This document shows positions 1 through 64,000 of a stretch of DNA of 64,000 nt, piece after piece (position 1 is the stretch's first letter; each line of letters begins with the position of its first letter). The DNA lies in contig AP024683.1 of assembly GCA_025999455.1 (NCBI GenBank), forward strand, positions 937,501-1,001,500. Reading direction: 5' to 3'. Below the pieces are notes generated by a model, which saw only the letters and a program-made list of their open reading frames with translations, was not told where the DNA came from and searched no databases. The DNA comes from Geminicoccaceae bacterium. GTDB taxonomy: Bacteria > Pseudomonadota > Alphaproteobacteria > Geminicoccales > Geminicoccaceae. A program made the translations under genes and the position numbers.

Positions 1-471
1 CTCGTGATCGCGGCCACGACGGTGACCGCCTTCATGATCGGTAGCGCCTTCGGCACGGCCCTGGGTGGCGTGCTCGCCGACAAGACCGGCAACCGCCACG
101 GCATCATCGCGACCGGCCTCGGCCTCGCGGCTCTCTTGATCCTCGTGCCGGCGCACACGGACCTGCCGCTGCCGCTCCTCTGGGCGGTCGTCGCGATCGC
201 CGGGGCGCTCCACGGCGCGACCACACCCTCGCGCGATCTGTTGGTGCGCGCCGCGGCCCCGCCCGGCTCCTCCGGCAAGGTCTTCGGCTTCGTCTATTCG
301 GGGCTCGATCTCGGGGCCACGATCGCACCCGCGATCGCCGGCCGGTTGCTCGATGCGGGGGCGCCCGAAGGGCTCTTCTGGCTCGCCGCGATCGCCACCG
401 CCCTTTCGGTCGTGGCCGCGGTCGCCGTGCGGCCGACATCTGCGGTCGGCGCAGCCCGGGTCACTTCCTGA
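1..471 (+). CDS. MFS transporter, C-terminal part (5' end outside window)
   Basis: Open reading frame already running at base 1 and ending at TGA 469-471. The 156 codons hold about five hydrophobic helices, with a short basic/acidic cytoplasmic loop (GGVLADKTGNR) of the kind found between paired helices of major facilitator permeases, and a GxxxG-rich helix with GATIAPAIAG. This fits the second half of a 12-helix inner-membrane MFS transporter. Substrate cannot be judged. The stop overlaps the ATG of the next gene by one base, so the two are probably cotranscribed. Confidence 0.75.
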   Translation, partial: LVIAATTVTAFMIGSAFGTALGGVLADKTGNRHGIIATGLGLAALLILVPAHTDLPLPLLWAVVAIAGALHGATTPSRDLLVRAAAPPGSSGKVFGFVYSGLDLGATIAPAIAGRLLDAGAPEGLFWLAAIATALSVVAAVAVRPTSAVGAARVTS

Positions 472-1655
472 TGCGCGCCGATCGCGCTGCCGGCCTCGCC
501 CCGCTCGCGGCCCTCCTCGCAGCCCTGCTCGCCGGGCCGTCCCGGGCCGCCGAACTGCCGGGCGGTCACGTCTTGCTGCGCGATGCGGTCTCCGACGACG
601 GCCGGATCGTCGCCGCCTTCGCGCCACCCCCGCCGGATCGCTGCGGGACGGTCCGGCTCTTCGAACGCGACGGGGCTCGCTGGACCGCCGTGGCGGAGGC
701 GCCGGGAGCCGCCAAACCGCGGTCCGGCGATTGCCCGCCGATGGTGGGTGTGCTCGCCGGCAACGGCCGGACCGTCGCCCTCTACTTCCCGTGGGACGCT
801 CGCATCGCCGTCCTCGATCGCGACGGCCGGCTCTTGCGCGAGGGCGGCCGCATCGAGCTCCCGGGAGAGCTCGGGAAGCCGTTTCCCCCGGTTGCGCAGA
901 TGGCGGCGGTCGCCCGTGACGGCGCAGCTCTTCTGGTCGGCGCACCGCACCACGCCTGTGTGGTGGCCGTCCCCGAGGACGTCTGCGGCGTCGCCTTCCT
1001 GTTCGTTCGGCAGGGCCGGAGCTGGAAGCTCGACCTGCGGTTTCCGCGGCCGGACGAGGCGTCGCCGACCGAGCGGTTCGGCCGGACGGTGGCCCTCTCG
1101 GGTGACGGTCGGATCGCCGTCGTGGGCGGTCCGGGCTCGTGGGGGCGCGCCGGGCGCCTCTGGGTGTACGAGCGCGCTGCCGACGGCGGCTGGGATCTCC
1201 TGGCGGATCTCGCTTCACCCGTCCCCGACGATCTCGAGTTCGGCACCGAGGTCGCGGTCGACGACAGCGGCGAGACGATCGCCGTCGCCGCCGACCAGAA
1301 GGTCGTTCTGTTCCGTCGTCGGGGCGACGCGTGGCCGCTCGCGGCCCAGGTCTCGAGCACCGATCCCGTCATCGGTACCTTCGGCGGGGCGGTGGCGCTT
1401 TCGGGGACGGGGCGGCTCCTCGTCGTCGGCGCGCCGCGCAGCACTTGCCCCAAGGACCAGACAGGTAGCCGATGCGGAGCCGTGCGTCTTTTCGAGCTCG
1501 TCCCCTCGAATGCGCGCCTCGCGGTCGGTGAGCCGACCGCGCTCGAGCCCGTCGTCTGGTTGCCGCTCGCCGACTTCGGCTGGCGCGTGGCGACCGATGC
1601 GGCCGGCAGGCTCGTCGCCGTCCAGGGCAAGCTCGCCCATCTCTACGTCCGTTGA
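471..1655 (+). CDS. Secreted FG-repeat (integrin-alpha-like beta-propeller) protein
   Basis: 394 residues. It begins with a signal peptide (hydrophobic core about residues 8-22, likely cleavage after SRA near residue 26), so it should be exported to the periplasm or beyond. The body repeats a unit starting with FG and a VA core followed by D/G-rich turns: FGRTVALSGDG, FGTEVAVDDSG, FGGAVALSGTG and FGWRVATDAAG. This is the pattern of FG-GAP type beta-propeller blades. Two Cys pairs (CVVAVPEDVC and CPKDQTGSRC) suggest disulfides. No catalytic motif is seen. The start overlaps the stop of the upstream MFS gene (TGATG). Function unknown; a structural or binding role is an inference. Confidence 0.6.
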   Translation: MRADRAAGLAPLAALLAALLAGPSRAAELPGGHVLLRDAVSDDGRIVAAFAPPPPDRCGTVRLFERDGARWTAVAEAPGAAKPRSGDCPPMVGVLAGNGRTVALYFPWDARIAVLDRDGRLLREGGRIELPGELGKPFPPVAQMAAVARDGAALLVGAPHHACVVAVPEDVCGVAFLFVRQGRSWKLDLRFPRPDEASPTERFGRTVALSGDGRIAVVGGPGSWGRAGRLWVYERAADGGWDLLADLASPVPDDLEFGTEVAVDDSGETIAVAADQKVVLFRRRGDAWPLAAQVSSTDPVIGTFGGAVALSGTGRLLVVGAPRSTCPKDQTGSRCGAVRLFELVPSNARLAVGEPTALEPVVWLPLADFGWRVATDAAGRLVAVQGKLAHLYVR

Positions 1656-1715
1656 CGGTCGTTGCGGTCGGCTCCGCTCGCCGATAGCCTTCTGCGCGAG
1701 AGACGGAGGCGAAAC

Positions 1716-2336
1716 GTGATCGATCTCTACACCGCGGCGACCAGCAACGGGCAGCGCGCCTCGGTCATGCTCGAGGCGACCGGCCTGCCCTATCGGGCAC
1801 ACAAGATCGACTTGGCGACCGGAGCCCAGCGCAACCCGGAATTCTTGAAGCTGAACCCGGCTGGACAGATCCCGGTCATCGTCGACCATGGCGGGCCCGG
1901 CGGGAAGCCGATCACCGTCGCCCAATCCGGGGCGATCGTGCTCTACCTCGCCGAACGGTCCGGGCGCTTCTTGCCGACCGAGCCGGTCCAACGGACCCGG
2001 GTCCTCGAGGCGTTCATGCAGGTCATGACCGACGTGGCGCCGGCGAGCGCGGCGCTCTTCTACATGAGCAAGGCGACCGAGCCGCCGAACCCGGACGTGA
2101 TGGCCTATTGCAAGAGCCGCTTCCTCTCGATGCTCGCGCTCGTCGATCGCCGCCTCTCGCGCCATCCCTGGCTCGCGGGGGAGGAGATTTCGATCGCGGA
2201 TTTCGCCCTCTACCCGACCGTGGCTGCCAGGAAAGCGATCCTCGAGGAAGCGACCGGCCTTTCCGATCTCCGCCGCTGGGCCGAGACCATGGCGCTGCGG
2301 CCCGACGTGGCGCGCGGCATGGCCGTGCCGGGCTGA
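1716..2336 (+). CDS. Glutathione S-transferase family protein
   Basis: 206 residues with a GTG start at 1716, chosen because GGAGG lies at 1705-1709 and the family N-terminus (IDLYTAATSNGQR) follows directly. An in-frame ATG at 1662 would add 18 non-conserved residues. Residues 1-80 form the thioredoxin-like glutathione-binding domain, with the NPAGQIPVIVD cis-proline segment and QSGAIVLYLAE. Residues 90-200 form the helical domain, with the conserved ISIADFALYP N-capping box. The N-terminal TSNGQR pattern resembles YfcG/Ure2-like (nu-class) GSTs, which act as disulfide-bond reductases on glutathione. Cytoplasmic. It stands between a secreted protein gene and a MOSC gene; no functional link is evident. 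Confidence 0.85.
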   Translation: MIDLYTAATSNGQRASVMLEATGLPYRAHKIDLATGAQRNPEFLKLNPAGQIPVIVDHGGPGGKPITVAQSGAIVLYLAERSGRFLPTEPVQRTRVLEAFMQVMTDVAPASAALFYMSKATEPPNPDVMAYCKSRFLSMLALVDRRLSRHPWLAGEEISIADFALYPTVAARKAILEEATGLSDLRRWAETMALRPDVARGMAVPG

Positions 2337-2347
2337 TCGTCCCCGCT

Positions 2348-2364
2348 GTCCACAGCCTGTGGAC
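2348..2364. repeat. 17-bp palindrome with DnaA-box-like arms
   Basis: Perfect 8-bp inverted repeat GTCCACAG / CTGTGGAC around a single C, in the 57-base gap between the GST and MOSC genes. Each arm contains TCCACA, the core of the DnaA box TTATCCACA. A one-base loop makes an RNA hairpin unlikely to be stable at the tip, so a protein-binding site (operator or DnaA pair) is as likely as a terminator. Confidence 0.45.
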
Positions 2365-2393
2365 CGCTCGTTCGGGAAAAGCTGGAAAGGTCG

Positions 2394-3263
2394 GTGGATC
2401 AAAGCGTTGCGGACGGGGAGTTGGAGTCCGGTCGAAGTCCGTCCGGAACGATCGCCGAGCTTTTCTGCTACCCCCTAAAAGGTGCCCGAGGGATCCGGCT
2501 CGCCGAGGCCGAGCTCGGCCCGATGGGTCTCGCGCAGGATCGGCGCTGGATGCTCGTGCGGCCGGACGGCCGCTTCCTCACCCAGCGCGAGGAGCCGCAG
2601 CTCGCCCGCCTGGTCCCGCGCCTCGAGCCGGACCGGCTGGTTCTGAGCTTCGAAGGAGCCGAGCTCGCCCTGCCGCTCGACGACCGGGGTGCGTCCATCG
2701 AGGTCGTCGTCTGGGCCGATCGCATCGAAGCACGGGCTCCCGACCCGGAAGCCGACGGTCTCCTGTCGCGGTGGCTCGGCCGCCCCGTCCGGGTCGTCCG
2801 GTTCCCCGACACGGCCCACCGGCCTTGTGATCCGGCCTTCACACCTGCCGGTGCCCGGACCGCGTTCAGCGACGGCTTCCCGCTGCTCGTCACCTCGGCG
2901 ACGTCCCTCGCGGCGTTGAACGCGGTGATCACCGCACGCGGTGGGTCGGCCGTGCCCATGGCGCGCTTTCGGCCGAACGTCGTGCTCGACGGTCTGACCG
3001 CTTGGGCCGAGGATCGAACCCGAGGGCTCGTGCTCGCGAGCGGTGCCTCGCTCCTCCTCGTCAAGCCCTGTGCGCGCTGCATCGTCACGACGACCGATCA
3101 GGAGACCGGCGAGCGGCTCGGCACCGAGCCGATCCGAAGCCTTCAGTCCCTCGACCGGGACCTCGCGGGTGAGGGCCCGTGCTTCGGGTGGAACGCCGTT
3201 CCGCGCTTGCCCGTGGGGCCGATCCGGCTCCGGGTCGGTGACCCGGTCGCGCTCGCGGCGTGA
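2394..3263 (+). CDS. MOSC domain-containing protein (YcbX/mARC-like)
   Basis: 289 residues with a GTG start. The N-terminal beta-barrel domain (about residues 18-120: ELFCYPLKGARGIRL, GLAQDRRWMLV, FLTQRE) is followed by the MOSC fold (about 145-285: FSDGFPLLVTSATSL, RFRPNVVLDG, and KPCARCIVTTTDQETG containing the conserved Cys that ligates molybdenum in mARC/YcbX proteins). Such proteins reduce N-hydroxylated compounds using a molybdenum cofactor. Length is usual for the family. A weak purine-rich stretch at 2384-2390 may be the ribosome site. Cytosolic; substrate and redox partner unknown. Confidence 0.85.
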   Translation: MDQSVADGELESGRSPSGTIAELFCYPLKGARGIRLAEAELGPMGLAQDRRWMLVRPDGRFLTQREEPQLARLVPRLEPDRLVLSFEGAELALPLDDRGASIEVVVWADRIEARAPDPEADGLLSRWLGRPVRVVRFPDTAHRPCDPAFTPAGARTAFSDGFPLLVTSATSLAALNAVITARGGSAVPMARFRPNVVLDGLTAWAEDRTRGLVLASGASLLLVKPCARCIVTTTDQETGERLGTEPIRSLQSLDRDLAGEGPCFGWNAVPRLPVGPIRLRVGDPVALAA

Positions 3264-3344
3264 TCGTCCACCCCCTGCCGGATCGGCCGGGCCGTGCTTA
3301 TCTTCGTGCACGGTTCGCGAGCCCGATCGAGGAGGAACCGGTCG

Positions 3345-3611
3345 ATGCCGCTCTACACCTACACCTGCGCGACCCACGGCGAGTTCAAGGCCTGGGGCAA
3401 GATGAGCGAGTCCGACGCGCCCATGCCGTGCCCCACCTGTTCGACCGCTTCGCCGCGGGCGCTCGCCCGGCCGATGGTCGCCAAGGGCGCCAGCGAGGGA
3501 GGTGGGTCGGACGAGTTCGGCTGCGGCATGGAAGGCTGCGGGATGGGTGCTTGCGGGATGGAGAGCGGCAGCGAGGGCGGCCACGTCTGCGGCGCCGGCT
3601 GCGTACATTGA
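3345..3611 (+). CDS. FmdB-like zinc-ribbon protein with Cys/Gly/Met-rich tail
   Basis: 88 residues. Start ATG 3345 is set by GGAGG at 3331-3335 and by the family N-terminus MPLYTYTC. The first knuckle is C8-A-T-H11 rather than CxxC; the second is C29-P-T-C32, giving a short FmdB-type regulatory zinc ribbon. The C-terminus departs from the family: a run of GCGM-type units ends in CGAGCVH and adds five Cys within about 30 residues. FmdB-like proteins are of uncertain function (named for a formamidase regulator). The tail could bind metal; that is inference. It lies convergent to thpR, with only 10 bases between the stops. Confidence 0.7.
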   Translation: MPLYTYTCATHGEFKAWGKMSESDAPMPCPTCSTASPRALARPMVAKGASEGGGSDEFGCGMEGCGMGACGMESGSEGGHVCGAGCVH

Positions 3612-3621
3612 GCGATCGCGC

Positions 3622-4182
3622 TCAGGCCCGTTCCATCACACCGGCGACGAAGTCGTAGCTCGCCTCGAGCGTGTGTTCGGCCCCTTCCGGCCGGAGCACG
3701 CTCGAATAGAGGTGGAAGTGCGAGACCGGGAAGGGGCGGGTGCGGAACAGGGATCGGCCCCGGATCCAGCTCCCCAGGCGATCGGGTGGCGGGGGGAACC
3801 GGAACCGCCCGATCGTCACGTGCGGACGGAAGTTGCGCTTCTCCTCCGGCACGCCGGCTTCCCGCACCACCCGATCGATGCGGCGCTTCAAGGGCATGAG
3901 CGGCTCGGCGTCCTCCACCCCGACCCAGAGCGTGTGCGGCTCGCCGCGCGGTGGGAAGAGGCCGAGCCCCGAAAGCGCGAGATCGAAGGGAGGGACGCGG
4001 ATCGAGGCGAGCATCTCGCCCAACTCCCAGAAGGTCTCGTTGTCGACCTCGCCCACGAACCTGAGCGTCAGATGGTAATCCTCGGGGTCGGTCCAGCGGG
4101 CGCCGGGCAGGCCGGTCGACAGCCGTTCGAGGTCGATCGTGACCTCTTCCGGCATGCGCAGGGCGATGAAGAGCCGGGGCAT
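3622..4182 (-). CDS. thpR: RNA 2',3'-cyclic phosphodiesterase
   Basis: 186 residues, the usual size of the LigT/ThpR branch of 2H phosphoesterases. Both catalytic HxTx motifs are present: HLTL (37-40) followed by RFVGEV, and HVTI (121-124) followed by GRFR. The N-terminal RLFIALRMPEEV is also typical. The enzyme opens 2',3'-cyclic phosphates on RNA ends to 2'-phosphates and can ligate tRNA halves in vitro. A GGGAGGG ribosome site precedes the ATG. Single gene, divergent from the yfgM-like/bamB/der operon. Confidence 0.9.
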   Translation of the reverse strand: MPRLFIALRMPEEVTIDLERLSTGLPGARWTDPEDYHLTLRFVGEVDNETFWELGEMLASIRVPPFDLALSGLGLFPPRGEPHTLWVGVEDAEPLMPLKRRIDRVVREAGVPEEKRNFRPHVTIGRFRFPPPPDRLGSWIRGRSLFRTRPFPVSHFHLYSSVLRPEGAEHTLEASYDFVAGVMERA

Positions 4183-4316
4183 GAAGGCCCTCCCGTGCAG
4201 GTCCGTCCGGAAGGCTAGAGGAGCCGGGCGAGCTTGCCAAATCCGAGATGCTCTCTTAGAGCCGGCCGGGTCCGCGAGCCCCGTCCCAGGGCCCTTGCGC
4301 AGCCGAGGCCGACCGT

Positions 4317-4979
4317 TTGAAGTCCGACGAGTTCATCCGCGAAGTCGACGAGGAACTGCAGCGCGAAAAGCTCGCGGAGCTCGCTAAGCGCTACGGTTGG
4401 ATCGCGGTGACCGCAGCGGTGGGCCTGGTGCTCGCGACCGCGGCTTGGGTCGGCTGGCAGCGCTGGGACGAACATCGCCGGAACGCGGAAGCGGAGCGGT
4501 TCGCTTCGGTCGAGGGGCTCGTGGCCCCCGCGGGCCCCGAGACGGTCTCCGCGCTGTTGGACTTCGCGCGCGAGGCGAGCCCGGGCTTCGCCGCCCTCGC
4601 GCGCCTTCGCGCGGCGGGTCGCGCCGAGGACGAGCGGGCCGCCCTCGAGGCGCTCGATGCGGTCGCCGCCGATCCGAAAGCCGATCCGCTCCTGAAGGAT
4701 GCCGCGCGATTGATGGCGGCCGCCCGGCGGCTCGATCGCGACGACCCCGCCACCGTCGCCCGCAGCCTGGAGCCCCTCGCCGGCGACGGCGGCCCTTGGC
4801 GCCACGTCGCTCGCCAGTTGCTCGCCGCGGCCCAGCTCAAAGCGGGCGCCCGAGAGGACGCGATCGCCTCGCTGCGGCGGATCGTCGAGGATGCCGAAGC
4901 ACCGGCGACGCTCCGCAACCGGGCGGCCGAGTTGCTGGACGCGCTGGGCGCGCCGCTGCCCGCGAGGTCGACATCGTGA
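4317..4979 (+). CDS. YfgM-like membrane-anchored TPR protein
   Basis: 220 residues with a TTG start. An N-terminal cytoplasmic stretch rich in charge (DEFIREVDEELQREKL) leads to one transmembrane helix at about 27-46, then a periplasmic alpha-helical, Ala/Leu-rich domain resembling degenerate TPR repeats. Both the topology and the position immediately before bamB and der match YfgM (DUF2659/TPR_21 family). In other bacteria that protein is an ancillary factor of the Sec translocon and periplasmic chaperone network. Its stop overlaps the GTG of bamB (GTGA at 4976-4979), indicating translational coupling. Sequence conservation is low, so the assignment rests on topology and synteny. Confidence 0.7.
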   Translation: MKSDEFIREVDEELQREKLAELAKRYGWIAVTAAVGLVLATAAWVGWQRWDEHRRNAEAERFASVEGLVAPAGPETVSALLDFAREASPGFAALARLRAAGRAEDERAALEALDAVAADPKADPLLKDAARLMAAARRLDRDDPATVARSLEPLAGDGGPWRHVARQLLAAAQLKAGAREDAIASLRRIVEDAEAPATLRNRAAELLDALGAPLPARSTS

Positions 4980-6295
4980 GACGACGATCGTTCGTGGTGG
5001 TGCTGGGCGGGGCTCTCGCCGGCTGCGGCCGAGGCGCGTGGTTCGGGGAGCGCGAAGACCCGCCGCTCGAAGGGCGCCGGATCCCGGTTCTCCTGGCTGG
5101 CCAGGGGACCGCTGCCGACCCGCGCCTCGCCGAGCTCCAGGTCCGCCTGCCGCCGCCCGTTCTCAACCCCGATTGGCCGCTGTACGGCGGTGAGGTCGGC
5201 AACGCGCCGGGCCATCCCGCCGGACCCGCGACGGCGACGCTCGCTTGGCGTGTCTCGATCGGGACGGGCGCGGGCGGCTCGGCGCGGCTGTTGGGTCCGC
5301 CGGTGGTGGCCGGCGGCGTGGTCTACGCCGTCGACGGCGCCGCCACGGTCGCGGCGATCGCTGCCGGCGACGGGCGCCGGCTCTGGACCTGGCGCTCGCG
5401 GGAGAGCCGGCTCGACGACCGGGTTTCGGGCGGTGCGGTCGGCTTCGCCGACGGCGTCCTCTACGCGACCCTGGCGCACGGCGAAGTCGTGGCTCTGCCG
5501 GCCGGTGGCGGCGACCCGATCTGGCGCGTGAGCCTGCGCGCACCCTTGCGCACGGCCCCCACCGTCGCTCGCGGCATCGTGCTGGTCCGCACGGCCGACA
5601 ACCAGCTCGTCGCGCTCGACGCCGCTACCGGCCAGCTCCGCTGGCGGCACGCCGGGACCGTCGAGACCGCGGCGCTTCTGGGCGGGGCGCCGCCCGCGGT
5701 GCGCGGCGGCACGGTCGTGGTGGCGTACGCCTCGGGTGAGGTCGCGGCCCTGGCCCTCGACACCGGGCGGCCGCTCTGGACCGATGTCGTCGCGCGGCCG
5801 CGTCGGACCCTGGCGCTCGGCACGATCCTCGACATCACGGGCGCCCCGGTCATCGACCGGGACCGGGTGATCGTCGCCGGCAACGGCGGGGAGACCGTCG
5901 CCTTCGACACGAGCCGCGGCGAACGGATCTGGGAGCTTCCGGTAGGCTCCTCCAACACGCCCTGGGTGGCGGGCGAGTTCATTTTCCTGCTCTCCGAGCA
6001 GGGTGAGCTTCTCTGCCTCCTGCGCCAGGGTGGGCGGGTCCGTTGGGTGAGCCGGCTCGACGGCGAGGCCGCGGCCGGCGGGGCGCGCGAACGGCTCGTC
6101 TGGGCCGGCCCGACGCTCGCCGGCGGACAGCTCTGGCTCGCCGGTTCGAACGGCGAGCTCGTGTCGGTCGCGCCGGAGAGCGGTGCCGTCACGAGCCGCA
6201 CCCGGCTCGGGTCGCGCGCGAGCCAACCACCGATCGCCGCGGGCGGAACCCTCTACCTCTTGACCGACTCCGCCGAGCTCTTCGCCTTCCGCTGA
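4976..6295 (+). CDS. bamB: Outer membrane assembly lipoprotein BamB
   Basis: 439 residues from GTG 4976, which overlaps the upstream stop. The N-terminus (MRRRSFVVVLGGALAGC) is a lipoprotein signal peptide with an LAGC lipobox, so the mature protein is lipidated. The rest is a PQQ-like beta-propeller with repeated GVVYAVDGAATVAAI, DGVLYATLAHGEVVAL and NQLVALDAATGQLRW blades, each ending in an aromatic strand. BamB is the scaffold lipoprotein of the BAM complex, which inserts porins into the outer membrane. Position between the yfgM-like gene and der is the classic context. A frame open upstream to 4397 is antisense-like extension, not coding. Confidence 0.9.
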   Translation: MRRRSFVVVLGGALAGCGRGAWFGEREDPPLEGRRIPVLLAGQGTAADPRLAELQVRLPPPVLNPDWPLYGGEVGNAPGHPAGPATATLAWRVSIGTGAGGSARLLGPPVVAGGVVYAVDGAATVAAIAAGDGRRLWTWRSRESRLDDRVSGGAVGFADGVLYATLAHGEVVALPAGGGDPIWRVSLRAPLRTAPTVARGIVLVRTADNQLVALDAATGQLRWRHAGTVETAALLGGAPPAVRGGTVVVAYASGEVAALALDTGRPLWTDVVARPRRTLALGTILDITGAPVIDRDRVIVAGNGGETVAFDTSRGERIWELPVGSSNTPWVAGEFIFLLSEQGELLCLLRQGGRVRWVSRLDGEAAAGGARERLVWAGPTLAGGQLWLAGSNGELVSVAPESGAVTSRTRLGSRASQPPIAAGGTLYLLTDSAELFAFR

Positions 6296-6300
6296 GCCGG

Positions 6301-6323
6301 ATGGACCCCCACATGGGGGCCAT
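6301..6323 (+). other. Hairpin covering the der initiation region
   Basis: ATGG-(A)-CCCCC-ACAT-GGGGG-CCAT forms a 9-bp stem with one bulged A (6305) and a 4-base loop. Three in-frame ATG codons (6301, 6313, 6322) fall in the left arm, the loop and the right arm, so folding would hide all of them. Whether it controls translation is inference. Confidence 0.4.
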
Positions 6324-7752
6324 GCGCACCGTCGCGATCCTCGGCCGACCGAACGTCGGCAAATCGACCCTCTTCAACCGCCTCGTCGGCCGCAGGCGGG
6401 CGCTCGTCCACGACACGCCGGGTGTCACGCGCGATCGCATCGAAGGGAACGGCCGCCTCCACGATCTCCGCTTCCGCGTCATCGACACCGCCGGCATCGA
6501 GCTGGGCGCGCCCGAGGAGAGCCTTCCGGCGCGGCTGGCGCGGCTCTCCTTGCAAGGTCTCGACGAGGCCGATGTGGGCCTCTTCCTGATCGATGCGCGG
6601 GCAGGGGTGACCGCACTCGACCGCGAGATCGCCGAGCTTCTGCGGCGTCAAGCGAAGCCCGTGCTCCTGGTCGCCAACAAATGCGAGGGGCGGGCCGGCG
6701 GTCTCGGCCTCGTCGAGGCCTTCGAGTTGGGCCTCGGCGAGCCGATCGCGATCTCGGCCGAACACGGTGAGGGGCTCGTCGAGCTCGCCGACGCATTGCG
6801 GCCGCTCCTGAGCGAGCCCGGAACCGAGGCGGCGATCGAGGCGGGCGAGCCACGGCCGGCCGAGGCTCCGAAAGCCGGGTCCGAAGCGTCCGGAGAAACC
6901 CTCGAAGAGGGGGCGGAAGAGGAGGTTCGCGGCCCGCTCCGTCTCGCCGTCGTCGGTCGGCCCAACGTCGGAAAATCGTCGCTCGTCAACGCCTTGTTGA
7001 AGAGCGAGCGGCTCCTCACCGGTCCCGAGCCCGGTCTCACCCGCGATGCCGTGCGGATCGCCTGGGAATGGCAAGGCCGGGCGATCGAGCTCGTCGACAC
7101 TGCGGGGCTGCGCAAGAAGGCGCGGATCGAGGCGCCGCTCGAAAAGCTTTCGGTGTCGGCCACGATCCGAGCGATCCGCGAGGCGCACGTGGTGCTGTTG
7201 CTGCTCGACGCCGAACGGCCGCTCGAGCATCAGGACGCCACGATCGCCGAACGCGCGATCGAGGAGGGCAAGGCGCTCGTGCTCGCGGTCAACAAATGGG
7301 ACCTCGTGCACGAGCCGCAGGCCTTCCTGACGGAATTGCGGGAGCGGATCGCCGAGCGGCTCGACGAGCTCAAGGGGATCCGGCCGATCCCGATTTCGGC
7401 CAAGACGGGACGGAACCTCGACCGCCTGTTGCCGGCCGTGGTCGAGGCTCATCGGCGCTGGTCGACGCGCGTGCCGACCGGGAAGCTCAACCGGTGCTTG
7501 CAGGCGATGCTGGAGGCTCACCCGCCACCGATGGTTGACAAGAAGCGGGTCAAGCTCCGTTACGTGACCCAGGTGGCGACGCGCCCGCCGACGTTCGCTC
7601 TGTTCGGCAATCGGCCGGCGGAGCACTTGCCCAAGAGCTATCTCCGCTACCTCGCCAACGGCCTCCGTGAAGCCTTCGATCTCGAAGGCACGGTGCTCCG
7701 GTTCCACATCCGTGCCTCGGAAAATCCCTACGCGGAGGAACGCGCGGGCTGA
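6301..7752 (+). CDS. der: Ribosome biogenesis GTPase Der (EngA)
   Basis: 483 residues when counted from ATG 6301. ATG 6313 and 6322 are also possible; 6322 would give the more usual short N-terminus MRTVAILGRP. Two tandem G domains each begin with GRPNVGKS (residues about 14-21 and 219-226), with DTPG/DTAG switch II and NKCE/NKWD base-recognition motifs. An acidic linker rich in Glu/Ala (about 178-212) separates them. The C-terminal KH-like domain (from about 400, with KLRYVTQVATRPPTF) is complete. Der binds the 50S subunit late in assembly and is essential. It follows bamB by 5 bases and overlaps the end of the opposite-strand SDR gene by 25 bases. Confidence 0.95.
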   Translation: MDPHMGAMRTVAILGRPNVGKSTLFNRLVGRRRALVHDTPGVTRDRIEGNGRLHDLRFRVIDTAGIELGAPEESLPARLARLSLQGLDEADVGLFLIDARAGVTALDREIAELLRRQAKPVLLVANKCEGRAGGLGLVEAFELGLGEPIAISAEHGEGLVELADALRPLLSEPGTEAAIEAGEPRPAEAPKAGSEASGETLEEGAEEEVRGPLRLAVVGRPNVGKSSLVNALLKSERLLTGPEPGLTRDAVRIAWEWQGRAIELVDTAGLRKKARIEAPLEKLSVSATIRAIREAHVVLLLLDAERPLEHQDATIAERAIEEGKALVLAVNKWDLVHEPQAFLTELRERIAERLDELKGIRPIPISAKTGRNLDRLLPAVVEAHRRWSTRVPTGKLNRCLQAMLEAHPPPMVDKKRVKLRYVTQVATRPPTFALFGNRPAEHLPKSYLRYLANGLREAFDLEGTVLRFHIRASENPYAEERAG

Positions 7753-8456
7753 AGAGCGATCCGTTCGCCTTGGCGGGTCGAGGTCGGAGCGAGGAGCTCG
7801 CAGATCGCAGTCGCGTAAATCTCCGGCGCGGGCTGCGCGTCGGGCCGCTCACCTGGAAAAGCCTGCCGGCGCAGCCGGGTCGCCATGGGACCCGGCTCGG
7901 CGACGACGACTCGGATCGAGGATCGCTCGAGCTCGTCGGCCCAACCGAGGGCGAAAGCCTCGAGCGCCGCCTTCGCCGCGGCGTAAGGGCCCCAATAGGC
8001 GCGTGGCACGGTCGCGATCGGATCGCCCACGACGACGCATCGAGCGGCGTCCGAAGCCTTCAAGAGCGGTTCGAGCGTGCGCACGAGCCGCTGGAAGGCC
8101 AGTGCGCCCGTGCCCACGACCCGAGCGACTTCGCCGGGATCTTGATGGGCGAGCGGGGCGAGCGTGCCGAGCTCGGCCGCGGCGAACACGAACCCGTCGA
8201 CCCGGCCGAAGCGCGCGAAGAGGGAGGGCCCGAGCCGATCGACCGATTCGGCGTCCGACAGGTCCATGCGGACGAGCGTCGCCTCGCCACCCAGCGCCCG
8301 GATGCGGTCGTCGAGCTCTTCGAGAGCGCCGCGCGTGCGGCCGAGGAGGACGGGCCGCGCGCCGCGCCGGGCAGCTTCGAGAGCGACCGCGGCGCCGAGC
8401 CCGCGGCTGGCCCCGACCACGAGCACGATGCGCCCTTCGAGGGGCCTCTCGCTCAC
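7728..8456 (-). CDS. Short-chain dehydrogenase/reductase family protein
   Basis: 242 residues from GTG 8456, which overlaps the purF stop (GTGA). The Rossmann nucleotide-binding motif is GASRGLG (about 14-20), and YAAAK supplies the catalytic Tyr and Lys. The Ser that normally lies 13 residues before that Tyr is replaced by Asp in VVVGDPIATV, so classical oxidoreductase chemistry may be weakened. An SDR directly after purF is a conserved alphaproteobacterial arrangement with no settled function. This is the last gene of the minus-strand operon that begins near 12729; its 3' end overlaps der. Confidence 0.8.
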   Translation of the reverse strand: MSERPLEGRIVLVVGASRGLGAAVALEAARRGARPVLLGRTRGALEELDDRIRALGGEATLVRMDLSDAESVDRLGPSLFARFGRVDGFVFAAAELGTLAPLAHQDPGEVARVVGTGALAFQRLVRTLEPLLKASDAARCVVVGDPIATVPRAYWGPYAAAKAALEAFALGWADELERSSIRVVVAEPGPMATRLRRQAFPGERPDAQPAPEIYATAICELLAPTSTRQGERIALQPARSSA

Positions 8457-9928
8457 CGGCCGGCTTCCTCGAGAAGGACGGACATTTGCGCTCCGGTCTC
8501 GCCCTGATCGTGATCGACGAGGCGGGTCGGGTAATCGCCCGTGAAGCAAGCGTCGCAGAAGGCGCGGCTTTCCCCCGCGCGCGCCGGTTCGCCCACCGCG
8601 CGGTAGAGCCCGTCGATCGAAAGGAACGCCAAACTGTCGACACCGATGATCCTCGCCATCTCCTCCACCCCGTGTCGGGCGGCCAGCAGCTTGGAACGTT
8701 CGGGGGTGTCGACGCCGTAGAAACACGAGTGCGTCGTCGGTGGGCTCGCGATCCGCATGTGGACCTCGCGCGCCCCTGCGTTGCGGACCATTGCCACGAT
8801 CTTGGTCGAAGTCGTGCCGCGGACGATGCTGTCGTCGACGAGGACCACTCGCTTGCCGCCGAGCGTGGCCGGATTGGCGTTGTGCTTGAGCTTCACGCCC
8901 AAATGCCGGATCGAATCGGTGGGCTCGATGAAGGTGCGCCCGACATAGTGGTTGCGGATGATCCCGAGCTCGAAGGGCAGGCCCGAGGCTTGGGCGTAGC
9001 CGATCGCCGCCGGCACGCCGCTGTCCGGCACGGGCACGACGAGGTCGGCATCGGCGGGGGCCTCGCGGGCGAGCTCGGCGCCGATGCGCTTGCGCACCTC
9101 GTAGACGCCGCGGCCTTCGACGATGCTGTCGGGTCGGGCGAAGTAGACATATTCGAAGATGCAGAAGCGCCGCGGACGGGGCTTGAAGGGATGCGAGCTG
9201 TGCACCCCCTGTCCGTCGACCACGATCATCTCACCCGGCTCGACATCGCGCACGAAGGCGGCCCCCAAAATGTCGAGCGCACAGGTCTCGGAAGCGAAGA
9301 TCGTCGCCCCGTCGAGCTCCCCCATGACCAGAGGGCGGACGCCCAGAGGGTCGCGAACCGCGACGATCCCGTCGTCGAACAGCGCCACGAGCGACCAGGC
9401 TCCCTCGACTTGGTCGAGGGCGTCCACGAGGCGCTTCACGAGCGTCGTCTTCTTCGACCGGGCGATCAGATGGACGAGGACTTCCGTGTCGGTCGTCGAT
9501 TGGAAGAGACTACCTTGCTCGACGAGCCGGTGGCGCAGCCTCTGGGCGTTGGTGAGGTTGCCGTTGTGGGCGAGCGCGAAGCCCCCGAACGCCATGTCGG
9601 CGAAAAGGGGTTGGACGTTGCGGAGCGCGGTGGCGCCGGTCGTGGCGTAGCGGGTATGGCCGATCGCCGCGTGGCCGGGCAAGGATTCGACGACCCAGCG
9701 CTTCGAGAAGGTGTCGCCGATGAGCCCGATCGCACGGTGGCTGTGGAAATGGCGGCCGTCGAAGCTGACCACGCCGGCCGCCTCCTGGCCGCGATGTTGG
9801 AGGGCGTGGAGGCCGAGGATGGTGTGGGCCGCCGCGTCGCCGTGGCGGTAGATCGCGAAGATCCCGCACTCCTCGTGGAAACCGTCGTCCACGCTCGCGG
9901 GTACGTCCCAGGGCAGGACGTCGGCCAT
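8453..9928 (-). CDS. purF: Amidophosphoribosyltransferase
   Basis: 491 residues. ATG 9928 is preferred over the in-frame ATG 15 bases upstream because a GGGGGGA ribosome site sits six bases before it. The N-terminal Ntn glutaminase has its nucleophile Cys21 in EECGIFAIY after a 20-residue propeptide. The C-terminal phosphoribosyltransferase domain carries the PRPP motif VVLVDDSIVRGTT. PurF transfers glutamine amide nitrogen to PRPP, the committed step of purine synthesis. It sits between cvpA (20 bases upstream) and the SDR (overlapping), as in many Proteobacteria. Confidence 0.97.
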   Translation of the reverse strand: MADVLPWDVPASVDDGFHEECGIFAIYRHGDAAAHTILGLHALQHRGQEAAGVVSFDGRHFHSHRAIGLIGDTFSKRWVVESLPGHAAIGHTRYATTGATALRNVQPLFADMAFGGFALAHNGNLTNAQRLRHRLVEQGSLFQSTTDTEVLVHLIARSKKTTLVKRLVDALDQVEGAWSLVALFDDGIVAVRDPLGVRPLVMGELDGATIFASETCALDILGAAFVRDVEPGEMIVVDGQGVHSSHPFKPRPRRFCIFEYVYFARPDSIVEGRGVYEVRKRIGAELAREAPADADLVVPVPDSGVPAAIGYAQASGLPFELGIIRNHYVGRTFIEPTDSIRHLGVKLKHNANPATLGGKRVVLVDDSIVRGTTSTKIVAMVRNAGAREVHMRIASPPTTHSCFYGVDTPERSKLLAARHGVEEMARIIGVDSLAFLSIDGLYRAVGEPARAGESRAFCDACFTGDYPTRLVDHDQGETGAQMSVLLEEAGR

Positions 9929-9948
9929 GGTGATTCCCCCCATTCCGC

Positions 9949-10545
9949 TCAGCCGCGCGGCAAGAGCCGCTCGAGCTCTCGGCGCTGTTCGGGTGTGTAG
10001 CCTTTACCCGGGCCGGGCTTCGCAGCCGGTCCGGTCGCGGCGCGCACCTTGCTCTCGAGCTCGGCCGGCAGGAAGCCCTGCAGCCAGGCTGCGCTCGTCT
10101 CGATGTAAGGTAGGGCCAGGGCCCGTCGGACCCAATCGGGATGGCGGTCGCGCGGCACGAGCATGGTGGCGAGGATCCAAGCGAGCGCCACGAGGAACGC
10201 ACCGCGCGCCAACCCGAACAGGAGGCCGAGAAGGCGGTCGACGAGACCGACCGCACCGCCGCTCGCCGCACGGGCGAGCATCGCACCCAGAACTTTGAGG
10301 GCGACGAGCGGCACGACGAACACGAGCCCGATCGTCGCGAGGTCGACCAGGAGATCGTGGCCGAGGGCTTCCTTCACGATCGGCCGCACGGGCTCGAAGC
10401 CGAACCAGGCCGTGGCGAACGCACCGATCCAAGCGAGGAAGCCCACGATCTCGCGGACCGCACCGCGCGCCAGAGCGACGATCGTCGAGAGACCGACGAT
10501 CGCCAGCACGGCGAGGTCGAGGGCGGTCAGAGGGGGAGGCTGCAT
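9949..10545 (-). CDS. cvpA: CvpA family inner-membrane protein
   Basis: 198 residues. Four hydrophobic helices fill residues 8-130, with the family pattern LDLAVLAIVGLSTIVALARGAVREIVGF at the N-terminus, followed by a basic Pro/Gly-rich cytoplasmic tail. CvpA proteins were named for colicin V production and are now linked to envelope stress and bile/deoxycholate tolerance in enterobacteria. Position before purF is the standard context. ATG 10545 overlaps the last base of radA (TGATG), so translation is coupled. Confidence 0.88.
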   Translation of the reverse strand: MQPPPLTALDLAVLAIVGLSTIVALARGAVREIVGFLAWIGAFATAWFGFEPVRPIVKEALGHDLLVDLATIGLVFVVPLVALKVLGAMLARAASGGAVGLVDRLLGLLFGLARGAFLVALAWILATMLVPRDRHPDWVRRALALPYIETSAAWLQGFLPAELESKVRAATGPAAKPGPGKGYTPEQRRELERLLPRG

Positions 10546-11930
10546 CAGGCCTGGACCCGTTCCCGCATCCGGTCGAGCCGGTCGACCAACTCGACGAGCC
10601 GCCGCAGCCGCTCGACTTCCAAGCCGCTCGTCTCGGCGCCCGTCGCCTCCGGCAGGATGGCACGGCGGAAGCCGAGCTTGGCCGCTTCCTTGAGCCGCGG
10701 TCCCGCGTGGCCGACGGCGCGGATCTCACCCGCGAGGCCCACCTCACCGAAGACTACGGTCGAACTCGGCAAGGGCGTTCCGAGCATCGCCGAGACGATC
10801 GCCGCCGCGACCGCCAGATCGGCGGCCGGTTCGGCGATCTTCAGCCCGCCCGCGACGTTCAGATAGACGTCGCGAGTCCCGGTCACAAGGCCGCAGCGCG
10901 CCTCGAGGACGGCGAGCACCATGGCGAGACGGCCCGGATCCCAGCCGACCACGGCCCGCCGTGCCGTGCCGTAGGTGGCGGGGCCGACCAGGGCCTGGAT
11001 CTCGACCAGCAAAGGCCGCGTTCCCTCCATACCGGCGAACACGACCGAGCCCGCCACACCTTCCTCGCGTTGGGCGAGGAAGAGCGCCGAGGCGTCGGTC
11101 ACCGGCAACAGCCCACGCTCGGCCATCTCGAACACGCCGATTTCGTTGGCCGGGCCGAAGCGGTTCTTGACCGCGCGGAGGATCCGGAAGGCCTCGCCAC
11201 GCTCGCCCTCGAAGTAGAGCACGGTGTCGACCATGTGCTCGAGCAGCTTGGGCCCGGCGATCGCACCTTCCTTCGTGACGTGGCCGATCAGGAGGACGGC
11301 CGTGCCGCGCCGCTTGGCGAGGCCGACGAGGGCTTGGGCCGAGGCCCGGAGTTGGCTCACGGTGCCCGGGGCCGCCTCCAGAGAGTCGGTCCACATCGTC
11401 TGGATCGAATCGACGACCAGGAGGGCCGCACCACCCGGTCGATCGAGCGTGGCCGTCACGTCCTCGACGCGGGTTCCGGCAGCAAGCGCCACGGGAGCCT
11501 CGGCGAGGCCCAACCGACGCGCCCGGAGACGAATCTGCTCGATCGATTCTTCACCCGAGAGGTAGACCACCTTCTCACCCGCGTGCGCCAAGGCGGCCGC
11601 GGCCTGCAAGGTGAGGGTCGATTTGCCGATCCCCGGGTCGCCGCCCAACAGGACGACCGAGCCGGGGACGAGGCCCCCGCCCAACACGCGGTCGAGCTCG
11701 TCGATCCCGGTCGACAGGCGCAGCGGCGGGGTCTCGCTCCCGCGCAGCGGCAGGAGCTCGATCCCCTTGCCGCGCTTCGCGGACGGCGTACGCGCGCCGG
11801 GGCCGCTCGCCGTCGAGGCCGGCTCCTCGGCGATCGTGTTCCAAGCACCGCAGGACTCGCAGCGCCCAGCCCAGCGCGGATGGACCGCGCCGCAGGCCTG
11901 GCAGACGAAGGAGGAGCGCGCGCGGCTCAC
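10545..11930 (-). CDS. radA: DNA repair protein RadA
   Basis: 461 residues with a GTG start overlapping the stop of the HEPN gene. An N-terminal four-Cys zinc finger (CQAC at 10-13 and CESC about 14 residues later) precedes the RecA-like ATPase with Walker A GGDPGIGKST (about 95-104), Walker B LLVVDSIQT and the RadA signature KNRFGP. A Lon-protease-like C-terminal domain (about 290-450) follows. RadA is a hexameric helicase that extends recombination intermediates by branch migration. Full length with all motifs. Upstream, the gene pair at 11927-12729 takes the place of the more usual alr or dnaB neighbour. Confidence 0.96.
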   Translation of the reverse strand: MSRARSSFVCQACGAVHPRWAGRCESCGAWNTIAEEPASTASGPGARTPSAKRGKGIELLPLRGSETPPLRLSTGIDELDRVLGGGLVPGSVVLLGGDPGIGKSTLTLQAAAALAHAGEKVVYLSGEESIEQIRLRARRLGLAEAPVALAAGTRVEDVTATLDRPGGAALLVVDSIQTMWTDSLEAAPGTVSQLRASAQALVGLAKRRGTAVLLIGHVTKEGAIAGPKLLEHMVDTVLYFEGERGEAFRILRAVKNRFGPANEIGVFEMAERGLLPVTDASALFLAQREEGVAGSVVFAGMEGTRPLLVEIQALVGPATYGTARRAVVGWDPGRLAMVLAVLEARCGLVTGTRDVYLNVAGGLKIAEPAADLAVAAAIVSAMLGTPLPSSTVVFGEVGLAGEIRAVGHAGPRLKEAAKLGFRRAILPEATGAETSGLEVERLRRLVELVDRLDRMRERVQA

Positions 11931-12397
11931 GGCCGATCCCGGAACAGACAGCGGGTGACGAGCTCGAGCCGTTCCGCGCGGTCGAGGCGTTCGAATGCGT
12001 TCAAAGCCGCGTGGCCGGCCTCGACAGCGGCGCGGACCTCTTCCTGGCGCAAGCGCAAGAACGGATCGTAATCGGCGGCGTGGCGTTCCTCCTTGGCCCG
12101 GGTGAACGCGCGGCAGAAACGGCGGAGCTCATCGCTCGCCGAACGGCTGGCGGCGAGCGCCTCGGCGGCATTTTTGGCGGCGCGGTGCTCGATCGCGCGA
12201 TGGACCCTTCGCCGGGCGGCCGTCTGTCGGGCGGAGCGTCCAACGAGAAGATCGGCTGCCTCGCCGGACAAGGCCTGGAACAACGCGTAATAGATCGTGC
12301 TGACGGCTCGCCGGAGATCGCTCTGCCGCGGCGCACCCCGCCTGCTCCGGGCGAGCCTCGCCGCCGTCTCCAGCAGGCTTCGATCGTAGCGCGCCAT
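11927..12397 (-). CDS. HEPN-domain-like protein
   Basis: 156 residues. ATG 12397 overlaps the stop of the upstream partner gene (ATGA), and its own stop overlaps the radA GTG, so translation runs through all three. The sequence is all helical and highly charged. [18 protein letters not shown] matches the first long helix of HEPN domains (R..VS..YYA.F), and [14 protein letters not shown] matches the second conserved stretch, holding an R-x5-H and the ADYD box. HEPN proteins are often RNases or toxins paired with an antitoxin; others bind nucleotides. Whether this one keeps catalysis is unclear. The frame is open upstream to 12574 only because the partner gene is overlapped. Confidence 0.6.
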
Positions 12398-12729
12398 CAG
12401 CTGTGACGGTGACCGGCCCGCCGGGCGGATCGCGCCACGGCTTGACCCTCCGCCAGATGGTGCCGGACACTGGCGCGCCGTTCCTCGCCCCTTTCTCCCA
12501 GAAGGTCGAGGAGGGCCAACTCGGCGTCGAGCTGCGCCACGACGTCGACCGGCTCGGGCGACAGCCGGTACCAAGCGTCGACGAAGAGCGCGGGCTCGCC
12601 CGCGTGGTCGAGCCCGGCTCGAACCTCGACCCGATCGAGACCGAAGCGGCCGAGCCGCTCTTCGAGAAGGGCTTCGATCTCGCGAACGAGCTCGGGTGGC
12701 GGGTCGGGGCGGCGGGATCGTTCGCTCAT
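12397..12729 (-). CDS. Small protein paired with the HEPN gene
   Basis: 110 residues with an ATG start; it ends in an ATGA overlap with the HEPN gene. It contains a predicted helix (residues 11-30), then an alternating strand segment [23 protein letters not shown], then a helical, Glu/Arg-rich C-terminus ending in a basic tail. It lacks the GSxxRG/DxD signature of MNT nucleotidyltransferases, the commonest HEPN partner, so it is not an obvious member of that family. First gene of the operon leading to radA, cvpA and purF, divergent from the thiolase gene by 99 bases. Antitoxin-like or substrate-recognition role is inference from pairing only. Confidence 0.6.
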
Positions 12730-12828
12730 GGCACGAGCTTAGCTTGCCGGGCGGCGGGCGGCCAGCGATCCGAGCGCTTGCCTGTCTCGGAGGTTGAAGC
12801 GGGTGCGAGCGGCGGGCATCCTCGCCTC

Positions 12829-14034
12829 ATGCGTACGGCCTTTCTCTGCGACGGCATCCGCACCCCGGTCGGCCGCTACGGTGGAGCGCTCGCCGCGATC
12901 CGCGCCGACGACCTCGCGGCGCTCCCGATCCGGGCCCTCTCGGCGCGCCATCCGCGGCTCGACCCGGCCGCGGTCGACGAGGTGATCCTGGGTTGCGCGA
13001 ACCAAGCGGGCGAGGACAACCGAAACGTCGCCCGCATGGCGGCCCTGCTGGCCGGTCTGCCCGCCTCGGTCCCCGGGGTCACCGTCAACCGTCTCTGCGC
13101 CTCGGGTCTCGAGGCGGTCGCGCAAGCGGGGCGGGCGATTGTCACCGGCGAAGCCGAGCTCGTGATCGCCGGTGGGGTCGAGAGCATGAGCCGCGCCCCC
13201 TTCGTGATCCCCAAGGCCGAGACGGCCTTCTCGCGCCGCGCGGAGATCTTCGACACGACGATCGGCTGGCGGTTCGTCAATCCGGCGATGGCGTCCCGGT
13301 ACGGGACCGACAGCATGCCCGAGACGGCCGACAACGTCGCCGAAGCGTTCGCGATCGCCCGGGCGGATCAAGACGCCTTCGCATTCCGCAGCCAACGGCG
13401 CTGGGCGCGGGCGTTCGAGGCCGGGTTCTTCGCGGGCGAGGTTCTGCCCGTCGAGGTGCCCAGGGGCAGAGGCGGGATCGAGCGGGTCGAGCGCGACGAG
13501 CATCCCCGGCCGGAGACGACGCTCGAAAGCCTCGCGCGGCTGCCGCCGCTCAACGGCCCGGGCAAGACCGTGACCGCCGGGAACGCGTCGGGCGTGAACG
13601 ACGGCGCGGCCGCTCTCCTGATCGCGAGCGAAACGGCCGTGCGCCGCTTCGATCTCACCCCGCTCGTCCGCATCGTCGGCGCGGCGACGGCGGGCGTGGA
13701 GCCGCGGATCATGGGGATCGGGCCCGTACCCGCGACCCGCAAGCTCCTCGCGAGGCTCGGGGTCGAGCTCGCCGAGGTCGATCTCGTCGAGATCAACGAG
13801 GCCTTCGCCGCGCAAGTCTTGGCTTGCCTCCGAGAGCTCGGCCTGCCCGACGACGCCGAGCACGTGAACCCGAACGGCGGGGCGATCGCGATCGGACATC
13901 CGCTCGGGATGAGCGGCGCCCGGCTCGTCCTCACCGCCGCCCGCGAGCTCGTCCGGCGCGGTGGCAAGCAGGCGCTCTGCACCGCCTGCGTAGGCGTGGG
14001 CCAGGGCGTGGCGATCCTGCTCGAGCGGGTCTGA
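12829..14034 (+). CDS. pcaF: Acetyl-CoA acyltransferase (3-oxoadipyl-CoA thiolase type)
   Basis: 401 residues, exactly the PcaF/PaaJ size. Start ATG 12829 gives [19 protein letters not shown]. Thiolase catalytic residues are present: Cys90 in VNRLCASG, His357 in GHPLG and Cys387 in ACVGVGQG. The segment [12 protein letters not shown]...[15 protein letters not shown] is diagnostic of beta-ketoadipyl-CoA thiolases rather than PhaA. The enzyme cleaves 3-oxoadipyl-CoA to succinyl-CoA and acetyl-CoA at the end of aromatic (protocatechuate, phenylacetate) degradation. No other pca or paa gene is visible here, so a broader thiolase role remains possible. Confidence 0.85.
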
Positions 14035-14047
14035 CGGATCCCCGAAC

Positions 14048-14794
14048 TCAACTCGAACCGCCGAGCTTCTCGGCGAGCTCGGGTGCGACGCCTCGGAGCT
14101 CTCGCCCCCGCGGCCGGGCGAGACTGCCGGTCCGAGGCTCGCGAGCGCCGAGGCGGACGAGAGCTTCGGCCAGCAGCACGCCGGCCGTGATGCCGTCGAC
14201 GAGCGGGACCGGTACGCGGTCGGCCAACAGCTTCGGAAGGCCCGCCATGACCGCACCCACGAGCAGCACGACCTCGGCGGCGTCGCGCTCGACGAGCCGC
14301 CGAGAGCCCTCGACGATCGGGGCGTAGAACGACTCGGGATCGTCGAGCAGGTCCTGTGGCGATGCGTCGACCGGCTCGATGCCGGCGAGCCGGCCCGCGA
14401 ACCCGTAGCTCCGAGCGAGCTCGTCGTAGACCGAGACCAGCCGCCGACCCAAGATCACCATGCCGATCCGGGTGCCGAGGGTCGAGGCCAGGAGGAGGCC
14501 GGCTTCGGTCGTGCCGACGATCGGCACGTCCAGAAGCTCGCGCGCCGCCCAGAGGCCGCTGTCCATCGACATGGCCAAGAGCACGGCGTCGAACGGCTCG
14601 GGTTCGGCGGCCAAGAGGTCGAGCAGGGCGTGGGCGGCGATCGCGGCTTCACTGCGCGTCCCCACGACCCGAGCGCCGAACCGGGCGTTGCGTGCGAGGA
14701 TCACGGTATCGGGCGCGGCCACGGCCCGGGCCGCTTGCTCGATCGTGGCGGTGACCTCGGCCGAGGTGTTGGAATTGGCGAGGAGCAGTCTCAT
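14048..14794 (-). CDS. Aspartate/glutamate (hydantoin) racemase family protein
   Basis: 248 residues from ATG 14794, which overlaps the stop of the MlrC gene (ATGA). The N-terminus [13 protein letters not shown] is typical of hydantoin/Asp-Glu racemases. The two catalytic Cys of active racemases are not conserved in the usual places: [10 protein letters not shown] and [11 protein letters not shown] carry Ser/Gly where CxxD and GC are expected. This suggests a diverged activity, perhaps closer to maleate isomerase or Asp/Glu racemase-like hydrolases. Coupled with a MlrC-type metallopeptidase, it may act on an N-acylated or D-amino-acid compound. That link is inferred from operon structure. Confidence 0.75.
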
Positions 14795-16272
14795 CGCGCC
14801 GAACCTCGCCGATCCTCGATCGGGTCGAGAGGGAAGATCGGCCGCGGCACGTGCTTCCACGGCAGGCTCGCGAGGTCGGAGGTCGCGGGGCCCGGTGTGT
14901 CGACACGGATCACGTCGACCGCGATGGGGCGGAAATATTGGAAATTCGCCGCCGTCTTGAGCACCACGAGTCGGGCGTCGCGAGGCTCGACCCCGAAGGC
15001 GCGCCAGAGCTCCGGGCTCACACCGCCGGCACCGCGCCGCTCGCTCGCGAGCACGAGCGCGGGTCCGACCTCGAGCAAGGCGACACGGCCATGGTCGACG
15101 ACGTCCTGCCACTGGATCGCAAGTCGTATCCGCCCCTCCCCGAGGCGACGGACCCGGGCTTCGACCACGAGCGGCCGGAAGAACCCCGAGAGCTCGCCGC
15201 CGAGCACGAGCTCGAGGCGTGCACCTGGGCCGGCACGATGGGCGGCATGGACGGCTGCGGGTGCCACGATCGGCACGAGGGCCGGCGCCGTGTTCGGTCG
15301 GGCGAGGATCGGTTCCAACAGCACCGGGCTGTCGCCGGCTGCACCTCCGAGCACGGTGTCGCCCACGTCACCGAGCACGACGAGCCCCGGGGGCGCGCGC
15401 TCGGCGCGCTCGAACGCTCGGTCGATCGGCATCGCGTCGCGACGCTGGAACTCGTGCCGCAGCGACCAGGCGAGGTCGGCGAGGTCACGCACCGACCGCT
15501 CGGCCGAGGCCCGGTCGCCCGCCGTCGTGACGGCCACGGCCCAGCCGGCCTCGGGAACGTCGAGCCAGGGTTGCATCGGGAACGTCGCGCAGGCCAGCAC
15601 ACCGGGCTCGGCTTCGAGAGCACGGGCTCGGTCGAACCAGACCTTCATGGGCGCCCGGTCGGTCGGAAATTGCTCCTGGTGGGCGAGGAGCGGCAGTTTC
15701 TCCCAGGCGACGACGGGACGCAGCCTCTCTCGCAGGATGCGGATCGAGAGACGCGTCGCGAGCCGACCGGTTTCGCGCACGTCGTGCGGTTGGGTGCGGT
15801 GCGCCACGATGGCCGTCGCGCCCTCGACCATCCGCCGGGTGAGGTTGGCGTGGTGGTCGAGGGAGAGCACGATCGGAACCGCCGGGCCCAGATGCGCGCG
15901 ACAGAGCGCCACGATCCGGCCGTCCACGTCGGGTTCGCCCTCGGCCGCGCAGGCGCCGTGGAGCTGGAGAGCCAGGCCGTCGAGTGGCCCGGCGCGCCGC
16001 AACCCTTCGCGGAGACGGCTCTCCAGAAAGTCGAGGGTCGCGCGATCGAGGGGGCCGCCCGCGACGGCGAAGGCACGCAAGATCGGCACCGGCTCGACCT
16101 CGGGCTCGTCCCGCACGACGTCGAGGAAGCCGCCGACCTCACCGGCCTCGGCGCACCGCTCGAGGATGGCCGACCCTTCGTGGAGCCCGAAGGCTCGGAA
16201 ATCGTCGAGCGTGGTCGGCGTCGGATCGAAGCTGCAGGTCTCCTGCGCGACGTGGATCAAGCCGAGCCGCAT
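14791..16272 (-). CDS. M81 family metallopeptidase (MlrC/DUF1485)
   Basis: 493 residues. ATG 16272 is chosen because GGAGG lies six bases before it; an in-frame ATG four codons upstream lies 5' of that site. The N-terminus MRLGLIHVAQETCSFDP and the zinc-site segments LDHHANLT and EGATAIVAHRTQPHDVRETG are those of MlrC, the last enzyme of microcystin breakdown. Most relatives have unknown peptide or amide substrates. The C-terminal domain contains GDVGDTVLGGAAGDSP, a conserved MlrC signature. It is followed, overlapping, by a racemase-like gene, and is divergent from the YgaP-like gene. Confidence 0.85.
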   Translation of the reverse strand: MRLGLIHVAQETCSFDPTPTTLDDFRAFGLHEGSAILERCAEAGEVGGFLDVVRDEPEVEPVPILRAFAVAGGPLDRATLDFLESRLREGLRRAGPLDGLALQLHGACAAEGEPDVDGRIVALCRAHLGPAVPIVLSLDHHANLTRRMVEGATAIVAHRTQPHDVRETGRLATRLSIRILRERLRPVVAWEKLPLLAHQEQFPTDRAPMKVWFDRARALEAEPGVLACATFPMQPWLDVPEAGWAVAVTTAGDRASAERSVRDLADLAWSLRHEFQRRDAMPIDRAFERAERAPPGLVVLGDVGDTVLGGAAGDSPVLLEPILARPNTAPALVPIVAPAAVHAAHRAGPGARLELVLGGELSGFFRPLVVEARVRRLGEGRIRLAIQWQDVVDHGRVALLEVGPALVLASERRGAGGVSPELWRAFGVEPRDARLVVLKTAANFQYFRPIAVDVIRVDTPGPATSDLASLPWKHVPRPIFPLDPIEDRRGSAR

Positions 16273-16366
16273 CGCTACCTCCACGCCCCCGCGCGAGACT
16301 GATGGCGGCCGGCATCGCGGTCAACGACGAGCAGCTCGGAGGAGATGGATCCGAGCGAGCCTCGCC

Positions 16367-16395
16367 TTGCAAATCCGCCCCGGGGGTCTTATATC
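16367..16395 (+). promoter_or_regulatory. Predicted sigma-70 promoter of the YgaP-like gene
   Basis: TTGCAA (16367-16372), a 17-base spacer and TATATC (16390-16395) make a housekeeping-like promoter 47 bases before the ATG at 16443. It lies in the only A/T-rich patch of the neighbourhood. The heptamer CTTATAT occurs at 16388-16394 and again at 16404-16410, spaced 16 bases, which could be an operator over the -10 and start site. Confidence 0.45.
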
Positions 16396-16442
16396 AGGAA
16401 AAGCTTATATGCATGCCGAGGACGGCGCGGGAGGGGTGGACC

Positions 16443-16715
16443 ATGCAAGCGAGCGAGACGTCGGTGACGAAAGAGGCCGCGACGGCGGCGTGCTGCGGGG
16501 CCGGGTCGAAGCTTTCTCTGCTGCGCCAAGCGCAGCTCGTGGCCGGGACGCTGGCCCTCGCCGGTTTCGTGCTCGGCACGTTCGTGGCGCCCGCCTTCCA
16601 TCTGTTGAGCGGGATCGTGGGTTTGGGCCTCCTGCATGCCGGGCTGAGCGGGCGTTGCGGTATGGCCTCGCTGCTCGGACGGCTGCCGTTCAACCGGGGC
16701 GCGCCGGCCGTCTGA
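16443..16715 (+). CDS. YgaP-like transmembrane (DUF2892) protein
   Basis: 90 residues. ATG 16443 is favoured by a GGGAGGGG ribosome site; ATG 16413 would add ten residues. Two transmembrane helices (about 37-55 and 60-78) end in GLSGRCGMASLLGRLPFN, the PF11127 signature of the membrane module found in the YgaP rhodanese and in stand-alone proteins of sulfur metabolism. A CC pair near residue 17 lies on the cytoplasmic side. No rhodanese domain is fused. Single gene with its own promoter and a hairpin terminator. A role in persulfide or sulfide handling is an inference from relatives. Confidence 0.75.
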   Translation: MQASETSVTKEAATAACCGAGSKLSLLRQAQLVAGTLALAGFVLGTFVAPAFHLLSGIVGLGLLHAGLSGRCGMASLLGRLPFNRGAPAV

Positions 16716-16731
16716 ACCGGGGCGTAACGGC

Positions 16732-16764
16732 GACCGGGCGCGTGATGGGGTACCGCGCCCGGTC
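16732..16764. terminator. Hairpin between convergent genes
   Basis: Perfect 11-bp stem GACCGGGCGCG / CGCGCCCGGTC with an 11-base loop, between the stops of the YgaP-like gene (16715) and the iron alcohol dehydrogenase gene (16799). There is no T tract on either side, so it is a bidirectional hairpin rather than a textbook intrinsic terminator. Confidence 0.5.
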
Positions 16765-16798
16765 CCTTCGAGCCTGCGCGAGCGCGGTTGCCGTAGCG

Positions 16799-17986
16799 TT
16801 AAGCAGTCGTACCCGCGGACAGCTCACCGACCATGGCCCGGCGATAGATCCGCTCGAGTGCGGCGGCGTCGACGGGGACCGGGTTGGAGCCGGCGGTCGG
16901 ATCACGTTCGGCCATGGCCGCAAGTTCCGCGAGGCGATCGTCCGGCACGCCGGCTTCGGCGAGCGTGGCCGGGATACCGGTCGTCCGGCGCAACTCGAGC
17001 AAGGCTTCGAGAAACGCCTCGAAGCGCGGCTCCAGGCCGAGCCACGCGGCGAGCCGGCGGATCCGGTCTTCGATCGCGGATCGGTTGAAGACCAGGACGT
17101 AGGGCAGCAGGATCCCGTTCAAGAGGCCGTGGTGCAGATCGTAGACGGCACCGATCGGGTGCGAGAGGCTGTGCACCGCACCCAGGCCTTTCTGGAACGC
17201 GGTGGCACCCATCGCCGAGGCGGCGAGCATCATGCCGCGCGCCTCGAGGTCGGTGCCGTCACGGACCGCGCGGGGAAGGGCGGCGAAGACGAGGCGCGTC
17301 CCTTCGGCGGCGATCCCGTCGGCCATCGGGTGGAAGCCCGGCGCGCAATAGGCCTCGATGCAATGGGCGAGCGCGTCCATGCCGGTGGCAGCGGTCAGGT
17401 GCGGGGGTAGCCCCGTGGTCAAGGAGGGATCGAGGATCGCCGTCTTGGGCATCATGCCCGGGTGAAAAATGATCTTCTTGGTGTGCGTGGCTTCGTCGGT
17501 CACCACGCCGGCACGTCCGACTTCCGAACCCGTCCCAGCCGTGGTCGGGATGGCGACGACGGGCCGGATGCCCGCGGAGTCGGCCCGGGTCCACCAATCG
17601 CCGATGTCCTCGAAGTCCCAGATCGGCCGGGTCTGGCCGGCCATGAAGGCGACGAGCTTGCCGACGTCCAAGGCACTCCCGCCGCCCACGGCCACGACCC
17701 CGTCGTGACCGTCGCGGCGGAAGATCTCGACGCCCGCTTCGACGTTCGCGGCCGTCGGGTTCGGCCGCACGCCGTCGAACACCGCGACCTGCAGCCCTGC
17801 GCGTCGAAGCGCCTCGAGCACCCGGTCGATGAGAGGCAGGCGAGCGAGGGCGGGGTCGGTGACGAGGAGCGGTCGTGTGATCCCGGCGGCGCGGCAGGCC
17901 GACCCCGTTTCGTCCACGGTGCCCACACCGAAGCGGATGCGCGTGGGGTAGTTCCAGGTCGTCACGAGCGTGGCGAGGTCCGCCAT
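16799..17986 (-). CDS. Iron-containing alcohol dehydrogenase
   Basis: 395 residues. ATG 17986 follows GGAGGAGA on the minus strand. The NAD(P)-binding GGGSALDVGK (about 98-107) and the family signature PTTAGTGSEVGRAGVVTDE (about 140-158) are present. The metal-site helices GMDALAHCIEAY and GAVHSLSHPIGAVYDLHHG supply the Asp/His ligands of group III iron alcohol dehydrogenases. These oxidise or reduce small alcohols and aldehydes, and the substrate is not predictable. Single gene, convergent with the YgaP-like gene; the methyltransferase gene ends 40 bases upstream on the same strand. Confidence 0.9.
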   Translation of the reverse strand: MADLATLVTTWNYPTRIRFGVGTVDETGSACRAAGITRPLLVTDPALARLPLIDRVLEALRRAGLQVAVFDGVRPNPTAANVEAGVEIFRRDGHDGVVAVGGGSALDVGKLVAFMAGQTRPIWDFEDIGDWWTRADSAGIRPVVAIPTTAGTGSEVGRAGVVTDEATHTKKIIFHPGMMPKTAILDPSLTTGLPPHLTAATGMDALAHCIEAYCAPGFHPMADGIAAEGTRLVFAALPRAVRDGTDLEARGMMLAASAMGATAFQKGLGAVHSLSHPIGAVYDLHHGLLNGILLPYVLVFNRSAIEDRIRRLAAWLGLEPRFEAFLEALLELRRTTGIPATLAEAGVPDDRLAELAAMAERDPTAGSNPVPVDAAALERIYRRAMVGELSAGTTA

Positions 17987-18026
17987 GGCCGGTCTCCTCC
18001 CTCGCGGGGCACTCCGCGCCCGATGG

Positions 18027-18794
18027 CTAGCCGGCCCGGGTCGAGGACGGAAGAAGGCGACGCGCTTCCCAGAGCACGATCGCGACGGCGGTCGCGAGGT
18101 TGAGGCTCGACACCCCCGGCCGCATCGGGATCGCCCGGACGGCATCGGCGCGGGCGCGGAGTGCCGGGTCGAGACCGTGCCGTTCGGTGCCGAACGCGAG
18201 AAGGGCGCCGGCGGGTAGAGGCTCGACACCCAGCGGCGGACCCTCGGGATGGAGCGCCACGAGCGGCCTGCGGATCGGCCCAGGCAACCGCTCGAGGCGT
18301 ACGACGGGCAGCGCGAATTGGAGGCCCGCCGCGCCACGTAACGCGACGGGCGACCAGGGATCGACCCCGCCGAGCACGATCACCCCGGCAGCTTCCAGCG
18401 CGGCGGCGACCCGCACGACGGCACCCAGATTGCCGGCGTGGACGGGCCGATCGAGCAAGAGGAGCGGGGCGGTGCCCTCGCTCGTCAGGAGCGAGGAAAG
18501 CTCGATCGCTGGTCGGCGGGCGATCGCCAGGACGGGGCTCGGCGGCGGCGGGCCGAGTGCCGCGAAGAGCGAGGGCGGAACCTCGAGGACGAGGTCCCGA
18601 AGTCGGTCCTCGAGGTCGGGGCAGAGCTCCCGCGCGAGATCGAGAAGGGCAGCTTTGGCCGGACTGACCGCGAGCTCGACCACACCGCCGAAGCGGAGCG
18701 CGTGCTTCAAGGGGTGGATGCCGTCGAGGCGAACCAGCCCAGGTTCGCCGGAAAGCGCAGCGAAGCGGGCAGCGATCGAGCCGGCTCGGTCCAA
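18027..18794 (-). CDS. TrmH/SpoU-family RNA 2'-O-methyltransferase
   Basis: 255 residues if translation starts at TTG 18794. The frame is open to a GTG at 18953, but the extra 53 residues are Arg/Pro-rich and not family-like. An N-terminal substrate-binding part (GLVRLDGIHPLKHALR) precedes the SPOUT knot: motif 1 LLLLDRPVHAGNLGAVVR, motif 2 LLAFGTERHGL, motif 3 IPMRPGVSSLNLATAVAIVLWE. The Asn in motif 1 (GNLGA), Glu in GTERHGL and the Ser-Leu-Asn turn are the catalytic and SAM-binding elements. It methylates ribose in rRNA or tRNA; the exact target is unknown. Divergent from ppiC. Confidence 0.82.
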   Translation of the reverse strand: MDRAGSIAARFAALSGEPGLVRLDGIHPLKHALRFGGVVELAVSPAKAALLDLARELCPDLEDRLRDLVLEVPPSLFAALGPPPPSPVLAIARRPAIELSSLLTSEGTAPLLLLDRPVHAGNLGAVVRVAAALEAAGVIVLGGVDPWSPVALRGAAGLQFALPVVRLERLPGPIRRPLVALHPEGPPLGVEPLPAGALLAFGTERHGLDPALRARADAVRAIPMRPGVSSLNLATAVAIVLWEARRLLPSSTRAG

Positions 18795-18964
18795 TGGCGG
18801 GTGAACTCCGGCAGCGGGCCGAAGATCCGGCTGCCGGCAGCGGGGCGTCAAGGCTCGCTCGACCCGTGGCGGCCGTGGTAGGGACGGTGGGGCGCCCTTA
18901 CGAGCGCGGGCGAAACCGGCTATCGAACGGGGCCGAGGACGGGGGTTCCTCACGGAGAGTGGTG

Positions 18965-19795
18965 ATGCGATCGAACGGAGTGGCTCTCGGCCTCCTTTTT
19001 TTGCTGGGCTCGCTCGGTGCCGGGTCCGTGGCCGCCGCGGACGACCCGGTCGTGGCGGTGGTCGAAGGGGAAAAGATCTTGCGTTCGGAGCTCGAGGCGG
19101 CGCAGGCCCAACTTCCCGAACAGTATCGCCAGTTGCCGCTCGAGATGATCTACGATCCGCTCTTGGCGCGGGTGATCGACCGACGGCTGCTGGCTCGTGA
19201 GGCCGAACGGCGCAAGCTCGAGACCAGGCCCGAGGTCAAAGAAGCGTTGGCGCGCGCCCGCCGCGAGGTGCTCGGGGATCAGCTCCTGGAGATCGCGATC
19301 ACCGAGGCGCTCACGCCCGAGCGGCTGCAGCAGGCCTATGCGATGGCGCGCGCCCAGCCCGGCTTCGCGGTCGAGGAGGTGCGGGCTCGGCACATCCTCG
19401 TGAAGACCGAGGCCGAGGCCAAAGAGGTCATCGCCGCACTGGCCGGCGGGGCGGATTTCGCCGAGCTCGCGAAGAAGCGCTCGATCGATCCCTCGGCGCA
19501 GCAGAACGACGGTGACCTCGGCTTCTTCCGTCGCGACACGATGGTCGAGCCGTTCGCCGAGGCGGCCTTCGCGCTGGAGCCCGGTCAGACCACGCGCGAG
19601 CCCGTCCGCACGCAATTCGGCTGGCACGTCATCAGGGTCGAGGAGAGGCGGACCGTGGCCCCGACTTTCGAAGAGAAGGAGCCCGAGCTCAAGGAACAGG
19701 TAGCACGCGAGACGATCAACGCGCTCGTGGCCGAACTCCGTGCCAAGGCGAAAGTCGAGCGCTTCGCCATCGACGGCTCGCCCAAGGCGAACTGA
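18965..19795 (+). CDS. Periplasmic parvulin-type peptidyl-prolyl isomerase
   Basis: 276 residues with a signal peptide (residues 1-25, cleavage near VAAA-DD). An N-terminal SurA/PrsA-like helical chaperone region follows. The PpiC rotamase domain lies at about 137-230, with the hallmarks RARHILVKTEAEA, LGFFRRDTMVEPFAEAAFAL and TQFGWHVIRVEER. It helps fold exported proteins in the periplasm. A GGAGAG ribosome site precedes the ATG. It is followed after 14 bases by argJ, the order seen in many Alphaproteobacteria. Confidence 0.9.
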   Translation: MRSNGVALGLLFLLGSLGAGSVAAADDPVVAVVEGEKILRSELEAAQAQLPEQYRQLPLEMIYDPLLARVIDRRLLAREAERRKLETRPEVKEALARARREVLGDQLLEIAITEALTPERLQQAYAMARAQPGFAVEEVRARHILVKTEAEAKEVIAALAGGADFAELAKKRSIDPSAQQNDGDLGFFRRDTMVEPFAEAAFALEPGQTTREPVRTQFGWHVIRVEERRTVAPTFEEKEPELKEQVARETINALVAELRAKAKVERFAIDGSPKAN

Positions 19796-19809
19796 GGGGC
19801 CGAGCGGAC

Positions 19810-21048
19810 GTGGCGCGGATTACGCACGTTTCGCCCTTGGCACCGGCGTCGTTCCCGGTGATCCCGCCGGTCGCGGGCTTCCGCTTCGCGACCGCCGAGG
19901 CCGGCATCCGCTACCGCGGACGGCCGGATCTCCTGCTCATCGAGGCGGTGGCCGGGACCACCGTCGCCGGTGTTCTGACCCGTTCGACCACACCCGGCCA
20001 TCCCGTGATCTGGTGCCGCCAGGTCCTGCCGCACGGCCGGGCGCGGGCGGTGATCGTCAACGCCGGCAACGCCAATGTCTGCCGCGGCGAGGAGGGCGAT
20101 CGAGCGGTCGAGGCCGAAGCCCGGGCGGTCGCCGCCGCGCTCCACTGCGCGGCCGAGGAGGTCCTCGTCGCGTCGACCGGGGTGATCGGCGAGCGGCTAC
20201 CGGTCGAACGCATCACGGCGAAGGTCCCGGAGCTTGTGGCCGGCCTCCGAGCGGACGGGATCGAGGCCGCGGCCCGCGCGATCATGACGACCGACACGTT
20301 CCCCAAGGGTGCGGTCGCCCACGCCGCGATCGACGGGGTGCCGGTGACGGTGGCCGGGATCGCCAAGGGCTCCGGCATGATCGCCCCGAACATGGCGACC
20401 ATGCTCGCCTTCCTCGTGACCGACGCGCGCCTGCCGGCATCGGTGCTGCAGCCGCTCCTCGCGGCTGCTGCCGACCGCACGTTCAATTGCACGACGGTCG
20501 ACGGCGACACCTCGACCTCCGACACGCTGTTGCTCCTGGCCTCGGGGCGGGCTCACCATCATCCCGTGACCGATCCCGCCGACAGCCGGCTCGCCGCCTT
20601 CGTCGACGCGCTGGACGCCGTCTGCCTCGATCTCGCGCTCCAGGTCGTGCGCGACGGCGAGGGGGCGCAGAAGCTCGTCGAGATCGTGGTCGAGGGCGCC
20701 GTGTCGGACGCCTCGGCCAGGCGGATCGGCCTCACGATCGCCAACAGTCCGCTCGTCAAGACCGCGATCGCCGGCGGCGACGCGAATTGGGGTCGGGTCG
20801 TCATGGCGGTCGGAAAGGCCGGCGAGCCGGTCGAGCCTTCGGCGCTCGCGGTCAGCTTCGGTGGCCACGCCGTGGCGCGCGAGGGCCGCGCCGTGCCCGA
20901 TCTCGACGAGGCGCCGATCGCCGCCCACCTGGCCGGTCGGGAGATCAAGCTTTCCGTGGTCGTCGGGCACGGGCCCGGACGCGCGCGCGTTTGGACCTGC
21001 GATCTCACGCACGGTTACATCGACATCAATGCCGATTATCGCTCGTGA
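19810..21048 (+). CDS. argJ: Bifunctional glutamate N-acetyltransferase / amino-acid acetyltransferase
   Basis: 412 residues with a GTG start. The self-cleavage site lies in KGSGMIAPNMATML, where Thr197 becomes the N-terminal nucleophile of the beta chain. The oxyanion-hole region VASTGVIGERLP and the C-terminal GHGPGRARVWTCDLTHGYIDINADYRS are also complete. ArgJ recycles the acetyl group from N-acetylornithine to glutamate, and in bifunctional forms also uses acetyl-CoA, in arginine synthesis. Second gene of the ppiC-argJ-mutT unit. The GNAT gene often found between argJ and mutT is absent; 102 non-coding bases separate them. Confidence 0.96.
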   Translation: MARITHVSPLAPASFPVIPPVAGFRFATAEAGIRYRGRPDLLLIEAVAGTTVAGVLTRSTTPGHPVIWCRQVLPHGRARAVIVNAGNANVCRGEEGDRAVEAEARAVAAALHCAAEEVLVASTGVIGERLPVERITAKVPELVAGLRADGIEAAARAIMTTDTFPKGAVAHAAIDGVPVTVAGIAKGSGMIAPNMATMLAFLVTDARLPASVLQPLLAAAADRTFNCTTVDGDTSTSDTLLLLASGRAHHHPVTDPADSRLAAFVDALDAVCLDLALQVVRDGEGAQKLVEIVVEGAVSDASARRIGLTIANSPLVKTAIAGGDANWGRVVMAVGKAGEPVEPSALAVSFGGHAVAREGRAVPDLDEAPIAAHLAGREIKLSVVVGHGPGRARVWTCDLTHGYIDINADYRS

Positions 21049-21150
21049 GGCCGTGGCGCACGGCGGTCCGCGAGGAGCTCGCCCCCTTCGTCTCGGCCCA
21101 CGGCGGAAAGTGGACCTCTCGACCCGAGGTGGGCGAAGGGTGAACCGGTC

Positions 21151-21582
21151 GTGAGACACGAGCCGGCGCAAGCTGAACGGCCGCTCCTCGTGGTGGTGGC
21201 CTGCGCACTCGTCGATCCGGATGGGCGGGTCCTCGTCCAGGAGCGGCCGGCCGGACGGCCGATGGCAGGCTTTTGGGAGTTCCCCGGTGGGAAGCTCGGC
21301 GCCGGCGAAAGCCCCGAGGCGTGCCTCGTCCGAGAACTCGAAGAAGAGCTCGGCATTTTTGTCGATCCGGCGTGCCTCGCCCCGCTCGCGTTCGCGAGCC
21401 ACGCCTACGAGACCTTCCACCTCCTCATGCCGCTTTGGGTCTGCCGGAAGTGGAAGGGCGAGCCCGAAGGCCGCGAAGGGCAAACACTCCGCTGGCTGCG
21501 TCCCCGAACCCTCCGCGAGATCCGCCTGTTGCCGGCGGATCTGCCCTTGATCCCGTTCCTCGAGGACTTGTTGGGGGCATGA
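21151..21582 (+). CDS. mutT: 8-oxo-dGTP diphosphatase (Nudix, MutT type)
   Basis: 143 residues. The Nudix box is intact at about residues 46-68: GGKLGAGESPEACLVRELEEELGI, matching Gx5Ex7REUxEExGU. The preceding QERPAGRPMAGFWEFPG is typical of MutT, which sanitises the nucleotide pool by hydrolysing 8-oxo-dGTP to the monophosphate. It lies downstream of argJ as in other Alphaproteobacteria. A small GGGGCG/CGCCCC hairpin at 21590-21604 follows the stop but lacks a T tract. An alternative Nudix substrate cannot be excluded from sequence. Confidence 0.88.
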   Translation: MRHEPAQAERPLLVVVACALVDPDGRVLVQERPAGRPMAGFWEFPGGKLGAGESPEACLVRELEEELGIFVDPACLAPLAFASHAYETFHLLMPLWVCRKWKGEPEGREGQTLRWLRPRTLREIRLLPADLPLIPFLEDLLGA

Positions 21583-21640
21583 ACCGACGGGGGCGATCCG
21601 CCCCAACCGAAGTGCTAGCTGGCTTCGAGCACCGTATCCG

Positions 21641-22021
21641 CTAGCCGAGTCCGGGCCAGAACGAGCGGATCACCAAGAGGAGAATACCGAACCCGATCCC
21701 GCCCACCATCCATTCGAGGCTCGCGATCTCGGTCTGTACCGTGGCGAACTTCCCGTCGACGGTGGCGAAGCGGCGATCGATCTCCGCCTGCAGCGCCGTG
21801 AAGCGCAGATCCACGTCGTGACGCAGGACCGCCAGCTCGGCCTTCGTCTCGTTCCGCAGCTCCGCGAATTCGGCTGCGGTGGCGTTGCGCAGGTCGGCGA
21901 GGTCGTTCTTCGTGGCCAGAAGCACGAGATCGAGCTCGCGACTTTCGCGAAGCAGGTCCGCGATGGTCTCGGCCTGCTGCTCGTCGAGGCCGGCTTCCCT
22001 GAGACGTCGCGCGCCCTTCAA
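21641..22021 (-). CDS. Coiled-coil protein with C-terminal membrane anchor (DUF1640-like)
   Basis: 126 residues starting at TTG 22021; an in-frame TGA lies nine bases upstream, and GAGGTG ten bases upstream serves as ribosome site. The N-terminus KGARRLREAGLDEQQAETIADLL resembles the motif that opens DUF1640/CCDC90-like proteins. A long heptad coiled coil (about 25-100) repeats ELRxE/ATxxAEL units, and a single C-terminal transmembrane helix (about 105-122) follows. Eukaryotic relatives include the mitochondrial calcium uniporter regulator, but bacterial members have no established role. Convergent with mutT. Possibly a membrane-tethered scaffold. Confidence 0.7.
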   Translation of the reverse strand: MKGARRLREAGLDEQQAETIADLLRESRELDLVLLATKNDLADLRNATAAEFAELRNETKAELAVLRHDVDLRFTALQAEIDRRFATVDGKFATVQTEIASLEWMVGGIGFGILLLVIRSFWPGLG

Positions 22022-22141
22022 CGTATGGGTTCACCTCGTCACCGAGCAGACCGGCTCCGTATCCTCCACCCACCGAACGTAGGCATCCGCCGACCGGCCC
22101 GCGCCGTCGACGCGAAGGCCGCCACCGAGCGCGCCATTCGC

Positions 22142-23029
22142 TCAACCCACCCGCTCGCGGAACGGATCCGCCGGATAGACCCCGAGAATCTCCACGTGAT
22201 GTGAGAAGAAACGGAGCTCTTCGAAGGCGAAACGGACCCGGTCCTCTTCCGGATGGCCCATGATGTCGGCGTAGAACTGCGCCTGGGCGAAGGCACCGTC
22301 GATGTAGGACTCGAGCTTCACCATGTTGACCCCGTTCGTCGCGAAGCCGCCCAGGGCTTTGTAGAGGGCTGCGGGCCGGTTGCGCACCCTGAAAGTGAAC
22401 GTGGTGATCACGGGCCCGTCGCGCCAAGAAGGCCAGCGGGGCTCGCGTGCCAGCACGAGGAAGCGCGTCGTGTTGTGCTCGGCATCCTCGATGTCGGAGG
22501 CCAGCACGGTGAGGCCGTAGATCTCGGCCGCGAGCCGCGAGGCGATCGCCGCCCGGCTCGGATCACCGGCGGCGGCCACGTCGGCTGCGGCGCCGGCCGT
22601 GTCCGCCACCACCCGGGCCTGGTAGCCGTGCCGGCGCAGGAACTCGCGACACTGACCGATCGCGTGGACGTGGCTTTCGACGACACGGATCGTGGCGAGG
22701 CTCGCTCCCGGGATCCCGAGCAGCTGATGGTTCACCCGAAGAAAATGCTCGGCCACGATGTGGAGGCCGCCCTTCGGCAAGAGATGGTGGACGTCGGCAA
22801 CCCGCCCGGCCACCGAATTGTCGACCGGGATCATGGCGTAGCGCGCCTCGCCCTCGCGCACGGCCGCGAAGGCGTCCTCGAAGGAATGGCAGGGTAGGGG
22901 CTCGAGCTCGGGGTAGTGGATCCGGCAGGCCATGTGGGAATAGGCACCGGGCCGGCCCTGGAAGGCGATGCGGTGTTCCGCTGCGGCTCGCCGGGGGCTT
23001 TCGTTGCCGTAGTCGTCGATCGTGGCCAA
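22142..23029 (-). CDS. pheA: Prephenate dehydratase
   Basis: 295 residues with a TTG start, supported by AAGGA seven bases upstream. The catalytic domain (about 18-200) begins RIAFQGRPGAYSH and holds the essential Thr in NTTRFLVLARE. The ACT regulatory domain (about 215-290) has RNRPAALYKALGGFATNGVNMVKLES, the phenylalanine-binding GALV/ESRP-type region, so feedback inhibition is likely. It converts prephenate to phenylpyruvate. No chorismate mutase domain is fused, as usual in Alphaproteobacteria. It sits 40 bases downstream of kdsB in a conserved pair. Confidence 0.95.
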   Translation of the reverse strand: MATIDDYGNESPRRAAAEHRIAFQGRPGAYSHMACRIHYPELEPLPCHSFEDAFAAVREGEARYAMIPVDNSVAGRVADVHHLLPKGGLHIVAEHFLRVNHQLLGIPGASLATIRVVESHVHAIGQCREFLRRHGYQARVVADTAGAAADVAAAGDPSRAAIASRLAAEIYGLTVLASDIEDAEHNTTRFLVLAREPRWPSWRDGPVITTFTFRVRNRPAALYKALGGFATNGVNMVKLESYIDGAFAQAQFYADIMGHPEEDRVRFAFEELRFFSHHVEILGVYPADPFRERVG

Positions 23030-23069
23030 AGGTCGATCCTTTCGGTGCAGCGTGCGCGGCCCTCGCGGC

Positions 23070-23843
23070 TCAACCGGTTCGCTCGAGGAGGCGGCGGGCG
23101 CGGGCGAGGTCGTCCGGCGTGTCGACGCCGAAGGGAGCGCTCTCGATCAGCTTGACCCCGATGCTCATCCCGGCCTCGAGCGCGCGGAGTTGCTCGAGCT
23201 TTTCGCGCAGCTCGAGAGGGCTCGCCGGCAGGGTGCAGAAGCGCTCCAGAGCGGCACGGGTGAAGGCGTAGATCCCGATGTGATGCCAGACCGGGCCCTC
23301 GCCGGTCGGGGCCGGGGCCCGGGTGAAGTAGAGCGCGCGCCCGAGGGTCGGATCCTCGATCGAGAAGCTCACCACGGCTTTGACGAAATTCGGCCGGACC
23401 CGCTCCTCGGGGTCCGAGGTCGCCACCGCGAGCGTGCCGATGTCGACCCCGAGCCGGTCGAGCGGCTCGACGACCCGGGCGAGATCGGCCGGGTCCAAGG
23501 TCGGCAGATCACCTTGGACGTTCACCACGCGCGTGTACCGGCGGTCCGGGTCGAGCCGCGTCAACGCACGGAAGATCCGATCGGTTCCGGAAGGGACCTC
23601 GTCGGGCACGAGGACGGCTTCGCCGCCGGCACGCTCGACGGCGTCCGCGATCTCCGGCTCGGCGGCGGCCACCACGACCCGCCCGAGACCGGCCGCCACG
23701 GCACGGCGCCAAACGAGAACGATCATCGGCTCACCGCCGATCGTGGCCAGAGGCTTTCCCGGTAACCGGGTGGAGGCGAGGCGGGCCGGGATCAGGACGA
23801 TCGTACGCGACCCTGTGTCGCGGCTGGCAGGCTCGGGCGTCAT
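23070..23843 (-). CDS. kdsB: 3-deoxy-manno-octulosonate cytidylyltransferase
   Basis: 257 residues from ATG 23843. The nucleotidyltransferase N-terminus [27 protein letters not shown], the [10 protein letters not shown] loop and the [11 protein letters not shown] metal site define CMP-KDO synthetase. It activates KDO for the LPS inner core, so the cell makes KDO-containing LPS. Divergent from the cytochrome c gene and cotranscribed with pheA, the same triad as in many Alphaproteobacteria. Weak GGAG ribosome site; other starts upstream are unlikely because the frame there is low-complexity. Confidence 0.95.
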
Positions 23844-23951
23844 CCCCCATACTCCGGACGAGGGCGCGCGAACACGACGGCTCCGCGATCGTCGGGGCCG
23901 GGCCGGCGCGCCCTTCGGACCTTCGGGCAACGAGCGGGAACGACGCGACCT

Positions 23952-24500
23952 ATGGCATCCTCCCTCGAAGGCAACAAGCTGGCCGCGGCGATCCTGACCG
24001 CCGGCATCATCGGCGTGGGTTCGGCGGTGCTGTCCGACCTGCTCTACCGACCGCACGTGCCCAAGGAACGAGCCTATCCGGTCGCGGCCCTGGGCCAGGC
24101 TACGGCCCCCGCCGAGGAGAAGGTGGCGCCGGCTCCGGCCGAGCCGATCGCCGTCCGGCTCGCCGCCGCCGATGTCGAACGGGGTAAAGCCGCCGCCAAA
24201 AAGTGCGCATCGTGCCACACCTTCGACAAGGGCGGCAAAAACGGCGTCGGGCCCAATCTCTGGGGCGTCGTGATGGCGAAGAAAGGGCACGTCGAGGGCT
24301 TCGCCTATTCGCAGGCGCTCTTGGGTACCGGCGGCGAGTGGACCTACGAATCGCTCGACGCGTTCTTGGCCAATCCGAAGGCTTACGCCCCCGGCACCAA
24401 GATGAGCTTCGCCGGGATCGGCAAGCCCGAGGAGCGAGCCGATCTCATCGCCTATCTCCGCACGCTCGCCGACCAGCCGGCGCCCCTCCCGGGGAGCTGA
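23952..24500 (+). CDS. Membrane-anchored class I cytochrome c (CycM-like)
   Basis: 182 residues. An uncleaved N-terminal transmembrane anchor (about 9-30) and a Pro/Ala linker lead to a c-type heme domain with C85-A-S-C88-H89 and the distal ligand Met151 in GTKMSFAGI. The layout matches CycM/cytochrome c552, which carries electrons from the bc1 complex to the aa3 oxidase on the outer face of the inner membrane. The kdsB/pheA neighbourhood is the usual one for this gene. It is followed eight bases later by hisN. Confidence 0.9.
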
Positions 24501-24507
24501 TCGATCG

Positions 24508-25290
24508 GTGGAGCCGCTGCCCTCCGAGTTCCTCGCCTTCGCCCATCGGCTGGCCGAGGCCGCCGGCGAAATCCAGCGGCGCTGGTTCCGCAAACGGCTC
24601 GACGTCGAGGCCAAGGCCGATTGGAGCCCCGTGACGATCGCCGACCGCGAGGCCGAAGCGGTCATGCGCGATCTCGTCGAACGATGCTATCCGGATCACG
24701 GGATCCTGGGCGAAGAGCATGGTCGGGCCCGGCTCGGTTCGGAATGGGTCTGGGTGCTCGACCCGATCGACGGAACCAAATCCTTCGTTTGCGGCCGGCC
24801 GTTGTTCGCCACGCTGATCGGGCTTTTGCACGAAGGTCGCCCCGTCTTGGGGGTGATCGAGCAAGGCATCCTGGGGGAACGCTGGGTCGGCGCGCGCGGT
24901 CACGGAACGACTTGGAACGGCCGCCCTTGTCGCACGCGTGCCTGCCCCGAGCTCGCCCGAGCGATGCTCGGCTGTACGAGCCCGCAAATGTTCGCGAGAC
25001 GGGACGAGAAGGCCGCTTTCGAAAGGGTGCTCGGCCGGGTCCGCCAAGCGATCTGGGGCGGTGACGCCTACGGCGCCGGCCTCGTGGCCGCGGGCACGCT
25101 CGACCTCGTCGTCGAGGCCGATCTGGAGCCCTACGACGTGCTGCCGCTCGTGCCGGTGATCGAGGGCGCGGGCGGTCGGGTCACGGATTGGGAGGGCCGG
25201 GCGCCCGACCTTTCGAGCGACCAGCGGATGATCGTCGCGGGCGATCCGCGGATCCACGCCGAGGCTCTCCCGCTTTTGCGGGCCGGCTGA
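24508..25290 (+). CDS. hisN: Inositol monophosphatase family protein, histidinol-phosphatase type
   Basis: 260 residues with a GTG start. The metal motifs of the IMPase fold are present: GEEHG (about 73), WVLDPIDGTKSF (about 89-100) and GGDAYGAGLVAAGTLDLVVEADLEPYD near the C-terminus. The DLEPYD ending and the PVIEGAGG loop are those of bacterial histidinol-phosphate phosphatases (HisN), which make histidinol in histidine synthesis in Alphaproteobacteria and Actinobacteria. Other sugar or inositol phosphates are possible substrates. Close behind the cytochrome gene; the 71-base gap after it separates it from the peptide transporter. Confidence 0.82.
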   Translation: MEPLPSEFLAFAHRLAEAAGEIQRRWFRKRLDVEAKADWSPVTIADREAEAVMRDLVERCYPDHGILGEEHGRARLGSEWVWVLDPIDGTKSFVCGRPLFATLIGLLHEGRPVLGVIEQGILGERWVGARGHGTTWNGRPCRTRACPELARAMLGCTSPQMFARRDEKAAFERVLGRVRQAIWGGDAYGAGLVAAGTLDLVVEADLEPYDVLPLVPVIEGAGGRVTDWEGRAPDLSSDQRMIVAGDPRIHAEALPLLRAG

Positions 25291-25361
25291 TCTTTCCCCA
25301 CCGCCGCTCCGCCACTAGGTTGCGGTCCGAGTTCGAAGTGCAGTGACACGGAGGTCGGACG

Positions 25362-27215
25362 ATGAGGGGAGCGGCGGCACGAACCGGCTGGGCGTTGCTG
25401 CTCTCGGGGCTTCTCGCGGCGGCCGTCTCCGCTGAGGAAGTCCGCCCGGTTCACGGCGTCGCTATGCACGGCGCCCCCGCCCTGCCCGCCGATTTCGCGC
25501 ATCTCCCCTACGCCGATCCGAACGCCCCGAAGGGCGGCCGTCTCACGCTCGCCGCGATCGGCACCTTCGACAATCTGAACCCGTTCATCTTGAAGGGTGT
25601 CGATGCGGCGGGTTCGGGCCTGCCTTTCGAGAGCCTCACGGTCCAGAACCTCGACGAAGCCTTTTCCGAATACGGCTTGTTGGCCGAGACGATCGAGATG
25701 CCGTCCGATCGCTCTTGGGTCGCGTTCACGCTCCGACCCGAAGCCCGCTGGCACGACGGGAAACCGGTCACGGTCGAGGACGTCGTCTTCTCGCTCGACA
25801 TCTTGAAGACCAAAGGGGAGCCTTTCTACCGGGCTTATTACGCGAACGTCGTCCGCGCCGAGGCCGCCGGCGAGCGGCGGGTCAAGTTCGTGTTCGACGG
25901 CACGATCAACCGGGAGCTTCCTCTGATCGTCGGCCAAATGCCGATCCTGCCTCGTCACTACTGGGAAGGGCAGGACTTCGAGAAAACCACGTTGGAGCCA
26001 CCTCTCGGCTCCGGTGCCTACCGCGTGAAGTCCGTCGATCCCGGACGTTCGATCGCTTACGAGCGCGTGCCCGATTATTGGGGCGCGAACGTGCCGGTGA
26101 TGCGTGGCCGCTACAACTACGACGAGGTCCGCTACGTTTATTTCCGCGACCCGAACGTGGCGCTCGAGGCCATGAAGGCGGGCGAGTTCGATCTGCGGAT
26201 CGAGAACAGCTCGCGGTTCTGGGCCACGGGCTATACGGGTCCGGCCGCCGAGCGCGGTCTCATCAAGAAAGAGGCCATTCCGCGCGAGGGCGGTGCGGGC
26301 ATGCAGGGCTTCGTCTACAATTTGCGCCGTCCGATCTTCCGCAACCGCGCTTTGCGCGAGGCTCTGAATTACGCGTTCGATTTCGAGTGGACGCGCAAGA
26401 ATCTTTTCTACGACAACTACTTCCGGACGGAGAGCTACTTCCCGAACAGCGAGCTCGGTGCCCGCGGTCCGATGAGCGACGCCGAGCGCGCCCTCCTGGA
26501 ACCGTTCCGCGATCGGCTACCGCCCGAGGTGTTCGAGAAGGTCTACGAAGCACCGAAGACCGACGGTTCGGGAAACATCCGCGAGAATTTGCGGAAGGCG
26601 TTCGAGATCCTCAAGGCCGGTGGCTACGAGGTCCGCCAAGGCAAGCTCGTCGAGCTCGCGAGCGGACGCCCCGTATCGTTCGAAATCCTCTTAGACCAGG
26701 GCGGGCTCTTCGAGCGGATCGTCGGACCGTTCGTCAAGAACCTGGAACGGCTCGGTGTCGAGGCACGGATCCGCGCCGTCGACGACGCGCAGTATCAACG
26801 GCGTCTCGAAGAGTTCGACTTCGACATGGTCGTGGCGGTTTTCCCGCAGAGCCTCTCGCCCGGGAACGAGCAGCGCAATTTCTGGAGCTCGGCGGCGGCG
26901 CGGCAGACCGGTTCCCGCAACCTCATCGGCATCGAGGATCCGGTCGTCGATTTCTTGATCGAGAAGATCATCCAAGCCCCCGACCGAGAGGCGCTGATCA
27001 CGGCGTGCCGCGCGCTCGATCGGGTTCTGATCTGGGGCCATTACGTCATTCCGCATTGGCACAATCGCGAGACCTGGATCGCGGCGTGGGACAAGTTCGC
27101 CCGAGCGCCCAAGGATCCGCGCTACGGCATCGACATCTTCGCCTGGTGGATCGATCCCGCCAAAGAACGCGCGCTCGCCGAGGCGCGACGCGCCGCCGGT
27201 CTCGTGACGCGCTGA
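25362..27215 (+). CDS. yejA: ABC peptide transporter, periplasmic substrate-binding protein (YejA type)
   Basis: 617 residues, the size of YejA/SBP_bac_5 proteins. A signal peptide (1-22, ending VSAEE) is followed by [30 protein letters not shown], a typical YejA opening. The class C binding fold follows, with [23 protein letters not shown] and the late hinge strand [19 protein letters not shown]. It binds oligopeptides in the periplasm; E. coli YejA also delivers microcin C. First gene of a four-gene operon with both permeases and the ATPase. A clear ACGGAGGT ribosome site precedes the ATG. Confidence 0.92.
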
Positions 27216-27228
27216 GCCCCGGGCGACG

Positions 27229-28347
27229 ATGCTCGCTTACATCGTCCGGCGGATCCTGCTCGTCGTTCCGACACTTCTGGGTATCTTGGTCGTCAATTTC
27301 GTCGTGATCCAGGCCGCGCCCGGCGGTCCGATCGAGAAGATCTTGGCCGAGCTCACCGGCACGGGCGCCGGTGCGACGGCTCGGCTCACGGGTGGCGGCG
27401 GTGCGGGCGAGACGGGGCCGGCGTTCGAAGCGCGCCAGCAGCAACAGGGCGCCGGACCGCAGGGGGTCTACCGGGGCGCGCAAGGGCTGCCGCCGGAACT
27501 CATCGCCCAGCTCGAGCGACAGTTCGGCTTCGACCGCCCGGCCCACGAGCGCTTCTTCAAGATGTTGTGGGATTATCTGCGGTTCGACTTCGGCACGAGC
27601 TATTTCCGCGACCGCACGGTCGTCGAGCTCGTCGTGGAGAAGATGCCGGTCTCGATTTCGCTCGGGGTCTGGACGACGCTCGTCACCTACCTCGTCGCGA
27701 TCCCGCTCGGGATCGCCAAGGCGGTTCGCGACGGCTCGCGGTTCGACGTCTGGACGAGCGGGGTGATCGTGGTCGGCTACGCGATCCCTTCGTTCCTGTT
27801 CGCACTGCTCCTCATCGTCCTGTTCGCCGGCGGTAGCTACTGGCAGATCTTCCCTCTGCGCGGCCTCGTCTCCGACAATTGGCGGGAGCTCACCTGGCCG
27901 CAATTGATCCTCGATTATCTCTGGCACATGGTGTTGCCGATTTCGGCCATGCTGGTCGGCTCGTTCGCGACCTTGACGATGCTCACCAAGAACAGCTTCC
28001 TCGAAGAGATCAACAAGCAGTACGTGATCACGGCCCGAGCCAAAGGCCTGGCACCGCGTCGCGTGCTCTACGGTCACGTGTTCCGGAACGCCATGTTGAT
28101 CGTCATCGCGGGCTTTCCGGCCGCCTTCGTCGGCATGCTGTTCACCGGCGCCTTGCTGATCGAGATCATCTTCTCGCTCGACGGTCTCGGCTTGCTCGGA
28201 TACGAGGCGGCGCTCAACCGCGATTATCCGCTGATGTTCGGGACCCTGTACATCTTCACGTTGCTCGGCCTCGTCATGAAGATCGTCTCGGACCTGACCT
28301 ACGTGTTGGTCGATCCGCGGATCGACTTCGAGGCGCGGGCCGCCTGA
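27229..28347 (+). CDS. yejB: ABC peptide transporter permease (YejB type)
   Basis: 372 residues, six transmembrane helices. The first helix [38 protein letters not shown] is the DppB/YejB hallmark. A long periplasmic insertion (about 45-105) of low-complexity Gly/Gln/Ala sequence follows, as in other YejB proteins. The EAA loop contacting the ATPase is seen around [25 protein letters not shown]. It forms the heteromeric pore with YejE. Thirteen bases after yejA. Confidence 0.93.
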
Positions 28348-28359
28348 AGGACGGCGCCG

Positions 28360-29424
28360 GTGGTCCGCCGCCAACGCGTCCGGTTCCTCGGGATCCCGCT
28401 GCGCCTCACGCCGATCGGGGCGCGTCGTCTCGCCAATTTCGAGCGGAACCGACGGGGTGCGGTGAGCCTGCGCCTCTTCCTCGTCCTCTTCGTCGTGAGC
28501 TTGTTCGCGGAAGTCATCGCCAACGATCGGCCACTTCTGGTGCGCTTCGACGGCGAGTTCTACACACCGTTCCTCGTGGCGTATCCGGAAACGACGTTCG
28601 GCGGCATCTTCGACACCGAAGCGGACTACCACGATCCGGAGGTCCAGGCGCTCATCGAGGAAAAGGGTTGGATCCTCTGGGCGCCCGTACGGTACCGCTA
28701 CGACACCGTGGTCAAGGACGTACCAGGCCCGGCGCCGTCCCCGCCGGACGCGCGGCACTGGCTCGGGACCGACGATCAAGCACGGGACGTCTTGGCGCGC
28801 GTCATCTACGGTTTCCGCATTTCGGTCCTCTTCGGCCTCGTCTTGACCCTTTTGAGCTCGATCATCGGGATCGCCATGGGCGCGATCCAGGGCTGGTTCG
28901 GCGGCTGGGTCGATCTCGGCCTCCAGAGGTTCCTCGAGATCTGGGGTGGCCTTCCCGTTCTCTATCTCTTGATCATCATCGCCTCGTTCCTGACACCGGG
29001 CTTCTGGACGTTGCTCGGGATCATGCTCTTGTTCTCGTGGATGAGCCTGGTCGACGTCGTCCGTGCCGAGTTCCTACGGGCGCGGAACTTCGATTTCGTG
29101 CGCGCGGCGCGAGCGCTCGGCGCCTCGAATCTCGTCTTGATGTTCCGCCACGTCCTGCCGAACGCGATGGTCTCGGCCTTGACCTTCCTTCCGTTCATCT
29201 TGAACGGCTCGATCACGACCTTGACCTCCCTCGATTTCCTGGGCTTCGGCCTGCCGCCCGGCTCGCCCTCACTCGGTGAGCTCCTCGCTCAGGGCAAGAA
29301 CAACCTCCAAGCCCCTTGGCTCGGCCTCACGGGTTTCGTCGTGGTGGCGACGATGCTCTCGCTCCTCGTGTTCGTGGGCGAGGCGGTGCGCGACGCCTTC
29401 GATCCGCGGAAGACCTTCCGGTGA
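28360..29424 (+). CDS. yejE: ABC peptide transporter permease (YejE type)
   Basis: 354 residues with a GTG start. A basic N-terminus and one helix are followed by a large periplasmic segment (about 50-130, with PDARHWLGTDDQARDVLARVIYGFR), the OppC_N/YejE pattern, and then five more helices. The EAA loop is FVRAARALGASNLVLMFRHVLPNAM. The C-terminal FVGEAVRDAFDPRKTFR is typical. Partner of YejB in the oligopeptide importer. Its stop overlaps the yejF GTG (GTGA at 29421-29424). Confidence 0.93.
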   Translation: MVRRQRVRFLGIPLRLTPIGARRLANFERNRRGAVSLRLFLVLFVVSLFAEVIANDRPLLVRFDGEFYTPFLVAYPETTFGGIFDTEADYHDPEVQALIEEKGWILWAPVRYRYDTVVKDVPGPAPSPPDARHWLGTDDQARDVLARVIYGFRISVLFGLVLTLLSSIIGIAMGAIQGWFGGWVDLGLQRFLEIWGGLPVLYLLIIIASFLTPGFWTLLGIMLLFSWMSLVDVVRAEFLRARNFDFVRAARALGASNLVLMFRHVLPNAMVSALTFLPFILNGSITTLTSLDFLGFGLPPGSPSLGELLAQGKNNLQAPWLGLTGFVVVATMLSLLVFVGEAVRDAFDPRKTFR

Positions 29425-31064
29425 GCGACGTGTCGCAATCGACCGGCCCGCCTCTGCTCGAGGTCCGCGATCTGGCGGTCCGCTTCCATCTCGAAGGGCG
29501 GGTGGTCGACGCCGTCAAAGGTATCTCGTTCACGGTCGAGCGCGGCGAGACCGTGGCGCTCGTGGGGGAGTCGGGCTCGGGTAAATCGGTGACCGGGCTC
29601 TCGATCCTCCAGCTCCTACCCTATCCGCGCGCCGAACACCCGCGCGGCTCGATCCGGTTCAAGGGCGAAGAGCTCGTCGGCCGGCCGGAAGGCTTCATGC
29701 GGACGATCCGCGGTGATCGGATCGCGATGATTTTCCAGGAGCCGATGACCTCGCTCAACCCGCTGCACACGGTCGAGCGGCAGATCGGCGAAGCGCTGCT
29801 CCTGCACCGGCGGATGGGGCGCGAGGAGGTCCGCGCGCGGGTGCTCGAACTCCTGCGCCTGGTCGGGATCCCCGAGCCGGAGCAACGCCGGCTCGCCTAT
29901 CCCCACCAACTTTCCGGCGGCCAGCGGCAGCGCGTCATGATCGCGATGGCGCTCGCCAACGAACCCGACCTCTTGATCGCCGACGAGCCGACGACCGCGG
30001 TCGACGTCACCATCCAGGCGCAGATCCTCCGGCTCCTGCAGGATCTGCAGCGGCGGATGGGGATGGCGATCCTGTTGATCACCCACGATCTCACGATCGT
30101 TCGGCACGTCGCCGACCGGGTCCTGGTCATGACCGGGGGCGAGCTCGTCGAGCAGGGGCCGGTCGCGCGCGTCTTCGCGGCGCCACGCCATCCCTACACG
30201 CGCAGGCTCTTGGCAGCCGAGCCCCGCGGCCGCCCGAGGCCGGTCCCCGAGGACGCCCCGATCGTCGCCGAGGCGCGCGGCTTGCAGGTCCATTTCCCGA
30301 TCCAGCGTGGCTTCCTGCGCCGCACGGTGGGCTGGGTCAAAGCGGTCGACGGGGTCGATCTCGCGGTGCGCGCGGGCGAGACCCTAGGGATCGTGGGCGA
30401 GTCCGGCTCCGGCAAGACGACGCTCGGCCTCGCGCTCTTGCGGCTCTTGCCCTCGCGCGGGTCGATCCGGATCGCCGGCACCGAGATCCAGGGCTGGTCC
30501 TGGCGTCGCTTGCGGCCCTTGCGCCGCGAGATGCAGATCGTCTTCCAGGATCCGTTCGGCTCTCTCTCACCGCGGATGTCGGTCGGCCAAATCGTCGAAG
30601 AGGGTCTCGCGATCCATCGGATCGGCACGGCCGAGGAGCGTGCGCGCAAGGTGGCGCTGGCCCTCGAGGAGGTCGGCCTCGATCCGGACTGGGCGCACCG
30701 CTACCCGCACGAATTCTCGGGCGGCCAGCGCCAGCGGATCGCGATCGCCCGCGCTCTCGTACTCGAGCCGAGGCTCCTCGTCCTCGACGAGCCGACCTCG
30801 GCGCTCGACATGTCGGTTCAGGCGCAGATCGTCGACCTGCTCCGCTCGCTCCAGGAAAAACGCGGTCTCGCTTACATCTTCATTAGCCACGATCTGCGCG
30901 TGATCCGGGCGATGAGCCATCGGGTCCTCGTGATGAAGGACGGCGTCGTCGTGGAGGAGGGCCCGGTCGAGCGGATCTTCGAGGATCCCCGCCACCCCTA
31001 CACCCGCGCCCTCCTCGCCGCTGCGCTTCGGATCGAGGCGGTGGAGGGGGCGGTCCGCGGGTGA
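29421..31064 (+). CDS. yejF: ABC peptide transporter, tandem ATPase (YejF type)
   Basis: 547 residues from GTG 29421. Two complete ABC cassettes are fused. The first has Walker A GESGSGKS (about 52-59), signature LSGGQRQRV and Walker B LLIADEP; the second has GESGSGKT (about 326-333), signature FSGGQRQRI and Walker B LLVLDEPTSALD. The C-termini of both cassettes include the HPYTR oligopeptide-transporter motif. It energises the YejBE pore. The gene completes the operon and converges on the XylD-like gene across a 169-base gap in which I see nothing further. Confidence 0.95.
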   Translation: MSDVSQSTGPPLLEVRDLAVRFHLEGRVVDAVKGISFTVERGETVALVGESGSGKSVTGLSILQLLPYPRAEHPRGSIRFKGEELVGRPEGFMRTIRGDRIAMIFQEPMTSLNPLHTVERQIGEALLLHRRMGREEVRARVLELLRLVGIPEPEQRRLAYPHQLSGGQRQRVMIAMALANEPDLLIADEPTTAVDVTIQAQILRLLQDLQRRMGMAILLITHDLTIVRHVADRVLVMTGGELVEQGPVARVFAAPRHPYTRRLLAAEPRGRPRPVPEDAPIVAEARGLQVHFPIQRGFLRRTVGWVKAVDGVDLAVRAGETLGIVGESGSGKTTLGLALLRLLPSRGSIRIAGTEIQGWSWRRLRPLRREMQIVFQDPFGSLSPRMSVGQIVEEGLAIHRIGTAEERARKVALALEEVGLDPDWAHRYPHEFSGGQRQRIAIARALVLEPRLLVLDEPTSALDMSVQAQIVDLLRSLQEKRGLAYIFISHDLRVIRAMSHRVLVMKDGVVVEEGPVERIFEDPRHPYTRALLAAALRIEAVEGAVRG

Positions 31065-31209
31065 GTGTCGAAATTCGACCACCGCCGGCGCGAGCCGCAA
31101 GATACACGCGCCGAATCGGGCGACGGTGACCCGGCCCGGCGAGACAGGACTGCGGCAAGCGCTCCGCGGGGGCGGCTCGTTCGGCGCGCGAGCGGCTCGG
31201 GAGAAGTGA

Positions 31210-34716
<3,507 letters not shown>

Positions 34717-34862
34717 AGCTCCGAAAACTCGGTCGTTCGCCGACGCACCATACGTTCTGCTCGGTAGGCGCGTCTCGCGCTCCCGCAGCGGTCGGCTTTA
34801 ACGCGACGTCAATCGACGCGGCCTAGGCTCGTTTGCCGTGCAACCGGCGGAGGTCCGGGCGG

Positions 34863-36827
34863 GTGGACGAGACGGGCGCGTTCCGTCGCGCGGCCGGAGC
34901 CCTGTTGCTCGCGGGGCTCGTTGCTGCGGCGGCGCTGATCTGGCCGGCGTCGGCCCCGGTCCAGGCATGGGTCGAGGGCGAAGTGTGGCGGCCACCGTTC
35001 CCACTCGCGGTGGGGCCTGCCTTCGTGCTCGCCTGCCTGCCGGTCCTGGCAGCGAGCCGGGGTCGGATCGCGCGAGGAGCGCTGCCGGGCTCGGTGGCGG
35101 TGTCGATCGCCCTGCTCGCCGCTTTCCGGATCGTGCCGCTCGATTCCCTCCTCCTCGCGCTGGTCGCCCTGGTGCCCGAGCTGCGCAACGCCCTGCAGCC
35201 CGCGCCGGAGCGTTCGGCGCCCTCGGCCGAGGAGCTTCCCGACCCGCACCTCGCGGTCGCGCCGGACGGGTCCGTCCGCTGGGCGAACCCCGCCGCTCGA
35301 CGGTTTTTGGGAGCGCCGCTGATCGGCCGGCCGCTCGGCCGCTATCTGCCGGCCCTCGCGGAGCCCGCACGCCTCGCCCGGCTCGCACTCGAGGGGGCTG
35401 CCGAGATGGAAGCGATCCACGAATCGTCGCGGCCGGTTCCGGTGGAGGTGCGGGCGGGGCCGACGCGCGGCGGCCACGTGCTCCGGCTCGCCGATGCGAC
35501 GGATCGTCTGCGCGAGCGCGCCCGCATGGAGGAGCTCGCCTGGCAGGACCCGCTCACCGGCCTGCCGAACCGCCGGCTCCTGCAGGATCGTGCCGGCCAA
35601 GCGCTGGTCCAAGCCGAGCGGCATCGCCAACCGCTCGCGCTCATGCTCCTCGATCTCGATCGCTTCAAAGAGGTCAACGACACGCTCGGCCACAAGGTGG
35701 GCGATCTGCTCTTGCGGCAGGTCGCCGAACGGCTGGCCCGACCGCTCCGACGCAGCGACACGCTCGCCCGGCTCGGGGGCGACGAGTTCGCGGTGCTACT
35801 GGCACCCCCGACCGGCCTCGAGACCGCCTGCCGGGTCGCCGAGCGGCTGGTCGAACAGCTCGTCGAGCCGTTCACGGTCGACGGCTCGCGGCTCGAGGTG
35901 GGGGTGAGCATCGGCGTGGCGCTCCATCCCGATCACGGCGCCGACCTCGACACGCTCCTGCAGCAGGCCGATGCCGCCATGTACAAGGCGAAGCGCGAGC
36001 GGCTCGGCTTCGTGGTGTGCAACGTCGAGCAACCCGACAGCACCCGTCGTCTGCTCGAGATGCGGCGCGACATCGCCGAGGCCCTCGCGGCCGACGGCTT
36101 GGTCCTCCTCTTCCAACCCAAGGTCGGGGCCGACAGCCGCGAGGTCGTGGGCTTCGAGGCGCTGGTGCGATGGCCGCATCCGGAACTCGGCCTCTTGGAG
36201 CCGGCGGCCTTCCTGCCGGTCGTCGAGCAGACCGGCCTGGTCGTCCGGCTCGCCGTTTGGACGCTCAACACCTGTTTGCGCGAGCAGCGTCGGTGGCGGC
36301 TCGCCGGCTACGACCTTCCCGTCGCCGTCAATTTGGCACCGAGCTGCCTGCGGCTCGCCGAGCTGCCGCAGCTTTTGCGTTTCACGCTCGCGCATTGGGA
36401 GACGCGGGCCGACCGCCTGATCCTCGAACTCCCCGAGAGCGCCGTCATGGCCGATCTCGAGACCGCCTTGCCGGTCCTCGAGGCGATCGCCAGGGTGGGC
36501 TGCGACGTGGCCCTCGACGAGTTCGGTGCTGGCCGCTCCTCGCTCGTGCATCTCGCCCGGCTCGCGGTGCGCGAGCTCAAAATCCCGCGCGCTCTCGTGC
36601 AGGCCATGGAGGACGATCCGGCGAGCCGGGTCGTCGCCCGTTCGATCGTCCGCCTGGCACACGGCCTCGGGCATCGCGTGGTCGCCACGGGCGTCGAAAG
36701 TGAAGCGAACGCCGCGCGGCTGCGGGCGATGCGCTGCGATCAGCTCCAAGGTTTCCTCGTGGGGCGGCCGGTGCCGGCCGAGGAGGTGCCGGATCTCCTC
36801 CGGGCGAGCCGGGCTCCGGCCATGTGA
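34863..36827 (+). CDS. Membrane GGDEF/EAL protein with degenerate EAL domain
   Basis: 654 residues from GTG 34863, with GGAGG at 34849-34853. Three or four N-terminal transmembrane helices (to about 115) are followed by a PAS-like segment (about 125-185), GGDEF (about 215-375) and EAL (about 395-645). The diguanylate cyclase half is intact: GGDEF near 304 and an RxxD inhibitory site (RRSD) five residues before it. The EAL half keeps EAL, Glu of ELPES, Lys of LKI and Gln of QGF. It has DEFG for DDFG and ATGVE for AEGVE, losing a metal Asp and the catalytic Glu. The likely net activity is c-di-GMP synthesis or binding, not hydrolysis. Confidence 0.85.
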   Translation: MDETGAFRRAAGALLLAGLVAAAALIWPASAPVQAWVEGEVWRPPFPLAVGPAFVLACLPVLAASRGRIARGALPGSVAVSIALLAAFRIVPLDSLLLALVALVPELRNALQPAPERSAPSAEELPDPHLAVAPDGSVRWANPAARRFLGAPLIGRPLGRYLPALAEPARLARLALEGAAEMEAIHESSRPVPVEVRAGPTRGGHVLRLADATDRLRERARMEELAWQDPLTGLPNRRLLQDRAGQALVQAERHRQPLALMLLDLDRFKEVNDTLGHKVGDLLLRQVAERLARPLRRSDTLARLGGDEFAVLLAPPTGLETACRVAERLVEQLVEPFTVDGSRLEVGVSIGVALHPDHGADLDTLLQQADAAMYKAKRERLGFVVCNVEQPDSTRRLLEMRRDIAEALAADGLVLLFQPKVGADSREVVGFEALVRWPHPELGLLEPAAFLPVVEQTGLVVRLAVWTLNTCLREQRRWRLAGYDLPVAVNLAPSCLRLAELPQLLRFTLAHWETRADRLILELPESAVMADLETALPVLEAIARVGCDVALDEFGAGRSSLVHLARLAVRELKIPRALVQAMEDDPASRVVARSIVRLAHGLGHRVVATGVESEANAARLRAMRCDQLQGFLVGRPVPAEEVPDLLRASRAPAM

Positions 36828-36928
36828 CGGCCGCCGCCGGCCCGGCCCGGTGCGCTCGGAGACGGCCGCAACGGTCGCGGAGCGGAGGTCGACCGCTCGG
36901 CCGTTCGCGGCTCGAGCCCAGGATCGTC

Positions 36929-38197
36929 TCAGCCGCGGCCGGCCTCGCGGACGCCGAGGAGGAGGAAGAGGCCGACGGCGAAGAGGAGCAGGATGACCCC
37001 CATGCCGATGCGCTGGCTCGCGAACAGGGCGGTGACCGTTCCGACCGCCCAGGGCCCGAGGGCGGCGGTGATCCGACCCGTGAGGGCGTAGAGCCCGAAG
37101 AGCTCGGCGCGGGCATCTTCGGGCGCGAGGCGGGCGAGCAGGCTCCGGCTCGCCGCCTGGGTGGGTCCGACGAAGAGCCCGAGAACGGATCCCACGATCC
37201 AGAAGGCGAGCTTGCTCGTGACGAGAAGGGCGAGGCAGCCGAAACCCAAGAGCCCCACGAGCGAGAGGATGATCGTGCGCTTCGAGCCGAGCCGGTCGTC
37301 GAGCGGCGCCAGGATCCAGGCACCGAGCCCCGCCGTGAGGTTCAAGACGATGCCGAACGACATCACCTCCTCGACCTCCATGCCGAAGGTGCCGGCGGCG
37401 TAGAGCCCACCGAAGGTGAAGAGCGTGTTCAGGCCATCGTTGTAGAGGAGGCGCGCCACGAGGAACCGAGCGATCGAGGGATGGGCGCGCAGCAAGCCGA
37501 GCGTGCCGGCGAGCCGGGCACGCGCGGCGCGCAGCACCTCGAGGAGTGGCTCGCCGGAGCGCCGCCGGTCGGGCACGAGGAGGGCCAAGGGTAGGCTGAA
37601 GAAGACGAGGGCAGCCGCCGTGATCGGGCCGGCGATCCGCACGGGTTCGGCACTCGCGCGGTCGAGGCCGAGGGGCGGCTCGGCCGGCAGCACGAAGACG
37701 AAGAGCACGAGGACCAGCGCCACGAGGCCCGAGCCGTAGCCGATCGCCCAGGCCCGTCCCGACCACCGGCCGAGCCGATCGGCGGGGGCGAGATCGGGCA
37801 AGAGGGCGTTGTAGAACACCGCACCGAGCTCGAGCGCGGTGTTGGCGACGAGCACGAGGGCGAGGCCCAACAGCGCCGATCCCGGTTCCGGCGTCACGTA
37901 CCACAGACCGGCGGTCGTCGAAGCAGCGGTGGCCGAGGACCAGAGGATCCACGGTTTGCGGGGGCCGCCCGCATCGGCGATCGCGCCGCAGACCGGTGCC
38001 AGCACGGCGAGGGCGAGGCCGGAGAGCGCCATGGTCCAGCCCCAGAGCTCGGTCCCCCGGATCTCGTCGCCGATCACGCCCCGGGCGAAATAGGCCGGGA
38101 ACACGAACGTCACCACGATTGCCGAGAAGGGCGAGGTCGCGCAGTCCCAGAGCGCCCAAGCGATCAGGGCCCGACGTGGAGCGCCGTCGTCCCTCAA
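36929..38197 (-). CDS. MFS transporter, UMF1 (Atg22-like) family
   Basis: 422 residues starting at TTG 38197. Twelve hydrophobic helices; the N-terminal IAWALWDCATSPFSAIVVTFVFPAYFA is the UMF1/Atg22 signature (W.lyD.a.s.f...v.t..f..yf). Later FVGPTQAASRSLLARLAPEDARAELFGLYALTGR also matches. Relatives in fungi export amino acids from vacuoles; bacterial substrates are unknown. Inner membrane. Convergent with the GGDEF/EAL gene (101-base GC-rich gap with no clear terminator), divergent from the thioredoxin-like gene. Confidence 0.85.
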   Translation of the reverse strand: MRDDGAPRRALIAWALWDCATSPFSAIVVTFVFPAYFARGVIGDEIRGTELWGWTMALSGLALAVLAPVCGAIADAGGPRKPWILWSSATAASTTAGLWYVTPEPGSALLGLALVLVANTALELGAVFYNALLPDLAPADRLGRWSGRAWAIGYGSGLVALVLVLFVFVLPAEPPLGLDRASAEPVRIAGPITAAALVFFSLPLALLVPDRRRSGEPLLEVLRAARARLAGTLGLLRAHPSIARFLVARLLYNDGLNTLFTFGGLYAAGTFGMEVEEVMSFGIVLNLTAGLGAWILAPLDDRLGSKRTIILSLVGLLGFGCLALLVTSKLAFWIVGSVLGLFVGPTQAASRSLLARLAPEDARAELFGLYALTGRITAALGPWAVGTVTALFASQRIGMGVILLLFAVGLFLLLGVREAGRG

Positions 38198-38374
38198 GCT
38201 CGTGATGTCCGTGCGACGCGCGTGGAGGAGGCGCTGTCAGCGGACTCGCCGCGGGCCTTGCCTCCGCCGCGCGATGCGCCCATCTGCGAGCCGGGCAGGA
38301 TTGCCTCGGAAGGGTCGGGGATGCCCGGGCTCGTCGCGCGGTTGATCGCCAATCTGAGGCGAGGGAGGTGGACG

Positions 38375-38929
38375 ATGGCCGCTGTCGCACCGGTCTGCAA
38401 TTTCGGGGAGAAGGCCAAGCCGTTCGAGCTGCCGGCGACCGACGGACGTCGGTACCGGCTCGAGGATCTCGTGGGGCCCAAAGGTCTGGTCCTCGTCTTC
38501 ATGTGCAACCACTGTCCGTACGTGAAGGCGATCATCGACAAGCTGATCCGCGATGCCAAGGATCTCGCGGCGATCGGCGTCAACACGGCGGCGATCTGCA
38601 GCAACGACGCTACGGCCTATCCGGAAGACAGCTTCGAGAACATGAAGCGGTGGGCCGAAGAGAAGAAGTTCCCGTTCCCCTATTTGCACGACGAGAGCCA
38701 AGAGGTGGCACGCGCCTACGGCGCCGTCTGTACGCCCGACTTCTTCGGCTACAACGCACGGTTGGAGTTGCAATATCGCGGTCGGTTGGACGCGTCCGGC
38801 CGGAGCCCGGTCGAAGGGGCGCGGCGCGAGTTGTTCGAGGCCATGAAGCTCGTCGCCGAAACGGGCAAGGGGCCGACCGAGCAGATCCCCTCGATGGGCT
38901 GCTCGATCAAGTGGAAGCAGGCCGCCTGA
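38375..38929 (+). CDS. Thioredoxin-fold redoxin family protein
   Basis: 184 residues. ATG 38375 is set by GGGAGG just upstream; the longer open frame is not conserved. The fold is AhpC/TSA-like: FGEKAKPFELPATDGRRYRLEDLVGPKGLVLVFMCNHCPYVKAI. The redox-active pair is C-N-H-C in the NHCPYVK motif, typical of a family of small cytoplasmic thioredoxin-like proteins. Later CTPDFFGYNARLELQYRGRLD provides the cis-Pro. No signal peptide. Probable thiol-disulfide reductase or peroxidase; partner unknown. It converges on the mscS-type gene with 21 bases between stops. Confidence 0.85.
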   Translation: MAAVAPVCNFGEKAKPFELPATDGRRYRLEDLVGPKGLVLVFMCNHCPYVKAIIDKLIRDAKDLAAIGVNTAAICSNDATAYPEDSFENMKRWAEEKKFPFPYLHDESQEVARAYGAVCTPDFFGYNARLELQYRGRLDASGRSPVEGARRELFEAMKLVAETGKGPTEQIPSMGCSIKWKQAA

Positions 38930-38950
38930 CCGACGCCGCGCCGGCCCCGC

Positions 38951-41113
38951 TCAGGCGGCCGGCTCCTTCGGGCGGACGAGGTCGAGGGTTTCTTTCGCCA
39001 CCGCGGGGACGGAGTCGATCCCCGAACTTCCGCCTGCCACCTGCACGGTGGGTGTGGCGAAGCGGATGCCCTGTTCCGCGAATTTCTTCTTGACGAGGGC
39101 GAAGGCACGACGCCGGATCGTGAATTGCCGGCCGGGCTTGGTTTTGATTTTCATCCGGATCGTGATCGCGAAGTCGCCGAACTGCTCGACGCCCTGCATC
39201 TTCAGGGGCTCGATGATGTCGGGTCGGAATTCTTCGTTGTCCGTCAGCTCTTTGCTGACATCCTTGATGATCTTCTTCACCTTGTCGAGATCGGTGTCGA
39301 AGGGGACGTTGAAGCTCGTTTTGTCGATCACCCAATCGCGGCTCATGTTCTGGATCGCGCCGAGCGAGCCGAACGGAACGGTGTACAGTGGGCCGCGATG
39401 GTGGCGCAGCTTCACCGAACGCAGCGAGAAGCTTTCGACGGTCCCCTTGTAACTGCCGGATTGAATGTATTCGCCCACACGAAAAGCATCGTCCATCAGG
39501 TAGAACACGCCGGCGATGACGTCGCGCACGATCGTCTGCGCGCCGAAACCGACGGCGACACCGACCACGCCGGCACCGGCGATCAGCGGCCCGATCTCGA
39601 AGCCGAGAGACGATAGGGTCATCAGCACGGCCATCGAGACGCCCACGATCAGAGCCACGTTGCGCAGGATGGGTAACAAGGTGCGCTGACGGGCGTGGCG
39701 GCGCGCCTCTTCGCTCGCCGGGTCGGCGTCGCTCTGCGCTTCGGCGAGCCGCCGGTCGATCCAGGCGCGCAGCAGGTGCCAGAAAAAGTCGAGTGCCAAC
39801 AAAATGATACCGGCCTTGAGAGCGCCGGCGAAGAGACGGGTCGCCGTGCTGTCCCCGGCGGCGATGGTCGCCAGATCGAGACCCAGCACCCGCGCGACGA
39901 AGACGATGGCACCGGCGATCACCAGGGCCCGCAAACCCCGCTCGAGACACACGGCGGTCAGGGTCGGAGCGCCGCGCGAAGGTTCTTCGGCGTCACTGCT
40001 GCGCAGCAGCATGGTCACGGAGCGATCGACCAGGCGCAGGAGCAGCGGGACGATCCCGGCCGCGAGGCCGAGCCAGAAGAGGGTGGGGGCGCCGATCAGG
40101 ACGAGCAACCAGAGCGCGAGCAAGTATCCGGAGAGTGCCCAAGAAAGGGTGCGTGAGGGGGTGGGACCGGATGCGTTGTTCGCTGGTCGGCGCCAGATCG
40201 CGACGAGGCCGAGCGCGAGCCAGACGGCCGCTGCGAGCGAGGTGACGAGCGCGCGGAACGAGGGCGACGTGCCGAGCTCGGGAAGAAGGCCCAGGGTCGA
40301 ACGGGCCACCACGAACCAACCGACCAGCCAGACGAACCAGCGGGCCCAATGGCGCGCCGCGGCGTCGTCCATCGGCACGATGCGGAAGCGCGGCGCATCC
40401 GGTGCCAGGAAGAAACGGGCTGCGACGACCGCGAGCCGGATCACGAGGAAGGCCAAGAGATAAGTCAGGACCACGCGGTGCAAGAGCGGCGGCCAGGAGA
40501 ACAAGAGGAAGGCACCGACGCTGCCCAGCGCGAAGGCCCCGATCCAGAGCAGGCCGAAGCCCAAGCGCATGCCGACCGCCCGGAGCCGCTCGGACGGGGT
40601 GTCGAGCCGGCTCGCGAGGATCCGTTCACGGAGGCCCGCCGAGAAACGCCAGAACACGAGCTCGGCACCGAAGCCGAGCGCTGCGAAACCGAGCAGGAGC
40701 AGGAGGATCGTACCGAGCCCGTGCTGCTCCATTTCGCCCTTCAAGGAGGTGACGATCGCGGCGAGCTCGTTCGGCACCGTGGGGATCGCTCGGACGAGGC
40801 CCACGAGACGCGCCCGAACCGTGTCGACGGTGTTCACCATCCGCTCCTCGACCGAGCCCGTCGAAGAAAGCTCGGGCCCGTGATCGGATGCGATCGAGGA
40901 GAGCTGCCGTTGCGCCTGGAGCCAGTCGCGAACCGCGGGATCCTCGAGTAAACGGATCAGCTCCTGCACCGGCGGCGGAACGGGATCGTCGCTTCGGGCG
41001 AGCGCCGAAGGTGCGAAGGCCAGGAGCAGGCCGAGGAGGGGAAGCATCCACGTCGTAGCGCGCCGGATGCGCAGGCGGAACGGCACCGACGAGAGAGCGT
41101 GCAGGATCGGCAC
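38951..41113 (-). CDS. Mechanosensitive ion channel, large MscS family
   Basis: 720 residues from GTG 41113. GTG 41086 and ATG 41047 are alternatives; the first two keep the basic n-region RLRIRR before the signal sequence MLPLLGLLLAFAPSALA. A periplasmic helical domain, then about ten transmembrane helices, end in the pore helix region GAGVVGVAVGFGAQTIVRDVIAG. The MscS beta domain follows (FRVGEYIQSGSYKGTVESFSLRSVKLRHHRGPLYTVPFGSLGAI), then the cytoplasmic vestibule. It releases solutes on hypo-osmotic shock. The size places it with multi-helix YbiO/YnaI-like channels. No ribosome site stands out, so the start is uncertain. Confidence 0.88.
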   Translation of the reverse strand: MPILHALSSVPFRLRIRRATTWMLPLLGLLLAFAPSALARSDDPVPPPVQELIRLLEDPAVRDWLQAQRQLSSIASDHGPELSSTGSVEERMVNTVDTVRARLVGLVRAIPTVPNELAAIVTSLKGEMEQHGLGTILLLLLGFAALGFGAELVFWRFSAGLRERILASRLDTPSERLRAVGMRLGFGLLWIGAFALGSVGAFLLFSWPPLLHRVVLTYLLAFLVIRLAVVAARFFLAPDAPRFRIVPMDDAAARHWARWFVWLVGWFVVARSTLGLLPELGTSPSFRALVTSLAAAVWLALGLVAIWRRPANNASGPTPSRTLSWALSGYLLALWLLVLIGAPTLFWLGLAAGIVPLLLRLVDRSVTMLLRSSDAEEPSRGAPTLTAVCLERGLRALVIAGAIVFVARVLGLDLATIAAGDSTATRLFAGALKAGIILLALDFFWHLLRAWIDRRLAEAQSDADPASEEARRHARQRTLLPILRNVALIVGVSMAVLMTLSSLGFEIGPLIAGAGVVGVAVGFGAQTIVRDVIAGVFYLMDDAFRVGEYIQSGSYKGTVESFSLRSVKLRHHRGPLYTVPFGSLGAIQNMSRDWVIDKTSFNVPFDTDLDKVKKIIKDVSKELTDNEEFRPDIIEPLKMQGVEQFGDFAITIRMKIKTKPGRQFTIRRRAFALVKKKFAEQGIRFATPTVQVAGGSSGIDSVPAVAKETLDLVRPKEPAA

Positions 41114-41286
41114 GAGATCGTCATCCGAGGAAAGATCGTGAGGGCCTTTCCTATCAGTCCTTCCCCGGCGCGGCATCCCCCGGGTGGGAGGTCCGCGCGA
41201 CTTCGCCGACTCCCGTGTCGAGAGGTTCGAGGCGTGTGCTGCGAACGAGCCGTTTCGGATCGGCCGGGAAGCGCGCCGGCCTCGGG

Positions 41287-41799
41287 CTACCAATAGAGGT
41301 GCAGCCGTCCGCCCTCGACCGTCCACGACGAAAGCCGGGCGAGGAAGGTCGTGCCCAGCAGCGAGACGGGCATCGGTGCCTCGTTGACGACCGCCTCGAC
41401 ATGCGACAGGGCGAATTGGCCGATCCGGAGCTCGCGCAAGGTCACGGGCGCGGCTCGCACCGTGCCGTTGGCGGTTCGAAAGCGCAGGCTGTAACGCAAG
41501 CGGCCGGGTTCGAGCCCGATCCGGCGGGCGTCCTCGGGGCTCAGGACGATCGCGCTCGCCCCGCTGTCGACCAGGAAACGGACGGGTGTCCCGTCGACCA
41601 TCGCCTCGAGGTGGAAATGGCCGTTCGGCCCCGTCGGGACGCTGATGCGGTTCCAGCCACCACCCGACGGGCCGGGATCCCGGGTTTCGGGCGCGCGCGC
41701 CTCGGGCTCGTCGAACCGCACGACGAGTTGCGGCACGAAGCTCGGCACGAGGGTCGCCGATCCCAGGACGACCAGAACCAGCGCGACGATCCCGCGCAC
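41287..41799 (-). CDS. Membrane-anchored clan AA retropepsin-like aspartic protease (TIGR02281)
   Basis: 170 residues from GTG 41799, set by GGGAGGT a few bases upstream. A single N-terminal transmembrane helix (about 3-23) is followed by a periplasmic retropepsin fold: GHFHLEAMVDGTPVRFLVDSGASAIVLS, holding the catalytic Asp in VDSGAS, and the flap-like strand and end segment LLGTTFLARLSSWTVEGGRLHLYW. As in retropepsins, it should act as a dimer. This family is widespread in Alphaproteobacteria; its substrates are largely unknown. It lies downstream of ubiH on the same strand with a 225-base gap. Confidence 0.85.
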   Translation of the reverse strand: MRGIVALVLVVLGSATLVPSFVPQLVVRFDEPEARAPETRDPGPSGGGWNRISVPTGPNGHFHLEAMVDGTPVRFLVDSGASAIVLSPEDARRIGLEPGRLRYSLRFRTANGTVRAAPVTLRELRIGQFALSHVEAVVNEAPMPVSLLGTTFLARLSSWTVEGGRLHLYW

Positions 41800-42024
41800 C
41801 CCGACCTCCCGTCGGACGCCCTTGGCATCCTGAACGGTAGAGGTTGAGGAACGGTTATCGGGCAGGCATCGGCGAGAGCCCGAGTACGGCCGAGCCGTCG
41901 GCGGCGAACTCCGCCGCTCCGCCCGGGTTCCGACCACCGAGCCGACGGGATCTCGGCGGTTTCCGGGGCCCGCGCTCCGACGGATCCGGGTGGGCGGGTG
42001 GCCGGGCGGGCCGGGAACCTTGGC

Positions 42025-43263
42025 CTAAGCCGACCTCGCCGACCGCATGCTGCGCGGCAGCTCGCCCACGAGCCCCATGGCGTGGCGCATGAAGAATCGT
42101 TTGGCGGGCGGCAGGCGTTCCACCAGGCCGAGGCCGAGGTTGCGGAGGAGCTTGAGAGGCCCCACGTCGTTGCTGAAGAGGCGCTCGATTCCGTGGCAGA
42201 TCGAAACGAGGGCGAGGCCGTCGAAGCTCCGCCAGGCGGCGTACCGGTCGAGTGCTGATGCATCGCCCGGATCGAGGCCGAGCCGCAACCGTTCCTCGAC
42301 GACTTCGGCGAGAGCGGCCACGTCGCGAAGCGCCAGGTTCCAGCCTTGGCCGGCGATCGGATGGATGCCCCGAGCGGCATCCCCGACCAGAGCCACGCGC
42401 GGGGCGGTGATGCGTTCGCTTTCGACGAGGACGAGGGGAAAGTAGAAGCGAGGACCCTCGATCTCGATCCCGCCCAGGAGATCGCCGAAGCGCTCCTCGA
42501 CCTCGGCCGCGAACGCACGGTCGTCGAGCGCCCGCACGGCAGCGGCCTTCTCCGCCTCGAGCGCCCAAACGATCGACGAGCGGCGGCCTCGCATCGGCAA
42601 AATGGCGAACGGTCCATCGGGAAAGAACCGCTCGACCGCTCGGCCGCGGTGGGGACGCTCGTGCCGCAGCGTGCAGACGATGGCGAGCTGACGGTAATCG
42701 AAGCGGCGATCGCCGATCCCGAGCAGTTCACGGGTCGGCGAGAGCCGCCCTTCGCAGACCGCGAGCAAGGCCGTTTCGATGGCGCGGCCATCGGCGAGCT
42801 CGAGGCGGAGCCCACCAGTGCCGGTCTCGGCCGCGACGATCCGAGCCGGTGTGAACAGATCGAGGTCGGTCAGATCGGCGATGGTGGTCTGGAGTGCCAG
42901 GCGTAAGGTTCGGTTGGGGACGATCCAGCCGAGCGGCTCGTTACCGACCTCGCGATGGTCGTAGTGCACGCCGACGGGGCTCCCGGCTTCGCGCACGACG
43001 ATCTCGAGGATCGGCTCGGCTTCCGGGGCGATCGCCGGCCAAGCCCCGAGGCTCGCGAGGAAACGCTGGCTGCCGCGCGCCACGGCGGTCACCCGCCCGT
43101 CGTACTCGGGCTCGACGAGGCTCGCGAGCGGCGCCTGCTCCACGAGGGCGAGGCAGGTGCCGGCCCGGCCGAGCGCCGCGGCGAGCGCGAGCCCGGTGAG
43201 CCCGCCGCCCGCGATCGCGACCTCGACCCGGTGCGGTCTCGCGACTGCGCGTTTTTCGTCCAT
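42025..43263 (-). CDS. Ubiquinone biosynthesis FAD hydroxylase (UbiH/UbiF/VisC family)
   Basis: 412 residues, usual for the family. FAD-binding motifs in order: GGGLTGLALAAALGRAG (Rossmann, about 19-35), the YDGRVTAVARGSQRFL segment that marks UbiH-type enzymes, and VALVGDAARGIHPIAGQGWNLALRDVAAL (about 290-320). It hydroxylates the polyprenyl-benzoquinone ring during coenzyme Q synthesis, in a membrane-associated complex; which position (C1, C5 or C6) cannot be told. Its upstream region is the 275-base gap that carries the predicted RNA gene on the opposite strand. Confidence 0.88.
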   Translation of the reverse strand: MDEKRAVARPHRVEVAIAGGGLTGLALAAALGRAGTCLALVEQAPLASLVEPEYDGRVTAVARGSQRFLASLGAWPAIAPEAEPILEIVVREAGSPVGVHYDHREVGNEPLGWIVPNRTLRLALQTTIADLTDLDLFTPARIVAAETGTGGLRLELADGRAIETALLAVCEGRLSPTRELLGIGDRRFDYRQLAIVCTLRHERPHRGRAVERFFPDGPFAILPMRGRRSSIVWALEAEKAAAVRALDDRAFAAEVEERFGDLLGGIEIEGPRFYFPLVLVESERITAPRVALVGDAARGIHPIAGQGWNLALRDVAALAEVVEERLRLGLDPGDASALDRYAAWRSFDGLALVSICHGIERLFSNDVGPLKLLRNLGLGLVERLPPAKRFFMRHAMGLVGELPRSMRSARSA

Positions 43264-43335
43264 GGCCTGCCCGAACCCTGTTCAAATCCGCCACGAACCG
43301 GCGCGATCGGCTTCGACCTAACCGAGCTCGAGCGG

Positions 43336-43352
43336 TTGGCACAGGGATTGCG
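43336..43352 (+). promoter_or_regulatory. Predicted sigma-54 promoter of an intergenic RNA
   Basis: TTGGCACAGGGATTGCG matches the -24/-12 consensus YTGGCACGNNNNTTGCW at 11 of the fixed positions, with GG (43338-43339) and GC (43350-43351) separated by exactly ten bases. It would start RNA near 43363. It faces opposite to both flanking genes. An activator site is not identified. Confidence 0.5.
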
Positions 43353-43362
43353 ACGGTGGATC

Positions 43363-43480
43363 GCAGGTCGGTGGGTCCGTTGCGTGTGCCGGACTCCCCG
43401 GCCGTCGGTTTGGCCCGAGCGCCGCCTTCGGGTGGCGAGCTGGACCCGGGTGGTCCCCCCGGCCCCCGGGTCCTTTTTTT
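43363..43480 (+). ncRNA. Predicted structured small RNA of about 118 nt
   Basis: It lies in the non-coding gap between ubiH and holA (both minus strand). The predicted start is 12 bases after a near-consensus sigma-54 -12 element. The predicted end is an intrinsic terminator whose T7 tract runs 43474-43480. Inside it, CGCCGCC-TTCG-GGTGGCG (43420-43437) forms a 7-bp stem with one G-U pair, capped by the very stable UUCG tetraloop. No open frame with a ribosome site is evident in it. It matches no RNA family I recognise (not SRP RNA, RNase P, 6S or tmRNA by their conserved motifs). Expression and function are unproven. Confidence 0.45.
43442..43480 (+). terminator. Strong intrinsic terminator on the plus strand
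   Basis: GGACCCGGG (43442-43450) pairs perfectly with CCCGGGTCC (43465-43473) around a 14-base loop and is followed at once by seven T (43474-43480). This is the only stem-plus-T-tract terminator seen in the window. The T tract is on the plus strand, so it does not serve holA, which is transcribed the other way. Confidence 0.75.
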
Positions 43481-43538
43481 CGTCCCACGCCGCGCGATCC
43501 CCGTCGCCGGCCCTCGTGGTCGGCATCGGCCCCGCTCG

Positions 43539-44582
43539 TCAGACGACCGACGTCGCCGGCGCGGGCGCACGATCGGCGAGCTCGGCGAGGGTTCGGCGCA
43601 GCAGCAGGATGTCGGGACGGCCCGTGCTCTTGAGTTCGGCCTCGGCCGCCACGAGCCGGCCGAGTTCGGCGACGAGCCGCTCGCTCGACCATCGGCCGAG
43701 CGCGGCCGCGAACCGGTCCTTGAGGCGGAAATGGACGGGTGGCCGGGCGGTCGCGAGGGCAGCCTCGATGCTCGCGCCTCGCTCGACCTCGGCCCGCAGG
43801 CGGAGGAGGCGCAGAACCGTGCCGGTCGCGGTGCGGAGGATCCGCACGGGCGCTTCGCCCAGGGCCAGGAGGCGCAAGAGATCCCGCTCGAGCCGCGCCC
43901 GATCGCCGGAGAGCGCCGCCAAGACGACGTCGTCGAAGGCGAGGGCCGAACCGTCGCCGACCACCGCGGCAGCATCGGCGAGACGGACGACCCGATCGCC
44001 CTCGGGGCCCAGATAGAGCGCGAGCTTGGCGATCTCGCTGCGCAGCACGGCGCGGTCCGCACCCTGTTGCTCGATCAAGAAGGCGAGCGCCTCCGGTTCC
44101 GCTTCGAGCCCGTGTTCCGCCAGAAGCGCCCGGATCGTTCGCGCCCGCTCGCGCTCACCCTCCGGCCAGCAGCCGATCACGACGGCGCCGCGTGCTTTCT
44201 CGGCGAGCTGCCGGAGCTTGGAGCCCGCAGCCAGATCGCCGGCTTCGATCACCACGAGCGCCTCGATCCGCTCGAGCCCGAGGAGCAGCTCGACCGCCTT
44301 CGCGATCCCGTCGTCCGCGCCGCGCACCCGGACCAGCCTCCGGCCGCCGAGAAAACAGAGCGCTTGCGCCTCGAGGGCGAGCCGCTGCGGTTCGGCGCGC
44401 AAGCGATCGGGTTCGACCTCGCTCACCCGGAACGGATCGGCGAGGTCCGGGACGACGCTCCGGCCGAGGCGTTCGGCGCGCTCGGCCACGAGCCCCGCGT
44501 CCGGGCCGAACAGGAGCACGAGCCCGATCTCGGGGTCGGGCCGGTCGAGGAAGGCTTCGAGGCGGGCGGGCGGCAGTCTCAC
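43539..44582 (-). CDS. holA: DNA polymerase III subunit delta
   Basis: 347 residues, usual for HolA, with GTG 44582 overlapping the lptE stop (GTGA). An AAA+-like N-terminal domain (LVLLFGPDAGLVAERAERLGRSVV, without a Walker A, as in all delta subunits) is followed by QALCFLGGRRLVRVRGAD and LVVIEAGDLAAGSKLRQLAEK, then the helical collar domain. Delta is the wrench that opens the sliding clamp in the clamp loader. The order leuS-lptE-holA is widely conserved. Downstream is the gap with the predicted RNA. Confidence 0.92.
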   Translation of the reverse strand: MRLPPARLEAFLDRPDPEIGLVLLFGPDAGLVAERAERLGRSVVPDLADPFRVSEVEPDRLRAEPQRLALEAQALCFLGGRRLVRVRGADDGIAKAVELLLGLERIEALVVIEAGDLAAGSKLRQLAEKARGAVVIGCWPEGERERARTIRALLAEHGLEAEPEALAFLIEQQGADRAVLRSEIAKLALYLGPEGDRVVRLADAAAVVGDGSALAFDDVVLAALSGDRARLERDLLRLLALGEAPVRILRTATGTVLRLLRLRAEVERGASIEAALATARPPVHFRLKDRFAAALGRWSSERLVAELGRLVAAEAELKSTGRPDILLLRRTLAELADRAPAPATSVV

Positions 44583-45091
44583 TTGTCGGCGCTCGCGAAA
44601 TGCACGGCGAGCCGGGTGCGGATTTCCCGGGCGAGCTCCTTCGCCGCGCGCCGCTCGGCGTCTTGCTCGGCCACGAGGGTCGCATAGGGGGCACGGACCA
44701 CGTTGTAGCTCGCCACCCGGCGGACGGCGGAGCGGTAGAGCACCCGGCCGTCGGCCTTGCGGACCAAGTCGAACCTCGCCGCGAGGGTGAGGTCGAAGCG
44801 GGTCGTGACGTCGTCGAGCTGGACCGCGAGGGGGCTCTTCTCGCGGTCGAGACGGATCACGAGGAGGTGCGAAGGCGGCGGGTCGAGCCCCGCCGGATCG
44901 AGCTCTCGGCGCAATTCGGTCGCCAGGATCTGGCCGAGCCGGTTGCGCGGGGCATCGACCTCGATCGAGGCGAGGGCCGGGTTCACCCGTTCGCCGAGGC
45001 CCGGCCCGTGGAGCGGCGTGAGGGCGCAGCCGGAACCGAACGCCGTGAGGAGAACGAGGAGCGTCCGGCGAAACGGCTCACGCCACGACAT
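44579..45091 (-). CDS. lptE: LPS-assembly lipoprotein LptE
   Basis: 170 residues from ATG 45091, which overlaps the end of leuS by 14 bases. The N-terminus [22 protein letters not shown] is a lipoprotein signal with Cys at 22. The mature part has the alternating strand/helix pattern of LptE ([43 protein letters not shown] near the end is a strong family match). LptE plugs the LptD barrel that places LPS in the outer leaflet. Translationally coupled to holA. Confidence 0.9.
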
Positions 45092-47636
45092 TGACGATCT
45101 TGTCGGGCACCACCACGACCCGTTTCGGCGTCTTGCCGTCGAGCGCGCGGCGGACGGCCGGGTCGGCGAGGGCCGCCGCCTCGACGGTGGCACGATCGGC
45201 TCCCTTGGCGACCGTGATCTCCGATCGCCGCTTGCCGTTGACCTGGACCGGCAGCGTCACCTGGTCTTCGACCAGGAACGCCGGGTCGGCCACGAGCCAA
45301 GGCGTGTCGGCGAGCAAGGTCGAATGGCCGAGCCGCTCCCAGAGCTCCTCCGCGAGGTGCGGCGTCATGGGCTCGATCAGCCGCACGAAGGTCTCGAGCG
45401 CCTGACGCAAGAGCGGCGCGTTGGCGCCGCGATAGTCCTCGATGCCGTTGGTGAGCTCGCGGACGAGGGCGACGGCCTTGTTGAAGTGGAAGCGTTCCAG
45501 AGCGTCCGTGACGCTCGCGATCGAGCGGTGGATCAGCCGGGCGAGCGCCAGATCCTCGCCCGACAGGCTTTCGCGCGGGACGGGTGTTCCGGGCGGCGGC
45601 AGGAGTGCGAGGCGCTCGTCGACGATCCGCCAGAGCCGGTTGAGGTAGCGCCAGGCCCCGTCGATCCCGGCATCCGTCCATTCCAGATCCCGATCCGGCG
45701 GGCTGTCCGAGAGCATGAACAGCCGCGCGGTGTCGGCGCCGTAGGTCTCGATGATCTCGCTCGGGTCGACGGTGTTGAGCTTGGATTTGCTCATCTTCTC
45801 GATCCGGCCGGCGATCACGCGACGTCCGTCTCGGGTCGCGAGCTCCCCCTTCTCGTTCTTGATCACCTCCTTGGGCTCGAGCCAGTTGCCCGCCTCGTCC
45901 CGATAGGTCTGATGGGTGATCATGCCCTGGGTGAAGAGACCGGCGAACGGCTCGTCGAGGTCGAGATAGCCGCAATCGCGCATCGCTCGGGTGAAGAAGC
46001 GGGAATAGAGGAGGTGCAGGACCGCGTGTTCGATCCCGCCGATGTACTGGTCCACCGGCAGCCAGTACGCGACCGCGTCGCGCGCGAAGGGGAGGTCCGG
46101 GTTCTTCGGATCGCAGAAGCGGGCGAAATACCAAGAGCTCTCGACGAAGGTGTCGAAGGTGTCGGTCTCGCGCACCGCTTTCCCGCCGCAGCGCGGGCAG
46201 CTCGTGTGCTTCCAGGTCGGATGACGATCGAGCGGGTTGCCGGCGCCCGTGATGTCGACGTCTTCGGGGAGAAGGACCGGCAGCTGGTCGCGCGGGACCG
46301 GCACGATGCCGCAGCCCGGGCAGTGGATCATCGGGATGGGGCAGCCCCAATAGCGCTGGCGCGAGACGCCCCAATCGCGGAGCCGCCAGCTCACCTCACC
46401 CTTACCGGCGCCGAGCCGTTCCAGTTCCTGGACGATGCGTTTTTTCGCTGCCGCGACGTCGAGGCCGTCGAGGAACGCCGAGTTGAAGAGGCGCCCGTCC
46501 CCCACATAGGCCTCGTCGCCGATCGTGAAGGTCGCGGGATCGGCACCCTCGGGCAGGACGACGGGCAGAACCGGGAGACCGTATTTCCGGGCGAACTCCA
46601 GATCGCGCTGATCGTGTGCCGGGCAACCGAAGATCGCCCCGGTGCCGTATTCGGACAGCACGAAGTTGGCGACGTAGATCGGCAGGAGCTGCTCGGGGCG
46701 AACCGGGTTGCGGCAACGGAGGCCGGTGTCGAAACCGCGCTTCTCCATGGTCTCGAGCTCGGCCTCGGAGGTGCTCCCTTTGAGACATTCGGCCACGAAG
46801 GCGGCGAGCCCCGGATCGCGGCCGGCCAGTTCCGTCGTGAGCGGATGGTCCGGGGCGAGCGCCACGAAGGACGCGCCGAAGAGCGTGTCCGGGCGGGTCG
46901 AGAAGACCTCCAGCCGATCACCGCGGCCGACGACCTCGAACGCGATCCGCGCCCCTTCCGAACGGCCGATCCAGTTCCGCTGCATGAGCCGAACCTTCTC
47001 CGGCCAGCGATCGAGCCGATCGAGGGCGGCCAGAAGATCTTCGGCATAGGCCGTGATCTTGAAGAACCATTGGGCGAGCTTGCGGCGTTCGACCGGCGCA
47101 CCGGAGCGCCAACCCTTGCCGTCGATGACCTGCTCGTTGGCGAGCACGGTCTGATCGACCGGGTCCCAGTTCACCCAGCTCTCGCGCCGGTAGACGAGCC
47201 CTCGTTCCCACATGGCGAGGAACATCGCCTGCTCGTGCTTGTAATAGTCCGGATCGCAGGTGGCGATTTCGCGCGTCCAATCGATCGAGAGACCCATCGA
47301 GCGGATCTGTGCCCGCATCTCGGCGATGTTGCCGTAGGTCCAGGTTTTCGGGTGGATCCCACGCTTCACCGCCGCCCCTTCGGCCGGTAGGCCGAAGGCG
47401 TCCCAGCCCATCGGGTGGAGGACGTTGTAGCCCTGCGCGCGCTTGAGCCGCGCAATGACGTCGCCCAGCGTGTAGTTGCGGACGTGACCCATGTGGATCC
47501 GGCCCGAGGGGTAAGGAAACATCTCGAGCACGTAATATTTGGGTCGATCTGGATCGACGCGGACTTCGAAGATCCGACGTTCGTCCCAAATGCGCTGCCA
47601 CTTGGCCTCGCTCGCACGGAAATTGTACCGGCTCAT
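45078..47636 (-). CDS. leuS: Leucyl-tRNA synthetase
   Basis: 852 residues. Class I motifs: the HIGH box as HMGH (48-51) in [19 protein letters not shown], and KMSKS at about 614-618. The editing (CP1) domain lies between them (with [16 protein letters not shown] and the [25 protein letters not shown] editing site), followed by the anticodon-binding domain ([17 protein letters not shown]) and a C-terminal tRNA-binding tail. It charges tRNA-Leu. Second gene of the DUF3576-leuS-lptE-holA unit. Confidence 0.97.
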
Positions 47637-47702
47637 CGAACCTCGACTCGCGATCTCGCGGAAAAGGCAACGTCCGCGCCGGCGGCCTGGTCGTCCCGGG
47701 GT

Positions 47703-48266
47703 TCAGCCACCGATGCTGGCGATGCGGATCTGCCGGGCGCGTGTCAGAATTTTGTCCTCGAGCTCGGTCGCCGTGCGCGGATCGGCCGGGACGTCCATCC
47801 ATCCCGCGCGCGGGTCGCGTCGCTGGCGCAAGACCGAGACACGAACCGCGTCCGCACGCAGCGCCACGTCACGGATGAGCACTTGGATCTTGAATCGTTC
47901 GTCCGGAGCTTCGGCCGGCTGGTACCAGTCGGTGATGATGAGCCCACCGAACGGATCGGCCGAAACGAGCGGAATGAAGTCGAGCGTTTCGAGGCTTGCG
48001 CGCCAGAGGTAGGCGTTCACCCCGATCCCGGCCCCACCGGCGCCACCACCGCCCTGGGCCGACGCCTGGTCGGTCCCTCGCCGTCCGGTGCCGAAGAGGG
48101 TGATGCCGTCGGTGCCGGTGATCGTCCCGTAACGTTCGCGGCGGGCCTGATCCCTCGGATCGTACGGGGTCCAATCGGGCTGTTGAACATCGCCACCGCA
48201 GCCGCCCAAGATCCCCGCCAGCAGACCGGCGAATACCAGCCGCCCGAGGCGTGTCTCCGTCGTCAT
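47703..48266 (-). CDS. DUF3576 lipoprotein
   Basis: 187 residues. Lipoprotein signal with LGGC lipobox (Cys about 23). The mature protein has the DUF3576 core GIGVNAYLWRASLETLDFIPLVSADPFGGLIITDWY followed by ERFKIQVLIRDVALRADAVRVSVLRQ. A glycine run (QGGGGAGGAG) precedes the core. The family is alphaproteobacterial and is regularly found just upstream of leuS. It is presumed to be an outer- or inner-membrane-attached periplasmic lipoprotein with an envelope role. Molecular function unknown. Confidence 0.85.
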   Translation of the reverse strand: MTTETRLGRLVFAGLLAGILGGCGGDVQQPDWTPYDPRDQARRERYGTITGTDGITLFGTGRRGTDQASAQGGGGAGGAGIGVNAYLWRASLETLDFIPLVSADPFGGLIITDWYQPAEAPDERFKIQVLIRDVALRADAVRVSVLRQRRDPRAGWMDVPADPRTATELEDKILTRARQIRIASIGG

Positions 48267-48366
48267 CGGATTCGTATCTCTCCTGCCGCCCGCCGTGTCG
48301 CGCGTCGCGATCCTAGCACGACGAACCGCGGGCGCCAGCCGGAGCCGCCCGGGCGCGCAGACGGCG

Positions 48367-49029
48367 TCAGAAGTTCAAACGCAAGCCGATCCGGCCGACG
48401 GTCGTCGGCTCTCGATCCGGTTGGGTGGTGACCGCGAGATCACCTTCGAGCGTGAGCCAAGAACCCGTGACGAGATCGGTTCCGAACAGCCACAGCTCGC
48501 GTTCCGCGCGGCCGAAGGAGGCCTCCTGGCCGTAACCCAGGCGCGCGGCAACGGGGCCGTAGCCCACCCGGCCGGTCCACAGATCGAGTTGGCCACCGCT
48601 CACCGCCCCGGTGACGAAGGTACCGCCGACCGTCCAGCCCGACCAGGCGAGGGCGCCTCCGATCGCGAGCCCGCTGGCGGTCTCGCCGCTCGGAGCACCG
48701 AGGGCAGCAGGCACGTTCGTGAGGCCGAGCCCTCCGAGTCGCCCGAACCCGTCCTCGGCGGGCGCGAAGCCCAGTTGCAGGTCGAGGCCACGACTCGCTC
48801 CCTCGCGCGATTCGAGGAGCACGGTCGAACCGGCGCGTGGCGTGAAGCCGAACCGCAACTCCGGAGCCGCGAGTCCGATCCCGAGCGTCGGATCGCGTGG
48901 GACGTCGAGAACGAAGACGAGCTCCCCGCTCTCCGCGAGCACCCCGCCGGCACGCAGGCCGGCAGCCTGCCCGGACGTCGCCACGAGGAGCGACGCGGTC
49001 AGCAACGACGACAGGAGGCGAATCGACAT
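48367..49029 (-). CDS. Small outer-membrane beta-barrel-like protein
   Basis: 220 residues from ATG 49029; the frame opens at a TTG five codons earlier. A signal peptide (1-22, ending SGQA) precedes an extended body of alternating polar/hydrophobic strands with Gly-rich turns (GLAIGGALAWSGWTVGGTFVTGAVSGG, VAARLGYGQEASFGRAERELWLFG). It ends in RIGLRLNF, a C-terminal Phe typical of barrels recognised by BamA. About eight to ten strands could fit. Function unknown. It lies downstream of two porins; a terminator at 49122-49157 separates them. Confidence 0.6.
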   Translation of the reverse strand: MSIRLLSSLLTASLLVATSGQAAGLRAGGVLAESGELVFVLDVPRDPTLGIGLAAPELRFGFTPRAGSTVLLESREGASRGLDLQLGFAPAEDGFGRLGGLGLTNVPAALGAPSGETASGLAIGGALAWSGWTVGGTFVTGAVSGGQLDLWTGRVGYGPVAARLGYGQEASFGRAERELWLFGTDLVTGSWLTLEGDLAVTTQPDREPTTVGRIGLRLNF

Positions 49030-49121
49030 CGTTCCGGCCTTCAACCGATGCGGAAACTAGCACAGCGCCACACCTCTGACGAGTGGTGTGCCCGCGACGG
49101 GAAAGATCGAGCGTATCGGGA

Positions 49122-49157
49122 GTGCCGAAACGCAACGGCGGGCCCGAAGGCCCGCCG
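49122..49157 (-). terminator. Terminator after porin 1
   Basis: On the minus strand CGGCGGGCC-TTCG-GGCCCGCCG (49149-49157 pairing with 49136-49144) is a perfect 9-bp stem with a TTCG loop, 28 bases after the porin stop. It is followed by the T-rich TTGCGTTTCGG rather than a pure T run. Confidence 0.65.
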
Positions 49158-49184
49158 CGCACCGAGAACCGAAACGTTGCGGGA

Positions 49185-50237
49185 TCAGAAGCTCACGCCG
49201 ATCCGCACGACGCCCAAGACGCCGTCGTCGAAATTGCCACCGACCCCGGCCTCGTCGAAGAAGAGGAGATCGCCGTCGAGCGTGACACCGGGCAGAATAC
49301 CGACCGTGGCGCTCACGACGACACCCTTGGTCTCGATGTTGTCGTCGGCGTCGAGAACCCGGCCGCCGGTAACCGACAAGGTAGCCGGCCCGAGCGTCGC
49401 GGCGGCACCGGCATTGAACCAGGTGATGTCGTTGCCGAAGACGTCCTGCTTACCGAAGCCACCGCCGACCGAGAAGCCGGCGAAGCTCACGACGCCGCCA
49501 CCATAGAGCTTCCAGAAGTCTTCGTTGTTGTCCCCGTCGGTCGAGTCACCGACGTGCCCGATGACGCCCGCCTTGATACCGACGCCACCGAAGTCACCGA
49601 CGTAATTGAGGCCCGCCTCGATCACGTCCTTCGCATTGTCGACGTTGGTGACGGCGAGATTGTCACCACTGCTGCCGGCATTCGGGGTGTAGCTCACGCC
49701 CGCCTGGAAGCCGGCAATGCGCGGCGTGAAGTAGATGATCTTGGTGGCGTCGCCGGTGTTCACGCCCGCCACGAGCCGCGGCAGGTCGACGGTACCGTCG
49801 ATACCGCCCGTGCCGGCGGCGAGGGTGAAGGCGCCGAGCTTCATGAGATCGGACGCGCCGTCCTCGTCACCGAAGCGGAACTCGCCGAACGTCCCCTGCA
49901 CGATGACCCAGGTCTCGTCCGTGTTGTCATTGCGGTTCGCGTCGGCTTCGAACTCGACCGTCGCACCGTAGCTGATGCCGGTGCTCTCGTCCTTGCCGCG
50001 CGCGACGATGTGGACTTCCGTATCGTTACGGAAGTCGGAGCTGCTCTGCTGACCGCCGAACCGCTCCTTGACGTCACCCACGACCCACAGGAAGCGAGCG
50101 AAGCCCGTCACCGAGACGTTCAGCTTGCCACCCGGGGTGACCTGGGGCCCCTGCTGCGCCGAAGCCGGGGAAGCGGTGGCCAGCAGGCCCGCACCGAGCA
50201 GCGCGGACGTCCCCAACAGGAGTTTCTTGAAGGTCAT
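49185..50237 (-). CDS. Porin 1 (Gram-negative porin family)
   Basis: 350 residues from ATG 50237, with GGAGGAG upstream; a GTG at 50258 is in frame. A signal peptide (1-28, ending SPASA-QQ) precedes a 16-strand porin-like sequence. It opens GGKLNVSVTGFARFLWVVGD, has typical motifs such as VHIVARGKDESTGISYGATVEFEA and FGEFRFGDEDGASDLM, and ends in GVVRIGVSF with the C-terminal Phe needed by BAM. It should form a trimeric outer-membrane channel. It is a paralogue of the next gene; the two share GFARFLW.VGD.KE and SSSDFRNDTEVHIVARGKD. Confidence 0.9.
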   Translation of the reverse strand: MTFKKLLLGTSALLGAGLLATASPASAQQGPQVTPGGKLNVSVTGFARFLWVVGDVKERFGGQQSSSDFRNDTEVHIVARGKDESTGISYGATVEFEADANRNDNTDETWVIVQGTFGEFRFGDEDGASDLMKLGAFTLAAGTGGIDGTVDLPRLVAGVNTGDATKIIYFTPRIAGFQAGVSYTPNAGSSGDNLAVTNVDNAKDVIEAGLNYVGDFGGVGIKAGVIGHVGDSTDGDNNEDFWKLYGGGVVSFAGFSVGGGFGKQDVFGNDITWFNAGAAATLGPATLSVTGGRVLDADDNIETKGVVVSATVGILPGVTLDGDLLFFDEAGVGGNFDDGVLGVVRIGVSF

Positions 50238-50283
50238 CGCTTGGTTTCTCCTCCGCACCTCGGTTCAGGTGCACGTTCGAAGC

Positions 50284-50314
50284 CCGACCGTAGGTCGGCC
50301 GGCCCGAGCCGGCC
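50284..50314 (-). promoter_or_regulatory. Two tandem hairpins in the porin 1 leader
   Basis: CCGACC-gta-GGTCGG (50284-50298) abuts and shares two bases with GGCCGGC-ccga-GCCGGCC (50297-50314). They lie 47-77 bases before the porin 1 ATG, inside the leader predicted from the promoter at 50364-50392. They may protect the mRNA end or form alternative structures; a role as a T-less terminator for porin 2 is also possible. Confidence 0.4.
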
Positions 50315-50363
50315 CCCCGTTTCCGGCGACGCGGTCGAGCACCGCGTCACCCGCACCCGCGCC

Positions 50364-50392
50364 TTTATTCAGACCCGTCGTGCACGCGGCAA
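50364..50392 (-). promoter_or_regulatory. Predicted promoter of porin 1
   Basis: On the minus strand TTGCCG (50392-50387), a 17-base spacer and AATAAA (50369-50364). It is the most A/T-rich spot between the two porin genes and would give a leader of about 120 bases. Confidence 0.35.
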
Positions 50393-50481
50393 GCGTTCGG
50401 CGCCGTCGCGAAGTCCGCGGTCCGGGCTTTGTGTCGGACCTGCAACAAGCGGGATGCTCGCCCTTGCCGCGCGCACGCGCG

Positions 50482-51552
50482 TCAGAAGTCCACCCCGAGG
50501 CGGACGACTCCGACCACGCCGTCGTCGTCGGCACCGCGATTTTCGTCGAAGAAGGCGACCTCGCCCGAGAGGGTGAGACCCGGCGCGATCCCGAGCTCGG
50601 CGCCCAACACGAGGTTCTTCGGGTCCGGGCCGGGGTCGAGCGTGGCTTGGCCCCAGGTCGCGGAGAGTGCCACCGGTCCGATCTCGCCCTTGATCCCGAG
50701 ATTGTACCAATCGCGGTCGATGCCAGCGACCTCTTCCGTGCCGAGGCCGCCAGCCACCGAGATCCCGAACGCGCCGACCTGCAAGCCGGCGAAGAGCGTC
50801 TTCAAATCGTCGTCGTTGCCGTTCTCGAAGTTGGTCTGCGCGAGTCCGCCGACCACGCCGGCCTGCAGAGCCACGGCGCCGAACTCGCCGGTCCAGGTGA
50901 GACCCGCTTCGACCCAGTCCTTGAAGCCGTCGAGGTTGGTGACGGCCAGGTTGTCACCGTTGCTGTTGCCGTTCGCGGTGTAGCTCACGCCGAGCTGGAA
51001 TCCGGCGAGGCTCGGGGTGTAGTAGACGATCTTCGTGGCGTCGTCGCTGTTGGTGGGCCCGACCACGAGACCGGTGTCGACGACCGTGCCGTCTATACCC
51101 CCGGTGCCGACGGCGACGGAAAAGCCGCCGATCTTCATGTTGTCGGCAGCGCCGTCCTCGTCACCGAAGCGGACTTCACCGAAGGGGCCCTTCACGATGA
51201 CCCAAGTCTCGTCGGTGTTTTCAGTGCGATTGGTATCGGCCTCGAACTCGATCGTGGCACCGTATTCGAGCCCGGTGTTGTCGTCCTTGCCACGGGCGAC
51301 GATGTGGACCTCGGTGTCGTTCCGGAAATCGGAGCTCGATTCCTGGCCGCCGAGCTTTTCTTTGATGTCGCCCACCGCCCAAAGGAAGCGCGCGAAGCCC
51401 GTGACGGTGATGTCGAGCTTGCCGCCGGCGCTCAACTTCGGCGCCGACTGGGCGCAAGCTTGGGTGCCGCCCCACAGTGTGGCGACGGCAACGAGCGCGG
51501 TCGACGCCGAAAGCCGAGCCGCGCGCGACGAGCGCTGCCACGATCCGCACAT
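50482..51552 (-). CDS. Porin 2 (Gram-negative porin family)
   Basis: 356 residues from ATG 51552. The GAGGGAG site is nine bases before this ATG but directly adjacent to an in-frame ATG at 51561, so the inner start is preferred. Signal peptide 1-35 (ending TQACAQS). It shares the whole barrel plan with porin 1: GGKLDITVTGFARFLWAVGDIKEKLGGQ, NDTEVHIVARGKD, FGEVRFGDEDGAADNMKIGGF, and a GVVRLGVDF end. Loops differ most in the second half, suggesting a recent tandem duplication with diverged pore loops. Its stop is 245 bases from the porin 1 start. Confidence 0.88.
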   Translation of the reverse strand: MCGSWQRSSRAARLSASTALVAVATLWGGTQACAQSAPKLSAGGKLDITVTGFARFLWAVGDIKEKLGGQESSSDFRNDTEVHIVARGKDDNTGLEYGATIEFEADTNRTENTDETWVIVKGPFGEVRFGDEDGAADNMKIGGFSVAVGTGGIDGTVVDTGLVVGPTNSDDATKIVYYTPSLAGFQLGVSYTANGNSNGDNLAVTNLDGFKDWVEAGLTWTGEFGAVALQAGVVGGLAQTNFENGNDDDLKTLFAGLQVGAFGISVAGGLGTEEVAGIDRDWYNLGIKGEIGPVALSATWGQATLDPGPDPKNLVLGAELGIAPGLTLSGEVAFFDENRGADDDGVVGVVRLGVDF

Positions 51553-51725
51553 GTCGTGCATCTCCCTCGGGAAGTGGTGACCGCGGGATCGCAACGTCGC
51601 GGCGAGGGAGACGCAAGCGCCGACGCTCGGCATGCGACAGATGCGCGACGGAACAGTTACCGTCCGGCCACAGGCCAGGACCGCCTCTGCTCGACAGTTG
51701 AGCAGCGTTTGCCGCTTTTCTGCGC

Positions 51726-52907
51726 TCAGGCGGCCTCGATGACCCGCATCTTCTCCATTTGAGCGAGCACGGCGTCGAACTGATTGGCCGGCCGACCCGG
51801 GAAGGCCCGTTCGAGCTCGGCCCGATCGAAGCTTTCGCGAGCGACCACCCAACCGACGAGGTCCTTGATCGGGCCGGGCACCTCGACCCCTTCACGGGTA
51901 CTGGTACGCACGAGCAGTGTCTTCCCGCCCTGTTCCACGAGCTTGAGGTCGGCGTGACGGCGGCGGAACCGGCTCGGTGCCTGCTCGATCAGGCCGGGGA
52001 GGTCGTAATCCTCGCGGCCGTAGCGGAAGCCGGCCATGAAGGCTTGGATGTCGGCGAGGGTGCGGGAGTCGGCGGTGACCGCGGCGAGCCGGTCGCCGAG
52101 CGCGGCGAGGCGACGGGCGAGCGCGGCGGGGTCGCGTGGCAGATTGGCCCGCGCCAAAGGCTCCCCGACCATCCGCTCGAACAGGTAACTCACCACGTCG
52201 AGCCCGATCGGGTAGGTGACGCCGAAGGCGATGTGGCAACAGGGACCCTCGTCGGCCAACGCGTAATGATATTGACCGCGAGGAAGATAGAGGAGGTCCC
52301 CCGGCTTGAGCCGAACCTCTTTCCAAAGAGCGCCTTTCGCCTTTTCGTGATGCTCTTGGGGAAGATTTTTGAACATCGGATGGGCGATCGGGTCCTCGGC
52401 GCGGCCCTCGAACACCATCCAGGTTTTCTCGCCCATGCAATGCACGGCGAACACGTCGTGCGTGTCGAAATGGACGGCGAAGCCCTGCCGCCGCTTGCTC
52501 GACAAATAGAGATTGGCTTGGACCTTGCCGCCGAGCCCCTCTTCCATCGCGCGGCAGAAGGCCCGGAGTTCAGGTGTGAGCTGGTCGATGTCGTTGGCGA
52601 CGAGGGTGGCGCCACGCCGCAGGAGCGCCTTCACCTTGGCGGGGTCGGGTCGAAGGACGGTGCCGCCGTCGCGACCGGGCGCCGGGGCGCAATAGGCCGC
52701 CGCCGGCACGGGCTCCTTGTCGAGGACGAGCGGCAGCGAGGCGGCGGCCCAGATCGAGCTCGCGCCGAGGAGGCGGTTCAACACCTCCCAATTCATCACC
52801 CGCGCCCACTTGTCGGCCGGGCCTTCGAGGTGGAGCGGTGCTCTGCCGAGATGCTCCTCGATGAACCGCGCCCCACCCAAGGGCGCCATGATCTCGTCGA
52901 ACGTCAT
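51726..52907 (-). CDS. JmjC-domain ribosomal oxygenase-like protein (RoxA/YcfD type)
   Basis: 393 residues from ATG 52907. The double-stranded beta-helix has the iron triad His146-x-Asp148 (VHFDTHDVFAVHCMGEKTW) and His214 (YLPRGQYHYAL). N-terminal FIEEHLGRAPLHLEG and a C-terminal winged-helix-like region are as in bacterial YcfD/RoxA, which hydroxylates an arginine of ribosomal protein L16 using 2-oxoglutarate and oxygen. The exact substrate here is not proven. It lies upstream of the porins on the same strand. A CTGCTC/GAGCAG hairpin at 51687-51705 follows the stop but has no minus-strand T tract. Confidence 0.85.
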   Translation of the reverse strand: MTFDEIMAPLGGARFIEEHLGRAPLHLEGPADKWARVMNWEVLNRLLGASSIWAAASLPLVLDKEPVPAAAYCAPAPGRDGGTVLRPDPAKVKALLRRGATLVANDIDQLTPELRAFCRAMEEGLGGKVQANLYLSSKRRQGFAVHFDTHDVFAVHCMGEKTWMVFEGRAEDPIAHPMFKNLPQEHHEKAKGALWKEVRLKPGDLLYLPRGQYHYALADEGPCCHIAFGVTYPIGLDVVSYLFERMVGEPLARANLPRDPAALARRLAALGDRLAAVTADSRTLADIQAFMAGFRYGREDYDLPGLIEQAPSRFRRRHADLKLVEQGGKTLLVRTSTREGVEVPGPIKDLVGWVVARESFDRAELERAFPGRPANQFDAVLAQMEKMRVIEAA

Positions 52908-52962
52908 GCCTTGACACCCTCGCTTCGAGGCGCAGGCTCGCGGGCCCGGTGGCGGAGGATAC

Positions 52963-53706
52963 ATGGGGGTCTCGGAGCGGCAAGACGAAGCGGCCGCGCA
53001 GGTGGCCGCGGCACTCGCCTCGGTTCGGGCGCGGATCGAGGCGGCCGCCCGGGCCGCGGGGCGCGGGCCCGAGACGATCACGCTCGTGGCGGTGAGCAAG
53101 AGCCAGCCGCTCGAGCGGATCGAGGCCGCGCTCGAAGCCGGCCAACGCGTCTTCGGCGAGAATTACGTGCAAGAGGCCGCCGGTCGCTGGCCGGCCTTGC
53201 GGGCGCGCTTTCCCGACGTCGAACTGCACCTCGTAGGCGCCCTGCAGACCAACAAAGCGCGCGACGCGGTCCAGCTGTTCGACGTGATCCAGACCCTCGA
53301 CCGGCCGAAGCTCGCCCAGGTTCTGGCTCGCGAGCTCGGGCGAGCGGGTGCACGTACCCGCCGCCTGCTGATCGAGGTGAACACGGGCGAGGAACCGCAG
53401 AAGGCCGGGATCTTGCCGGGCGAGCTGCCGTCCTTCCTCGCCCTCTGCCGTGACGAGCTCCGTCTGCCGGTCACCGGCTTGATGGCGATCCCGCCGGCCG
53501 AGGAGGACGTGGCACCGTACGCGGCGCTCTTGGCGAAGCTCGCCGCTCGGCACGGCCTCGCCGAAGTGAGCGTGGGTATGAGCGCGGACTTCGAAACGGC
53601 GATCGCGTTCGGCGCCACGATCGTCCGGGTCGGTACCGCGATCTTCGGCGAGCGCCCGCCGCGGCCTCGGCCGGCGGATCAGGGCTCGACTGCGACCAGC
53701 TCGTAG
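52963..53706 (+). CDS. yggS: PLP homeostasis protein, YggS family
   Basis: 247 residues. TIM-barrel protein with the pyridoxal-phosphate lysine K46 in TLVAVSKSQPL, then FGENYVQEA, LHLVGALQTNKAR and SVGMSADFETAIAFGATIVRVGTAIFGER, all signatures of the YggS/YBL036c/PLPBP family. It is non-catalytic and controls free PLP levels, affecting amino- and keto-acid pools. Cytosolic. It starts 55 bases from the divergent JmjC gene. Its 3' end overlaps the convergent S4 gene by 28 bases. Confidence 0.95.
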   Translation: MGVSERQDEAAAQVAAALASVRARIEAAARAAGRGPETITLVAVSKSQPLERIEAALEAGQRVFGENYVQEAAGRWPALRARFPDVELHLVGALQTNKARDAVQLFDVIQTLDRPKLAQVLARELGRAGARTRRLLIEVNTGEEPQKAGILPGELPSFLALCRDELRLPVTGLMAIPPAEEDVAPYAALLAKLAARHGLAEVSVGMSADFETAIAFGATIVRVGTAIFGERPPRPRPADQGSTATSS

Positions 53707-53954
53707 AGCGCCGCCGCGTCCGCCGGTCCCCGGCGACGAAGGCCGAGCTCCTTGACCCGCACGACCCGGATCCGTTCGCCCTCGGTCAAGACGAGAATGT
53801 CACCCGGCCGGACGAGCTGGTGGGTTTTGAGCACGGGCTGGCCGTTGAGCCGCACGCGACGTTCCGCGACGAGCCCGGCCGCGAGCTCGCGGCGACGGAC
53901 GAAGCGGGCGTGCCAGAGCCATTTGTCGAGCCGGAGGGCGGGGCGCTCGCTCAC
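53679..53954 (-). CDS. S4-domain RNA-binding protein (HslR-like)
   Basis: 91 residues from GTG 53954, overlapping the helicase stop (GTGA). The S4 fold RLDKWLWHARFVRRRELAAGLVAERRVRLNGQPV (about 8-42) and the following PGDILVLTEG strand match HslR/Hsp15, which binds 50S subunits carrying nascent chains blocked by heat. A basic tail follows. Coupling to a SUV3-like helicase is common in Alphaproteobacteria and suggests a joint RNA-handling role. The rest of the open frame upstream is the antisense-phase shadow of the helicase. Confidence 0.88.
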   Translation of the reverse strand: MSERPALRLDKWLWHARFVRRRELAAGLVAERRVRLNGQPVLKTHQLVRPGDILVLTEGERIRVVRVKELGLRRRGPADAAALYELVAVEP

Positions 53955-56461
53955 GCCCGGACCTCGAGGGTGGCGAGGACCGCGAACGGCGAATCGGCGC
54001 GGCGCGAAGGCGCGCGCCGCTTGCGACCGGCGCCGGGACGAGCCGACGACGCGCGCGTCCAAAGACGCTGACCGTCGCGTTCGATCGCCGTGAAGCCGAG
54101 CGAGGGAAGGCACGCCTCCAGTTCCGAACGGCCGAGCCCGGCCGCCGCGGCGAGATCCGCCGGTGAGGCGAACGTGCCGGTCGTCCGGGCGCGCGCGCGA
54201 AGGCCCGCGGCCAGTCGCTCCAAGAGATCCTGGCGCAGCGCGAGGCCGGTGAGCGGCGCGAAGCCGATCGCTGCGGTCAGGTCCGGATCGCGCGGCAGAG
54301 TCGCGCCCCGCAGCACGGTCGTCCCGGGCGTCGGCAAGGGCGGCCCGGGTGGCCGCGTCAAAGCGAGCAAGCGGGCACGTGCTTCGATCGCCGCCGGCTT
54401 CAGGAGCTGCGGCACGTAGATCCAGAACCGACCGAAACGGACGCCGAGCCGCGTGAGGGCGGCACGATCGGTCTCCGAAAGGCTTTCGAGGAGGCCGTCG
54501 AGCGGCGCGCGCTCGGCACTTCCGAGGCCCTCGACGAGCCGCCAGGCGATGCCACGCGCGGGACCGCCGAGCTCGTCGCCCCGGCTGGCGGCCTCCAACA
54601 TCCGCAAGGGACCGAGACGCTTCGAAAGCCAAGCGTCGAGCCAACGCTCGACCCGCCGGCTCACCCGCGCGCCGAGCTCGGGGCCGTGGTCTTCGGCCAC
54701 CAGCGGCACGATGCGGGGGCGGAGCGGGTCGGCGCCGGCGACCAACCGGGCGAGCGGTTCGCCTTCCCACAGGATCGTCGCTCCGCCGTCCAGCACGAGC
54801 GCCTCGTCCGTGACGGCTTCGAGCAGGCGAAGGCGCCGGCTCAACTCGCTGCCGACCGCGCGACGGGCAGCCGCGGCGACCATGCGTCGGCCGAGCTCGC
54901 CACCGCCCGGCTCGGGCGCGAAGCGCAACCCCTGCACGCGGCCGACCCGCTCGCCGTCGACCAGGACGGTTCCGTCGGTTTCGACGGCCGCGTCGAGGAC
55001 ACCCCTTTCCCGGATCGACCGCAGCAGGACGGAGGTGCGCCGGTCGACGAAGCGCTGCGTCAGCCGCTCGTGCAACGCGTCGGACAAGCGGTCTTCGAGA
55101 GCCCGCGTCCGCTCCTGGAAGTGGGCCGCGTCGTCGAGCCAATCGGCGCGGTGACTCAAATAGGTGAGCGTGCGGACGTGGGCGATGCGCTGGACCAGCG
55201 TGTCGATGTCGCCGTCGGTCCGCTCGAGCCGGGCGATCATCCCGGCGAACCAGTCGGTCGGCAGGCGGCCCCGGCCGCTCGTCAGATGCTCGAACACGGT
55301 CGCGAGGAGGCGGACGTGGGCGTCGTCGAGCGTCTTGCGGAAGTCAGGGATCTGGCAGACCTGCCACAAGAGCCGCACCCGCTCCGGCCGGTCGGCGCGC
55401 GCGGCGATCTCGGGCCGGCGAGCCAACAGGACGAGCGAGCGGTGGTCGAGGGCATCTTTGACTTGGGTGAGGCAATCCGCCGGTGGCGGCGCATCGAGAC
55501 TGGCGGCCAAGGCTTCGACGCTCGAGAAGTCGAGCGCCGCCGAGCGCCAGCGGATCGTCTTGAGCGGTGGGAAGCTGTGGCTCTCGACCGCCTCGACGGT
55601 GCGCTCGTCCAGAGGCTCGCAGCCTTCGGTGGTGCCGAAGGTGCCGTTGGCCATGTGCCGGCCGGCACGGCCGGCGATCTGGGCGATCTCGTGGGCGTGG
55701 AGGCGTCGCGCCTCGCGGCCGTCGAATTTCGAGAGACGCGCGAAGGCGACGTGGGCGACGTCCATGTTGAGGCCCATCCCGATCGCATCGGTCGCGACCA
55801 GATGGTCGACCTCGCCCGCCTGGTAGAGGGCCACCTGTGCGTTGCGGGTCCGCGGTGAGAGGGCGCCCATGACGACCGCCGCACCACCCTTGCGACGGCG
55901 GACCGCCTCGGCGAGGGCGTAGACCTCGGCCGCGCTGAACGCGACGATGGCGCTGCGACGCGGCAGCCGGGCGAGCTTGCGGTGTCCGTCGTGCACGAGC
56001 AGCGAGAAGCGCGGCCGTGTGACGATTTCGGCTTCGGGCACGAGCCGCTTCAGGATCGGCCGGATCGTCTCCGACCCCAAGAACACGGTCTCGTAGAGGC
56101 CGCGGGCGCGGAGCAGCCGGTCGGTGAAGATGTGGCCGCGTTCGAGATCGGCACAGAGCTGGATTTCGTCGACCGCGAGGAATTCGACCGGGCGGTCGAC
56201 CGGCATGGCCTCGACGGTCGCCACCACGTAGGGGGCGGAAGGATTGCCCACCCGCTCCTCGCCCGTGACGAGCGCCACCGTGCCCGGCCCGCGGAGCGCC
56301 GCGATCCGATCGTAGATCTCGCGCGCCAACAGGCGGAGGGGAAAGCCGATCATGCCGGAGCGGTGAGCCAGGAGACGCTCGACGGCGAAGTGGGTTTTGC
56401 CGGTATTGGTCGGTCCGAGGACCGCCACCACGCGGCTTCGGCTCACCGGCTCCGAACGCAT
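53951..56461 (-). CDS. SUV3-like superfamily 2 helicase
   Basis: 836 residues from ATG 56461. Motif I is GPTNTGKTH (about 15-23), motif II is DEIQ (in AVDEIQLCADLERG), and the downstream ATDAIGMGLNMDVAHVAF and QIAGRAGRHMANGTFGT are motifs V and VI of the Ski2/SUV3 group. A long helical C-terminal region is alphaproteobacterial, ending in a basic low-complexity tail. Mitochondrial SUV3 unwinds RNA for the degradosome; bacterial relatives (MgpS-like) are less studied. Open frame continues to 56713, but that part is Arg-rich and overlaps the htpG promoter. Divergent from htpG, coupled to the S4 gene. Confidence 0.88.
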   Translation of the reverse strand: MRSEPVSRSRVVAVLGPTNTGKTHFAVERLLAHRSGMIGFPLRLLAREIYDRIAALRGPGTVALVTGEERVGNPSAPYVVATVEAMPVDRPVEFLAVDEIQLCADLERGHIFTDRLLRARGLYETVFLGSETIRPILKRLVPEAEIVTRPRFSLLVHDGHRKLARLPRRSAIVAFSAAEVYALAEAVRRRKGGAAVVMGALSPRTRNAQVALYQAGEVDHLVATDAIGMGLNMDVAHVAFARLSKFDGREARRLHAHEIAQIAGRAGRHMANGTFGTTEGCEPLDERTVEAVESHSFPPLKTIRWRSAALDFSSVEALAASLDAPPPADCLTQVKDALDHRSLVLLARRPEIAARADRPERVRLLWQVCQIPDFRKTLDDAHVRLLATVFEHLTSGRGRLPTDWFAGMIARLERTDGDIDTLVQRIAHVRTLTYLSHRADWLDDAAHFQERTRALEDRLSDALHERLTQRFVDRRTSVLLRSIRERGVLDAAVETDGTVLVDGERVGRVQGLRFAPEPGGGELGRRMVAAAARRAVGSELSRRLRLLEAVTDEALVLDGGATILWEGEPLARLVAGADPLRPRIVPLVAEDHGPELGARVSRRVERWLDAWLSKRLGPLRMLEAASRGDELGGPARGIAWRLVEGLGSAERAPLDGLLESLSETDRAALTRLGVRFGRFWIYVPQLLKPAAIEARARLLALTRPPGPPLPTPGTTVLRGATLPRDPDLTAAIGFAPLTGLALRQDLLERLAAGLRARARTTGTFASPADLAAAAGLGRSELEACLPSLGFTAIERDGQRLWTRASSARPGAGRKRRAPSRRADSPFAVLATLEVRA

Positions 56462-56686
56462 GGTGCATAGATCGACGAGCCCGACGGCGTTGGCAAGGGG
56501 GCCGGGCGAGGAACGTCCGGCATTCGCGAACGTATTAGTTGAGTTCCGATTCGGCGGGGCCTTCCTGCCACACGCCTGGGCTCCGGCGAGACCGGGCGCG
56601 TCTCGCGCCCCTCGCCGGCTTCGTCGCCGACACGATCGCGGCTCGCGCGCGGCGACCGATCGGCGCACCGCGTGGAGCGAGCACCG

Positions 56687-56715
56687 CTTGAAGCGGGCGG
56701 CACGGACGCCCAAAT
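56687..56715 (+). promoter_or_regulatory. Predicted sigma-32 heat-shock promoter of htpG
   Basis: CTTGAAG (56687-56693), a 14-base spacer and GCCCAAAT (56708-56715) match the RpoH consensus CTTGAAA-N13-15-CCCCATNT at most positions. It sits 45 bases before the htpG ATG, giving a leader of about 40 bases. Confidence 0.6.
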
Positions 56716-56760
56716 GCCGGCCACCCAGCGAAACGAGCTTCAGCGGAGCGCGGGCGCGCC

Positions 56761-58743
56761 ATGGACGAGGTCGTGCAGCCGTTCGAGGCCGATGTCGGTC
56801 GGGTCCTCGAGATCGTCATCAACTCGCTCTACAAGGAGCGAGCGATCTTCCTCCGCGAACTGATCTCGAACGCTTCCGACGCCTGTGACAAGCTGCGCTA
56901 CGAAAGCTTGAGCAAGCCCGAGCTCTTGGGCGCCGATCCGAAGCTCGAAATCCGGATCCTCGCCGATCCGGGCGCCAATCTCTTGACCGTCGTCGACGAC
57001 GGGATCGGCATGGACAAGGACGAGCTCGCGGCCAATCTCGGCACGATCGCCCGCTCCGGAACCGCACGGTTCGTCCAGGAACTGACCGGTGACCGCGCCA
57101 AGGATCTGAAGCTCATCGGCCAATTCGGCGTCGGCTTCTACTCCGTCTTCATGGTCGCGGACAAAGTCGTCGTCCGGTCCACCCGTGCCGGCCAGAGCCG
57201 CGGCTGGGTCTGGGCGAGTGACGGCAAGAGCGGTTTCACGATCAAGGAAGACGACCAGCCGCTGCCGCGCGGAACGGCGGTGACCCTGCACCTCAAAGAG
57301 GACGCCAAGGAGTTCCTCGACGCCGCGAGGATCCGCGAGATCGTTCGCACCTACAGCGACCACGTGGCCTTCCCGATCATCCTCGAGGCCAAGCCCAGGC
57401 CCGGTGACACCAAAACCAAGGCGCACGAGCCGCAGCAGATCAACAGTGCGAGCGCGCTTTGGGCCCGGCCCCGGTCGGAGATCACCGAGGAGCAATATCG
57501 CGAATTCTATCATCACGTCGGACACACCTTCGACGAGCCGTTCGCGCGGGTCCATTTCACGGCCGAGGGGACGCTCTCTTACACCGCGCTCCTCTTCGTG
57601 CCGTCGCATCGCCCGTTCGACCTTTACGATCCGAAACGGCGGCACGGGGTACGGCTCTACGTCCGCCGGGTGTTCATCACCGACCAGCTCGAGGAGCTTC
57701 TGCCGCGTTATCTCCGCTTCGTGTCGGGCGTGGTGGACAGCGAGGACCTGCAGCTCAACGTGAGCCGCGAGACGCTGCAGCACGGCGTGGTCGTCCAGAA
57801 GATGCGCAAGCAGCTCACCAAGCGCATCCTGGACGAGCTCGCGCGCAAAGCGGCCGAGGCCGGCGAGGGCGGATCGGTGCCGACCGGCGAGGGCGAGGCG
57901 CGTCCGAACGGCGAAGCGAAGCCCGAGGAGCAGAAAAGCAAAGGGCCGAGCTATCTCGAATGGTGGGCGGAGCTCGGCCCCGTGCTCAAAGAGGGGCTGT
58001 TCGAGGACGCCGAAAACCGCGCGAAGCTTTTGGAGCTCGCCCGCTTCAAGAGCACCCGCGGTCCCGGCTGGGTGTCTCTGGCCGAGTATGTCGGGCGGAT
58101 GCGGCCCGGTCAGGACGCCATTCTCTACGTCACCGGCGAGAGTGCGGAGGCCCTCCGCTCGAGCCCGCAGCTCGAAGCGGCGCTCGCCAAAGGGTGCGAG
58201 GTTCTCCTGCTCGACGATCCGGTCGACGAATTCTGGGTCCCGGAGGTCCGGGAGTACGAGGGCAAGAAGTTCGTCTCGTTGACGAAGGGCGAGGTCGACC
58301 TTTCCCGGATCCCCGACGAAGGTAAGATCGAAACCCCGGACGAGCTCTGGGACGACAGCTTCAAGAAACTCCTCGCGAAAATGAAGTCCCTTTTGGGCGA
58401 AGAGGTGAAGGACGTGCGGCCGTCCAAGCGCCTGCGCGAGAGCGCGGTGTGCTTGGTGGCCGACGAGCAAGGTCTCGATTTCCGCCTCGAGCGGTTCTTG
58501 AAGCAGCATCACCAGCTCGACCGGCTCTCGAAACCCATTCTCGAAGTCAACGGCCGGCACGAGCTCGTCCGTCGGATGGCGGCGATGGCTGCGGATCCGG
58601 CGATGGAGCAGGACCTTGCCGAACTCACCCGGCTCCTGCTCGACCAGGCGCGGATCGTCCAGGGCGAGCCGATCCCCGACCCGGGTGCCTTTTCGCGGCG
58701 GATGAGCGCCTTCCTCGCCAAGGGTTTGCCCGCGGCCGCTTGA
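56761..58743 (+). CDS. htpG: Molecular chaperone HtpG (Hsp90)
   Basis: 660 residues. The GHKL ATPase N-domain carries FLRELISNASDACDKLRYE, DDGIGMDKDEL and GQFGVGFYSVFMVAD. The middle domain has YVRRVFITDQLEELLPRYLRFVSGVVDSEDLQLNVSRETLQ, and a C-terminal dimerisation domain follows. An insert rich in Glu/Gly/Lys (about 358-395) is longer than in E. coli. Hsp90 remodels client proteins in the cytosol under stress. GGAGCG serves as ribosome site; a sigma-32 type promoter lies upstream. Confidence 0.97.
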   Translation: MDEVVQPFEADVGRVLEIVINSLYKERAIFLRELISNASDACDKLRYESLSKPELLGADPKLEIRILADPGANLLTVVDDGIGMDKDELAANLGTIARSGTARFVQELTGDRAKDLKLIGQFGVGFYSVFMVADKVVVRSTRAGQSRGWVWASDGKSGFTIKEDDQPLPRGTAVTLHLKEDAKEFLDAARIREIVRTYSDHVAFPIILEAKPRPGDTKTKAHEPQQINSASALWARPRSEITEEQYREFYHHVGHTFDEPFARVHFTAEGTLSYTALLFVPSHRPFDLYDPKRRHGVRLYVRRVFITDQLEELLPRYLRFVSGVVDSEDLQLNVSRETLQHGVVVQKMRKQLTKRILDELARKAAEAGEGGSVPTGEGEARPNGEAKPEEQKSKGPSYLEWWAELGPVLKEGLFEDAENRAKLLELARFKSTRGPGWVSLAEYVGRMRPGQDAILYVTGESAEALRSSPQLEAALAKGCEVLLLDDPVDEFWVPEVREYEGKKFVSLTKGEVDLSRIPDEGKIETPDELWDDSFKKLLAKMKSLLGEEVKDVRPSKRLRESAVCLVADEQGLDFRLERFLKQHHQLDRLSKPILEVNGRHELVRRMAAMAADPAMEQDLAELTRLLLDQARIVQGEPIPDPGAFSRRMSAFLAKGLPAAA

Positions 58744-58804
58744 GCTCGAGCGGGGCGCGCCGACGGCGCCGAGGCGCCGGCCGCCGAGCTGCGCCCGCCG
58801 CCGG

Positions 58805-58826
58805 CCGAGCCGGGCTCGGTTGCGCT
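58805..58826 (+). terminator. Probable htpG terminator hairpin
   Basis: CCGAGC-cgg-GCTCGG (58805-58819) followed by TTGCGCTT. A second hairpin CGGCGC-cgag-GCGCCG lies at 58764-58779. Both are in the 83-base gap between the convergent htpG and ASPIC-protein genes, so either may act in both directions. Confidence 0.4.
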
Positions 58827-60215
58827 TCAGCGTTGCGTGACCGACGCGGCGAGCGGGTGCGGCACCGAGAGCGTGCGGCGCGCCTCGATGGTCTCGAAGC
58901 GGCGGACCGTACCGTCCGGCCAGCGGATGTCGAGCCGCTCGACCCGTTCGTTCGAACCCAACCCGAAATGGGCGATCGGCTCGCCGGCGCCACGCGCGCT
59001 CTCGCCCACGATCCGGGTCTGGCAGCGGCCGCCCGCCACGAGGCGGACAAGAGCGCCGCGGGCCGGCGCGCCTTGCGCCGTACGCGGTGCCACCCGGAGC
59101 CAAGCGTGGTCGGGTGCGTCCACCCGATAAACGGCGAGGCCACCACCGCGGCCTCCCGCCCTGGCGACCACCACTTCGAGACGGCCGTCGCCGTCGAGAT
59201 CGGCAGCGGCCAGCGCGGCCGGTAGACTCGCCGGCTCCATCGCGTCGCCGGGATCGACCGGGCGCCAGCCCTGTTCGCGCCAGGCGAGGAGACGGTTCGG
59301 CTCGGCCGCGTTGGCGATCAGGATCTCCTCGAACCCGTCGTTGTCGAGGTCGGCGACGAGAAGGGCCGTGGCGCTCGACGGTCGGGCCAGGCTCGGTGGG
59401 GCCCGGTCCTGCAGGAGACCGGTCGCGTCGGGGATCCAGAGCAAATGCGCGCCACGGCGGCGCAGGCAGAGCAAGCCGAACGTCCCGGCTCGATCGACGT
59501 CCAACATGGCGGCGTCGACCGCGCCGAGGTCGGGAACGGTGAGCCCCGCGGCCTCGGCGACCTCGACCCATCGGCCGAGGCCGGCTTCTCGGAAGAGCAG
59601 GCTCGTGCCGCGCCCGGCGCCGACGAAGAGATCGAGCCCGCGGCCGAACAGCGGGCCGTGCGCCGTGGCGGCACCCTCGATCAGCTCGTCGAGCCCGGCC
59701 GCGGGGGCGACGTCGGTGAAGCCGCCTGCCCCGTCTCGCTCGATCAGCCGCAGCGGGCCACCGACCGGGACGGCCAGGAAGCCGTAGAGGCCGCTGCCGA
59801 TCCGATCGATCGGCCGGAGCGCGACACTCGACGGCGAAGCCCCGAGCGCGGCCGCTCGGGGCTCGACCAGCAGGTCGTGGAAGCCGTCACCGATCGGATC
59901 GAACAGCCGATCGGCGCGAGCGGAACGCCGATCGACGGGGTCGCCGTTGCCGACCCAGATCTCCTCGACCCCGTCGCCGTCGAAATCCGCCGCGGCGAGC
60001 GCGTGCGCCGGGCCGAACGGGTCGGCGAGCTCGGTCAGTGGCAGCGCTTCGAGCCGTCCTCCTCCGACCCGAAAAAGCCGGTTGGGCCCTTGCGGCACGC
60101 CCACCACGAGGACGAGCGGTGCCTCGGGTCCGAGATCGGCGAAAGCGAGCGCGCTCGCCGCCGGGAGCTCGGATCCCTCGAGAAGCTCGTCGGCCGCCAC
60201 CAGCATGGACGTCAC
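58827..60215 (-). CDS. FG-GAP/VCBS repeat protein with C-terminal ASPIC/UnbV domain
   Basis: 462 residues from GTG 60215, which overlaps the stop of the small membrane protein (GTGA). Repeated calcium-binding beta-propeller blades carry AAADFDGDGVEEIWVGN, VADLDNDGFEEILIAN and AAADLDGDGRLEVVVAR. The C-terminus GSNERVERLDIRWPDGTVRRFETIEARRTL is an ASPIC/UnbV domain. Proteins with this domain are normally secreted, but the N-terminus here (MTSMLVAADELLEGSEL) has no signal peptide at either GTG 60215 or ATG 60206. Its coupling with a two-helix membrane protein is therefore notable. Function unknown; adhesion or surface binding is a common guess for relatives. Confidence 0.75.
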   Translation of the reverse strand: MTSMLVAADELLEGSELPAASALAFADLGPEAPLVLVVGVPQGPNRLFRVGGGRLEALPLTELADPFGPAHALAAADFDGDGVEEIWVGNGDPVDRRSARADRLFDPIGDGFHDLLVEPRAAALGASPSSVALRPIDRIGSGLYGFLAVPVGGPLRLIERDGAGGFTDVAPAAGLDELIEGAATAHGPLFGRGLDLFVGAGRGTSLLFREAGLGRWVEVAEAAGLTVPDLGAVDAAMLDVDRAGTFGLLCLRRRGAHLLWIPDATGLLQDRAPPSLARPSSATALLVADLDNDGFEEILIANAAEPNRLLAWREQGWRPVDPGDAMEPASLPAALAAADLDGDGRLEVVVARAGGRGGGLAVYRVDAPDHAWLRVAPRTAQGAPARGALVRLVAGGRCQTRIVGESARGAGEPIAHFGLGSNERVERLDIRWPDGTVRRFETIEARRTLSVPHPLAASVTQR

Positions 60216-60448
60216 GGGTCCCGATCGTGGCCGGCGCGCTCGTCGAAGCCGAGACGATGGCTTCGATACACCAACGTCATGAGCCCCACGCCCAACACGA
60301 GGGTCGCGACGACGCCACCGGCGAGCGCGAGCCAGCCGTGCAGATCGAGCGGAACGTCGGCGAGTTCGCGCCAGACCCAGAACGCCACGCCGGCGCTCGC
60401 GGCGAGCAAGGCCAGCAAGAGTGTGATCAACAGAACGTCGCCGCGCAT
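60212..60448 (-). CDS. Small two-helix membrane protein
   Basis: 78 residues. Two transmembrane helices, about 5-24 (VLLITLLLALLAASAGVAFW) and 39-61, are joined by a short loop with DVPLDLHGW, and a charged cytoplasmic tail follows. The N-terminus is short and the charge balance suggests both ends in the cytoplasm. The TGA overlaps the GTG of the ASPIC/FG-GAP gene, so the two are made together. I do not recognise a family. Confidence 0.6.
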   Translation of the reverse strand: MRGDVLLITLLLALLAASAGVAFWVWRELADVPLDLHGWLALAGGVVATLVLGVGLMTLVYRSHRLGFDERAGHDRDP

Positions 60449-60533
60449 CCGGTCCCGGCCGAACTCCGACGGTGTGCAGGTGCCCCCGTGTCCGATTGCG
60501 GCACCTCTCGCACGACGCTAAGGCCTCCCCTCG

Positions 60534-61751
60534 ATGCTCGGAAGGCCCGAGGAAGCGGTGACGACAGAGGATTTTCCGAAACGGGCGCCTCCGGCGCAGG
60601 GCGTGGTTCGACGCACGACCGAAATCATCGCCGCGTTCCTGCCCCTCGTGGATCGGCGGATCCTCGAAGTCGGCTGCGGTGAGGGCGCGCTTGCCGGTTG
60701 GGCGCGGCGCCGGGGTGCCGAGGCTCTGGGGCTCGAGGTCGACCGCGGCCGCCTCGAGCGGGCTCGGCGGTCGCTCGGGCCCCGGGGCCTCCTCGTCGGG
60801 GTCGGCGAAGCTCTGCCCTTCGCCGAATCCTGTTTCGAAGGCGTCCTTTACCACAACAGCTTCCACCACGTGCCGGTGCACGAGCAGACCGAGGCGCTCG
60901 TGGAAGCGGCACGCGTTCTCCGGCCGGGGGGCCGGCTCCTCGTCCTGGAGCCGCTCGCCGAGGGCGACTATTTCGAGCTCGTGCGGCCGCTCGAGGACGA
61001 GACTGCGATCCGCGCGGCGGCCCTCCGGGCTCTGGAGCGGGCGGCCGACCTCGGCTTCGAGAAAGTCGCTCAGGAACGTTGGTTGCAGCGCGTAGAGCGG
61101 CGCTCGCCGGACGAGCTCGTGGACGCTCTCGTCGCGGCCGACCCGGCACGGCGCGCGCGTCTCGCCGAAGCACGTCCGGCGATCGAAGCGGCTTGGGCTC
61201 GGCTCGGCGAGCCCGCGAGTGAGGGCCGGCTGTTCGTGCAGCCGATGCTCGCCGTCGTCCTCGAGCGACGCACGACTGGCCCGACGATCGGCGTGGCCCG
61301 CTCTCCGGCCGAGCGCGCTGCCGTCTTCGAGCTGCGAAAGGAGGTCTTCGTCGACGAGCAGGGCGTTCCGCTCGCCGAGGAGCTCGACGGCTTCGACGAC
61401 CGCTGCGAACACCTGCTCGCTCGGCTCGACGGACAACCCGCGGGCTGCTTGCGGTGGCGCCGGCTCGGGACCGACGGGACGGTCAAGATCGAACGGGTGG
61501 CCGTGCGCCGAACGGCCCGCGGCCGTGGTGTGGCCCGCGCCATGCTCGCCTGGTGCCTCGCCAGGCTCGACGGTCGAGGGCTCGGCCCCTGCGTGCTGCA
61601 CGCTCAACTCCAGGCGCTCGAACTCTACACTCGGTTCGGCTTCCGCCCAGAAGGCGAGCCGTTCGTCGATGCCGGAATACCGCATCGGCGCCTGGTGCGT
61701 CCGGCTCCGCCGGGACCGCACGGGGCTACGACCTCGGATCGACAGGTCTAG
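60534..61751 (+). CDS. SAM-dependent methyltransferase fused to GNAT acetyltransferase
   Basis: 405 residues from ATG 60534; GTG 60558 with GAGGAA upstream is an alternative. Residues about 25-190 form a class I methyltransferase: motif I RILEVGCGEGALAGW, acidic motif II GLEVD, and GVLYHNSFHHVP plus VLRPGGRLLVLEP. Residues about 250-395 form a GNAT domain of the ElaA/YjcF kind: FELRKEVFVDEQGVPLAEELDGFDD and the acetyl-CoA loop VRRTARGRGVARAML. The frame is continuous across a Glu/Arg-rich linker. Substrates are unknown. Divergent from the small membrane protein gene, followed after 92 bases by the UbiA-type gene. Confidence 0.82.
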   Translation: MLGRPEEAVTTEDFPKRAPPAQGVVRRTTEIIAAFLPLVDRRILEVGCGEGALAGWARRRGAEALGLEVDRGRLERARRSLGPRGLLVGVGEALPFAESCFEGVLYHNSFHHVPVHEQTEALVEAARVLRPGGRLLVLEPLAEGDYFELVRPLEDETAIRAAALRALERAADLGFEKVAQERWLQRVERRSPDELVDALVAADPARRARLAEARPAIEAAWARLGEPASEGRLFVQPMLAVVLERRTTGPTIGVARSPAERAAVFELRKEVFVDEQGVPLAEELDGFDDRCEHLLARLDGQPAGCLRWRRLGTDGTVKIERVAVRRTARGRGVARAMLAWCLARLDGRGLGPCVLHAQLQALELYTRFGFRPEGEPFVDAGIPHRRLVRPAPPGPHGATTSDRQV

Positions 61752-61843
61752 CTCGGCCTTGTCTCGGCGAGGCTTCCGGCGCAGGAGATGGGCGGCGAGG
61801 CAGCCCTGGGCCGCCGATGCCGGGGCGAGGGGGCAGGCCGGAG

Positions 61844-63274
61844 ATGGCGACGGCAGCGCAGCGCCGGGTGCGTGAGGGGATGCCGGAACCGGCGCCCGCC
61901 GTCTTGTTGGTCGAAGCCGAAGCGCTGCTCGCGACCGATCTCGCGACCGAAGCCGCTCTCGCCTTGCTGCGTCGCCGACCGCTCGAACTGGTGCGCTGGG
62001 CGGTCGGCCTCGGGCCCGGGCCGCTCGAGGCGCGCGCCGCGGCGGTGAGTGTGGCGCCCGACCCGGAGCTCCTGCCGATCGATCGGGACGTGATCGCGTT
62101 CCTCGAAGCCGAACGCGCGGCCGGGCGCCGGCTCGTGCTGTTCTCCAACGGCCGCCCGGAGCTCCTGCGCGCGTTGGCGCGCCGGATCGGCCTGTTCGAC
62201 GTAGTCCTCGAGCCCGAAGAAACCCAACCGGCGGTGGTCGTCGAGCGCTTCGGTCAGGGCTTCGCCTTGCTCGGCGAAGACGGCGGCGATCCCGCGCTGC
62301 GAGGGGCGGCGCGTGGGCTCGTGCTGCGCGAGGACGAGCTGCCGCCCCGCGGCACCGATCGGCCGGTGCTGGCGCGGATCGCCCGGCAGCAGCCCGGCGT
62401 CTCCCTGTGGTTGCGGGCGCTGCGGCTGCACCAGTGGGCCAAGAACCTGCTCGTCCTCGTACCGGTCGTGCTGGCCGGCCCGCTCGCCACGGCGGGGGAC
62501 TTCGGCCGGGCGCTGCTCGCCTTCTTCGTGCTCGGCCTGCTCGCGTCGGCGGGCTACCTCGTCAACGACTTGTTGGACCTCGAGGCCGACCGGCGCCACC
62601 CGAGCAAACGCGAGCGCCCCTTCGCGAGTGGCCAGCTTTCCTTGCGCTCGGGCCTCCTGGCCGTGCCCGCGCTGCTCGCGCCGGCCGGCATCCTCACCGT
62701 GCTCCTGCCGCCGCCCTTCGCCGTCGCTGCCGTCGGCTACCTCGTTCTGACCCTCGCTTACTCGCTCGCGCTCAAGCGGATCCCACTTCTCGACGTCGTC
62801 GTTCTCGGCGGGCTCTTCTCGCTGCGTGTGTTGGCGGGTGCGGAAGTGATCTCGACCCCGCTCTCTTATTGGCTCTTGACCCTTTCGATGTTCCTCTTCT
62901 CGAGCCTGGCGTTCGTGAAGCGCTACGCCGAACTCGATCAACTCCTCCGTCGTGGCGGTTCGGAATTGGCCGATCGAGGTGGCTACAGTACGGCCGACCT
63001 GCCGCTCCTTCTGGCACTCGGCGTGTCGACCGGCGTGGCGGCCACCTTGATCTTCGTCGTCTATCTCGTCGCCGAACAGTTCCCGCGGGAGATCTACACG
63101 CGGCCCGGCTGGCTGTGGCTCGTCTTCCCCGTCCTCCTCCTCTGGCTCGCGCGCGTTTGGCGCTTCGCTCTGCACGGTCGGATGAACCAGGATCCCGTGC
63201 TCTTCGCGCTGACCGATCGGGCGTCGCTCGCGATGGGAGCGGCCGTGCTCGCCTGCCTGGTCGCGGCATGGTGA
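61844..63274 (+). CDS. UbiA-family prenyltransferase with degenerate HAD domain (DPPR-synthase-like)
   Basis: 476 residues from ATG 61844; ATG 61817 and 61880 are also in frame. The C-terminal two thirds is an eight- or nine-helix UbiA enzyme with NDLLDLEADRRHPSKRERP (about 241-259), the Asp-rich/HPxKxxRP motif of decaprenyl-phosphate phosphoribosyltransferase. The N-terminal 180 residues have HAD-like spacing, but the nucleophile loop reads LLVEAEALL instead of DxDGT and motif IV is LLGEDGGD, so phosphatase activity is probably lost. Together with the DprE1-like gene that overlaps it, this suggests a prenyl-phospho-ribose/arabinose donor pathway for a cell-surface glycan. Confidence 0.85.
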   Translation: MATAAQRRVREGMPEPAPAVLLVEAEALLATDLATEAALALLRRRPLELVRWAVGLGPGPLEARAAAVSVAPDPELLPIDRDVIAFLEAERAAGRRLVLFSNGRPELLRALARRIGLFDVVLEPEETQPAVVVERFGQGFALLGEDGGDPALRGAARGLVLREDELPPRGTDRPVLARIARQQPGVSLWLRALRLHQWAKNLLVLVPVVLAGPLATAGDFGRALLAFFVLGLLASAGYLVNDLLDLEADRRHPSKRERPFASGQLSLRSGLLAVPALLAPAGILTVLLPPPFAVAAVGYLVLTLAYSLALKRIPLLDVVVLGGLFSLRVLAGAEVISTPLSYWLLTLSMFLFSSLAFVKRYAELDQLLRRGGSELADRGGYSTADLPLLLALGVSTGVAATLIFVVYLVAEQFPREIYTRPGWLWLVFPVLLLWLARVWRFALHGRMNQDPVLFALTDRASLAMGAAVLACLVAAW

Positions 63275-64000
63275 GCCGCTTTCCCGAAAGCGAGACGCAT
63301 CTTTCCTGGGGTCGGGTGCTCCGCGCCCGTCACCGGATCGCCCGGCCCTCGAGCCCCGAGGCGGCCGAGGAGGCCTTGGCTCGCCGCGGCGGCCTTTCGG
63401 TGTTGGCGTTCGGGCTCGGGCGTTCCTATGGCGATTCCTGCCTCAATCCGGACGGCCTCCTGATCGAGACCCGCGGGCTCGACCGGCTTCTCGCCTTCGA
63501 TCCGACGCGAGGGATCCTGCGCGCCGAGGCAGGGGTCAGCCTCGCCGATCTGTTGGCCACGGTCGTCGGTCGTCCGACACCTGACGGGGGTGTCTGGTGT
63601 CTTCCGGTGAGCCCCGGCACGCGGTTCGTCACGCTCGGCGGGGCCGTCGCCAACGACGTCCACGGTAAGAACCACGGCGTGGCCGGGAGCTTCGGTCGCC
63701 ACGTGCGAGCGTTGACGCTCCTGCGTAGCGACCGGGGTCGCGTCGAGTGCACGCCCGAGCACAACGGGGAGCTTTTCCGCGCGACGATCGGCGGGCTCGG
63801 GCTCACGGGGCTGATCCTCGAGGTGACGTTGCAGCTCGAGCGGGTCGAGGGGCTCCTTCTCGAGGTCGAGGAGATCCGCTTCGAGGATCTCGAAGGGTTC
63901 TACCGCCTGGCCGAGGAGTCGGCCGGCTGGACCTACACGGTCGCGTGGGTCGACTGCCTCGCCCGTGGCCGCAACCTCGGCCGTGGCATCTTCAGCCGGG
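63268..64000 (+). CDS. FAD-binding oxidase, DprE1-like (3' end outside window)
   Basis: ATG 63268 overlaps the UbiA-gene stop. The visible 244 residues form a VAO-type FAD domain: VLAFGLGRSYGDSCLN (pyrophosphate loop), GILRAEAGVSLADLL and LGGAVANDVHGKNHGVAGSFGRHV. The last is the signature of DprE1, the flavoenzyme that oxidises decaprenylphosphoryl-ribose at C2' on the way to the arabinose epimer. GGLGLTGLILEVTLQLERV completes the FAD domain. The substrate-binding half is cut off at the window end. A DprE2-type SDR and a GtrA-like flippase would be expected downstream. Confidence 0.88.
   Translation, partial: MVSRFPESETHLSWGRVLRARHRIARPSSPEAAEEALARRGGLSVLAFGLGRSYGDSCLNPDGLLIETRGLDRLLAFDPTRGILRAEAGVSLADLLATVVGRPTPDGGVWCLPVSPGTRFVTLGGAVANDVHGKNHGVAGSFGRHVRALTLLRSDRGRVECTPEHNGELFRATIGGLGLTGLILEVTLQLERVEGLLLEVEEIRFEDLEGFYRLAEESAGWTYTVAWVDCLARGRNLGRGIFSR

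Follow-up and report, generated by a model that had tools for sequence, protein, structure and literature searches.

What, if anything, is transcribed from the gap between two minus-strand genes of this Geminicoccaceae genome, where a predicted sigma-54 promoter and an intrinsic terminator lie on the plus strand, and from what could such a unit have arisen? An initial annotation of the window (the whole stretch of 64,000 nucleotides that was analysed) had proposed a sigma-54-controlled RNA of about 118 nt at this place, and every piece that it named was recovered, i.e. TTGGCACAGGGATTGCG at 43336-43352, the 7-bp UUCG-capped stem, the 9-bp stem and the T7 tract (Table 1). The start of the RNA at 43363 is the one expected from the spacing to the sigma-54 promoter. 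The place had been called the ubiH-holA gap; the first name is upheld by a match to the UbiH/UbiF/COQ6 model, but the second finds no backing, as a Pfam search with the ORF at 43539-44582 yielded no family at E 1e-6.

Table 1. Features of the ubiH gap in the window, with strand and supporting remarks.
Feature	Position	Strand	Remarks
ubiH-type hydroxylase (UbiH/UbiF/COQ6 family)	42025..43263	-	UbiH/UbiF/COQ6 model match; divergent neighbour in 8/8 RNA-bearing genomes
NtrC-type dyad TGC-N11-GCA, one mismatch, TGCCCGAACCCTGTTCA	43268..43284	+	69 nt upstream of the -24 element
Sigma-54 promoter TGGCACAGGGATTGC (-24 GG, -12 GC)	43337..43351	+	upstream of ubiH in 7/8 RNA-bearing genomes
Predicted small RNA, about 118 nt	43363..43480	+	fold z -3.18; homologues in the family by covariance model
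5' stem-loop (GGTCGG..CCGGCC)	43366..43403	+	helix predicted alike in four genus members
Conserved core GTTTGGCCCGAGCG, 14 nt, probable pairing seed	43408..43421	+	identical to last amtB codons in G024
UUCG-capped hairpin CGCCGCC-TTCG-GGTGGCG, 7 pairs, one G-U	43420..43437	+	4/7 pairs changed on both sides
Intrinsic terminator: 9-bp stem, 14-nt loop, T7	43442..43480	+	
ORF named holA by the initial annotation	43539..44582	-	downstream neighbour of the RNA within the genus; name unconfirmed

The promoter matches the sigma-54 pattern TGGCAC-N5-TTGC (GG-N10-GC) perfectly. Taken alone, this pattern is only modestly rare: it occurs seven times in the 3.76-Mb genome, versus three times for the reversed pattern, and 47 versus 27 times over the six genomes of the genus. 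The weight of the promoter lies in its conservation and not in its rarity. At the other end of the unit, GGACCCGGG (43442-43450) pairs with CCCGGGTCC (43465-43473) in nine perfect pairs, and the seven T residues follow at 43474-43480. That this is the only terminator in 64 kb holds true at the stringency that was applied to this window of 70% G+C, since no other site on either strand combines a perfectly paired, G+C-rich stem of 7 or more pairs with a run of 5 or more T directly after it. A looser scan of positions 40000-47000 gave five sites, one of them within this terminator, compared with 3.0 +/- 1.5 in shuffled sequences. The stretch 43363-43480 folds with -69.4 kcal/mol, equalled by none of 200 shuffles. 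No parent gene lies upstream of the RNA in the window, and thus it does not qualify as a 3'UTR-derived sRNA that shares the terminator of an mRNA; instead, it has the properties of an independent intergenic sRNA gene, namely a predicted promoter and a terminator of its own, no ORF and a conserved structure. Measured against Rfam, the RNA represents a new family, in agreement with the earlier statement that it resembles none: Rfam 15 gave no match in the window at gathering score, and at E up to 10 the stretch 43200-43600 gave three matches, all of them on the minus strand and far below the thresholds.

The unit is retained in the same gap by three of the five other genomes of the genus (G004, G005 and G002), and the gaps of the remaining two, G001 and G003, contain neither the promoter nor the core. 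TGGCACAGG-N2-TTGCG and CGGTTTGGCCCGAG are invariant in the four genomes including that of the window, the four RNAs have the same order of stems, and the three homologues fold with z values of -1.88, -2.12 and -3.66. A covariance model of the four sequences that included the promoter (R1) was run over 31 genomes of the family and matched in 13 of them at E <=0.1. It led to the core, the hairpin, the terminator and a perfect TGGCAC-N5-TTGC in G011, G018 and G022, with 40-110 nt from the start of the promoter to the core (the promoter of G011 being outside the matched stretch), and to a unit in G012 that has a variant core, no perfect promoter and only T4. In these four genomes the RNA is directly upstream of and divergent from ubiH, and the other neighbour varies, being a gene for an OppC-type permease in G011 and G022, a ferritin-like gene in G018 and an ORF without Pfam match in G012. 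The unit thus adjoins ubiH in 8 of the 26 Geminicoccaceae genomes in which ubiH was found and spans five genera, and the -24/-12 element, whose conservation the initial annotation had made a touchstone, is present as TGGCAC-N5-TTGC in seven of the eight homologues. The 5' part of the RNA has no sequence likeness outside the genus. It may be added that the 5' half of the G011 RNA (L026) contains a long near-perfect hairpin before the core (fold z -4.55), which can pair with the GTTTG of the core and may hide or present it.

A second model (R2) comprised the core, the hairpin and the terminator and was trained on the small RNAs only, without any amtB sequence. It reached E <=1e-6 in 10 of the 31 genomes, and all 31 genomes searched from the order belong to this one family, the Geminicoccaceae. 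Among 385 genomes of the class, at least four of them from the family, the 1e-6 level was reached by the window's own genome alone and E 0.001 by three genomes, one of them again the window's own, in a search with stricter filters and an even draw that may miss weak relatives. The class-wide matches outside the order (L057 and L058) have no core and look like chance terminators, and the R1 matches L030, L033 and L034 as well as the R2 matches L054, L055 and L056 were also set aside for lack of a core. Exact copies of CGGTTTGGCCCGA in G027, G010, G009 and G013 and a second copy in G004 were attributed to chance, because they have no promoter within 200 nt upstream and no 3' part of the RNA.

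In an alignment of seven RNAs from four genera (A4, leaving aside G012, G024 and G028), the core has stayed the same at 12 of its 14 positions while the flanks have diverged. The two-helix structure is paired in 91.4% of the cells, versus 37-51% when it is slid along the alignment. Doubly changed cells number 13, compared with 5.1 +/- 1.6 in shuffled alignments, none of 500 of which reached 13; further pair types (9 versus 10.3) are not above the shuffled level. In the terminator, three of the eight counted pairs have changed on both sides and five are invariable. Both helices thus contain compensatory changes, as would be expected if the stems are conserved in relatives, with a slight bias in the covariation because the model used to select the relatives already included a structure.

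Among the ten R2 genomes, G024 and G028, which belong to one genus, gave their match at the end of amtB, a gene for an ammonium transporter (PF00909), with whole-genome E values of 1.2e-8 and 1.0e-7, respectively. These matches could be regarded as a coding coincidence, a view that was dropped once a search for ubiH had placed amtB in the same slot. This search recovered ubiH in 26 of the 31 genomes at E <=1e-70, which make up both the slot table and the final UbiH tree; G027, G030, G015, G028 and G016 had no UbiH match at this level, and the second copies that G026 and G007 possess were left out of the counts. In eight of these 26 genomes (G024, G010, G021, G013, G009, G023, G014 and G008), amtB lies divergent from ubiH behind TGGCA[CT]-N5-TTGC, with TGGCAC in six and TGGCAT in G013 and G023, the distance from the promoter to the first aligned codon of ubiH being 116-251 nt. 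The remaining slots hold the sigma-54 promoter and the RNA in seven genomes, the RNA without a perfect promoter in G012, a sigma-54-like element alone in G007, and none of these in nine. In none of the 26 genomes do the RNA and the slot amtB occur together in one slot, and each of the eight RNA genomes has a second Amt type elsewhere.

Several arrangements around ubiH deserve mention in their own right. In G008 (C1:3148850-3151613; L089, L069), two tandem Amt genes, the slot type first, lie behind the sigma-54 element beside ubiH. In genomes of the genera g2, g13 and g15 that have neither the RNA nor a slot amtB, another Amt type is convergent with ubiH on its far side (the loci with Amt on this side are L070, L071, L073, L075, L078, L082 and L090). 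Upstream of ubiH in G007 (L086), the sigma-54-like sequence TGGCATGGCGCTTGC is followed by neither amtB nor RNA, and this slot is perhaps a further stage of loss.

The likeness between the RNA and amtB concerns the 3' half of the RNA. The last amtB codons of G024 read GAG TTT GGC CCG AGC GCT GTC TGA (Glu-Phe-Gly-Pro-Ser-Ala-Val-stop), and the amtB 3' end agrees with the core at all 14 letters in G024 and at 12 of 14 in G028, so that in these two genomes the related segment sits at the 3' end of an mRNA. In both, the core is followed by a hairpin and then a terminator, in the order and with the spacing of the RNA, and the stretch folds with z values of -7.11 (G024) and -3.32 (G028; here the contig begins inside amtB and the ubiH neighbourhood lies outside it). 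The best R2 match is the 3' end in all seven amtB loci that contain it; the eighth locus, L065, ends before the amtB 3' end. The five ends beyond G024 and G028 (L064, L066-L069) score 11-24 bits, mostly via the terminator, and in G008 and G013 the match begins exactly at the Glu-Phe-Gly codons. AmtB has the C-terminal sequence AYPEFG in common in the eight ends that were read, and thus part of the core match is explained by these codons; because the deepest branches also have them in their AmtB, it is most likely that the first half of the core passed from amtB to the RNA and not in the reverse direction. A comparison by eye of the RNA 5' half with amtB 5' regions revealed no likeness.

The direction of change is also indicated by the UbiH trees. 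The deepest lineages, G008, G009, G013, G023 and G014, carry amtB, with the exception of G007 beside G009, and the RNAs are confined to a group of 20 genomes (support 97/97 and 93/94 in two trees) that also contains the amtB genomes G010, G021 and G024. Since amtB is present in the deepest lineages and the RNAs occur only inside this group, the amtB state seems to be the older one. On the UbiH tree, the RNA genomes fall into three separate branches. Placing all non-amtB members of the group into one clade, which was named after an earlier tree had been seen, lowered the log-likelihood by 0.61 and was not rejected (p-AU 0.25). It should be noted that the inner branches of the trees are weak, that G018 is a long branch, and that the outgroup of one tree consisted of G007b and three paralogues. 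The trees are compatible with one loss of amtB as well as with several.

The connection to nitrogen had been a guess in the initial annotation, and it gains support from the synteny with sigma-54-driven amtB and from the NtrC-type dyad upstream of the promoter. TGC-N11-GCA is the NtrC motif given for S. meliloti in excerpts of PMC10746234. At -69, the dyad has one mismatch in the window and in G005 and is exact in G002, and G004 has no dyad within one mismatch at this position. Exact dyads are present between ubiH and the -24 element in six of the eight amtB promoters (shuffled mean 0.72; none of 1000 shuffles reached six) and in three of the seven RNA promoters (shuffled mean 0.32; reached by one in 1000), and they are situated 59-90 nt before the -24 element. 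In the stretch from 105 to 55 nt before this element, which was chosen after the sites had been seen, a spacing of 11 gave exact dyads in 9 of 16 promoters and dyads with at most one mismatch in all 16, and eleven other spacings gave exact dyads in 0-1 and dyads within one mismatch in 2-9 of the 16. The dyad of G024 has one mismatch and is located at -100. The same dyad is found upstream of the second Amt gene in five of the eight RNA genomes, the window's own not among them. At these five loci (L093, L094, L095, L096 and L099), the dyads are 215-334 nt upstream of the aligned start, with two dyads each in L094, L096 and L099, and there is no sigma-54 element within one mismatch upstream of the gene.

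The genome contains rpoN, the presence of which had been proposed as a check, ntrC (672 bits, cut-off 559), ntrX above its cut-off, and hfq. The genes ntrC and ntrX adjoin genes for ntrB- and ntrY-like kinases that score below their own cut-offs, and hfq is about 7 kb away. The segment G000:C1:2016900-2027000 (L107, L110) encompasses the ntrB-like gene, ntrC, the ntrY-like gene, ntrX, a TrkA-domain gene, a class IV aminotransferase gene and hfq, and thus nitrogen control genes and the Hfq gene lie together at one place. Other enhancer-binding proteins of the genome are NtrX, a protein nearest to FlbD (below cut-off), a PEP-CTERM-type regulator and three weak matches, and proteins other than NtrC may also serve as activators.

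We consider it probable that the locus is a nitrogen-controlled, free-standing non-coding small RNA gene that descended from a sigma-54-driven amtB. The comparative part of this explanation is carried by a slot that holds either sigma-54-amtB or sigma-54-RNA, by the match of the 3' half, and by the conserved promoter, core and stems. Somewhat more cautiously, we lean towards a birth of the gene by subtraction, in which the amtB coding sequence would have been lost, perhaps repeatedly, and the NtrC/sigma-54 promoter, the last codons, the hairpin and the terminator would have been kept. The same loss could have left behind a decaying relic, in which the promoter and the terminator outlast the deleted amtB and give rise to a short, useless transcript that has no regulatory function; after all, the locus is the amtB slot, G001 and G003 are without the unit, and in G007 a sigma-54-like element has remained although both amtB and the RNA are absent. 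However, 12 of the 14 core letters have remained invariant in seven RNAs of four genera despite diverged flanks, both helices contain compensatory changes, and the -24/-12 element is exact in seven of eight cases, all of which makes a mere relic unlikely. The likeness to amtB might also be convergent, the RNA being of separate origin and the Glu-Phe-Gly codons together with a generic terminator producing a chance resemblance. AYPEFG in the eight amtB ends would indeed force most of GTTyGG, and five other amtB 3' ends score low, but the slot, the promoter type and the direction are all the same, and 14 of 14 core letters in G024 as well as a whole-genome E near 1e-8, obtained with a model that had no amtB training, argue against chance; we therefore regard convergence as very improbable.

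A different kind of explanation would be a cis element for ubiH, whereby NtrC/sigma-54-dependent transcription away from the gene, or an RNA antisense to a read-through mRNA, tunes ubiquinone synthesis. The linkage to ubiH is kept in all eight RNA genomes while the other neighbour changes, and the far neighbours in g1, G011, G022 and G018 are co-oriented with ubiH, so that the RNA would be complementary to an mRNA that reads through. The amtB genomes, however, have the same linkage, which is thus explained by descent from the amtB slot, and an antisense effect would need neither a conserved 14-nt core nor a terminator; a role in cis is quite doubtful for these reasons, slightly less so than convergence. 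The lowest probability is assigned to a short mRNA for a small peptide: in the G018 RNA, the core is overlapped by ORFs of 17-22 codons, but six of the seven RNAs have no complete ORF of at least 8 codons, which makes a small mRNA unlikely, and some of the indels that distinguish the genus members have lengths not divisible by three.

Judged from the alignment, the strongest sequence constraint is on the core, just before the hairpin and the terminator, and in sRNAs from mRNA 3' ends this is a usual place of the seed. The core is thus probably a pairing seed, and from conservation alone we infer a regulatory function of the RNA. In the eight RNA genomes, the amtB-B loci contain no exact complement of the core longer than 9 nt. 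The window has 13 core complements of at least 9 nt, one of which is the gene's own opposite strand; shuffled cores gave a mean of 6.9 (sd 7.0), and 50 of 300 reached 12, so that the count is within the spread. The scan for exact complements as a whole covered the window and the loci of amtB-B, ntr, rpoN and ubiH, and none of the sites in it is conspicuous.

The following course of events would be in accord with these features. Under a shortage of ammonia, NtrC in its phosphorylated form would bind at TGC-N11-GCA and activate the sigma-54 polymerase at 43337-43351, and transcription would proceed from about 43363 to the T tract at 43480. The resulting RNA, probably together with Hfq, would pair with target mRNAs via the core UUUGGCCCGAGCG, which originally would have been the last codons of amtB. 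The 3' end of the amtB mRNA would have carried (or could have carried) the regulatory segment first, as the glnA mRNA carries GlnZ, and this segment would have outlived the protein-coding part of amtB.

By analogy, GlnZ is the nearest known system in logic. It is a sRNA that is released from the glnA 3'UTR under nitrogen limitation in Enterobacteriaceae (excerpts of PMC9731577). As far as these excerpts go, both would share the setting of nitrogen limitation, a regulatory segment with which an mRNA for nitrogen assimilation ends and a conserved seed sequence, but here the parent is amtB and not glnA, the parental coding sequence is gone in the window, and the bacteria are different; the two sequences were compared through the Rfam search only. 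Because the RNA has a sigma-54 promoter to itself, it would need no release by RNase E, unlike GlnZ. A parallel for two states at one place is MalH / MicX, for which the available text of PMC9438474 describes one genomic place that yields an sRNA from an mRNA 3' end in one species, whereas in another the sRNA is transcribed from a promoter of its own; the text states that no common targets are known and calls this divergent evolution. Our case would be alike in that one place has an sRNA segment at an mRNA 3' end in some genomes and an independent sRNA in others, and it differs from what that text describes in that the promoter, the core, the hairpin and the terminator can be traced between both states. 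Within the Alphaproteobacteria, NfeR1 of Sinorhizobium has a promoter without sigma-54 signature and is repressed by NtrC, according to excerpts of PMC10746234. To the extent of that description, the RNA would resemble NfeR1 as a nitrogen-linked alphaproteobacterial sRNA with a TGC-N11-GCA NtrC-type site, but a sigma-54 element is present here, and no Rfam family matches the RNA.

NrsZ of Pseudomonas is a sigma-54/NtrC-dependent sRNA gene; it is likened to the RNA by description, and its sequence was compared through the Rfam search only. Among the literature matches listed, there was neither an sRNA tied to amtB nor an sRNA gene born by loss of its parental coding sequence, which is no proof of absence, and a full-text search of the library used for Geminicoccaceae together with small RNA found no paper.

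To our knowledge, the birth of bacterial small RNA genes can seldom be traced, because these genes diverge fast. Here, one family appears to show sigma-54-amtB and sigma-54-RNA at one syntenic slot, and in the genus of G024 and G028 amtB still ends in the core of the RNA or a close variant of it. This offers a testable case for the conversion of an mRNA 3' end into an independent sRNA gene through loss of the coding sequence, and if the origin proposed is true, it would be a clear example of an sRNA gene that remained after its parent gene had gone. For the Geminicoccaceae, it adds a probable nitrogen-control RNA, in which a segment of a transporter mRNA, if our reading is true, would have outlived the transporter and would still report nitrogen hunger.
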